A DNA stretch of 32,658 nt from an uncultured Anaerolineae bacterium (lineage in GTDB: Bacteria; Chloroflexota; Anaerolineae; Anaerolineales; Villigracilaceae): assembly GCA_903910795.1 (NCBI GenBank), contig CAIWAX010000047.1:1-32658 (forward strand), read 5' to 3'. Within the stretch, counting starts at the first letter, position 1, and the number at the start of each line of letters is the position of its first letter. This document shows positions 1 to 32,658 of this stretch, one piece after another. The notes under the pieces are model-generated. The model worked only from the letters and a program-made list of their open reading frames with translations, had not been told where the DNA came from and did not search any database. Position numbers and translations under genes: made by a program.

Positions 1-166
1 CGCTGCGCGAAATCACTACTTGCGGGCGCTTTGCGAACCGTCGAAATTTAGTTCATTTACCCACATTTTTTCCGAATGGAAAGTACCCACGATTTGCTCC
101 CGCAAGGGCATCGGGACGATGTTAGCAAATCGTTCAGTATGACGGAACATGGTGAGCAGTTACCAA
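1..166. repeat. Modular dispersed repeat, left-end copy
   Basis: This stretch has no convincing gene and is built of blocks that recur elsewhere in the window. Bases 1-24 match 29387-29409 with few differences. Bases 26-39 (GCGCTTTGCGAACC) recur inverted at 17380-17393. Bases 77-98 recur exactly at 29240-29261, bases 122-141 at 29261-29280, and GGTGAGCAGTTAC (151-163) at 29478-29490. Bases 90-98 and 124-132 are inverted (CGATTTGCT / AGCAAATCG) and could form a stem. The element may extend left beyond the window. No transposase is present, so it is either a non-autonomous element or another type of interspersed repeat. Confidence 0.6.
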
Positions 167-310
167 AAACTTTCATTGCCTGCAACGGTCTGCATGAACT
201 GGCGCTGAGATTGATCCACCTTGGGTCTTGCCCAGGCTTCATCACAAATATGTAATTGATGAATATTGTAAAAGAGCGGGTTTTAAAAATACCAATTCCC
301 AAAATGCCTG

Positions 311-339
311 TTGACAACACGAAAACTTTTCTTTACAAT
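311..339 (+). promoter_or_regulatory. Sigma70-type promoter of the sugar-uptake operon
   Basis: A perfect -35 box TTGACA (311-316) is followed after exactly 17 bases by TACAAT (334-339), one mismatch from the consensus -10. Transcription would start near 346, giving a leader of roughly 175 bases before the ATG at 523. No other strong promoter was seen between here and the lipoprotein gene. Confidence 0.75.
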
Positions 340-355
340 AGATTTACCTGTAAGA

Positions 356-371
356 TGTCTGATATCAGACA
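356..371. promoter_or_regulatory. 16-bp perfect palindrome, candidate operator
   Basis: TGTCTGATATCAGACA is a perfect palindrome about 10-25 bases downstream of the predicted transcription start. That is a position where a dimeric repressor would block the promoter. The size and symmetry suit a GntR, LacI or similar HTH dimer, but no regulator gene lies in the window, so the family is unknown. Confidence 0.55.
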
Positions 372-522
372 ATTCTTTGCAGATTTTAATCTAGTTCTAA
401 CAACTTGTCAATTCTGCAGTGAAACCTGCCAAAGGAGGAATGATTATCGATCAAAATAATATATAAACGGAATAGCTGTCCGGGTTTTCTGTCTTTCGTT
501 GAATTTCACAAAGGAGAAGATA

Positions 523-1971
523 ATGAAAAAACTGGTTTTTTTGTTGACTGTGCTCACCATCTTTAGCACGCTTTTATCTGCCTGTGCACCTCAGGCAACC
601 CCAGCCCCGGCTCCTACACAAGCCGCGGCGGCACCAACGGCAGCTCCTGCTCCAACGGCAGTTCCCACCGCTGTCCCGACTGTTGCGCCAACTGTTGCTC
701 CGACTGCGGCACCAATTGCCATCACTTATTGGGCTTTTGGGAGTGAAGGCTCAGCCATGGCTGACGGCACCCTTTGGACGGATTGGTACGCCAAAATATT
801 TGATGCTTATCAAAAGGCGCACCCAGGCGTCACGGTTAACTTCGCACTAAAGGGCTATGACGCCAGTGGCAGCACCCTGGTTGTCGACACGGCGGTAGCC
901 GCTGGTACGCCACCAGATATTTATTTCGACACCAAGTTCCGCGTTAAGAAATACCAGGATGCCAAACTGCTGGAAGATTTAACCCCGGCGCTGACCCCCG
1001 CAGATCTTGCTGCTTATGATCCGGCTGTTCTGGCTGGCGCTAAGAGCGGCAACATGCTGTGGAGTATCCCGGCCGATGGCGGTTACTGGAACATGATTGT
1101 CAACAAATCCCTGTTTGACAAAGCTGGAAAGTCCGATTTGTTGCCAAAGGGACCGGATTACACCTGGACCACCGAAGAATTCATGAAGGCCTGCCAGGCC
1201 ATCAATGATCCTGCCCATAAGGTCTACTGCACCGCTTTCTTTGCGGGCAGCACCTCGATGGATTCGGCTACGAACGCATGGCTGGCTGGTTTCCCGGATT
1301 GCAAATTCTTTGATGCGGCCACCACCAAATACACCGTTAACAGCCCCGCCTGTGTGGAAGCTTTTACATTCCTGCACGGTATTTATGATAAGGGCCTGAT
1401 GGTTCCCGGAGCCGCTGGCTTGATCGATGACACGACTGATCCTTACTGGCTCGACCAGCAAGTTGCCATTCTCGGTCAGGGCAACTGGTATGACAGCATC
1501 ACCAAGAAGGGCGTTGCCGCCAAGACTGCTGCTGCGCGGGATTACATCTTCGTTCAATTCCCCAACAAACCTGGTGCTCCTGTTACCCCGGTCGGCATGG
1601 CCAACCCGGATGTGTGGGGTGTATTCAAACAGACTGACCCTGCCAAGTTGAAAGCCATCCTGGATCTGGTTCAGTTCATGCAACAGCCTGATAATGCCAC
1701 ACAGATCGCGATTGGCTGGGGCAAGGTACCGGTCCGCACCGATGCGAAATTCCAGAGCACCGACCCGTCGGTTGCCGAACCTCTGGCTGCTGCCCGAAAA
1801 TTTGGTTCTTATGATCCATATTTTGTAAATGGCGTACCCTGCAATTACACCGATGTCCGCACTGCCTGGGCTGATGCCCGCCAGGCGTTCTGGCAAGATA
1901 AGGCCAACATCCAGTCAGTTTTGGATGCTTTTGTGACACGCGCCAACGGAATTGTGGCAAGCTGCCAGTAA
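523..1971 (+). CDS. ABC transporter sugar-binding lipoprotein
   Basis: Extracytoplasmic solute-binding protein of the SBP_bac_1 (MalE/UgpB-like) type, 482 aa. It begins with a signal peptide and lipobox LSAC with the lipidated Cys at residue 21. An Ala/Pro/Thr/Val-rich tether follows (about residues 22-68), a style common in Chloroflexota lipoproteins. The binding domain starts at ITYWAFGSEG and fills the rest of the protein. The ATG at 523 is chosen because AAGGAG (511-516) stands 6 bases before it and it opens directly on the charged n-region; an upstream in-frame TTG at 499 precedes this site and is unlikely. It is first in the operon, ahead of two permeases. The substrate cannot be read from sequence; the downstream aldolase and Asp-box genes suggest a sugar or sugar acid. 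Confidence 0.93.
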   Translation: MKKLVFLLTVLTIFSTLLSACAPQATPAPAPTQAAAAPTAAPAPTAVPTAVPTVAPTVAPTAAPIAITYWAFGSEGSAMADGTLWTDWYAKIFDAYQKAHPGVTVNFALKGYDASGSTLVVDTAVAAGTPPDIYFDTKFRVKKYQDAKLLEDLTPALTPADLAAYDPAVLAGAKSGNMLWSIPADGGYWNMIVNKSLFDKAGKSDLLPKGPDYTWTTEEFMKACQAINDPAHKVYCTAFFAGSTSMDSATNAWLAGFPDCKFFDAATTKYTVNSPACVEAFTFLHGIYDKGLMVPGAAGLIDDTTDPYWLDQQVAILGQGNWYDSITKKGVAAKTAAARDYIFVQFPNKPGAPVTPVGMANPDVWGVFKQTDPAKLKAILDLVQFMQQPDNATQIAIGWGKVPVRTDAKFQSTDPSVAEPLAAARKFGSYDPYFVNGVPCNYTDVRTAWADARQAFWQDKANIQSVLDAFVTRANGIVASCQ

Positions 1972-1982
1972 TAAATCGGTTT

Positions 1983-2008
1983 TACCGTAAATTGCAAAAT
2001 TTGCGGTA
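1983..2008 (+). other. Intercistronic hairpin with GCAA tetraloop
   Basis: Bases 1983-1993 pair with 1998-2008 (11 pairs, one G-U), closing the loop GCAA, a GNRA-type tetraloop. It begins 11 bases after the stop codon of the binding protein. With no U-run behind it, it resembles an mRNA-stabilising structure more than a terminator. Confidence 0.55.
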
Positions 2009-2017
2009 GTCCGATCA

Positions 2018-2093
2018 TTGAGCCCGGGTTGTTTGGCGGAATTCCGGCACCGGCAATTCCTGGGAGGGGTTCCCACTGGCAACCCGGGCTCAA
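2018..2093 (+). other. Long intercistronic stem between binding protein and permease
   Basis: TTGAGCCCGGGTTG (2018-2031) is perfectly inverted at 2080-2093, giving a 14-bp GC-rich stem around a 48-base loop that itself contains GC-rich inverted segments. It ends about 30 bases before the permease start. No T-run follows, so full termination is unlikely. Attenuation or 3'-end protection of the binding-protein mRNA would explain the usual excess of binding protein over permease. Confidence 0.65.
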
Positions 2094-2124
2094 CTTTACA
2101 AGTAAAGATAGGAGTTTCCAATTG

Positions 2125-3021
2125 GTGACATCAAGATTTAAAGTTTTCGCCAAAGAATTCCGAAAAGGTTGGTCGGGCTATCTCTTTATTGCCCCTGGAT
2201 ATATTGCTTTTATTGCTTTTATGCTGATTCCTATCCTTTTTGCAATCAGCCTTTCTTTTTATAAAGCTTCATTCAACCTGGATGCACGCCAGTTCGTGGG
2301 TTTTGCCCAATACATCCAACTGGGTCAAGACCTGGTTTTTATACAGGCGCTTCAAAACACAATTAATTACACACTTGTCATCGTACCGTCAACTGTTCTT
2401 ATTTCTCTCATGGTGGCTTTATTGGTTGATCCCCTCGGGCCCAGAATGCAAGGGTTCTTCCGGGGGGCTTTCTATCTGCCTGGTGTAGCTGGCGGGGTTG
2501 TTTTATCAGTTGTCTATTTATGGATCTTCAATCCGACCTACGGTTTGCTTAACTATGTGCTCGGGTTGTTCGGGATTGAACCAGTCTTATGGCTGGCTAC
2601 TTCGCCGCATAGTTTTCAGGCAGTCTGTGCAGTTGTCCTGACCTTCACTATTGGCCAACCGATCATTCTTTTTTTGGCCGGTCTGGCAGGAATTTCCCAG
2701 GATGTTTTGGATGCGGCAACCGTTGATGGCGCCAACGATCTGCAAAAAGCGATTTATATTCGGCTTCCCCTCTTGCGGCCCGTCATTCTTTTTGTAGTAG
2801 CCACCCAGACCATCCAGGTATTTCAGCTTTGGGAGGTTATCTATATGGTAACCCGGGGTGGACCGTTTAATTCAAGCACATCCCTGGTCTTTTTGATTTA
2901 TCAGACTGCTTTTGAGAATTCAAATTATGGAAAAGCTTCCGCCATTGGCGTTGTTTTGATGCTTATCATTATGGCTTTCACATTAGTTCAATTAAAGTTT
3001 TGGAACAAATCGGATATTTAA
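2125..3021 (+). CDS. Sugar ABC transporter permease (MalF/UgpA-like)
   Basis: Inner-membrane permease of the binding-protein-dependent sugar ABC importers, about 298 aa with six predicted membrane segments. The first is at YLFIAPGYIAFIAFMLIPILF. The cytoplasmic EAA loop that docks the ATPase is visible in the last third (DAATVDGANDLQKAIYIRLPLLRP region). The start is uncertain. AGGAG at 2110-2114 could serve GTG 2125 or TTG 2122; upstream in-frame starts lie inside the intercistronic stem and were rejected. It forms the heterodimeric channel with the next gene. No ATP-binding subunit is encoded nearby, so a shared MsmK/UgpC-type ATPase elsewhere in the genome is inferred. Confidence 0.92.
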   Translation: MTSRFKVFAKEFRKGWSGYLFIAPGYIAFIAFMLIPILFAISLSFYKASFNLDARQFVGFAQYIQLGQDLVFIQALQNTINYTLVIVPSTVLISLMVALLVDPLGPRMQGFFRGAFYLPGVAGGVVLSVVYLWIFNPTYGLLNYVLGLFGIEPVLWLATSPHSFQAVCAVVLTFTIGQPIILFLAGLAGISQDVLDAATVDGANDLQKAIYIRLPLLRPVILFVVATQTIQVFQLWEVIYMVTRGGPFNSSTSLVFLIYQTAFENSNYGKASAIGVVLMLIIMAFTLVQLKFWNKSDI

Positions 3022-3108
3022 TCATTGCCGTGGCAATTAATAACCATTCTATTTCCGGATTTATTTTGGCTGAATTTTTTTATTGCTGATCAGGAGTAAA
3101 TCATACCA

Positions 3109-3999
3109 ATGTCAAGCGAGCCGATGGAACAGGATATATACCGCCTGGCTGTAGAAAAAACAACCCGCCTTCTGAGTTACGTATTATTAACCCTCCTGGC
3201 GATTACCTTTCTCTTACCGCTTTACTGGATGTTTACAGGCTCGTTTAAGCTGCAATCTGTAACAATGGCCTTGCCGCCTGAAATCTTTCCAACAAACCCA
3301 ACCCTCGAAAACTGGACCCGGCTTTTCACTGGTCCCTGGCCAGTTTGGCGCTGGGTACTCAACAGCATGGCCGTCTCCCTTCTGACGGTTGTGCTGGTAC
3401 TGGCCATCAGTTCATTAACTGGTTATGGTTTTGGTAAGAAAAAGTTTCCTGGCTCAAATGCGCTCTTCATTATTTTGCTATCAACGATGTTCCTGCCAAA
3501 TCAGGTAATTCTTATCCCACTCTTTTTGTTGGTGCATGGCCTGCACATGACATCCACAACACTCGGCACTTATTTTGCCATGGCCATGCCGATGATTTCT
3601 TCGCCTTTTGGAATATTCCTTATCAAACAATTTTGCAGCACCATACCGGATGAATTATTGGATGCCGCGCGCATCGATGGCGCTTCCGAATGGGGTGTAT
3701 TTACACAGATCGTGCTACCTCTATTGAAACCCGCACTGGCCGCGCTCGCGATTTTCACCTTTAACCAGGCCTGGAATTATTTCATGTGGCATTTTGTAAT
3801 TGCCACGGATAAATCCCAGTACACCTTGCCGGTTGGCATTTCGATTATTTCACGCACGCCGGCGATCGGCAAAATGTTAACCGATATCGGGTTGACAATG
3901 GCCGGTGGATCTTTTGGGGCGTTTTTTATGATTGTATTGTTCGTCGCTTTCCAGCAGTATTTTATTAAGGGTATTACCTTTGGCGCTGTGAAGGAATAA
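3109..3999 (+). CDS. Sugar ABC transporter permease (MalG/UgpE-like)
   Basis: Second permease subunit, 296 aa, with a first membrane segment at YVLLTLLAITFLLPLYWMFTGSFK and five more. The EAA loop is DAARIDGASEWGVFTQIVLPLLKP. The lengths, the periplasmic loop after the first helix and the C-terminal helix (GAFFMIVLFVAFQQYFIKGI) are normal for the MalG group. AGGAG lies at 3092-3096, 12 bases before the ATG, which is slightly long spacing. The 87-base gap before it holds only a small ATTGCC/GGCAAT inverted repeat (3024-3037). It is followed after 14 bases by the symporter gene, so this operon carries two different import systems. Confidence 0.93.
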   Translation: MSSEPMEQDIYRLAVEKTTRLLSYVLLTLLAITFLLPLYWMFTGSFKLQSVTMALPPEIFPTNPTLENWTRLFTGPWPVWRWVLNSMAVSLLTVVLVLAISSLTGYGFGKKKFPGSNALFIILLSTMFLPNQVILIPLFLLVHGLHMTSTTLGTYFAMAMPMISSPFGIFLIKQFCSTIPDELLDAARIDGASEWGVFTQIVLPLLKPALAALAIFTFNQAWNYFMWHFVIATDKSQYTLPVGISIISRTPAIGKMLTDIGLTMAGGSFGAFFMIVLFVAFQQYFIKGITFGAVKE

Positions 4000-4013
4000 G
4001 GAAGCTCCGCATC

Positions 4014-5378
4014 ATGACCACACAAAAAGAAGGTTTATCGCTGCGAACCAAGCTGATGTATGGTGTTGGCGACGGGGGCATCAATCTTGCTGACACTGTT
4101 GTGGGTCTACTGTTCGCTATATTTCTGACGGATGTGGTTGGGCTTCGCCCCGGTCTCGCAGCGATAGTGATATTCATTGGGCGTACTTTTGATTACATCA
4201 ATGACCCAATCATTGGATATCTTTCGGATAGAACCCGCAGTCGCTGGGGGCGAAGACGGCCTTTTATCTTATTTGGGATGCTGCCATTTGCCCTGGTGTA
4301 CATGCTGCTGTGGTGGATTCCGCCATTCACATCTCAAATGAGCCTCGCAATCTTTTATGCCATTGCCTTCGTGCTCTATGACACCATGGCAACCGTTCTT
4401 TACATGCCATATTTTTCTCTGACGCCTGAATTGACCTCGGATTACGATGAGCGTACAAGCCTGACTACGTATAGGATGGTCTTTTCAACCCTGGGCGCAA
4501 TGATAGCTTTTGTTGTTCCTTTGGCCATCATTGGCACCATGAATCCGGCCAGCTCCGGACGAATTATGGCTGTCGGGGCGGGAGTGGCGATCCTCAGCGT
4601 TCTGCCCATGTTGTCTGTTTTCCTGGGCACACGCGAACGAACGGAATATCAGGATCAAAAACAACCTGGCATTAAAGAATCCATCCAGGCCGCCATCAAA
4701 AATAAACCATTTCTGTATGCCACAGGCATATTCCTGTTTGGTTGGATTGCCCTTGATATTACTCAGGCAACCTTGATGTATTTTCTTAAGTATCATATGC
4801 ACCTTGAACAAAATTACGACCTTGTTTTTGGATTGTTATTTATTGCCGCCCTGGTCTCACTACCCTTCTGGAACTGGCTCGCGGGCCGCTTGGACAAACA
4901 GAAAGCGATCATCATCGGAATGCTATTTCTGTCCGTTTCAATCATAGGCATGGGATTTATGCAACCCGAATGGGGGCTGACGCTTGTACTGGTATTCAGT
5001 TGCCTGATTGGTTTTGGTCTGGGTGCTGTGCAAGTGCTGACATGGGCCATGATTCCCGATACGGTCGAATGGGATGAATTAATGACCGGGCAGCGCCATG
5101 AAGGCATGTTCTACAGTCTGGTTCAAACTTTGCGAAAGATCGGTTCCTCTTTAGCGCTTCCTCTTGTGCTCTTAATGCTGGAATGGACAGGCTATGTTGC
5201 CAACGCGCCTGTCCAGCCATCCAACACAATACTTGGGATTCAGGCGCTGATCGGCCCCATACCGGCTGTATTCCTGTTGACAGGAATTATTCTTGCAAAA
5301 TATTATCCACTGAGTCGCAAAAATTTTGACCGGGTACGGGCTGAACTGGCGGAACGGCAAGCGGGTAAGGCGAGCTAG
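4014..5378 (+). CDS. GPH-family sugar:cation symporter (MFS)
   Basis: A 454-aa secondary transporter of the glycoside-pentoside-hexuronide:cation symporter family (MelB/XylP/YicJ group), with about 12 membrane segments. The family signature is clear near residues 53-80: GRTFDYINDPIIGYLSDRTR followed by SRWGRRRPF, including the conserved Asp residues and the RWGRRRP loop. A second family feature is DTVEWDELMTGQRHEG late in the protein. AAGGAA lies about 10 bases before the ATG. Its neighbours suggest import of the same or a related sugar or uronide as the ABC system, or export of a product. The substrate is unknown. Confidence 0.92.
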   Translation: MTTQKEGLSLRTKLMYGVGDGGINLADTVVGLLFAIFLTDVVGLRPGLAAIVIFIGRTFDYINDPIIGYLSDRTRSRWGRRRPFILFGMLPFALVYMLLWWIPPFTSQMSLAIFYAIAFVLYDTMATVLYMPYFSLTPELTSDYDERTSLTTYRMVFSTLGAMIAFVVPLAIIGTMNPASSGRIMAVGAGVAILSVLPMLSVFLGTRERTEYQDQKQPGIKESIQAAIKNKPFLYATGIFLFGWIALDITQATLMYFLKYHMHLEQNYDLVFGLLFIAALVSLPFWNWLAGRLDKQKAIIIGMLFLSVSIIGMGFMQPEWGLTLVLVFSCLIGFGLGAVQVLTWAMIPDTVEWDELMTGQRHEGMFYSLVQTLRKIGSSLALPLVLLMLEWTGYVANAPVQPSNTILGIQALIGPIPAVFLLTGIILAKYYPLSRKNFDRVRAELAERQAGKAS

Positions 5379-5379
5379 G

Positions 5380-6648
5380 ATGCGTATCCGGTTCGGCTTC
5401 AGCCTGGGCTTTGCGATCTTCGCGGGATTGGGGCTTTCGGCTTTCGGGCTGCTGGCATCTGCCTGGTATTTAAAAGTCATAGGTGTCATTCTTGGATTGG
5501 CTGTCCTGCTGCCAGGGTTACTGGTGGTCAGCTGGCTATTCCAGGCAAAGTACCAACCACTTATTGAACCGGAAAACGCTGGATCAGGCATGCAGATGGA
5601 AACCTGGACAGTGGCTGATGATGGGCAACACAATGCTTTTACAGATTTACTTTTCTGGCACGAGCAGTATTGGCTGGTATATGTTTCCTCGCCATCCCAT
5701 TTTGCGAGTAATAAAAGCCGGTTGGTACTTTCCCGATCAAGCGATGCACACCACTGGCAGGAAGTCCGGAAATTTGACGGCGCCGGGCAGGACATCCGCG
5801 ATCCCAAATTTGGGATTGTTCATGATCAGCTATTTCTATATGCCCTGCTCAACCAGAGTTTTGACCCTGAACCTTACAAGACGATTGTCACTCACAGCCA
5901 AAACGGTCTGGATTGGACGCCCTTCGAAGATGTTATGCCCGACGGCTGGTTGTTGGGAAGACCGGCAACAGTAAACGGAAGTACATGGTTTGCACCCGCG
6001 CACCGCACAGATGAAGGTTCAGCCGTACTTTTGCGCTCAACCGATGGTCTGAACTGGGTGATCCACAGCGCGATATTCAAGGGAAAAGTTGAACGGGCAG
6101 ATGAAACGGCGCTTCTTTTTTCAAAAGGCGCAGACATGCTGGCGGTTACCCGGCTTGAAGAAGGCAGCAGTATTTTTGGAAGCGATCATGCTGTTACGCT
6201 GATCTCAACCGCCTCACCACCATACACCACCTGGATCGAGACCGCCAGGAGTTCTGCGACTCGACTGGATGGCCCAATCCTGTTCAGCGCTCATGATCAG
6301 ATTTACGCAGTTGGAAGACGGCAGCCCTGCCCGGGAGCAAGATCAGGCATCCGTGATCGATTCCGGAAAATGATTGACAAAAAAAAACAGGGATCGGTTT
6401 TTTCGCAAAAACGGACCGCTTTGTTTCAGGTTGGTAAAAACGGTTCGGGGCTGACTTTTCTGTCAGACTTGCCCAGTTCAGGGGATACCTCCTATGCCGG
6501 TGTTGTTGTGCAGGATGAAAAAGCTTTCATCAGCTATTACACCAATGACCCGGACAAAGATTACCCCTGGATTCTAGGGATGCTGTTACCCACTCGCATC
6601 CAAATTAGCATGTTTAATTTTACAAGACTGTTACCAGAGGAAAAATAA
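5380..6648 (+). CDS. Membrane-anchored Asp-box (sialidase-fold-like) protein
   Basis: A 422-aa protein with two N-terminal membrane segments (about residues 8-30 and 32-54) followed by a soluble domain. Three Asp-box-like repeats are visible: RSSDAHHW (119-126), THSQNGLDW (171-179) and RSTDGLNW (219-226). Such S-x-D-x-G-x-x-W turns mark the beta-propeller of sialidases and related BNR-repeat hydrolases. The C-terminal half contains LPSSGDTSYAGVV and ISYY, which look propeller-like. I could not identify the sialidase Arg triad or the Tyr/Glu catalytic pair, so activity is unproven. ATG 5380 starts 1 base after the previous stop; AAGG at 5367-5370 supports it. It overlaps the next gene by one base (TAATG), so it is cotranscribed with the aldolase gene. 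A run of nine A (6379-6387) lies in frame. Confidence 0.7.
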   Translation: MRIRFGFSLGFAIFAGLGLSAFGLLASAWYLKVIGVILGLAVLLPGLLVVSWLFQAKYQPLIEPENAGSGMQMETWTVADDGQHNAFTDLLFWHEQYWLVYVSSPSHFASNKSRLVLSRSSDAHHWQEVRKFDGAGQDIRDPKFGIVHDQLFLYALLNQSFDPEPYKTIVTHSQNGLDWTPFEDVMPDGWLLGRPATVNGSTWFAPAHRTDEGSAVLLRSTDGLNWVIHSAIFKGKVERADETALLFSKGADMLAVTRLEEGSSIFGSDHAVTLISTASPPYTTWIETARSSATRLDGPILFSAHDQIYAVGRRQPCPGARSGIRDRFRKMIDKKKQGSVFSQKRTALFQVGKNGSGLTFLSDLPSSGDTSYAGVVVQDEKAFISYYTNDPDKDYPWILGMLLPTRIQISMFNFTRLLPEEK

Positions 6649-7574
6649 TGAAAGATTTAGGTCCTGTAGTTCCCATCGTGACGCCCTGTACCCTGGATGG
6701 CAATCTGGATTTGGAGGGCTTCCGATCTGTCTGTAATGAAATGTTGGATGTTGGTTGTAAAGGTATCTTCGTCTCGGGTACAACCGGTCGTGGCCCATGG
6801 TTCAGTCTCAACGAACGTGCACGGCTTTGCCGCGCAGCCGCCGATCAAATCAATGGCAGGGTGCCTTTGTTTGCAGGTTGCACATCCTCCGGGCTGCCAG
6901 GCATGCTCGAAAATGCAAGCGCGATGGCAGATTCTGGCGCCCAGATCGCAGTTGCGACCGTTCCAACCTATTTTCACTATAACCAGATTGAAATTGAAAC
7001 AATTTATTCGAAATTTGCAGATGCCAGCCCATTGCCGGTGATTGTGTACGATATCCCTGAATTCACCAATGTAAAGCTTTCCAATGCCATGGTGCTGCGC
7101 CTGGCCCGGCATGGCAACATCATTGGCTTTAAGGATTCCAGCGCGGATATGGATCGTTTTAAATATCTTGTGGAAACCCTGCAATCATTCCCGGATTTTT
7201 ATCTTATGCAAGGCAAGGAGAACTTGATTGCCAGCTCTCTGGCTATGGGTGCCTCTGGTTTTATTGTCAGCCTGATGCATATCAACCCGATCCCATTTGT
7301 TGGGTTATATCGGGCTGTTCGGGCCAGAGATGAGCAAAAGGCCAACTTAATCCAGGATGTGATCAATCAGGTAATTCGAATGGTAAAAGAAAGCATTGAA
7401 CGGCGGCCGGAATCATCCACCCTGTTTCATCTGCTAGGTTATGCGCTTCAGAAGCGCGGAATATGTAAGAACATTCTGTTGGCCCATGACGATAAGGCCC
7501 CAGATTGGGTATTTGAAAATGCGCAGCTCGCAATTGAACTATGCCAGGCTGCCGCTGTCATATCAGAAAAATAA
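6648..7574 (+). CDS. DapA/NanA/KDG-aldolase family lyase
   Basis: A 308-aa class I Schiff-base lyase with a TIM barrel. Visible are the Schiff-base Lys162 in IIGFKDSSAD, the catalytic Tyr134 in VIVYDIP, and the carboxylate-binding loop GTTGRGPWFSL (44-54). DapA proper usually has GTTGE here. GTTGxGP followed by S-L is closer to what I recall of 2-keto-3-deoxygluconate aldolases, so cleavage of a 2-keto-3-deoxy sugar acid to pyruvate plus an aldehyde is more likely than lysine synthesis. N-acetylneuraminate lyase activity remains possible. AGAGG at 6636-6640 gives a good ribosome site, and the start overlaps the previous stop by one base. Confidence 0.88.
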   Translation: MKDLGPVVPIVTPCTLDGNLDLEGFRSVCNEMLDVGCKGIFVSGTTGRGPWFSLNERARLCRAAADQINGRVPLFAGCTSSGLPGMLENASAMADSGAQIAVATVPTYFHYNQIEIETIYSKFADASPLPVIVYDIPEFTNVKLSNAMVLRLARHGNIIGFKDSSADMDRFKYLVETLQSFPDFYLMQGKENLIASSLAMGASGFIVSLMHINPIPFVGLYRAVRARDEQKANLIQDVINQVIRMVKESIERRPESSTLFHLLGYALQKRGICKNILLAHDDKAPDWVFENAQLAIELCQAAAVISEK

Positions 7575-7610
7575 TTTTTATTATTCCAACAAATCAAAAG
7601 GAACCGTAAA

Positions 7611-8852
7611 ATGTCAAATAAATCTATTACAACCAAGGTTGGTGATGCATCAGGTCGCGGTTCAGTGGCCGGATATCGAGTGAATTTTCCAGCGCGCATG
7701 CGATCTTACAGCGAGGCAGAGATCAACGCTGTGGTAAATGTCATGCGTAACGCAGAAGTTCAAACACAGGGAACGTATATGCGCCAATTTGAAGCTGATT
7801 TCAAAGCATATACCGGCGCGAATTTTGCTTTTGCAGTCGATAATGCCACCAACGCGCTGCGTCTTGCCGCCATCATGTGCCGTATCGGCCCGGGTGACGA
7901 AGTGATCGCGCCAGGCTATACATTCTGTGCCTCTGCGCTGCCATTCGGTATGACTGGCGCGAAACTTGTTTGGGCTGATATTGATTCAAAGACATGGGTG
8001 ATCGATCCGGAAGATATTGAAAGGAAGATCACCCCACACACCAAAGTATTACTGGTGGTGCATCTCCTGGGCATGCCGGTCGATATGCCGGCTGTCATGA
8101 AAATAGCCCAAAAGCATAACCTGCGGGTTGTGGAAGACTGCGCACAGGCACCCGGAGCTGCCATTCATGGACAAAAAGTTGGAAGTTTTGGGGATTTCGG
8201 TTGTTTTAGCTTTCATGGTGCAAAGAATATCACCACACTCGGCGAAGGCGGCATGTTGACGGTCAAATCGGATGCAGATGCAGCCATCACCCCGGGTCTG
8301 CGTCACAATGGTATTCGACCATTTTCAGGCGAGCGTGAAAGATATTGGGTTCCGGCCATGTCCAACGTGGACATTGATCTTGAAAACGTCTGGCCAAACA
8401 ACTTCTCTATTGGAGAAGCCCAATGCGCGCTTGGAAGTGAGTTGCTGAAAACTCTCGATCAAAACAACGATATCTTAATCTCACAAGCCGCCAAACTGCG
8501 CACCGCACTGGCCGGTATTCCTGAAATAACACTTGCAAAAGTGCCAGATGGCTACCGCCATGTTTACCACCAGTTTGTTCTCCACTTTGATGGGTCTGCC
8601 TTTGGAAAAAATCGCAATGACCTGCTTGACTTCTTAACCTCTGAAGGCGGGATCCGCGCCATTGTTCAATATCACCCGCTTTTCCGCTACCCGCTTTTCC
8701 AGAAATTGGGAGCCTCTGACCAGAATTGTCCGGTGTTGGATGACTGGTGGGATAACTCCTTCAGTTTCCCGTGGTGGATTGGTATACCCGATGAAACCAT
8801 GGATTACCTGGTTGATTCTGTTAAAGCTGGTATTGCTACCTTGAAAGGGTAA
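7611..8852 (+). CDS. DegT/DnrJ/EryC1 sugar aminotransferase family
   Basis: A PLP-dependent fold type I enzyme of 413 aa. The aldimine Lys205 sits in FSFHGAKNITTLGEGG, and Asp176 in VVEDCAQAPGA would bind the PLP pyridine nitrogen. Members transfer an amino group from Glu/Gln to keto-sugars, often nucleotide-linked; a minority act as dehydratases, which have His at the Lys position, not the case here. AAAAGGAA about 8 bases before ATG 7611 supports the start. A 36-base gap separates it from the aldolase. In a seemingly catabolic operon it could deaminate or aminate the sugar before cleavage. It also shares a theme with the aminosugar-like cluster on the opposite strand. Confidence 0.88.
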   Translation: MSNKSITTKVGDASGRGSVAGYRVNFPARMRSYSEAEINAVVNVMRNAEVQTQGTYMRQFEADFKAYTGANFAFAVDNATNALRLAAIMCRIGPGDEVIAPGYTFCASALPFGMTGAKLVWADIDSKTWVIDPEDIERKITPHTKVLLVVHLLGMPVDMPAVMKIAQKHNLRVVEDCAQAPGAAIHGQKVGSFGDFGCFSFHGAKNITTLGEGGMLTVKSDADAAITPGLRHNGIRPFSGERERYWVPAMSNVDIDLENVWPNNFSIGEAQCALGSELLKTLDQNNDILISQAAKLRTALAGIPEITLAKVPDGYRHVYHQFVLHFDGSAFGKNRNDLLDFLTSEGGIRAIVQYHPLFRYPLFQKLGASDQNCPVLDDWWDNSFSFPWWIGIPDETMDYLVDSVKAGIATLKG

Positions 8853-8857
8853 CAGGC

Positions 8858-9769
8858 ATGAATTTACAAACCCTTCCCAAAACAGACTTAAAAGTCTCGC
8901 CCTTGTGTTTGGGGACGATGACTTTTGGCACGCCGGTGGCTGAGACAGATGCCATTCAACTTACGCACTGGGCCCTGGATCATGGGGTAAATTTTCTGGA
9001 TACTGCCAACATGTACGAGGGGTACTCAAGATACCTTGGTTCCCCTGGCGGGGTCTCAGAAGAGATTTTAGGCAAGGCCCTGAAGGGGAAACGTGAACAG
9101 GTTGTCCTGGCCACAAAAGTGGGCATGAAAATAGGCCCTGGAGATGGCGACCAGGGATTAAGCCGCACGCATGTGCTGCGCGAGATTGACCGTTCGCTTT
9201 TTCGTCTGCAATGCGATTATGTTGATTTGTACTATATGCATAAACCTGACCCTGCCACACCGTTGGCCGAATCCATCCAGGCTTTTAATGAGATCATTGA
9301 TGCAGGCAAAGCCCGACATTGGGCAATTTCCAATTTCTCTGCCGAGCAAATCACAAACCTGTTGAAAATTTGTGATGAAAACGGCTGGCGTCGACCGGTA
9401 GCGCTACAACCAGCCTACAGCCTGCTTAAACGTGACATTGAAGCCGAAATATTGCCTTTGTGCCAGCGAGAGCAGATTGCGGTGTTACCCTACCAGGTGC
9501 TGCAGGGTGGTTTGCTCACCAACAAATACCAGCGCGGTCAGGCCGCGCCGGGTGATTCACGACAGGTTGAAAAACCAGAGTGGACAATGCCCCTCAATGA
9601 TGAAATGTTTGACAGGTTGGAGAAAATTCAAACGGATGCGACCAAACTGGGCCGCACCCTCCTCCAACACGCATTAAAAGGATTGTTGGATCAGCCCGGG
9701 ATCATCTCTCTCGTGATTGGTGTAAAGCGCATCCCTCAACTTGAAAACCTGATCACTGCACTTCAATAA
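8858..9769 (+). CDS. Aldo/keto reductase
   Basis: A 303-aa NAD(P)H-dependent AKR with the full catalytic tetrad: Asp48 and Tyr53 (FLDTANMYEG), Lys87 (VVLATKVG) and His128 (YYMHKPD). The (beta/alpha)8 barrel ends with LVIGVKRIPQLENLI. The ATG lies only 5 bases after the DegT stop, so it is translationally coupled. As last gene of the plus operon it could reduce the aldehyde released by the aldolase or interconvert the imported sugar. The exact substrate is not visible. Confidence 0.9.
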   Translation: MNLQTLPKTDLKVSPLCLGTMTFGTPVAETDAIQLTHWALDHGVNFLDTANMYEGYSRYLGSPGGVSEEILGKALKGKREQVVLATKVGMKIGPGDGDQGLSRTHVLREIDRSLFRLQCDYVDLYYMHKPDPATPLAESIQAFNEIIDAGKARHWAISNFSAEQITNLLKICDENGWRRPVALQPAYSLLKRDIEAEILPLCQREQIAVLPYQVLQGGLLTNKYQRGQAAPGDSRQVEKPEWTMPLNDEMFDRLEKIQTDATKLGRTLLQHALKGLLDQPGIISLVIGVKRIPQLENLITALQ

Positions 9770-9804
9770 GCCATAATATTTTCGGTTGAGCATCTTTCAG
9801 ATAA

Positions 9805-9844
9805 AAGAAAAACAGGCAACCCCAAAAGGTTGCCTGTTTTTCTT
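9805..9844. terminator. Bidirectional rho-independent terminator
   Basis: GCAACC (9817-9821 side) and GGTTGC form the core of a 17-bp stem: 9805-9821 pairs with 9828-9844 around a 6-base loop, with A-runs on the left flank and T-runs on the right. It serves the plus operon ending at 9769 and the minus operon whose stop codon (9843-9845) overlaps it. Confidence 0.9.
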
Positions 9845-10697
9845 ACCAGTCATTATTATGTTCGTATCCCAACCTGACCAGTAAATCTCCGGCAACATCT
9901 TTGAACAGTTGCTTATTCTCGAGGTTGAAGTGATCTTTCCACCCGCCGGTTTTTCCCGAACGGAAGGTATGTGATTTTTTGGGTTGGATGGCTTCCGTTA
10001 AGATTTCAAGGGAACGATCACGCGGGGTCGGGATTTTATAGCCTGTCTTTTCCACCTGATCGAGCATCAAATTTAGAGTTTGATCGCGGCGATTGATCAA
10101 ATCTTCAAACCGGATGCACATGGTGGCGGGCTGTTCCAACCAATCAAAGACGCCCTGATAACGCTGGCGCACATTCACCATAAACAGGTTATCCTGTTCG
10201 ATACCTGTGATGGCAACCTTCAGACGCGTGTCAAAATCAGGCAAGCTCTGGTAATAAGCGTGCATACCATGATGCTCGTGCATATCAGTTGCAAAAAAAA
10301 CGTGCGAAACCAGCATATCCCGTGGGTCACGATAAATAAAATAGTTGACCCGCTCAGGTTTGCACAGGAAAGCTACATTTTCAGGAGCGGCATCCACATA
10401 ACCCCAGCCAATTACGCCCGGTCGTATGGTCTTCAATGCGTTCAGCACAGCTTTCCCCTGGCGGCGGCCTCCACTGGCATTGATCGTGCGCACCGGATCC
10501 TCAGCCACAAAAGCATACGGCGCAATATGGCAAAGGCCGTGCATGATCTGCAGCAACAGATGCGAACCGCTCTTAGGTTTGGCATTCGCAAAAATGGGCG
10601 GCGCATCGTTAAAGGTCAGCCGCTTCCAACGCCAAGCAGCCCGGGCATATTTACCCGGGCTGCGAAGCAGGCGGCGAAGTTGATCTTTAGGTGCCAT
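9843..10697 (-). CDS. PAPS-dependent sulfotransferase 1
   Basis: A 284-aa cytoplasmic-type sulfotransferase that would move sulfate from PAPS to an acceptor hydroxyl. It has the 5'-phosphosulfate-binding loop PKSGSHLLL (41-49), the 3'-phosphate-binding motif IYRDPRDMLVSH (121-132), and a C-terminal RSGKTGGWKDHF resembling the RKGxxGxWKxxF PAPS-clamp motif. It is the last gene of the nonulosonate operon, 26 bases after neuB. No strong Shine-Dalgarno is seen before the ATG. Codons near the start hold a perfect inverted repeat, GCAGCCCGGG (10636-10645) with 10654-10663. The acceptor is unknown; by context it is the cell-surface glycan or its nonulosonate. Confidence 0.9.
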   Translation of the reverse strand: MAPKDQLRRLLRSPGKYARAAWRWKRLTFNDAPPIFANAKPKSGSHLLLQIMHGLCHIAPYAFVAEDPVRTINASGGRRQGKAVLNALKTIRPGVIGWGYVDAAPENVAFLCKPERVNYFIYRDPRDMLVSHVFFATDMHEHHGMHAYYQSLPDFDTRLKVAITGIEQDNLFMVNVRQRYQGVFDWLEQPATMCIRFEDLINRRDQTLNLMLDQVEKTGYKIPTPRDRSLEILTEAIQPKKSHTFRSGKTGGWKDHFNLENKQLFKDVAGDLLVRLGYEHNNDW

Positions 10698-10723
10698 CTC
10701 TGATCAAAAAAAATATCGAAGGT

Positions 10724-11608
10724 TTACTCGGTATCCTTCACCCGGCGCAGCTTTTTGAGTGAATTCATTTCGCTGGCATAGACTTTCTTGACGCCATCGC
10801 CCAGGCCAGCCTCTGTCACACGGATGTATTTGACCAGTTTTTCAAAACCGCCCGGTTCAACCGAAGCAGCCTGGTCGCCACCCCACATGGCACGATCCAG
10901 GGTGAAATGACGCTCCACCACACAGGCTCCCAGGGCCACTGCCACCGCCGACGGCACCAGACCGACTTCATGGCCGGAATAGCCGATCGGATTGTTGGGG
11001 AACTGGCTCCGCAGCGTTTCAATCATACGCAAATTGAGTTCTTCCGGTTCGCAAGGATAGGCGCTGGTACAGTGCATAATGATCAGGTTGTCCAGCCCAA
11101 CCGCATCCACACCACGCGTGATTTCATCCATGGTGGACATGCCGGTTGAGATAATCAATGGCTTACCAGTTTTACGGGTATATTTCAGCAAGGCCCGATC
11201 CGTCAATGAAGCAGATGGAACCTTATAAGCCGGGGTTTCAAATTGTTCCATGAAATCCACTGACGGCTCATCCCAAACGGATACCATCCAGTCGATCCCC
11301 AGCTTTTTGCAGAGTTTATCGATTTCCTGGTACTCTTCAAGGCCAAATTCCACCTTATATCTGTAATCCAGATAAGTAATATACCCCCAGGGTGTTTCGC
11401 GCATTTGTTTCTGCTGTTCAAGCGGCGTGCAGACTTCTGGGGTGCGCTTTTGGAACTTAACCGCATCCGCGCCAGCATGCACGGCTGCTTCGATCATTTT
11501 CCTGGCAATATCCAGCTCTCCATTATGGTTAATCCCGATTTCAGCAATAATATAAGCTGGCTGTCCATCGCCAATCAGCCGTTCGCCAAGTCTAATTTCT
11601 CGTCTCAT
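10724..11608 (-). CDS. neuB: Nonulosonate (sialic-acid-like) synthase, NeuB family, lacking SAF domain
   Basis: Condenses phosphoenolpyruvate with a hexosamine or hexose (or its 6-phosphate) to make a nine-carbon 2-keto-3-deoxy acid. The protein is 294 aa. The TIM barrel is complete: IIAEIGINHNG (20-30), VKFQKRTPE (50-58), STGMST (154-159), HCTSAYPC (179-186), GYSGHEVG (209-216), ERHFTLDR (232-239). It stops just after LKKLRRVKDTE, where the antifreeze-like SAF domain of about 60 residues normally begins; the stop codon is followed directly by the next gene. ATG 11608 is chosen because GGAG is 5 bases upstream; the in-frame TTG upstream at 11644 lacks support. Substrate (ManNAc-6-P, Man-6-P or a bacillosamine-type sugar) cannot be read. 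Confidence 0.88.
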   Translation of the reverse strand: MRREIRLGERLIGDGQPAYIIAEIGINHNGELDIARKMIEAAVHAGADAVKFQKRTPEVCTPLEQQKQMRETPWGYITYLDYRYKVEFGLEEYQEIDKLCKKLGIDWMVSVWDEPSVDFMEQFETPAYKVPSASLTDRALLKYTRKTGKPLIISTGMSTMDEITRGVDAVGLDNLIIMHCTSAYPCEPEELNLRMIETLRSQFPNNPIGYSGHEVGLVPSAVAVALGACVVERHFTLDRAMWGGDQAASVEPGGFEKLVKYIRVTEAGLGDGVKKVYASEMNSLKKLRRVKDTE

Positions 11609-11660
11609 TTTTTCTCCATATATTTCAAGCCGCGATTTCAGCACTCACCGCTGCTCAGTT

Positions 11661-12899
11661 TTACCGCGCTGCCTTGTTTGCCAGGATTAAATCGCAGATT
11701 TCGCGGACAGCGCCATGTCCGCCAGTTTTCGTTGTCACGAAATCGGCAGCGCGGATCACTTCAGGCTGAGCATCCGCCACTGCCACACTCCAACCAACCA
11801 GGTCGAAACACGGCAGGTCATTGATGTCATTGCCCATGTAAGCCACATGAACCGGGTCAATTTCACGCTCTTTGAGCAGGTTTTCCAGCACCGCGCGTTT
11901 ATCTTCCAATCCAACACCGTGGATCGCTTCCACCTTCATCTTGCGCGCGCGCATTGCCACAACCGGGTTCACTTCCGATGACAGGATCACAACATCCGTG
12001 CCAGACTGCTTCAATTTTCTCATGATCAAGCTATCACCACGGTTGGCTGCCACCATCTCCTGGCCGGTTTCATTAACCCAAACGCGATTGTCTGTGATGA
12101 CGCCGTCAAAATCCAGCACCAGCAGGCGTATGTCATGCGGCAGCGGCCGTTTGGCTCGCCCGGGCCAGATCATGTCCAGCCCGCCAAAAGCCACCAACCA
12201 TTCTGCGCGCATCCAGTCATTCAAGTTATCGAGATCAACCGTAAATTTTGCGTCGATCATCAATGGATAAATGGTTTTGCCACTCATTGAACCGCCTAAA
12301 ATTACGGAAGGTCGAATAGCGTCGATATGACCGGTCTGCCAGAAGACACTGGGTAAAATCTGACGCGGCGCATTGTAAGGTTCATCAACGCCTTCTACAT
12401 CCAATAAGTTTTTCATGGGGCCCTGGTCGCCAGAAGGCAGCCGCCACATTTTGTGCGGATTTTGCCCGGCTGGCACCACACCGCGCACCGATCCAGCATC
12501 GGGGTGTTGGAACAGAATACGCACCGCATCATCCACAATATTTTTAGGGCGAATAGGAGAAGTGGGTCTTAATTGTACAACTACATCCGGGTGGTAATTT
12601 TCATGCTCGGCCAACCACTGCAAGGCATGTTCGAAAAGTGGCAGATCAGTGGAGAGATCCTGGGCAAACTCGACCGGGCGCAAAAACGGTGTCTCTGCGC
12701 CGTACTCGCGCGCCACCGCGGCGATTTTTTCATCATCGGTGCTGACAATTACACGCGTGACAGATGCAGATTGCTTCGCAGCCGCGATGCTCCAGGCAAC
12801 CAGTGGATAACTGGAAAAATTGCGGATATTCTTGCCTGGTATGCCCTTGGAACCGCCCCGCGCGGGGATGATCACCAGGACTTCAGGTTTCTTTACCAT
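11661..12899 (-). CDS. neuA: Bifunctional CMP-nonulosonate synthetase / KdsC-like phosphatase fusion
   Basis: A 412-aa fusion. Residues 1-240 are a CMP-sialic acid synthetase (IIPARGGSKGIPGKN at 10-24, LRPTSPIR at 110-117, DLDNLNDW at 222-229), which activates the nine-carbon sugar with CTP. Residues 255-412 are an HAD phosphatase of the KdsC/Neu5Ac-9-P phosphatase type: nucleophile pair Asp263/Asp265 in VLDFDGVITD, GNDINDLP (356-363), and GGHGAVRE (393-400). The acid/base residues appear intact. Vertebrate CMAS has the same domain order. The start overlaps the SDR stop (ATGGTAA), so the two are coupled; an alternative ATG lies 9 bases upstream at 12908. The phosphatase suggests a 9-phosphate intermediate. 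Confidence 0.9.
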   Translation of the reverse strand: MVKKPEVLVIIPARGGSKGIPGKNIRNFSSYPLVAWSIAAAKQSASVTRVIVSTDDEKIAAVAREYGAETPFLRPVEFAQDLSTDLPLFEHALQWLAEHENYHPDVVVQLRPTSPIRPKNIVDDAVRILFQHPDAGSVRGVVPAGQNPHKMWRLPSGDQGPMKNLLDVEGVDEPYNAPRQILPSVFWQTGHIDAIRPSVILGGSMSGKTIYPLMIDAKFTVDLDNLNDWMRAEWLVAFGGLDMIWPGRAKRPLPHDIRLLVLDFDGVITDNRVWVNETGQEMVAANRGDSLIMRKLKQSGTDVVILSSEVNPVVAMRARKMKVEAIHGVGLEDKRAVLENLLKEREIDPVHVAYMGNDINDLPCFDLVGWSVAVADAQPEVIRAADFVTTKTGGHGAVREICDLILANKAAR

Positions 12900-13720
12900 G
12901 CCGTCCATCCACCATCCACCACAACATTATTGCCGGTCATGTAGGATGAAGCATCCGAGGCCAGGAATAATAATGCGCCATTCATTTCATCCTTATGCGC
13001 CATGCGCCCGAGGATGGTTTTAGCAGAGTAATTCTTTACGAAGTATTCCTCATGATTGTTATAAACACCACCGGGCGTGAGTGCGTTTACGCGAATCTCA
13101 GTACCAGCGTAGTATGCGGCCAGGTATTTGGTAAAGCCCATCACCCCCGCTTTTGTGGTTGTGTAATAAACCGGCTTAAAAGCTACACGCTGGCCATCTT
13201 TTATATAAATACGTTGATCGGGCCCATTCAGACCATAGGTGGAGCAAATATTGATGATACTGCCCTTTTTACCTTGTGCGACCATCTGCCTGACACAGGC
13301 CTGGGTGACCAGAAAGGTGCCGGTCAGGTTGACGTTCAGGGCATCATTCCACATTTCCAGCGGGTAATCTTCAAAAGCGCCCGGTGCGATACCTTTCGCG
13401 GCTGCATCAGGGTCAAATTTTGGATCGAGAGCAGCGCTATTGACAAGGATATCAATACGACCAAAATGATTCAGGGTTTCAGACATCAACTTTTGAACGG
13501 ATTCGACGCTTGTAATATCAAGTTGAAATGGGATTACCTTATTCCCAAATTCAGTTAAACGTGAAGCAGCTCTTTGCGCGTGTTCCATGCTCAAATCTGC
13601 CACAACTACTGATGCGCCAGCTTCGGCCAGCGTTTTACAAAACTCAAAACCCAGCAGTCCACCTCCACCGGTAACAATTCCAACCCGGCCGGTAAGATCA
13701 AATTTTTCCTGTATTCTCAT
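12893..13720 (-). CDS. SDR-family oxidoreductase, PtmA-like
   Basis: A 275-aa short-chain dehydrogenase/reductase. The Rossmann motif is TGGGGLLG (residues about 17-24), NSAA marks the central fold, and the catalytic Ser, Tyr and Lys are in NICSTYG and VYYTTTKAG. The C-terminus SDASSYMTGNNVVVDGGWTAW closely resembles what I recall of the PtmA-type SDRs found in legionaminic/sialic-acid clusters. GAGGAG stands 8 bases before ATG 13720. Its stop codon lies inside the neuA start. The likely role is modification of the nonulosonate or of its precursor sugar; the reaction is not established. Confidence 0.88.
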   Translation of the reverse strand: MRIQEKFDLTGRVGIVTGGGGLLGFEFCKTLAEAGASVVVADLSMEHAQRAASRLTEFGNKVIPFQLDITSVESVQKLMSETLNHFGRIDILVNSAALDPKFDPDAAAKGIAPGAFEDYPLEMWNDALNVNLTGTFLVTQACVRQMVAQGKKGSIINICSTYGLNGPDQRIYIKDGQRVAFKPVYYTTTKAGVMGFTKYLAAYYAGTEIRVNALTPGGVYNNHEEYFVKNYSAKTILGRMAHKDEMNGALLFLASDASSYMTGNNVVVDGGWTAW

Positions 13721-13791
13721 TGAATAATCTCCTCAAAGTATCTCACACAACCCACCCTACCATTTTTTGAATGTGGGCCAGGGAAGCGTAA

Positions 13792-15372
13792 TTATGGTTT
13801 GCCGTAAAGGATATCGCCCTGGGTTTTTTGGATGATTTTCAGGCCAGTGGTCTGAAAATCAATGTTTTGCGTGCCAAGCGCATCCTCCAGGTTGGAAGTG
13901 TCAAACAAGGCCAGCACAGCTTTGCCACTCAGCAGATCAGCGCGCATTTCTGCTACATTCTGTTTATAGTCATTGCGGGCATGGTTATCAACCGGGTCAA
14001 CCGGAGTGGGCAAAACGCGGCTGGCGCGCCCTGTCACCAGGTAAACCGCCGGGGGTGTGTTGGTATAAATCGCAACCCCGGCTGGAAGCGCCTTGAGACT
14101 GGCCATGATGACCGAGTCGTGCCACTTCCATGAAGCGTAGCCTTGCCCGGCTGTTTTGAAATCTGCCACGGCCTGGGCGCTGCCATAAGCCGAGAAACCA
14201 AGTGTAACAGCAGCCAGGGTCATCACAAAAATCCGGGAGGCGCGATTATTCTTTTGCCAGAGCCAGGTCCCAAAAGCGACCATCAACACCAGCAGGCATA
14301 CATACACTGGCGCCAGAATGCGGGGCTGGAATTTGGTGCTGGCATCGAAAAAACTCATTGAAAACAAGACAGCGCACAGATAACCAAAACCATACAATCC
14401 GGTGGTGAAAGTTAATATTCCGGAGGCTGGCGCAGATCGTTGGGACTTAATCAATTGCCAGGTGCGGCCAGCCAGCCAGAACAAGACAGCCAGACCCAGG
14501 AAGGCAATAAACCATTCCCACAAACCGGCTTTAGCCAGAACCTGCCGCCAGGCTTCCACAGGCATCAGGAATTGAGATGTATTGAAAAAGCCGGGCTGGA
14601 TGTTATCGGCAGTAATGGGGTGGTATTGAAAGGTGCGGTTGGTGGCGTTACCAGCTGCGAGCATATTGCGCACAAACCAGACCGCCATCCAGGGCAGCGC
14701 ACCTGCCAGAAAGAGCCCTGAGGCCGTCAGGCGTGCCCGCCACACGTGCCCTGTGGGTGTGTTATTGAAAAGGAATAAGGCCAGGATAAAGGTTGGCAGT
14801 AAGGCCAGCGCCGAGTAGCGCGTTAAAAATGCCAGCCCGGATGCCACGCCCGCCAGGATCAACATACTGGTCTGGCGCTGTCTGGAAAAATACAGTTCAA
14901 ATAAAATGAAAGCTGCCAGGCTCAAAGTGATATAAGGCGCTTCGCTCATAGCAAAGAGATGCACTCTTAACAAAGAGGCGTCGAGCATAAAGAGCGCCGC
15001 CAGCCATAATCCCGCTGCCCGGGAGCGAGTCATACGCCAGCCGAGCAAACCTATCAGAATGGTATTTGCGCCGAATAAAATGATATTCAGGATGCGCGCG
15101 CCGCGCAGTGGATCAACACCGAACAAACCCAGCCCGGCCAGGCACAGTGATAAAAAAGGCGGGTAGTGTGTGATGGCTTCCAGGCTGCTGTCCAACCAGA
15201 CGTCGCTGTAACCCTTGCCTTGCAAAATGGAGCGCGCCCCCGCAATATAGGCCGCCGAGTCGTTCGCCAGACCTGCACCCGCCGGTGTTGAGATATACAA
15301 AATTGCCATTGCGCTGATAGCGAATATGGCAAGCAGTATGGGAAAAACAAAACGCGAAAGGCGTGCAGGCAT
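13792..15372 (-). CDS. GT-C fold membrane glycosyltransferase (PMT/ArnT-like)
   Basis: A 526-aa polytopic membrane protein with about ten to twelve hydrophobic segments and a C-terminal soluble part. After the first helix comes NDSAAYIAGARSILQGKGYSD, whose acidic residue in the first outer loop matches the catalytic loop of PMT/ArnT-type glycosyltransferases. This class transfers sugars from polyprenyl-phosphate carriers on the outer face of the membrane. ATG 15372 is chosen although no Shine-Dalgarno is visible; a TTG at 15405 is an alternative but lies within a hairpin. Being between PAPS synthetase and nonulosonate genes, it probably assembles the surface glycan that is sulfated or capped. 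Confidence 0.78.
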   Translation of the reverse strand: MPARLSRFVFPILLAIFAISAMAILYISTPAGAGLANDSAAYIAGARSILQGKGYSDVWLDSSLEAITHYPPFLSLCLAGLGLFGVDPLRGARILNIILFGANTILIGLLGWRMTRSRAAGLWLAALFMLDASLLRVHLFAMSEAPYITLSLAAFILFELYFSRQRQTSMLILAGVASGLAFLTRYSALALLPTFILALFLFNNTPTGHVWRARLTASGLFLAGALPWMAVWFVRNMLAAGNATNRTFQYHPITADNIQPGFFNTSQFLMPVEAWRQVLAKAGLWEWFIAFLGLAVLFWLAGRTWQLIKSQRSAPASGILTFTTGLYGFGYLCAVLFSMSFFDASTKFQPRILAPVYVCLLVLMVAFGTWLWQKNNRASRIFVMTLAAVTLGFSAYGSAQAVADFKTAGQGYASWKWHDSVIMASLKALPAGVAIYTNTPPAVYLVTGRASRVLPTPVDPVDNHARNDYKQNVAEMRADLLSGKAVLALFDTSNLEDALGTQNIDFQTTGLKIIQKTQGDILYGKP

Positions 15373-15385
15373 GCTTAAATTTTCG

Positions 15386-15425
15386 CCATTGGGCTGGCCT
15401 CCCAACTGGGAAGCCAGCCCAATGG
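15386..15425 (-). other. Intercistronic hairpin between sat-cysC and the glycosyltransferase
   Basis: CCATTGGGCTGGC (15386-15398) is perfectly inverted at 15413-15425, and TCCC/GGGA continue the stem after one mismatch. On the transcribed minus strand no U-run follows. It resembles an mRNA-processing or stabilising element that could uncouple sat-cysC from the following genes. Confidence 0.65.
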
Positions 15426-15437
15426 TCAGTTTGAGAA

Positions 15438-17162
15438 TCAGGCCTTCAACAGGTATCCCTGCTCTTCAAGATAGGCAATGATCTTACGGGCGTTCTGCTC
15501 TGGGGTTACACCCGAACCCTGCAGCGTGATTTCTGGGTTGACGGGGGGTTCGTAGGGGTCATCCACGCCGGTGAAACCCATCGGTTTGCCATCCAGCATG
15601 GCCTGGCGGGCTTTGGCATACAAACCCTTGACATCGCGTTGTTCGCAAACTTCAACAGGGGTATCCATGTATGCTTCTACAAAGTTTTCGCCAACCATTT
15701 TGCGAGCCTCTTCACGGGTTGCGCGGTAGGGGCTGATAGCAGCACAAATAACCGTACCGCCAGCGTGCACAATTTCCCCGGCTACAAAGCCGATGCGTAG
15801 AATGTTGGTATCACGGTCTTCCTTTGAGAAACCCAATCCCTTGGAAAGGTGGGTACGAACCACATCGCCATCCAGGATGGCTACTTCACGGCCACGCTCA
15901 AGCAGCAGGGAAGTCAGTACCTGGGTAGTGGCAGATTTTCCAGAACCACTCAGGCCAGTGAACCAGATGCAGTAACCCTGCTTGTTACGCGGGGGGTACA
16001 TTTCGCGCAGGATTTCAGCAGTTTCGGGACGCGTGAACCATTCAGGCAGCAGTTTGCCCTTGGCAAGATAATCATCACGAACCTGCGTGCCTGAGATGTT
16101 GAGCACATTGGCGCCTTGCGGTACATCCTTGGCTTCCACATAGCGGTTTTCATCCGGCAGGTAGAGCAGCTCTTCGAATGGGATCATTTTGACACCGATC
16201 TCAGACTCGTACTGTTTCATCATTTCCTGGGCATCGTAAGGGCCATAGAACAACTTACCAGTCGAATCTTTCCCGGGACCAGCATGGTCGCGTCCCACGA
16301 TAAAGTGGTTCGCGCCGTGGTTGCGGCGGATGATGGCATGCAAAACGGCTTCCTTGGGCCCAGCCATGCGCATGGCCAGCGGCAGCAGGCTGAGGGTGGT
16401 GCTGTTTTTATCGTAATAATTTTCTACAAGTGCTTTGTAAATACGCACACGGGTGTAGTGATCCACATCACCGGGTTTGGTCATGCCAACCACCGGATGA
16501 ATGATGAGCGAGCCCTTGACCTGGGCGGCGGCGCGCTTGGTCAGTTCCTCGTGAATACGGTGCAGCGGATTGCGGGTCTGGAAAGCCACCACATTATCAT
16601 TTCCCATGTCTTCCAGCATTTCGCGAACTTCGGCGGGAGTGCGCCGCAGCTCAACGAAATCGTAATATTTGGGAAGATTAACAATCTGCAACGACCCGGT
16701 GATACAGACCTTACCCCAGCGGCCCATTTCAGAAACCATCGGGTGCTTCGAATCGGTGGAGCCATACGCCAGAGCGGCCTCGCGTTCAGCATCCCAATGA
16801 TAAACCTCATCGAGGGTCATAATGGCAATCACATCATTGTTGCTGTTGCGGAGAACAACATCCTCGCCAACAGTCGGCAGTTCTTTCGGGTCCGCGGTCA
16901 GGGTGATCGGTAACGGCCAGAGAGTGCCATCAGCCAAGCGCATTTCATGTAATACACGCTCATAATCCGCCTTGCCCATGAAGGTAGTCAACGGCGAGAA
17001 ACCACCCGTGGCGAGCAGTTCCAGGTCGCAAAGGTTGCGCATGCTAATTTTGATGGAAGGTAGTTTTGCTGCGCGGGCGAGCAGACCATCACGCTCAGCT
17101 CCCGTAACAACCAGATTGACCAACTTGCCACCATAGGGTGAAATCAGGTTTGCTTTGGACAT
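15438..17162 (-). CDS. Bifunctional ATP sulfurylase / APS kinase (PAPS synthetase)
   Basis: A 574-aa fusion that makes activated sulfate: sulfate + ATP to APS, then APS + ATP to PAPS. Residues 1-390 are ATP sulfurylase, with QTRNPLHRIH (195-204, the HxxH nucleotide motif) and GRDHAGPG (290-297). Residues 395-574 are APS kinase, with the P-loop GLSGSGKS (403-410), DGDVVRTHLSKGLGFS, and the RDTNILRIGFVA helix. The order sulfurylase-kinase is the Aquifex/fungal type, opposite to the animal enzyme. It is first in its operon. AAGGAG lies 8 bases before the ATG, with a promoter about 57 bases upstream. Its place beside sulfotransferases, with no cysH or sulfite reductase, points to sulfation and not cysteine synthesis. 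Confidence 0.95.
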   Translation of the reverse strand: MSKANLISPYGGKLVNLVVTGAERDGLLARAAKLPSIKISMRNLCDLELLATGGFSPLTTFMGKADYERVLHEMRLADGTLWPLPITLTADPKELPTVGEDVVLRNSNNDVIAIMTLDEVYHWDAEREAALAYGSTDSKHPMVSEMGRWGKVCITGSLQIVNLPKYYDFVELRRTPAEVREMLEDMGNDNVVAFQTRNPLHRIHEELTKRAAAQVKGSLIIHPVVGMTKPGDVDHYTRVRIYKALVENYYDKNSTTLSLLPLAMRMAGPKEAVLHAIIRRNHGANHFIVGRDHAGPGKDSTGKLFYGPYDAQEMMKQYESEIGVKMIPFEELLYLPDENRYVEAKDVPQGANVLNISGTQVRDDYLAKGKLLPEWFTRPETAEILREMYPPRNKQGYCIWFTGLSGSGKSATTQVLTSLLLERGREVAILDGDVVRTHLSKGLGFSKEDRDTNILRIGFVAGEIVHAGGTVICAAISPYRATREEARKMVGENFVEAYMDTPVEVCEQRDVKGLYAKARQAMLDGKPMGFTGVDDPYEPPVNPEITLQGSGVTPEQNARKIIAYLEEQGYLLKA

Positions 17163-17218
17163 TCAACTTTCTCCTTGAAAATTTCAATATTCAACATCTG
17201 AATTTTGCACAAGTCGGT

Positions 17219-17255
17219 ATTATATCAGGGTTATAAACGTTGATTCCCGTTGATT
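17219..17255 (-). promoter_or_regulatory. Extended -10 promoter with direct-repeat activator site
   Basis: On the minus strand TATAAT (17224-17219) is preceded by TG and one base (17227-17225), an extended -10. No -35 box is visible. Where it should be, two exact copies of AATCAACG (plus strand CGTTGATT at 17238-17245 and 17248-17255) stand 10 bases apart. This is a typical layout for an activator binding as a tandem dimer. The leader to the ATG at 17162 would be about 50 bases. Confidence 0.6.
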
Positions 17256-17295
17256 TGCCTCCGTTTTTGATAAATAACTCCAGGTAAGAACGGAT

Positions 17296-17340
17296 GAACT
17301 TATGAGTACTTTCCATACCAAACTTATGGGTGCTTTCCAT
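17296..17340 (-). repeat. Two tandem copies of the GGAAAGTACCCA motif
   Basis: Two 21-base copies (17296-17316 and 17320-17340) lie 24 bases apart and differ at three positions. Read on the minus strand they are the same motif as at 76, 26782 and 29240. This gap (17163-17414) also holds the sat-cysC promoter and, at 17380-17393, an inverted copy of bases 26-39. No gene is visible in it. Confidence 0.6.
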
Positions 17341-17414
17341 AATATTCTTATTTTGGCTCACAGGTTAACAATAATGAATGGTTCGCAAAGCGCTCTGTGG
17401 GTTCCCCATGAAGA

Positions 17415-18116
17415 CTAATCGCACAAATCATGGTCCAGGTTTTGAGGTGGTAATTCCAACATACTTTCCGGGAAATCCAATTCCAGCTCCAACAGGCTGT
17501 CCAGGATGTAATCGGCCTGGCGCAATTTTTCGGCCGGGTTGGTATTGGTGACGGCCAAGCAAAGCATCCCGGCGCTTTTGGCGCCAGCCACGCCTGTAAC
17601 AGCGTCCTCGATTACCAGGCAGTGTTGAGGGGAAATGTCTACAGCGCGGGCAGCCGCAAGAAAAACATCCGGGGCGGGCTTCCCAGGCATTTGGGAGCCT
17701 GAAACGATCGCATCGAAATATTCACGTAAAGCCAGAGCATCTACCAGCACGTCAATATTTTCCTGTGGGGCGGAAGATGCAATCGCCTGGCGGACGCCTT
17801 TTGATTTTAATAACCTGAGTGTTTCGAGCACCCCGGGCAAAGGTCTGACCTGACCATGAATGATTTCACGGAAATGAGCTTCCTTCTCAAGGCTGACTTT
17901 ATTATAAAAATCCTGGTCTGGCTCTTTCCCAAACAAGGTTATAAGAGTGCCCCAATTGTTCATACCAAAAGTATGCTGGAAACGTTCACGCGAAAAGAGG
18001 ATGTCATGCGATCGCAGGGTGTACGCCCAGGCCTGGTAGTGAAACTCACCCGTATCCACCAGCACCCCATCCATATCCCACAATACAGCCCGGATGCCCA
18101 TGTTTTCTTTTTGCAT
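17415..18116 (-). CDS. HAD-superfamily phosphatase, beta-phosphoglucomutase-like
   Basis: A 233-aa HAD hydrolase, subfamily IA with a helical cap. Motif I is WDMDGVLVDTGEFHYQAW (nucleophile and acid/base Asp), motif II is IASSAP, then GKPAPDVFLAAA (Lys) and VIEDAVTGVAGAKSAGM (motif IV and the loop typical of sugar-phosphate phosphatases). The start codon follows the upstream stop with no gap (TAGATG), so it depends on translation of the oxidoreductase gene. It would dephosphorylate or isomerise a sugar phosphate; a role in supplying the nonulosonate precursor is inferred from context only. Confidence 0.88.
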   Translation of the reverse strand: MQKENMGIRAVLWDMDGVLVDTGEFHYQAWAYTLRSHDILFSRERFQHTFGMNNWGTLITLFGKEPDQDFYNKVSLEKEAHFREIIHGQVRPLPGVLETLRLLKSKGVRQAIASSAPQENIDVLVDALALREYFDAIVSGSQMPGKPAPDVFLAAARAVDISPQHCLVIEDAVTGVAGAKSAGMLCLAVTNTNPAEKLRQADYILDSLLELELDFPESMLELPPQNLDHDLCD

Positions 18117-19154
18117 CTATTTAACTTCTGCCAGAGTGACAACCTGACCACTGGCTTGCGAATGTTTGGCTGCCAGAGCCATTTCCAGGGCTTGAATACC
18201 ATCTTGCAGTGTACAAATGGGTTCGGCCTGCCCGGCTGCCACCTCCAAAAAATGCTGCGTTTGCGCCAGGAACAGGTGGTTGCGTTCAAAACCTTCGGGG
18301 GGAGCATATTGCGTCATGACCGGCGTGCCAGGATTGGAGCGGATCTGGCCGAACTCATCGGGCATTTTGTAGTGTTGCAAGACCCCATCCGCGTTATCCC
18401 AACGCAGCGTGCCACCCGTACCGGCAATTTCCAGGCGATGTACCGCCGGACGCTGGAAATAGTTCATGTGAACACCGCCAATCGCGCCGGAAGTGAATTT
18501 AAGCCCAATCTCAGCGGTGTCTTCCACGCCGCTCAGTTCAAGCGTGGAAATATGACCATTTATCGACCAGAGCGCCTGAACCTCTCCCAAAAGGTGACGA
18601 AGATAATCAAGCGGGTGGGTCAGCGTTACGATGACACCGCCCCCCAGATCGGCACGAGCGGCGTAGCTTTGGCGGTAATCTTCCCAGGGGTGCCAGTTGG
18701 GTAAATATTCGCCCCAATGTGCATGGGCAGACAAAACAGTGCCGATTTCCCCGGATTGAATCAGTTCCCTGGCCTTGTTGAGGGTTGGGTGGTAGCGAAA
18801 CTGGAAACCAACCAGGATGCGACTGCCGCTCCGGGAGCTGATTTCAGACAGGCTGGCAACCTGTTCCAGGTTTTCAGCCACTGGTTTCTCCAGCAGAATG
18901 GCACAGCCGGCTTGCGCGGCCGGGATGGCAATCTGCATGTGCAGGGCTGTCGGGTTGGCAACCACCACGGCTTGCGGCTGGTGCTTCTTCAGCGCCAGGG
19001 CCAGATCGGTTTCAACCGGGAATCCGGCCAATTCATCATCAGCCAGAGTAGCGCGGTTGGTACGATACAGGATAATATCTTTTTCGCCCAGGGCCAGCAA
19101 ATTGCGGAAATGCCTGCGGCCAATCGAGCCAAGACCAGCAATTAATATTTTCAA
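18117..19154 (-). CDS. Gfo/Idh/MocA-family oxidoreductase
   Basis: A 345-aa NAD(P)-dependent sugar oxidoreductase. The Rossmann motif GLGSIGRRH is at 7-15, the family EKP motif at 89-91 (LLEKPVAEN), and the active-site segment GGGVIVTLTHPLDYL follows in the C-terminal domain. It starts 12 bases after the second sulfotransferase and abuts the HAD gene. Enzymes of this family oxidise or epimerise sugars and often occur in nonulosonate gene clusters. Here it may act on the glycan precursor. The substrate is not determined. Confidence 0.9.
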   Translation of the reverse strand: MKILIAGLGSIGRRHFRNLLALGEKDIILYRTNRATLADDELAGFPVETDLALALKKHQPQAVVVANPTALHMQIAIPAAQAGCAILLEKPVAENLEQVASLSEISSRSGSRILVGFQFRYHPTLNKARELIQSGEIGTVLSAHAHWGEYLPNWHPWEDYRQSYAARADLGGGVIVTLTHPLDYLRHLLGEVQALWSINGHISTLELSGVEDTAEIGLKFTSGAIGGVHMNYFQRPAVHRLEIAGTGGTLRWDNADGVLQHYKMPDEFGQIRSNPGTPVMTQYAPPEGFERNHLFLAQTQHFLEVAAGQAEPICTLQDGIQALEMALAAKHSQASGQVVTLAEVK

Positions 19155-19166
19155 AGTGACACCCTT

Positions 19167-20198
19167 TTACCAATTATTATCTTTTTCATATCCCCACTTG
19201 CTCAACATCACACCGGCGATTTCCTTGAACACCTGGCGATCCTGCTGGGTGAACATGTTGTGCCAATTGCCGGCCTTGCCTTTAGGGAGGAAAGAAGCGA
19301 TCGAGTCGTTACGCTGCGCCTGCCATTCTTCATCGGGATTGGAGGTCAATTCGCCGCGTACCACAGTTTCCAGGGCTGAATCCACGTTTACACCCAGGAA
19401 CTGCCAGAGTTTCTGCATTTCATCAAATGGGGTAGCAAGCAAGTCTTCATAGCGCATCGCAAAATAGCGTCCGCCATATAACCGGCGCCCTTCAGCCTCG
19501 GTCTCTTCCAGGTTTGCCACCCACCCAGCGGCCGCGCGCCGGATAAAAGCTTCTGTGAATATGGATCTGCGTCCATCTGTGAAAGGCTTTTGGTCAACCT
19601 GCAGAGCCACGATAATTTTTCGGTCTTCGGCGGTCAGGAACTTTGAGTCTTCCACAAAGTTGCGAAAGCGCTCTGAGATGAGTACATCCCGCCCATCCCG
19701 CACGATATAGATGAGGGAAGCATCCGGGTAAACAGCCGCCATATCACGCACCGCCTGTCCATGGATCAGGCTGGAAGGACTTTTATCACCAACGATACGT
19801 TTCCCAGCGCGCGCCGCATCCCGCTCCAGGATGAAATCTGCGCTGGCGCGCAAAACCAGCGGGGATAAATCGCGGCCCTGGTTCCAGCGATTGGATTTGC
19901 GTCCCAGCCACTCAGCAGCTTCGGGGCTGTCAACCAATGATTTCAGAAATGGTTCACGGGTGAAGAAATGCGCCTGCCAGTTGCAGTGAATTTCAGGGTG
20001 CAGCCGGACCAGGCGGGCCAGCAGCGTGGTACCCGAACGGGCATGCCCAAGAATGAAGAACTTCTCACGAGAAAAGAATTGGCGTATCTCAGACACTTCC
20101 TCGGCGCTGATAGATGGTATGTTTGCCCGCTTGCGAGGTTTGGCTTCCCCTTTTAACAAAACCCGGGCAGATTTTTTAATCCGATCCAAAAGTTGCAT
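19167..20198 (-). CDS. PAPS-dependent sulfotransferase 2
   Basis: A 343-aa sulfotransferase of a different subgroup from the one at 9843. The PAPS loop is ILGHARSGTTLL (49-60), the 3'-phosphate motif IYIVRDGRDVLIS (163-175), and a C-terminal KGKAGNWHNMF corresponds to the PAPS clamp. Both sulfotransferases end with nearly the same tail (GYEHNNDW and GYEKDNNW). ATG 20198 is chosen: GGGAG lies 5 bases before it; TTG 20210 upstream is rejected. It heads the Gfo/Idh and HAD genes. No promoter was clearly identified in the 103-base gap to rlmB. With the nearby PAPS synthetase it probably sulfates the same glycan at another position. Confidence 0.88.
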   Translation of the reverse strand: MQLLDRIKKSARVLLKGEAKPRKRANIPSISAEEVSEIRQFFSREKFFILGHARSGTTLLARLVRLHPEIHCNWQAHFFTREPFLKSLVDSPEAAEWLGRKSNRWNQGRDLSPLVLRASADFILERDAARAGKRIVGDKSPSSLIHGQAVRDMAAVYPDASLIYIVRDGRDVLISERFRNFVEDSKFLTAEDRKIIVALQVDQKPFTDGRRSIFTEAFIRRAAAGWVANLEETEAEGRRLYGGRYFAMRYEDLLATPFDEMQKLWQFLGVNVDSALETVVRGELTSNPDEEWQAQRNDSIASFLPKGKAGNWHNMFTQQDRQVFKEIAGVMLSKWGYEKDNNW

Positions 20199-20301
20199 TG
20201 TTTCTCCCAAAGGGCATTTTCATTCAAAAAGTTTTGCAGCAGAAAACCCGGTTTTATTTAGAAGCCCGGTTCTCAAAAGGGTATTTTGTATGATTTAGCG
20301 G

Positions 20302-21045
20302 TTAAGGATTCAGCGGTTTGCGCGCCTGCGAGGCCAGGTACAGCACGATTGAACCAGCCACAGAGGCGTTAAGCGATGCAATTTGTCCGTGCATCGGTAG
20401 CCGAAGCAGGAAATCACAGTTCTGACGAACGAGCTGTCGGATACCTTCGCCTTCCGACCCAACCACAATAGCCAGCCCGCCATCCAGCCTGACTTTATCG
20501 GGAGTTTGGGAACGCGGGCCTTCATCCAGACCAACTACCCAGGCACCAGCCTGTTTGAAGGCTTCGATGGCCTGTACTAGATTCATCTGGGCCACAAGCA
20601 GATGTTCGGATGCGCCCGATGAAGCGTTCACAACCGCCGGGGTTACATCCACCGTGTGAGCCAGGGGCAGGATGATGCCGTGCACGCCAACGGCCTCGGC
20701 TGTGCGCAGCAGGGTTCCAAAGTTTTGGGGATCCTGCAAACTATCCAACAACAGAACAAACAATGGCTCGTTTTTCTCTTTGGCGTTATCCAAAATATCG
20801 GAAATATCCATATAGGGGTAATGCCCGGCTTCGAGTACCACGCCCTGATGCTGGGGCGTAAGCGAATCCAGCCTTTGGCGCGGCACACGTTCCACCGGTA
20901 CCTTATATTGCCGGGCAAGTTCCAATATTTCGGTGATGTTGCCTTTTTCCTGGATATTTTCGGCCATCAACAGGCGGATGGCCTGGCGGCGGTGAGCCCG
21001 CAGGGTTTCGTAAACGGCGTTGCGTGAGTAAATGATTTCTTTCAT
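20302..21045 (-). CDS. rlmB: TrmH-family 23S rRNA (guanosine-2'-O-)-methyltransferase, RlmB-like
   Basis: A 247-aa SPOUT methyltransferase. An N-terminal substrate-binding domain (residues 1-75) is followed by the SpoU domain with its three motifs: DPQNFGTLLRTAEAVGVHG, IVVGSEGEGI, and LPMHGQIASLNASVAGSIVLY. These bind SAM in the trefoil knot. RlmB methylates the ribose of a P-loop guanosine in 23S rRNA. ATG 21045 (MKEIIYSRNAVYE) fits the family start; ATG 21057 is four codons upstream without better support. A likely -10 TATACT lies at about 21091-21096 on the minus strand. It is functionally unrelated to the genes that follow. Confidence 0.87.
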   Translation of the reverse strand: MKEIIYSRNAVYETLRAHRRQAIRLLMAENIQEKGNITEILELARQYKVPVERVPRQRLDSLTPQHQGVVLEAGHYPYMDISDILDNAKEKNEPLFVLLLDSLQDPQNFGTLLRTAEAVGVHGIILPLAHTVDVTPAVVNASSGASEHLLVAQMNLVQAIEAFKQAGAWVVGLDEGPRSQTPDKVRLDGGLAIVVGSEGEGIRQLVRQNCDFLLRLPMHGQIASLNASVAGSIVLYLASQARKPLNP

Positions 21046-21188
21046 AGTGTATTCCATTGGTGCAGAATGGTATTTCGCGTGCGTACGTAAAGTATACCCT
21101 TCACAATCACAAATGGTGAGCTTTTGTGATCCGGGCATTATAAGTTCATCCTGGCATTACGGGCTCATCTCAATCTCTCCATGCTGGC

Positions 21189-21220
21189 TTCACACTCACT
21201 TCACAATTGGGCTCTATACT
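21189..21220 (+). promoter_or_regulatory. Candidate regulated promoter with TTCACA direct repeats
   Basis: TTCACA occurs at 21189-21194 and 21200-21205, exactly 11 bases apart, followed by a -10 TATACT at 21215-21220. Direct repeats with 11-bp period over the -35 region are typical for OmpR-family regulators, and such a regulator is encoded at 21868. Further copies of TTCACA lie at 21100 and 21231, and an imperfect 19-base tandem repeat (GGCATTA start) at 21134/21153. Confidence 0.5.
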
Positions 21221-21267
21221 GCGTTTAGATTTCACAGGAAATCAACATTTCAACAGGAGATAAAAAA

Positions 21268-21726
21268 ATGTTCAAAAATATCGTTTTCCGTATCCTTGCA
21301 GCAATTGTGCTGCTGGCAGCCATTGCCGGGATTGCCGGGTTTGCTTTCAACGCCGGGATGCTGCGCGGCGAAGCAATCACGGTCCAGGCTCCAACCAACG
21401 GGGTACAACCAGTTCCAGGGTATGCCTACCCAATGCCTTTTATGCACCCATTCTTGGGGTTTGGCTTTCTGGGATTGCTCGTGCCATTGTTCCTACTCTT
21501 TCTGGCTTTTGGCGCATTCCGTCGCATGTTGTGGGGACCGCGTTGGGGTATGATGCATCACATGCACAGCATGGATATGCACAGCATGAATATGCACAGC
21601 ATGCAGCACGGGCCCTGGGGCGAGCATAACAGCGATTTTGTCCCGCCCATGTTCGCAGAGCTCCACCGCCGCGCACACGCTGCCCCCGAAAAATCTGAGG
21701 ACAATGCCTCGCAAAAGCAGTCATAA
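21268..21726 (+). CDS. Small membrane protein with Met/His-rich segment
   Basis: A 152-aa protein with two membrane segments (about residues 6-28 and 62-84) and a short Pro-rich loop between. After the second helix comes a basic patch (RRMLWGPRW) and then the Met/His-rich stretch 95-115, including the repeated unit HSMxM. Such Met/His repeats can bind Cu(I), Ag(I) or other soft metals, as in SilE/PcoE-type proteins, but no homology is claimed. AGGAG is 9 bases before the ATG. It lies just upstream of a two-component system and its promoter carries likely regulator sites, so it may be the sensor accessory or the target. Function unknown. Confidence 0.75.
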   Translation: MFKNIVFRILAAIVLLAAIAGIAGFAFNAGMLRGEAITVQAPTNGVQPVPGYAYPMPFMHPFLGFGFLGLLVPLFLLFLAFGAFRRMLWGPRWGMMHHMHSMDMHSMNMHSMQHGPWGEHNSDFVPPMFAELHRRAHAAPEKSEDNASQKQS

Positions 21727-21807
21727 CCCGAAAAAGCCGGGAACAGCCGCGGATTGGCGAACATTTTACAAAAAACCACGCGCGGCAAGCCAGGCATTAT
21801 ATAATAA

Positions 21808-21833
21808 GCGCAGCCGTCTTCAGACGGCTGCGC
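21808..21833. terminator. Hairpin between the Met/His-rich gene and the response regulator
   Basis: GCGCAGCCGTC (21808-21818) pairs perfectly with 21823-21833 around the loop TTCA. The tract behind it (AGAGCTATTTCTT) is only moderately T-rich, so this is a partial terminator or attenuator. A TATAAT lies at 21800-21805 but has no matching -35 box. Confidence 0.5.
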
Positions 21834-21867
21834 AGAGCTATTTCTTAAACCTACCATGTGATAAATT

Positions 21868-22569
21868 ATGAAAACCATCCTGGTTGTTGATGACGAACCA
21901 AAGATCACACGCCTGGTACGCGATTACCTGGAACGCGCCGGATATGGCGTGCATGTGGCCAGCGATGGCAGCAGTGCGCTTTCCCAGGCACGCGCGGAAA
22001 AACCGGATATGGTAATCCTTGACCTTGGGCTGCCGCACATGGATGGCCTGGATGTTACCCGTGAACTTCGTAAAATGTCCAATGTGCCTATCATCATGCT
22101 GACCGCCCGCTCGGAAGAATCCGACAAGTTGATCGGCCTTGAACTTGGCGCAGATGACTATATGACCAAGCCGTTCAGTCCGCGCGAGCTGGTGGCGCGC
22201 GTACGGGTGGCATTCCGGCGTATAGACGCCTGGTCAGTCAATGAAACCGAGATCATCCGCGCGGCGGATCTGATTTTGGATGTGCCGCGCATGCGCGTTA
22301 TGGCCCAGGATCGAGAGATCGATGAGCTGACACCCTCTGAATTCACTCTGCTGGTAACTTTGGCTCGCTACCCAGGGCGTATTTTTACACGCGCCCACCT
22401 GCTGGATGCCTTGCACGGAGTGGCTTTTGAATCCTATGAGCGCGCGATCGATGCTCATATCAAAAATATTCGCCAAAAAATCGAACCCAACCCGCCGCAG
22501 CCGCGCTATATCCTGACAGTTTACGGCGTGGGCTATAAATTTTCAGACACCTGGTCTGGAACCCATTGA
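21868..22569 (+). CDS. OmpR-family response regulator
   Basis: A 233-aa DNA-binding regulator. The receiver domain (1-115) has the acidic pair Asp8/Asp9, the phosphoacceptor Asp52 (VILDLGLP), Thr79 (IIMLTA) and Lys101 (YMTKPFS). The winged-helix effector (130-233) contains LTPSEFTLLVTLARYPGRIFTR and ends at YILTVYGVGYKF. It has no clear Shine-Dalgarno. It ends almost on the start of the kinase gene and the two form a standard pair. By position it probably controls the Met/His-rich membrane protein gene, possibly through the 11-bp-spaced repeats upstream of it. Confidence 0.95.
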   Translation: MKTILVVDDEPKITRLVRDYLERAGYGVHVASDGSSALSQARAEKPDMVILDLGLPHMDGLDVTRELRKMSNVPIIMLTARSEESDKLIGLELGADDYMTKPFSPRELVARVRVAFRRIDAWSVNETEIIRAADLILDVPRMRVMAQDREIDELTPSEFTLLVTLARYPGRIFTRAHLLDALHGVAFESYERAIDAHIKNIRQKIEPNPPQPRYILTVYGVGYKFSDTWSGTH

Positions 22570-22571
22570 AC

Positions 22572-23678
22572 ATGCCACCCCGCCATTCTTTCCTAAATCA
22601 TCGCCCAGCCTGGTGGCCGGAAAATGAAGACTGGCCGCCAGTCAGAGGCCGCATGCGCCGTAACCCATTCTTTCGCCGGTTAGGCTGTGCCTTTGCATTT
22701 TTTAACCTGTTCGGTTTCGCCTTGTTTTTTTTCTTCATCACCTGGGCTGCCAACCAGCTTGGGCTGACAAACCTGCCTGCCAATCTACTGCATCTGCTTC
22801 TTCCGCTGGGGATCCTGCTGTTGGTTTCGATCACGGCAATGGCAATTCTGGGTGTATTTGGATTGCGCCGGGTATTTACTCCGCTGGATGATTTGCTGGA
22901 AGCAGCCGGGCGCGTAGCCGAAGGTGATTATGAGGCGCGAGTGCAGGAGCACGGTCCCAAAGAAGTCCGCTCTTTAGCCAGGGCGTTCAACGATATGGCA
23001 GCGCGTTTGCACAGAACCGATGAACAGCGCCGCAACCTGCTGGCAGATGTAACCCACGAGCTGCGCACGCCGCTGACCGTTTTGCAGGGAAACCTGGAAG
23101 GCATGCTGGATGGGGTCTACCCGGCCGATGAAACCAACCTGCGAGCCCTTCTTGATGAAACCAATATCCTGTCAGGCCTGGTGGATGATTTGCGCACAGT
23201 TGCATTGGCTGAAAGCGGCGCTTTAAAGTTAAAAAAGGAACCTGTCGATCTGCCCATGCTGGCACGGGATACACTGAGCGCCTTCCAGATTCAGGCCGAA
23301 GCGGCTGCAGTGGGTTTGAACATAATCGCTCCGGAACCATTCCCGCGTTTGGAGGTCGACCCCTGGCGCATACGCCAGGTTCTTTCTAATCTGGTATCAA
23401 ATGCCCTGCGCTACTCACCCGCCGGAAGCCAGGTGCAAATCAAGCTTGGCTTGGAGCCAACCCAGGCCATCATTGAAGTGATCGACGAAGGCCCCGGAAT
23501 CCCCATACAAGACCTGCCGCATGTGTTTGAACGTTTCTACAAATCCACTGATTCGGGTGGCATGGGATTGGGGCTGGCGATTGCCCGACATCTGGTCAGC
23601 GCACATGGTGGCACGATTGAAGCCCTGAGTCCAGCCAGCCAGGGAACTTGCATACGCATCTGCCTGCCGTTAAAATAA
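22572..23678 (+). CDS. Membrane sensor histidine kinase
   Basis: A 368-aa kinase. Two membrane segments (about 38-60 and 77-98) enclose only about 16 residues, so there is no large external sensor domain, and signals may come through the membrane or a partner protein. HAMP spans 100-148 (FTPLDDLLEAAGRVAEGDYEARV core). The phospho-acceptor His162 is in VTHELRTPL. The ATPase domain has the N box (NLVSNALRYSP), D box (DEGPGIP) and G2 box (GGMGLGLAIA). ATG 22572 follows the regulator stop by 2 bases; a TTG at 22566 overlaps that stop. The small Met/His-rich protein nearby is a candidate sensing partner. Confidence 0.94.
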   Translation: MPPRHSFLNHRPAWWPENEDWPPVRGRMRRNPFFRRLGCAFAFFNLFGFALFFFFITWAANQLGLTNLPANLLHLLLPLGILLLVSITAMAILGVFGLRRVFTPLDDLLEAAGRVAEGDYEARVQEHGPKEVRSLARAFNDMAARLHRTDEQRRNLLADVTHELRTPLTVLQGNLEGMLDGVYPADETNLRALLDETNILSGLVDDLRTVALAESGALKLKKEPVDLPMLARDTLSAFQIQAEAAAVGLNIIAPEPFPRLEVDPWRIRQVLSNLVSNALRYSPAGSQVQIKLGLEPTQAIIEVIDEGPGIPIQDLPHVFERFYKSTDSGGMGLGLAIARHLVSAHGGTIEALSPASQGTCIRICLPLK

Positions 23679-23742
23679 CAGTGGCCGATTGTCCTGCATT
23701 ACAAATCAAACAAACGGATGCTGCCGCTCTGGCAGGTTGTTT

Positions 23743-23770
23743 TTGTTGGTGGCATATTTCAAGGTACAAT
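23743..23770 (+). promoter_or_regulatory. Candidate promoter for bactofilin and downstream genes
   Basis: TTGTTG (23743-23748), 16-base spacer, TACAAT (23765-23770). Upstream at 23720-23740 a short CTGCC/GGCAG stem with a T-rich tail may be a weak terminator for the kinase gene. Confidence 0.4.
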
Positions 23771-23816
23771 TATTGGTTGATATCAAAAATCCATCTCTCA
23801 GGTTACCCATTTATTA

Positions 23817-24263
23817 ATGTTTAAGCGAAACCCAGGCACCCAACAAGGCACATCCACCCCGCCTGTTATCCAGGCTGTTGAACGTATCACTTCCGTACTT
23901 GGCCCGGGCGTCATCTGGGAAGGCAAGCTCAGCGGCGCGGGTGGTGTGCGTATCGAAGGCACATTTGAAGGCCAGATTGGCTTGCGCGGTATGCTGGTGG
24001 TTGGGGAAAGCGGGCGGGTCACCTGTGAAAATATTCGCGCCAGTGCAGTGATTGTCGCCGGGGCAGTACGCGGGAATATCATCACCCAGAAGCTTGAAAT
24101 TCGCGCCACTGGCCGCGTGTGGGGCGATGTAGTGACCACCTCTTTTGTAACCGAAGATGGCGCTTTCCTGCGCGGGCAGATCCGCATGGAAGAACATGTC
24201 GATCTTGATCTGGGCACGGAATCTGGCGCTGAAACTCAAACACCTGATCAATCTCCGGCCTGA
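23817..24263 (+). CDS. Bactofilin (polymer-forming cytoskeletal protein)
   Basis: A 148-aa protein of the DUF583/bactofilin family. A flexible N-terminal tail (1-20) precedes a beta-helix made of short repeats with Gly and hydrophobic residues (SVLGPGVIWEGKLSGAGG, then RIEGTFEGQI and VAGAVRGNI). A polar C-terminal tail ends in PDQSPA. Such proteins self-assemble into filaments at the membrane without nucleotides and help in shape and envelope synthesis. It is the first gene of a plus-strand group and is followed after 11 bases by the ProRS-like gene, which is probably cotranscribed. Confidence 0.9.
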   Translation: MFKRNPGTQQGTSTPPVIQAVERITSVLGPGVIWEGKLSGAGGVRIEGTFEGQIGLRGMLVVGESGRVTCENIRASAVIVAGAVRGNIITQKLEIRATGRVWGDVVTTSFVTEDGAFLRGQIRMEEHVDLDLGTESGAETQTPDQSPA

Positions 24264-24274
24264 CCCACTATAAA

Positions 24275-25492
24275 ATGAAATATTCCGAACTCTCCATCCA
24301 AACCCAGCGCGCCGCCCCGGCCGATATTCGCACGGAAGGTTTTGCTTTTTTGTACCGTGCCGGTTACCTTTCACGCACAGGTGAACTGCTGCCGCTTGGC
24401 CAGCTTGCTGTCCAACAGCTTGAACAAGCCTGGCACAAACCAGAATTTGAAGCAAATGTGCAGAACTACTTGGATCGACTTGGAGTGCCAACCTCACACT
24501 CTGAAGATACCGGTGAATATTTTGCCCAATTCAAAAATGCCGGTGAGGAAATTTTGCTGTGCCCGGCCTGTGGATATGCCGCCCGTCATGAACTGGCCCG
24601 CTGCCACAGGCAGCCCTTCAGCCAGGAAGAACCCCAGCCAGTTGAAAAAGTACTGACCCCGGAATGCAGCACCATTGCACAACTGGCGCTCTTTTTGGGG
24701 ATTCCTCAGCAAAAAACCTGTAAAGCCCTTATGTTCACGCGTTTACAGGATGAAAAATTAATCTTCGTGGCTGTGCGCGGCGATTTACAAATGAGCGAAG
24801 CCAAACTCAAAACCCTGGTTGGTGAGGTACGCCTTGCCACACCACAGGAAATCAGCGCCTGCGGAGCGGTGCCCGGTTACGCATCGCCGATTGGTCTGCG
24901 AAACAGCTTGATCGTTGTGGATGAACTGGTGACTCTTTCCTCAAACCTGGTGGCGGGCGCCAATGAACATGGCTACCACCTGAAAAACACAAATTATCCG
25001 CGTGATTACGCTGCCAACCTGGTGGCAGATGTCTGCCTGGCGAACCCGACAGACAAATGTCTTGCCTGCGGTGCGCCGCTCGAATTACGCCTGGCTGAAC
25101 CCGTTTTTTCGGACGGCCAACTATTATTCGAGAAACTCCTCATGATCCTGGCAGAAATAGCTCATGACGAAAAAGGATTGGCGCTGCCAGCCGAGGCGGC
25201 ACCGTTTGCGATCTATTTGATGAATGTACCGGGTAAAACTCTCGATACCGCCAGCGCGGCTGAAAAACTCTATCATCTGCTGACCGATGCAGGGCTGTCC
25301 GTTCTGTTCGATGATCGCAATGAACGCGCGGGTATCAAATTCAACGATGCCGACCTGATTGGCTGCCCGGTACGCATTACTGTGGGCGAACGCGGCCTAC
25401 AGAACGGCCTGTTCGAAATCAAGCAGCGGCGTGATACTGAGATCCGCCAGATCGATCTTGACACCCTTATCGCTGAGCTGCGCCCAGTCTAG
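24275..25492 (+). CDS. Prolyl-tRNA synthetase-like protein lacking the catalytic motifs
   Basis: A 405-aa protein with clear ProRS ancestry but far below the usual 560-580 aa of bacterial-type ProRS. Residues 1-50 match the ProRS N-terminus (MKYSELSIQTQRAAPAD, YRAGYLSRTGELLPLG). About 130 residues with motif 2 are missing, so the protein runs on at YFAQFKNAGEEILLCPACGYAARHELA (82-108). The INS/YbaK-like editing domain is present (128-240) with Lys150 in the TCKALMF position. In place of motif 3 (GIGVSR) it has LLFEKLLMILAEI. The anticodon-binding domain (310-405) is intact (DDRNERAGIKFNDADLIG). It probably cannot aminoacylate. It may edit mischarged tRNA-Pro or have another tRNA role. Confidence 0.85.
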   Translation: MKYSELSIQTQRAAPADIRTEGFAFLYRAGYLSRTGELLPLGQLAVQQLEQAWHKPEFEANVQNYLDRLGVPTSHSEDTGEYFAQFKNAGEEILLCPACGYAARHELARCHRQPFSQEEPQPVEKVLTPECSTIAQLALFLGIPQQKTCKALMFTRLQDEKLIFVAVRGDLQMSEAKLKTLVGEVRLATPQEISACGAVPGYASPIGLRNSLIVVDELVTLSSNLVAGANEHGYHLKNTNYPRDYAANLVADVCLANPTDKCLACGAPLELRLAEPVFSDGQLLFEKLLMILAEIAHDEKGLALPAEAAPFAIYLMNVPGKTLDTASAAEKLYHLLTDAGLSVLFDDRNERAGIKFNDADLIGCPVRITVGERGLQNGLFEIKQRRDTEIRQIDLDTLIAELRPV

Positions 25493-25591
25493 CCATTCGA
25501 TTGACCAGGCCGCCGAAAAACTCATAAACCGTTCAGAGAACACAACCATTTTGCTCAATGCTGGCTGCCAGCCAGATCAGGAAATAGATTA

Positions 25592-26779
25592 ATGAAAATC
25601 CCCATGTCATCCCCCGATCTTACCGCCGCTGAACGCCAGGCGGTCATGGAAGTGATCAATACACCCATTCTCAGCCTGGGCCCGAGAGTAGTGGAATTTG
25701 AAAAAGCCTTCTGCGAATATACCGGCGCAAAGTACGCAGTAGCTGTCAATTCCGGCACCGCCGGGCTTCATCTGTGTGTGCGCGCGGCCGGCATCGGCGC
25801 TGGAGACCTGGTAATCACCACGCCCTTTTCCTTTGTCGCATCCACAAATGCCTTGCTGTTCGAGAATGCCATTCCGATTTTTGTGGATGTTGATCCCCTG
25901 ACTGGTAATATCAATCCAGAGCAGGCTGTACAGGCTGCCAGGGATCTTGCAGCGGGCGGAAAAGCAGCCAGAAAATGGCTGCCACGCAAGACTCCCAAAG
26001 CCTCCGGGAAAGCCAGCGTGGGAAAGCTCAAAGCCATCCTGCCGGTGGATGTGTTCGGCCAGCCAGCAGAGATGGATCCGCTCACTGACACAGCTCGTGA
26101 GCTGGGCCTGACTGTGATTGAAGATTCCTGCGAGGCGATTGGCGCGTTGTACAAAGGCCGGAAAGCCGGTACCTTCGGAGATTTCGGTATTTTTGCCTTT
26201 TATCCGAATAAACAAATGACTACCGGTGAAGGCGGGCTGGTGATTACAGATAATGAACGGGCGGCGAATTTTATGCGGGCCTTGCGAAACCAGGGACGCG
26301 CGCCGGGGGATACCTGGTTGTCACACACCTACCTGGGCTACAATTACCGTCTGGATGAAATGTCCGCCGCTCTCGGTCTGGCCCAAATGAAACGGCTGGA
26401 TGAAATGGTATCCAAGCGTGCAACAGTCGCCGGGTGGTACACGGAATGCCTGGCCGGAATCCCCGGTATCGAAGCTCCAAAGGTGGCGGCCTCCACTACA
26501 CGCATGTCGTGGTTTGTCTATGTCATTCGCCTGGCAAAGGAATTGGAGCGCGGCGACCTGGCTAAACGACTGGAAGCCCGTGGTGTACCTGTACGGCCTT
26601 ACTTTTTACCTATTCATCTGCAGCCTTATATGCAGGAACGTTTTGGGTACGAAGCGGGCGATTTCCCAATCACTGAGGATCTTGGAGAACGCGGTGTGGC
26701 TGTTCCGTTCAGCGGTGTGATGACTCGTGAACAGGTTGAATACGTGTGTGATGCACTGCGGCAGGAAACAAGCCGGTAA
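25592..26779 (+). CDS. DegT/DnrJ/EryC1 sugar aminotransferase with a Lys-rich insert
   Basis: A 395-aa PLP-dependent aminotransferase of the perosamine/ArnB-like class. The aldimine Lys207 lies in FAFYPNKQMTTGEGG, the PLP-binding Asp178 in VIEDSCEAIGA, and NSGTAGLHL holds the phosphate. Between residues 115 and 147 it carries an extra stretch rich in Lys and Ala that is absent from typical members. It converts a keto-sugar nucleotide to an amino sugar. It is not adjacent to the nonulosonate cluster, although it could provide aminosugars for the same surface polymer. No good Shine-Dalgarno beyond AGGAAA before ATG 25592. Confidence 0.88.
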   Translation: MKIPMSSPDLTAAERQAVMEVINTPILSLGPRVVEFEKAFCEYTGAKYAVAVNSGTAGLHLCVRAAGIGAGDLVITTPFSFVASTNALLFENAIPIFVDVDPLTGNINPEQAVQAARDLAAGGKAARKWLPRKTPKASGKASVGKLKAILPVDVFGQPAEMDPLTDTARELGLTVIEDSCEAIGALYKGRKAGTFGDFGIFAFYPNKQMTTGEGGLVITDNERAANFMRALRNQGRAPGDTWLSHTYLGYNYRLDEMSAALGLAQMKRLDEMVSKRATVAGWYTECLAGIPGIEAPKVAASTTRMSWFVYVIRLAKELERGDLAKRLEARGVPVRPYFLPIHLQPYMQERFGYEAGDFPITEDLGERGVAVPFSGVMTREQVEYVCDALRQETSR

Positions 26780-26781
26780 TA

Positions 26782-26802
26782 ATGGAAAGTACCCATAAGT
26801 TC
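26782..26802 (+). repeat. GGAAAGTACCCA repeat copy inside a start region
   Basis: These 21 bases match the copy at 17296-17316 (inverted) with one difference. The copy forms the first seven codons of the PH-domain gene. Confidence 0.6.
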
Positions 26803-27705
26803 AGTAACGAATTTCCGCCTGCCCGCCAGCGCGGCATGGTGATCCACACCGTTCTGGCCGTCGTATTCAGCCTGGTCAGTGCGTTTTCGCTCACAATTGT
26901 TCTGCAAACCCCGGTTGGGTTGTATTTCAGCCTGTACGTGTTACTTTTTATCATTGCGGCTATCCAGGTGCCTATTTTCGGTTACCGGGTATATGCCTTG
27001 CTGCGCGCCAATTATTTTCTTGACCGCAATACCCTGCGGCTGGTTTGGGGCCTGCGGGCCGAAGATATCCCTGTCACGGATGTGGAGTGGATCCGGCCAG
27101 CCGCTGGATTAACAACGCCGGTCAACCTGCCGTGGTTCCGTCTGCCCGGTGGAATTCTGGGAGTTACCCGCCAGCGCGATATTGGCAGGATTGAGTTCAT
27201 GGCATCAGATGCACAGAACTTGATCCTGGTGGCAACCGCGCGGCAGGTGTATGGTATTTCACCCGAAGATCCAGCCGCGTTTCTGGCAGCTTTCCAAAAA
27301 ACAATTGAAATGGGCAGCCTGCAACCAACTCAGGGCAGCTCGCAATATCCATCCTTTGTGGTTGTCCGGGCCTGGGAAAGCTCATTGGTACGCTTTCTAT
27401 GGATGGCAGGCGCCTTTCTGAATGTAGGTCTGCTGATTTGGGTAACCGTACTGATCCCATCCCTGACGCGGATTACGCTGGGGTTTGGGGTCACAGGTGC
27501 GCCTCTGGATCCGGTAGCCGGCGCACAGCTCATTCTGCTGCCGCTCCTGAGCGCGTTCCTGTTTGTGATAGGCCTGATTACCGGCCTATTTTTCTTTCGC
27601 AAACCCGAATTACGTGTTCTGGCGATTGCCTTATGGACTTCAGGCGCCTTCTCAGGCTTATTTTTCCTCGCGGCTGTCTTTTTCATCCTGAATACCCCCA
27701 TCTGA
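26782..27705 (+). CDS. Membrane protein with bacterial PH domain
   Basis: A 307-aa protein. Two membrane segments (about 20-45 and 46-75) are followed by a soluble PH-like beta domain (about 78-180: FLDRNTLRLVWGLRAEDIPV, then ILGVTRQ and LILVATARQVYGISPEDPAAF). Three more membrane segments end the protein. It resembles bacterial PH (bPH) membrane proteins of unknown role. The ATG is 2 bases after the DegT stop and its first seven codons are a copy of the dispersed GGAAAGTACCCA motif. A start further in, such as M19 (MVIHTVL), is possible. It overlaps the next gene by one base. Confidence 0.75.
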   Translation: MESTHKFSNEFPPARQRGMVIHTVLAVVFSLVSAFSLTIVLQTPVGLYFSLYVLLFIIAAIQVPIFGYRVYALLRANYFLDRNTLRLVWGLRAEDIPVTDVEWIRPAAGLTTPVNLPWFRLPGGILGVTRQRDIGRIEFMASDAQNLILVATARQVYGISPEDPAAFLAAFQKTIEMGSLQPTQGSSQYPSFVVVRAWESSLVRFLWMAGAFLNVGLLIWVTVLIPSLTRITLGFGVTGAPLDPVAGAQLILLPLLSAFLFVIGLITGLFFFRKPELRVLAIALWTSGAFSGLFFLAAVFFILNTPI

Positions 27706-28499
27706 TGATATTCCAATTCTTAACGGGTCTGGTTTGTGCAGCAGTAGTGGGGATGGGCGCTTATCGTGCCCGCAGTCTGAGCCGTTCAGGGGCACTGGCT
27801 GCCATCCTGGTTGGGACGGTGGTATTTGGGATTGGCGGTTGGCAGTGGGCCGTCCTGCTGCTGGCCTTTTTTATTTCATCCAGCGCGCTGACCCGCGCTT
27901 TCAAAAACCGCAAACGCGGATTGAATGAGAAATTTTCAAAAGGCGGTCAACGTGATGCCGGTCAGGTATTTGGCAACGGCGGACTGGCTACGTTATTTGC
28001 CGGCTTGCATTATTTCTATCCAACCTCAGCATGGGTCTGGCTGGCCTTCGCCGCTTCATTAGCAGCCGTTAACGCAGATACCTGGTCCACTGAACTGGGC
28101 GTCCTGAATCCGCATCCCCCGCGCATGATCACCAACCCCGGTAGAATTGTCGAGAAAGGAACCTCTGGTGGGGTGTCCCTGATGGGAACATTGGCGGCGC
28201 TGGCAGGTTCGGCGCTGATTGGAGCGCTGGCAGTGCTTTTTCCGCCCATGTCTACTCCCTGGCTGGCGGGTGTTTTGGTGACGCTGGCCGGGTTTCTTGG
28301 GGCCTTGTTTGACTCGCTGCTAGGCGCAACCATCCAGGCCATTTATCATTGTTCCACCTGCGATAAAGAAACCGAACGGCATCCTTTGCATACCTGTGGC
28401 ACACCCACAGTTCGCATACGCGGTTGGGCCTGGCTGAACAACGATCTCGTCAACCTGGGCTGCGCAGTCTTCGCGGTCATATTTGTGCTTATCGTTTAA
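27705..28499 (+). CDS. DUF92 membrane protein (TMEM19/VTE6-like)
   Basis: A 264-aa polytopic membrane protein of the DUF92 family. The family core is clear: NADTWSTELGVL, then NPGRIVEKGTSGGVSLMG, followed by hydrophobic helices and a cytosolic CSTCDKETERHPLHTCG segment with three Cys. Plant VTE6 of this family is a phytyl-phosphate kinase, so prenyl-phosphate phosphorylation is a reasonable guess here. The start ATG overlaps the previous stop (TGATG), and this start fits the family N-terminus; the longer upstream reading is in the shadow of the PH gene. It is last before a strong terminator. Confidence 0.88.
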   Translation: MIFQFLTGLVCAAVVGMGAYRARSLSRSGALAAILVGTVVFGIGGWQWAVLLLAFFISSSALTRAFKNRKRGLNEKFSKGGQRDAGQVFGNGGLATLFAGLHYFYPTSAWVWLAFAASLAAVNADTWSTELGVLNPHPPRMITNPGRIVEKGTSGGVSLMGTLAALAGSALIGALAVLFPPMSTPWLAGVLVTLAGFLGALFDSLLGATIQAIYHCSTCDKETERHPLHTCGTPTVRIRGWAWLNNDLVNLGCAVFAVIFVLIV

Positions 28500-28525
28500 T
28501 CAATCCAGACCGCCCTGAGGTATCA

Positions 28526-28566
28526 ACAAAAGGCTCTGCCAGGGTTATCCTGGCAGAGCCTTTTGT
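28526..28566. terminator. Bidirectional rho-independent terminator
   Basis: An 18-bp perfect stem (28526-28543 with 28549-28566; core GGCTCTGCCAGG) around GTTAT, flanked by A-run and T-run. It separates the DUF92 gene (plus) from slyD (minus). Confidence 0.92.
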
Positions 28567-28611
28567 ATTATTTTCGGGATGGCGACAGCTTCCCACCAAG
28601 AGCATGTGGGC

Positions 28612-29100
28612 TTAGTGGCTGTGCGCCCCGTGCACGTGCCCGTGTTCATTTTCTTCATCGGTGGCATCGCGCAGCCCAACGATTTTGGCATCGAAGTGCA
28701 GTTCCTTGCCTGCCAGCGGATGGTTGAAATCAAGCGTGACCGAATCATCGCTGACCGAATCGATCCGGGCATTCATGGGGGTGCCGTTCTCATCAGTAAC
28801 CTGGATTTCAATGCCCTCTTCCATCGGAATATTGCTCGGGAACTGTTCGCGGGGTACTTCCACAAAAGCCTCCGCATCGATCACCCCATAGCCATCTTCA
28901 GGCTGGACGATCACCAACTTGCTTTCTCCAACTGCCATGCCATACAGCTCATCCTCCAGGCCGGGAATGATATTCCCGGCGCCCTGCAAGAACTCCAGCG
29001 GCTCGTGCCCTGACGAAGAATCCAGGATCTCGCCATCCACTCGCAGGGTGTATTCCATCAAAACGACCTGGCCATCCTGAACCTTCAAAATTTCACTCAT
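28612..29100 (-). CDS. slyD: FKBP-type peptidyl-prolyl isomerase, SlyD-like
   Basis: A 162-aa prolyl isomerase and chaperone. The FKBP domain (about 8-70 and 125-150) has LMEYTLRVDGEILDSS, PLEFLQGAGNIIPGLEDELYGM and QPEDGYG. An insert-in-flap domain (75-122) supplies the chaperone surface. The short C-terminal tail ENEHGHVHGAHSH is His-rich, as in SlyD, and could bind Ni or other divalent metals. GGAG is 6 bases before ATG 29100. It appears monocistronic. The promoter could not be clearly placed (a TAAAAT lies about 55 bases upstream). Confidence 0.92.
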   Translation of the reverse strand: MSEILKVQDGQVVLMEYTLRVDGEILDSSSGHEPLEFLQGAGNIIPGLEDELYGMAVGESKLVIVQPEDGYGVIDAEAFVEVPREQFPSNIPMEEGIEIQVTDENGTPMNARIDSVSDDSVTLDFNHPLAGKELHFDAKIVGLRDATDEENEHGHVHGAHSH

Positions 29101-29239
29101 TTTTTCTCCTTAATAAATCTCTGGCTTTTGGTTTGGGATTGCCAGAAGGCAACATTTTACTCTGGATTCGCAAAATTGACTGCCCTGAATTGGCGTTTTG
29201 CCAGGGCTTTCTTAAAGTCCTATATGATAACTTTTCCAG

Positions 29240-29490
29240 TGGAAAGTACCCACGATTTGCTTAGCAAATCGTTCAGTATGGATCAAGTTCAAAATTTTTA
29301 CCGCAAAGGCGCAACATCGTCCCGACACGATTTGCTGGCGAATCGCACCGGAACGCAAGTGCAGGTGTGCGGGGTGAAACGAGGGCCGCTACGCGAAACA
29401 CCACTTGCGAGGGAAGCCAGCGATTAGCATTTCACTTGGGCATTAAATCGTGATGGTTATGCCCAAACCAAGACACGGGTGAGCAGTTAC
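29240..29490. repeat. Modular dispersed repeat, right-hand copy
   Basis: About 250 bases without a convincing gene. The ends match the ends of the copy at 77-163: it begins with TGGAAAGTACCCACGATT and ends with GGTGAGCAGTTAC. CGATTTGCTTAGCAAATCG (29253-29271) forms a tight hairpin that in the left copy is split by 23 extra bases. AACATCGTCCCGA (29313-29325) is the inverse of bases 111-123. Bases 29387-29409 match bases 1-24. The shuffled order of shared blocks suggests recombination or nested insertion among related elements. Confidence 0.65.
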
Positions 29491-29578
29491 TAACAATTTA
29501 ACTATAGCATAGTTTTAAGAATCAAATCTTTACTGCGTATAGGAAGTAACTCCTTTTTTGGCCCGCCCGGTGGGGCGC

Positions 29579-29607
29579 TTGCGTTGGATTTGTGAGTCAA
29601 CTATAAT
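29579..29607 (+). promoter_or_regulatory. Promoter of the flavoprotein gene
   Basis: TTGCGT (29579-29584), 17-base spacer, perfect -10 TATAAT (29602-29607). Transcription would start near 29614, giving a leader of about 40 bases. Confidence 0.6.
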
Positions 29608-29653
29608 GATGCCATTATCAGGCGTTATTGTTTAATTTATCAGGAGTAATAGC

Positions 29654-30979
29654 GTGACAGATCAAACCCATTATGTTGCTGTGGTTGGCGCAGGTCCGGC
29701 AGGTATGTTTGCTGCGCGTGAAATGGCGCGCAATGGCGTCAAAGTTATTATTTTCAATAGGGATATTAAGCCAGGCGGGCTGGCAGAATATGGTATCTAT
29801 CCTGACAAATTTGCCATGAAGGAAGGCTTGCGGACTCAATTTAAACAGATATTGGAAACGCCAGGTATCAGCTACTTTGGCAATGTCTCTGTTGGATCAC
29901 AGGCAGACATGAGTCTTGATGATTTGCGTGCACTGGGCTTTCAGGCTATCCTTGTCACGGTTGGGGCCCAGGGGACGAAGTGGCTGGGATTGAATGGAGA
30001 GCACCTGAGGGGCGTTTACCATGCTAAAGACCTGGTGTACCACTACAACCAGTTGCCCCCATTTAGTAAGAATAAATTCTATTTTGGAAATAAAGTCGCG
30101 GTGGTTGGGGCTGGCAATGTGATGTTGGATATTGCCCGTTACGCTATTCAGAAGGTGAAAGCCAGGGAAGTGGTTGCGATTGTGCGCCGTGGACCTGCGG
30201 AGGTAAAGTTTGATAAAAAGGAAATGGAATACGTTATCCGTAACCTGGATCAACGCGCCCTTGACGAAGAGTTTGAACGCGTCATTCCACTGATGACAGC
30301 CATTGGACAGGATCCTGCTGCGGCCAAAGCACTGATCCTTGAAGCTCTTCCCAAGGCTCAACCTTCTGGTTCCACTACCAGCTTCCATTTTGAATTCCTG
30401 GCTTCACCCACTCAGATACTGGGTGAAGATGTTGTTACAGGCCTGGAAGTTGAAGATAATTTACTGATTGTAAAAGATGGCGAAGTCAAGGCGCGTGGTA
30501 CCGGTCATAAGCGGGTCGTGAACGTTGATTCGGTCGTTTTTGCAATTGGCGACAGGGTTGATGAAAGTTTTGGGCTGCCAGTTGCGCAGAACGAATTTGC
30601 CAAGAATCCCGAACCGCGCTTCCCAATAGAAGGAAACACTTACGAAACATACGATCCCGAGCAGGGAACTGTGATTAAGGATGTGTTTGTGGCTGGTTGG
30701 TCCCGGCAGGCCAGTACCGGCCTGGATGGCTATGCTCGCAAGGATGGCACCCTGGGGGCTCGAGCTGTACTACAATATATCCAGACCTTGGAACAGGTGC
30801 AACCTGATGAATCAGCGCTCCGGGCGCGTCTTAAAAAACTGGGCACACCGGTTGTAACGGGCAACGATATCCGCAAGCTGGCAGAGATTGAAACAGAGAT
30901 GGCACGCCGTAAGGGTGTGGTGTCTTTCAAATTTGGTACGAACGAGGAAATGCTCGAAAAAATCATGTCGGTTGGATGA
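29654..30979 (+). CDS. FAD/NADPH-dependent oxidoreductase, adrenodoxin-reductase-like
   Basis: A 441-aa flavoprotein. The FAD-binding motif VGAGPAG is at 11-17, PGGLAEYGIYPDKF matches the GltD/adrenodoxin-reductase pattern PGGLL.YGIP..K, and the NADPH motif VVGAGNVMLDIAR sits near 152-164. The late motif KDVFVAGWSRQASTGLDGYARKDG carries the glycine-rich stretch seen in ferredoxin/adrenodoxin NADP+ reductases (VAGWIKRGPTG type), so it likely moves electrons between NADPH and a ferredoxin. Start is GTG 29654 with AGGAG 7 bases upstream. It is a single gene with its own promoter, convergent with purB. Confidence 0.88.
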   Translation: MTDQTHYVAVVGAGPAGMFAAREMARNGVKVIIFNRDIKPGGLAEYGIYPDKFAMKEGLRTQFKQILETPGISYFGNVSVGSQADMSLDDLRALGFQAILVTVGAQGTKWLGLNGEHLRGVYHAKDLVYHYNQLPPFSKNKFYFGNKVAVVGAGNVMLDIARYAIQKVKAREVVAIVRRGPAEVKFDKKEMEYVIRNLDQRALDEEFERVIPLMTAIGQDPAAAKALILEALPKAQPSGSTTSFHFEFLASPTQILGEDVVTGLEVEDNLLIVKDGEVKARGTGHKRVVNVDSVVFAIGDRVDESFGLPVAQNEFAKNPEPRFPIEGNTYETYDPEQGTVIKDVFVAGWSRQASTGLDGYARKDGTLGARAVLQYIQTLEQVQPDESALRARLKKLGTPVVTGNDIRKLAEIETEMARRKGVVSFKFGTNEEMLEKIMSVG

Positions 30980-31014
30980 CAGGGTTGAAATTCTCGATTC
31001 ATTGCATTGTATAA

Positions 31015-32400
31015 TTAAATGCTGCTCGAAATAGTGTCAGCCAGCGCCAGAGTGCGTTGGGGGGCATCACCCAGGTGGGAACTGTAATCCATCAAGGTAT
31101 AAACCTGTTCAGATGTTAAAAAATGAGCCAGCTCATCATCCTTTGCCAGATTGTTTGCAAGAGGGTTGGCCTCGCCGTTCCTGATGCACTCCCAGGCGCG
31201 CATGGATTGTGTGCGGATCAACTCGTGCATTTCTTGGCGGTTGGCGCCATTTTTTACTGCGGTCATCAAAATTCGTTCTGTGGCCGCGAATGGCCCGTAT
31301 GTTTCCAGGTTTCGAGCCATGGCTTGTTCATCCACCCGCAGCCCGGTCAGGATGCTGCTGGCAGTTTTGAGCATTTCATCGGCAGCTAGAAACCCCTCTG
31401 GCAGAATGGTGCGGCGATTGGCTGAATCATCCAGAGTGCGTTCAAGCAGAGAATGGGCGGCGTTGTCCCAGGCCACGCGCGGTAATTGCGCCAGGTAGCG
31501 GCCCAACGAATCGATCTTTTCCGCTCGGATTGGGTTGCGCTTGAATGGCATGGCAGATGATCCAATTTGGCGTGTTCCGAAGGGTTCACTTAATTCACCA
31601 ATGGGGGGAGATTGAAGCAGCCTGAGATCGAATGCCATTTTATAAAGCGATTGGCCCAGGCCAGCCAGTGCTGCCAGAATTGTATAGTCCTGTTTGCGTG
31701 GGTAAGTTTGCGTGGAAACAGGAAAAAAGGATAACTCAAGTTTCTGGCTGAGTTTCTGCTCAAAATTTGCGAGTTCGTTTACTCCGAATAATTCGGAATA
31801 TGAAGCGCTTGTGCCGACCGCGCCTTTGAAGCCTTTTCCACGGATATCTTGGCGAACAGCGCTTAATGATTGGTAGTCATTAAATAAATCCTGGGCATAC
31901 TGTGCCAGCCGGTAGCCAAGCGTTGAAGGTTCTGCGGGCTGAAGGTGGGTAAACGCAATTAACGGGGTGTTTGCAAATTTCCGCATCAGAGCAGCCAGCT
32001 TCAGGAGGATATCGCGCAGAGACTGGATGATGAGATCCAGACCCTGGCGCAGGCGCAGTGCATCGGCGTTATCCTCAATATCCATTGAAGTCGCTCCGAA
32101 ATGAATGATGCCGGCCCCAACGGTGGCTTGTTCTGCGAAAACGTGGACTTCGGCCATCAGATCGTGCTGGATTTCTGCTTCGATTTCGAGCGCGCGCGGC
32201 AAGTCAATTTCGGTGCTGTGGGCAAGCAAATCAGCGACTTGCTCTGGAAGTACAAGCCCATAATCAACCTGTATTTCTGCCAGGACCACCCATATTTTTC
32301 GCCAGAGCAGGCGCTTGTTATGTTCAGACCAGATGCGGCGCATCTCTATTGAGCCGTAACGCCATGAGAAGGGCGATTGGTAGGATGTATAATCAATCAT
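31015..32400 (-). CDS. purB: Adenylosuccinate lyase
   Basis: A 461-aa homotetrameric lyase of the fumarase/aspartase superfamily. It acts twice in purine synthesis: SAICAR to AICAR, and adenylosuccinate to AMP, releasing fumarate each time. Signature regions are FGATSMDIEDNAD, AFTHLQPAEPSTLGYR (catalytic His), and the flexible signature loop GSSAMPFKRNPI with the catalytic Ser. The usual bacterial N-terminus begins a few residues before SPFSWRYGS, in accord with ATG 32400. No clear Shine-Dalgarno precedes it. It is convergent with the flavoprotein gene, 35 bases away and with no visible terminator between them. Confidence 0.95.
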   Translation of the reverse strand: MIDYTSYQSPFSWRYGSIEMRRIWSEHNKRLLWRKIWVVLAEIQVDYGLVLPEQVADLLAHSTEIDLPRALEIEAEIQHDLMAEVHVFAEQATVGAGIIHFGATSMDIEDNADALRLRQGLDLIIQSLRDILLKLAALMRKFANTPLIAFTHLQPAEPSTLGYRLAQYAQDLFNDYQSLSAVRQDIRGKGFKGAVGTSASYSELFGVNELANFEQKLSQKLELSFFPVSTQTYPRKQDYTILAALAGLGQSLYKMAFDLRLLQSPPIGELSEPFGTRQIGSSAMPFKRNPIRAEKIDSLGRYLAQLPRVAWDNAAHSLLERTLDDSANRRTILPEGFLAADEMLKTASSILTGLRVDEQAMARNLETYGPFAATERILMTAVKNGANRQEMHELIRTQSMRAWECIRNGEANPLANNLAKDDELAHFLTSEQVYTLMDYSSHLGDAPQRTLALADTISSSI

Positions 32401-32582
32401 GAAATGATCCGGTTATGAAATATTTTTCGATTTTGCTTGGCATGGATTATTTTATCACTGGCTTTGTTTGCGAGACTTACCTTCAGTATACGATCTTTCT
32501 AAAACCAAAATTTTCAAGCATGAGTGCGGATTCTCCAAAATTTATCTTTACATATAGATAATTTTAGTGAAGGAGACTTTAG

Positions 32583-32658
32583 ATGTATCTAGAATGTGTG
32601 TTTTATACAAGTGATTTTATTGTTCATGGTTTTATCGATTCACATCTTGAAAGAATAA
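32583..32658 (+). CDS. Start of an unidentified gene, cut by the window edge
   Basis: An open frame of 25 codons to the window end: begins MYLECVFYTSDFIVHG. GGAG (32572-32575) stands 7 bases before the ATG and the preceding 180 bases are AT-rich, as expected of a promoter region. The protein is not recognised. The stretch 32401-32582 between purB and this start holds no other gene; a divergent promoter pair is likely there. Confidence 0.55.
   Translation, partial: MYLECVFYTSDFIVHGFIDSHLERI

Follow-up and report, generated by a model that had tools for sequence, protein, structure and literature searches.

What becomes of a prolyl-tRNA synthetase (ProRS) once the part that charges tRNA has been lost? 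This question is raised by a 405-amino-acid open reading frame (ORF) in the DNA analyzed here, a stretch of 32,658 nucleotides that we refer to in its entirety as the window. The features of the ORF are listed below by position, strand, and basis of assignment.

24275..25492 (+): reduced ProRS paralogue, "ProRS-ed", 405 aa (ORF call, Pfam, NCBIfam, alignment, AlphaFold2)
24275..24409 (+): ProRS N-terminal remnant, residues 1–45, conserved (aligns with the E. coli ProRS N-terminus)
24560..24571 (+): CPAC (C96, C99), first half of a putative zinc ribbon that flanks the INS domain (E. coli positions 224/227)
24656..24994 (+): INS, or YbaK-type, editing domain, Pfam tRNA_edit, residues 128–240 (profile match and residue mapping)
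25058..25069 (+): CLAC (C262, C265), second half of the putative zinc ribbon (E. coli positions 396/399)
25127..25159 (+): site of class II motif 3, without the catalytic Arg (K287; alignment with E. coli ProRS)
25241..25483 (+): anticodon-binding domain (ABD), Pfam HGTP_anticodon, residues 323–403 (profile match)

Domain Architecture of the Reduced ProRS

Pfam searches of the 405-aa ORF returned tRNA_edit (PF04073, 72.4 bits, residues 128–240) and HGTP_anticodon (65 bits, residues 323–403), and no match to the class II core (tRNA-synt_2b) with E values allowed up to 1. Alignment with E. faecalis ProRS (2J3L) localizes what is missing. Query residues 59 and 77 correspond to positions 62 and 205, indicating that approximately 128 residues containing motifs 1 and 2 are gone, and query residues 247 and 286 correspond to positions 378 and 446, indicating the loss of approximately 29 more, including motif 3, between INS and the ABD. 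The loss from the aminoacylation core amounts to approximately 155 residues. An original prediction, made from the DNA letters alone, had placed the first gap at about 130 residues with motif 2 and had described motif 3 as replaced; the alignments bear out both points and add motif 1 to the missing parts. Where motif 3 should be, the protein reads LLFEKLLM, with K287 aligned to E. coli R450, and the motif 2 residues R140 and R144 (E. coli numbering) are absent because the region that would hold them is deleted. The N-terminal ~45 residues of ProRS are retained, leaving a shrunken core scaffold, and a CxxC pair is found on each side of INS.

The NCBIfam ProRS models match the protein only piecewise, with scores of 232 bits against a cut-off of 558 and 152.8 bits against a cut-off of 306.7. 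Scoring below the NCBIfam equivalog cut-off and having neither the motif 2 nor the motif 3 catalytic arginines, it does not qualify as a functional bacterial ProRS (proS_fam_II). Its PF04073 match and K150, the strictly conserved Lys of the YbaK/INS fold, place it in the INS superfamily. An AlphaFold2 model computed with 41 homologues has a mean pLDDT of 95.5 and a pTM of 0.86, and its best match in the PDB is E. faecalis ProRS 2J3L (VIA Z 29.5, rmsd 4.1, 400 residues; Foldseek was also run). The model suggests that INS and the ABD hold a defined arrangement around the shrunken core.

Conservation, Distribution, and Selection

By residue mapping, K150, D216, and H235 of the reduced ProRS are the counterparts of E. 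coli K279, D350, and H369. All aligned sequences that extend over the positions of K279, D350, N364, and H369 have their equivalents, whether the protein is reduced or not. I134 and L137 (I263 and L266 of the E. coli INS domain) are invariant in 25 reduced members, as are C96, C99, and C262, with C265 nearly so. In the ABD, D346, R348, G353, K355, F356, D360, L361, and G363 are invariant in the reduced-member alignment, and nearly all members reaching that far keep the signature DDRxERxGxKFxDADLxG with few departures. INS with its Lys and the ABD are thus as well preserved as had been proposed. Mean pairwise identity per column is 0.61–0.63 for the N-terminal remnant (itself at 0.61), INS, and the ABD alike, and 0.28–0.30 for the two linkers left at the sites of core loss.

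Repurposing of synthetase paralogues is common, and a retained ABD could in principle serve a protein that binds tRNA-Pro in a regulatory or scaffolding role while its editing site lies disused. The AlphaFold2 model does also resemble the PolG2 accessory subunit. This explanation appears highly improbable, however, as it is the editing residues that are invariant, not the tRNA-binding residues alone, and INS is as constrained as the ABD.

The reduced form is widespread. A search of 60 relatives recovered the same architecture at 46–64% identity in many genera of the family, which belongs to the Anaerolineales (Chloroflexota). Strong matches were obtained in 83 of 120 family genomes, distributed over 19 of the family's 26 genera and including the single-contig assemblies G018, G138, and G143; approximately 80 of these matches are the ~400-aa form without internal stops. 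A scan of named genomes yielded 36 records of the reduced form (some genomes are repeated), all labeled as Anaerolineales, Anaerolineae, Anaerolinea, or Chloroflexi/Chloroflexota. For the closest pairs, pairwise omega by the Nei–Gojobori method is 0.08–0.21, ratios that are rough given that several dS values are large. The reduced gene is under purifying selection, as the original prediction had argued from its continuous reading frame.

A frame change interrupts two of the reduced copies, L031:1265–2475 (−) in G019 and L124:4932–6199 (+), reflecting either assembly errors or early decay. In G017, a stray ABD-like frame of ~100 codons (L017:3527–3829 (+), 53 bits) follows the reduced gene at a distance of ~0.8 kb and is perhaps a decaying partial duplication. 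The split frames in two relatives are what a pseudogene or an assembly artefact of a normal proS would look like, and a sequence error could have been exposed by a longer homologue in relatives. Close relatives instead carry the same short protein and no longer homologue. Together with the uninterrupted frames in about 80 of 120 genomes, single-contig assemblies among them, and the low omega values, this led us to reject the pseudogene or error explanation as almost certainly wrong.

A Second, Archaeal-Type ProRS

Archaeal-type ProRSs are a class without an INS domain. We located one in the window's own genome (L035, proS_fam_I, at G000:C252), which is complete, scores 569 bits (cut-off 437), and has motifs 2 and 3 intact as judged by eye. 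The search for a complete proS elsewhere in the genome, suggested along with the original prediction, therefore gave a clear positive. Searches for an INS domain at this locus gave no match.

An archaeal-type ProRS was found in every family genome tested. It accompanies 35 of 35 tested minimal reduced copies and all 15 eroded non-minimal copies, hence 50 of 50 degenerate copies together, compared with intact-motif bacterial-type copies that occur both with it (26) and without it (20). For the eroded non-minimal copies, the difference gives a Fisher p of 0.001 with kinship ignored; the tree yields just 1–3 independent pairs, too few for the ProRS association on its own to reach phylogenetic significance. 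These counts leave out L154/G096, a record of only 1.3 Mb. G053 was considered as an exception, an eroded copy without an archaeal-type ProRS, and was rejected as such, since the C-terminus of its archaeal-type ProRS ends at a contig edge. In four loci (L036–L039, from G027, G024, G013, and G016), archaeal-type and bacterial-type proS genes lie within ~4 kb of each other, and in G016 the frame of the bacterial-type proS is broken in two.

Gene Neighborhood and Origin

The genes flanking the reduced ProRS in the window are as follows.

23817..24263 (+): bactofilin gene, probable operon partner, 11 nt upstream of the reduced ProRS (Pfam)
25592..26779 (+): DegT/DnrJ/EryC1 aminotransferase, downstream (Pfam)
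26782..28499 (+): 307-aa membrane protein (26782–27705) and VTE6-like gene (within 27399–28499) (conserved neighborhood)

A bactofilin gene is directly upstream in 33 of the 34 reduced loci with enough upstream sequence, the exception being L096, and the DegT aminotransferase, followed by the 307-aa membrane protein and the VTE6-like gene, is downstream in many. The claim that the reduced gene is cotranscribed with the bactofilin holds as far as adjacency is concerned, with 11 nt between the genes and the arrangement conserved; a shared transcript is what conserved adjacency, and only that, would suggest.

The same gene order surrounds full-length proS in L127, L128, L130, and L133, where the DegT aminotransferase again lies beside it, as well as the eroded copy in L137. 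Because of this synteny with full-length proS in sister lineages, the reduced gene is most simply explained as the resident proS cut down in place. In L127, a 249-aa ORF (3739–4488 (+)) is present between the bactofilin and full-length proS genes, and ORFs of similar size precede proS in L137, L141, and L166; in the window, no such ORF separates the bactofilin gene from the reduced one.

The neighborhood also bears on how the protein would work. Bactofilin is a polymer-forming protein and YbaK acts in a ternary complex with ProRS (PMC3973320), so that the conserved adjacency could point to an editing subunit held in a complex with the archaeal-type ProRS or on a bactofilin scaffold, rather than a free factor. 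We regard this as very unlikely. The reduced protein has its own ABD, with which no other protein would be needed for tRNA choice, the archaeal-type proS is located elsewhere in the window's genome, and sister lineages with full-length proS already have a bactofilin gene close by, meaning that the adjacency may simply be inherited.

We found longer copies with damaged motifs (L137, L141, L163, and L148) and shortened copies (L032, L034, L047, L048, and L050–L053), a graded series whose members, judged by their sequences, look like intermediates. In a quick tree, the minimal forms make up one strongly supported clade, apart from a nested 451-aa copy (L030), and most of the shortened copies group with this clade with weak support. 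The tree test does not reject one origin for all of the catalytic losses (p-AU 0.336), and we therefore make no claim of several.

Proposed Function and Mechanism

Overall, it is likely that the reduced ProRS is a trans-editing tRNA-Pro deacylase derived by in-place reduction of a bacterial-type ProRS; we infer its activity, its Ala substrate, and its selection of tRNA by the anticodon from the features described above. Earlier work on ProRS shows that INS cannot tell tRNAs apart unaided: specificity comes from the ABD and G35/G36, and the acceptor stem is not needed (PMC3973320). Since INS leaves the selection of tRNA to the ABD, a protein consisting of INS and an ABD is what anticodon-guided trans-editing would need. 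The E. coli ProRS variant K279A, altered at the counterpart of K150, is editing-defective. More generally, mutation of the conserved Lys impairs all INS-superfamily members tested (PMC10164551).

In the mechanism that we propose, the archaeal-type ProRS would charge tRNA-Pro and, having no INS domain, would sometimes let go Ala-tRNA-Pro. This product would be gripped by the ABD of the reduced protein, which would read the anticodon nucleotides G35/G36. The CCA end would then be placed in the INS pocket, lined by Lys150, Asp216, and His235, and the ester hydrolyzed. What is left of the old core, at the N-terminus and in the linkers, might act as a rigid spacer between INS and the ABD.

Other Probable tRNA-Pro Editors in the Genome

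The window's genome (G000) additionally encodes a ProXp-ala-like protein (L003:1426–1923), which matches 5VXB, a YbaK-like protein (L002:1306–1905), and a ProXp-x-like protein (L001:1393–1893). Judging from these genes, tRNA-Pro proofreading looks layered in the window's genus. We detected ProXp-ala-like genes mainly in G000 and several other genomes of its genus, and also in G023 and G034; in most family members outside the genus, none was found. Because of this distribution, editing of Ala-tRNA-Pro may fall mainly to the reduced protein in most of the family, and the protein may be partly redundant in the window's genus. Neither the reduced gene nor a ProXp-ala gene was found in G011 or G025, indicating that the function is not indispensable.

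With a ProXp-ala-like protein alongside it in this genus, the reduced ProRS could instead have changed its substrate on tRNA-Pro, acting in trans on Cys, Ser, 2-aminobutyrate, or a non-protein amino acid while Ala is handled elsewhere. INS homologues with differing substrates do exist (PMC11295145). The equivalents of E. coli I263, L266, K279, and H369 are invariant among the reduced proteins, however, and the YbaK-like and ProXp-x-like genes already present in the genome would take care of Cys and 2-aminobutyrate. Outside the genus, moreover, most family members are missing the ProXp-ala to which Ala would have been left. A changed substrate is thus unlikely, and we favor Ala-tRNA-Pro as the target of the reduced ProRS.

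Comparison with Known Editing Systems

The reduced ProRS is homologous over its whole length to bacterial ProRSs with INS (proS_fam_II; E. coli and E. faecalis 2J3L), sharing with them the same INS domain, ABD, and gene neighborhood, but it lacks motifs 1–3. In its organization, it resembles archaeal ThrRS-ed, a core-less synthetase paralogue with an editing domain and an ABD that exists beside an editing-less catalytic synthetase (PMC11295145, PMC7373986). ThrRS-ed is found in some archaea (crenarchaeal) as an editing domain plus ABD without the catalytic core (PMC11295145). The reduced ProRS has the same type of architecture, editing domain and ABD with the core lost, and L035 provides a separate catalytic synthetase without an editing domain in the same genome. 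Unlike ThrRS-ed, it would be directed to tRNA-Pro, and its editing fold is INS rather than DTD-like. Beyond the shared ABD, it is not related to ThrRS-ed by descent; the one match to PRK14938, of 17.7 bits, lies in the ABD. The original prediction, in which this type was one not seen described before, must therefore be narrowed: ThrRS-ed is a precedent for an editing domain and ABD without a catalytic core, and what stands is that the open-access literature searched yielded no ProRS-derived counterpart. That literature likewise yielded no described ProRS-ed, no paper on Chloroflexi ProRS, no link between bactofilin and a synthetase, and nothing of use on the residues of the INS pocket.

Like ProXp-ala, YbaK, ProXp-x, and ProXp-ST1/2, the reduced ProRS has the INS/YbaK fold and the conserved Lys, and from its sequence we predict that it also acts in trans. 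Published INS-superfamily trans-editors are described as single-domain proteins (PMC11295145), and ProXp-ala recognizes its tRNA by G72/A73 in the acceptor stem (PMC3973320, PMC11295145). Unlike ProXp-ala, the reduced ProRS is multi-domain, with an ABD, and is without R144, the motif-2 loop residue of ProRS reported to contact G72 (PMC10164551). In the one tRNA that we looked at, tRNA-Pro(UGG), C1:G72 and A73 are present; most tRNA pattern matches were not tRNAs. Plant ProXp-ala is similar in that an INS-type editor has gained an added domain, which helps tRNA binding, but that domain is plant-specific and is not described as a synthetase ABD (PMC9425024). Because the published INS-superfamily trans-editors are single-domain, the reduced ProRS looks new among them.

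We consider it likely that "ProRS-ed" represents a new class of trans-editor, one that was reduced in place, would select mischarged tRNA-Pro by its anticodon, and evolved after an editing-less archaeal-type ProRS took over charging, with living members of the order recording the graded reduction. Such a history would illustrate that an editing function can outlive synthetase replacement: two ProRSs exist side by side, and as one does the charging, the other wears away until its proofreading part is left. The coupling between anticodon reading and the remote editing site of ProRS is described as an open question (PMC3973320), and a natural protein made essentially of INS and an ABD allows a direct test. 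The reduced protein scores under the cut-offs of all ProRS families searched and is easily mistaken for a fragmentary proline–tRNA ligase or a YbaK-like protein.

Finally, the eroded copy at L148:4449–6083 (+), a ProRS without motifs 2 and 3, comes from a metagenome-assembled genome labeled Caldithrix sp. whose archaeal-type ProRS is only 54% identical to that of the window's genome. This locus could reflect either reduction outside Chloroflexota or a mis-binned contig.
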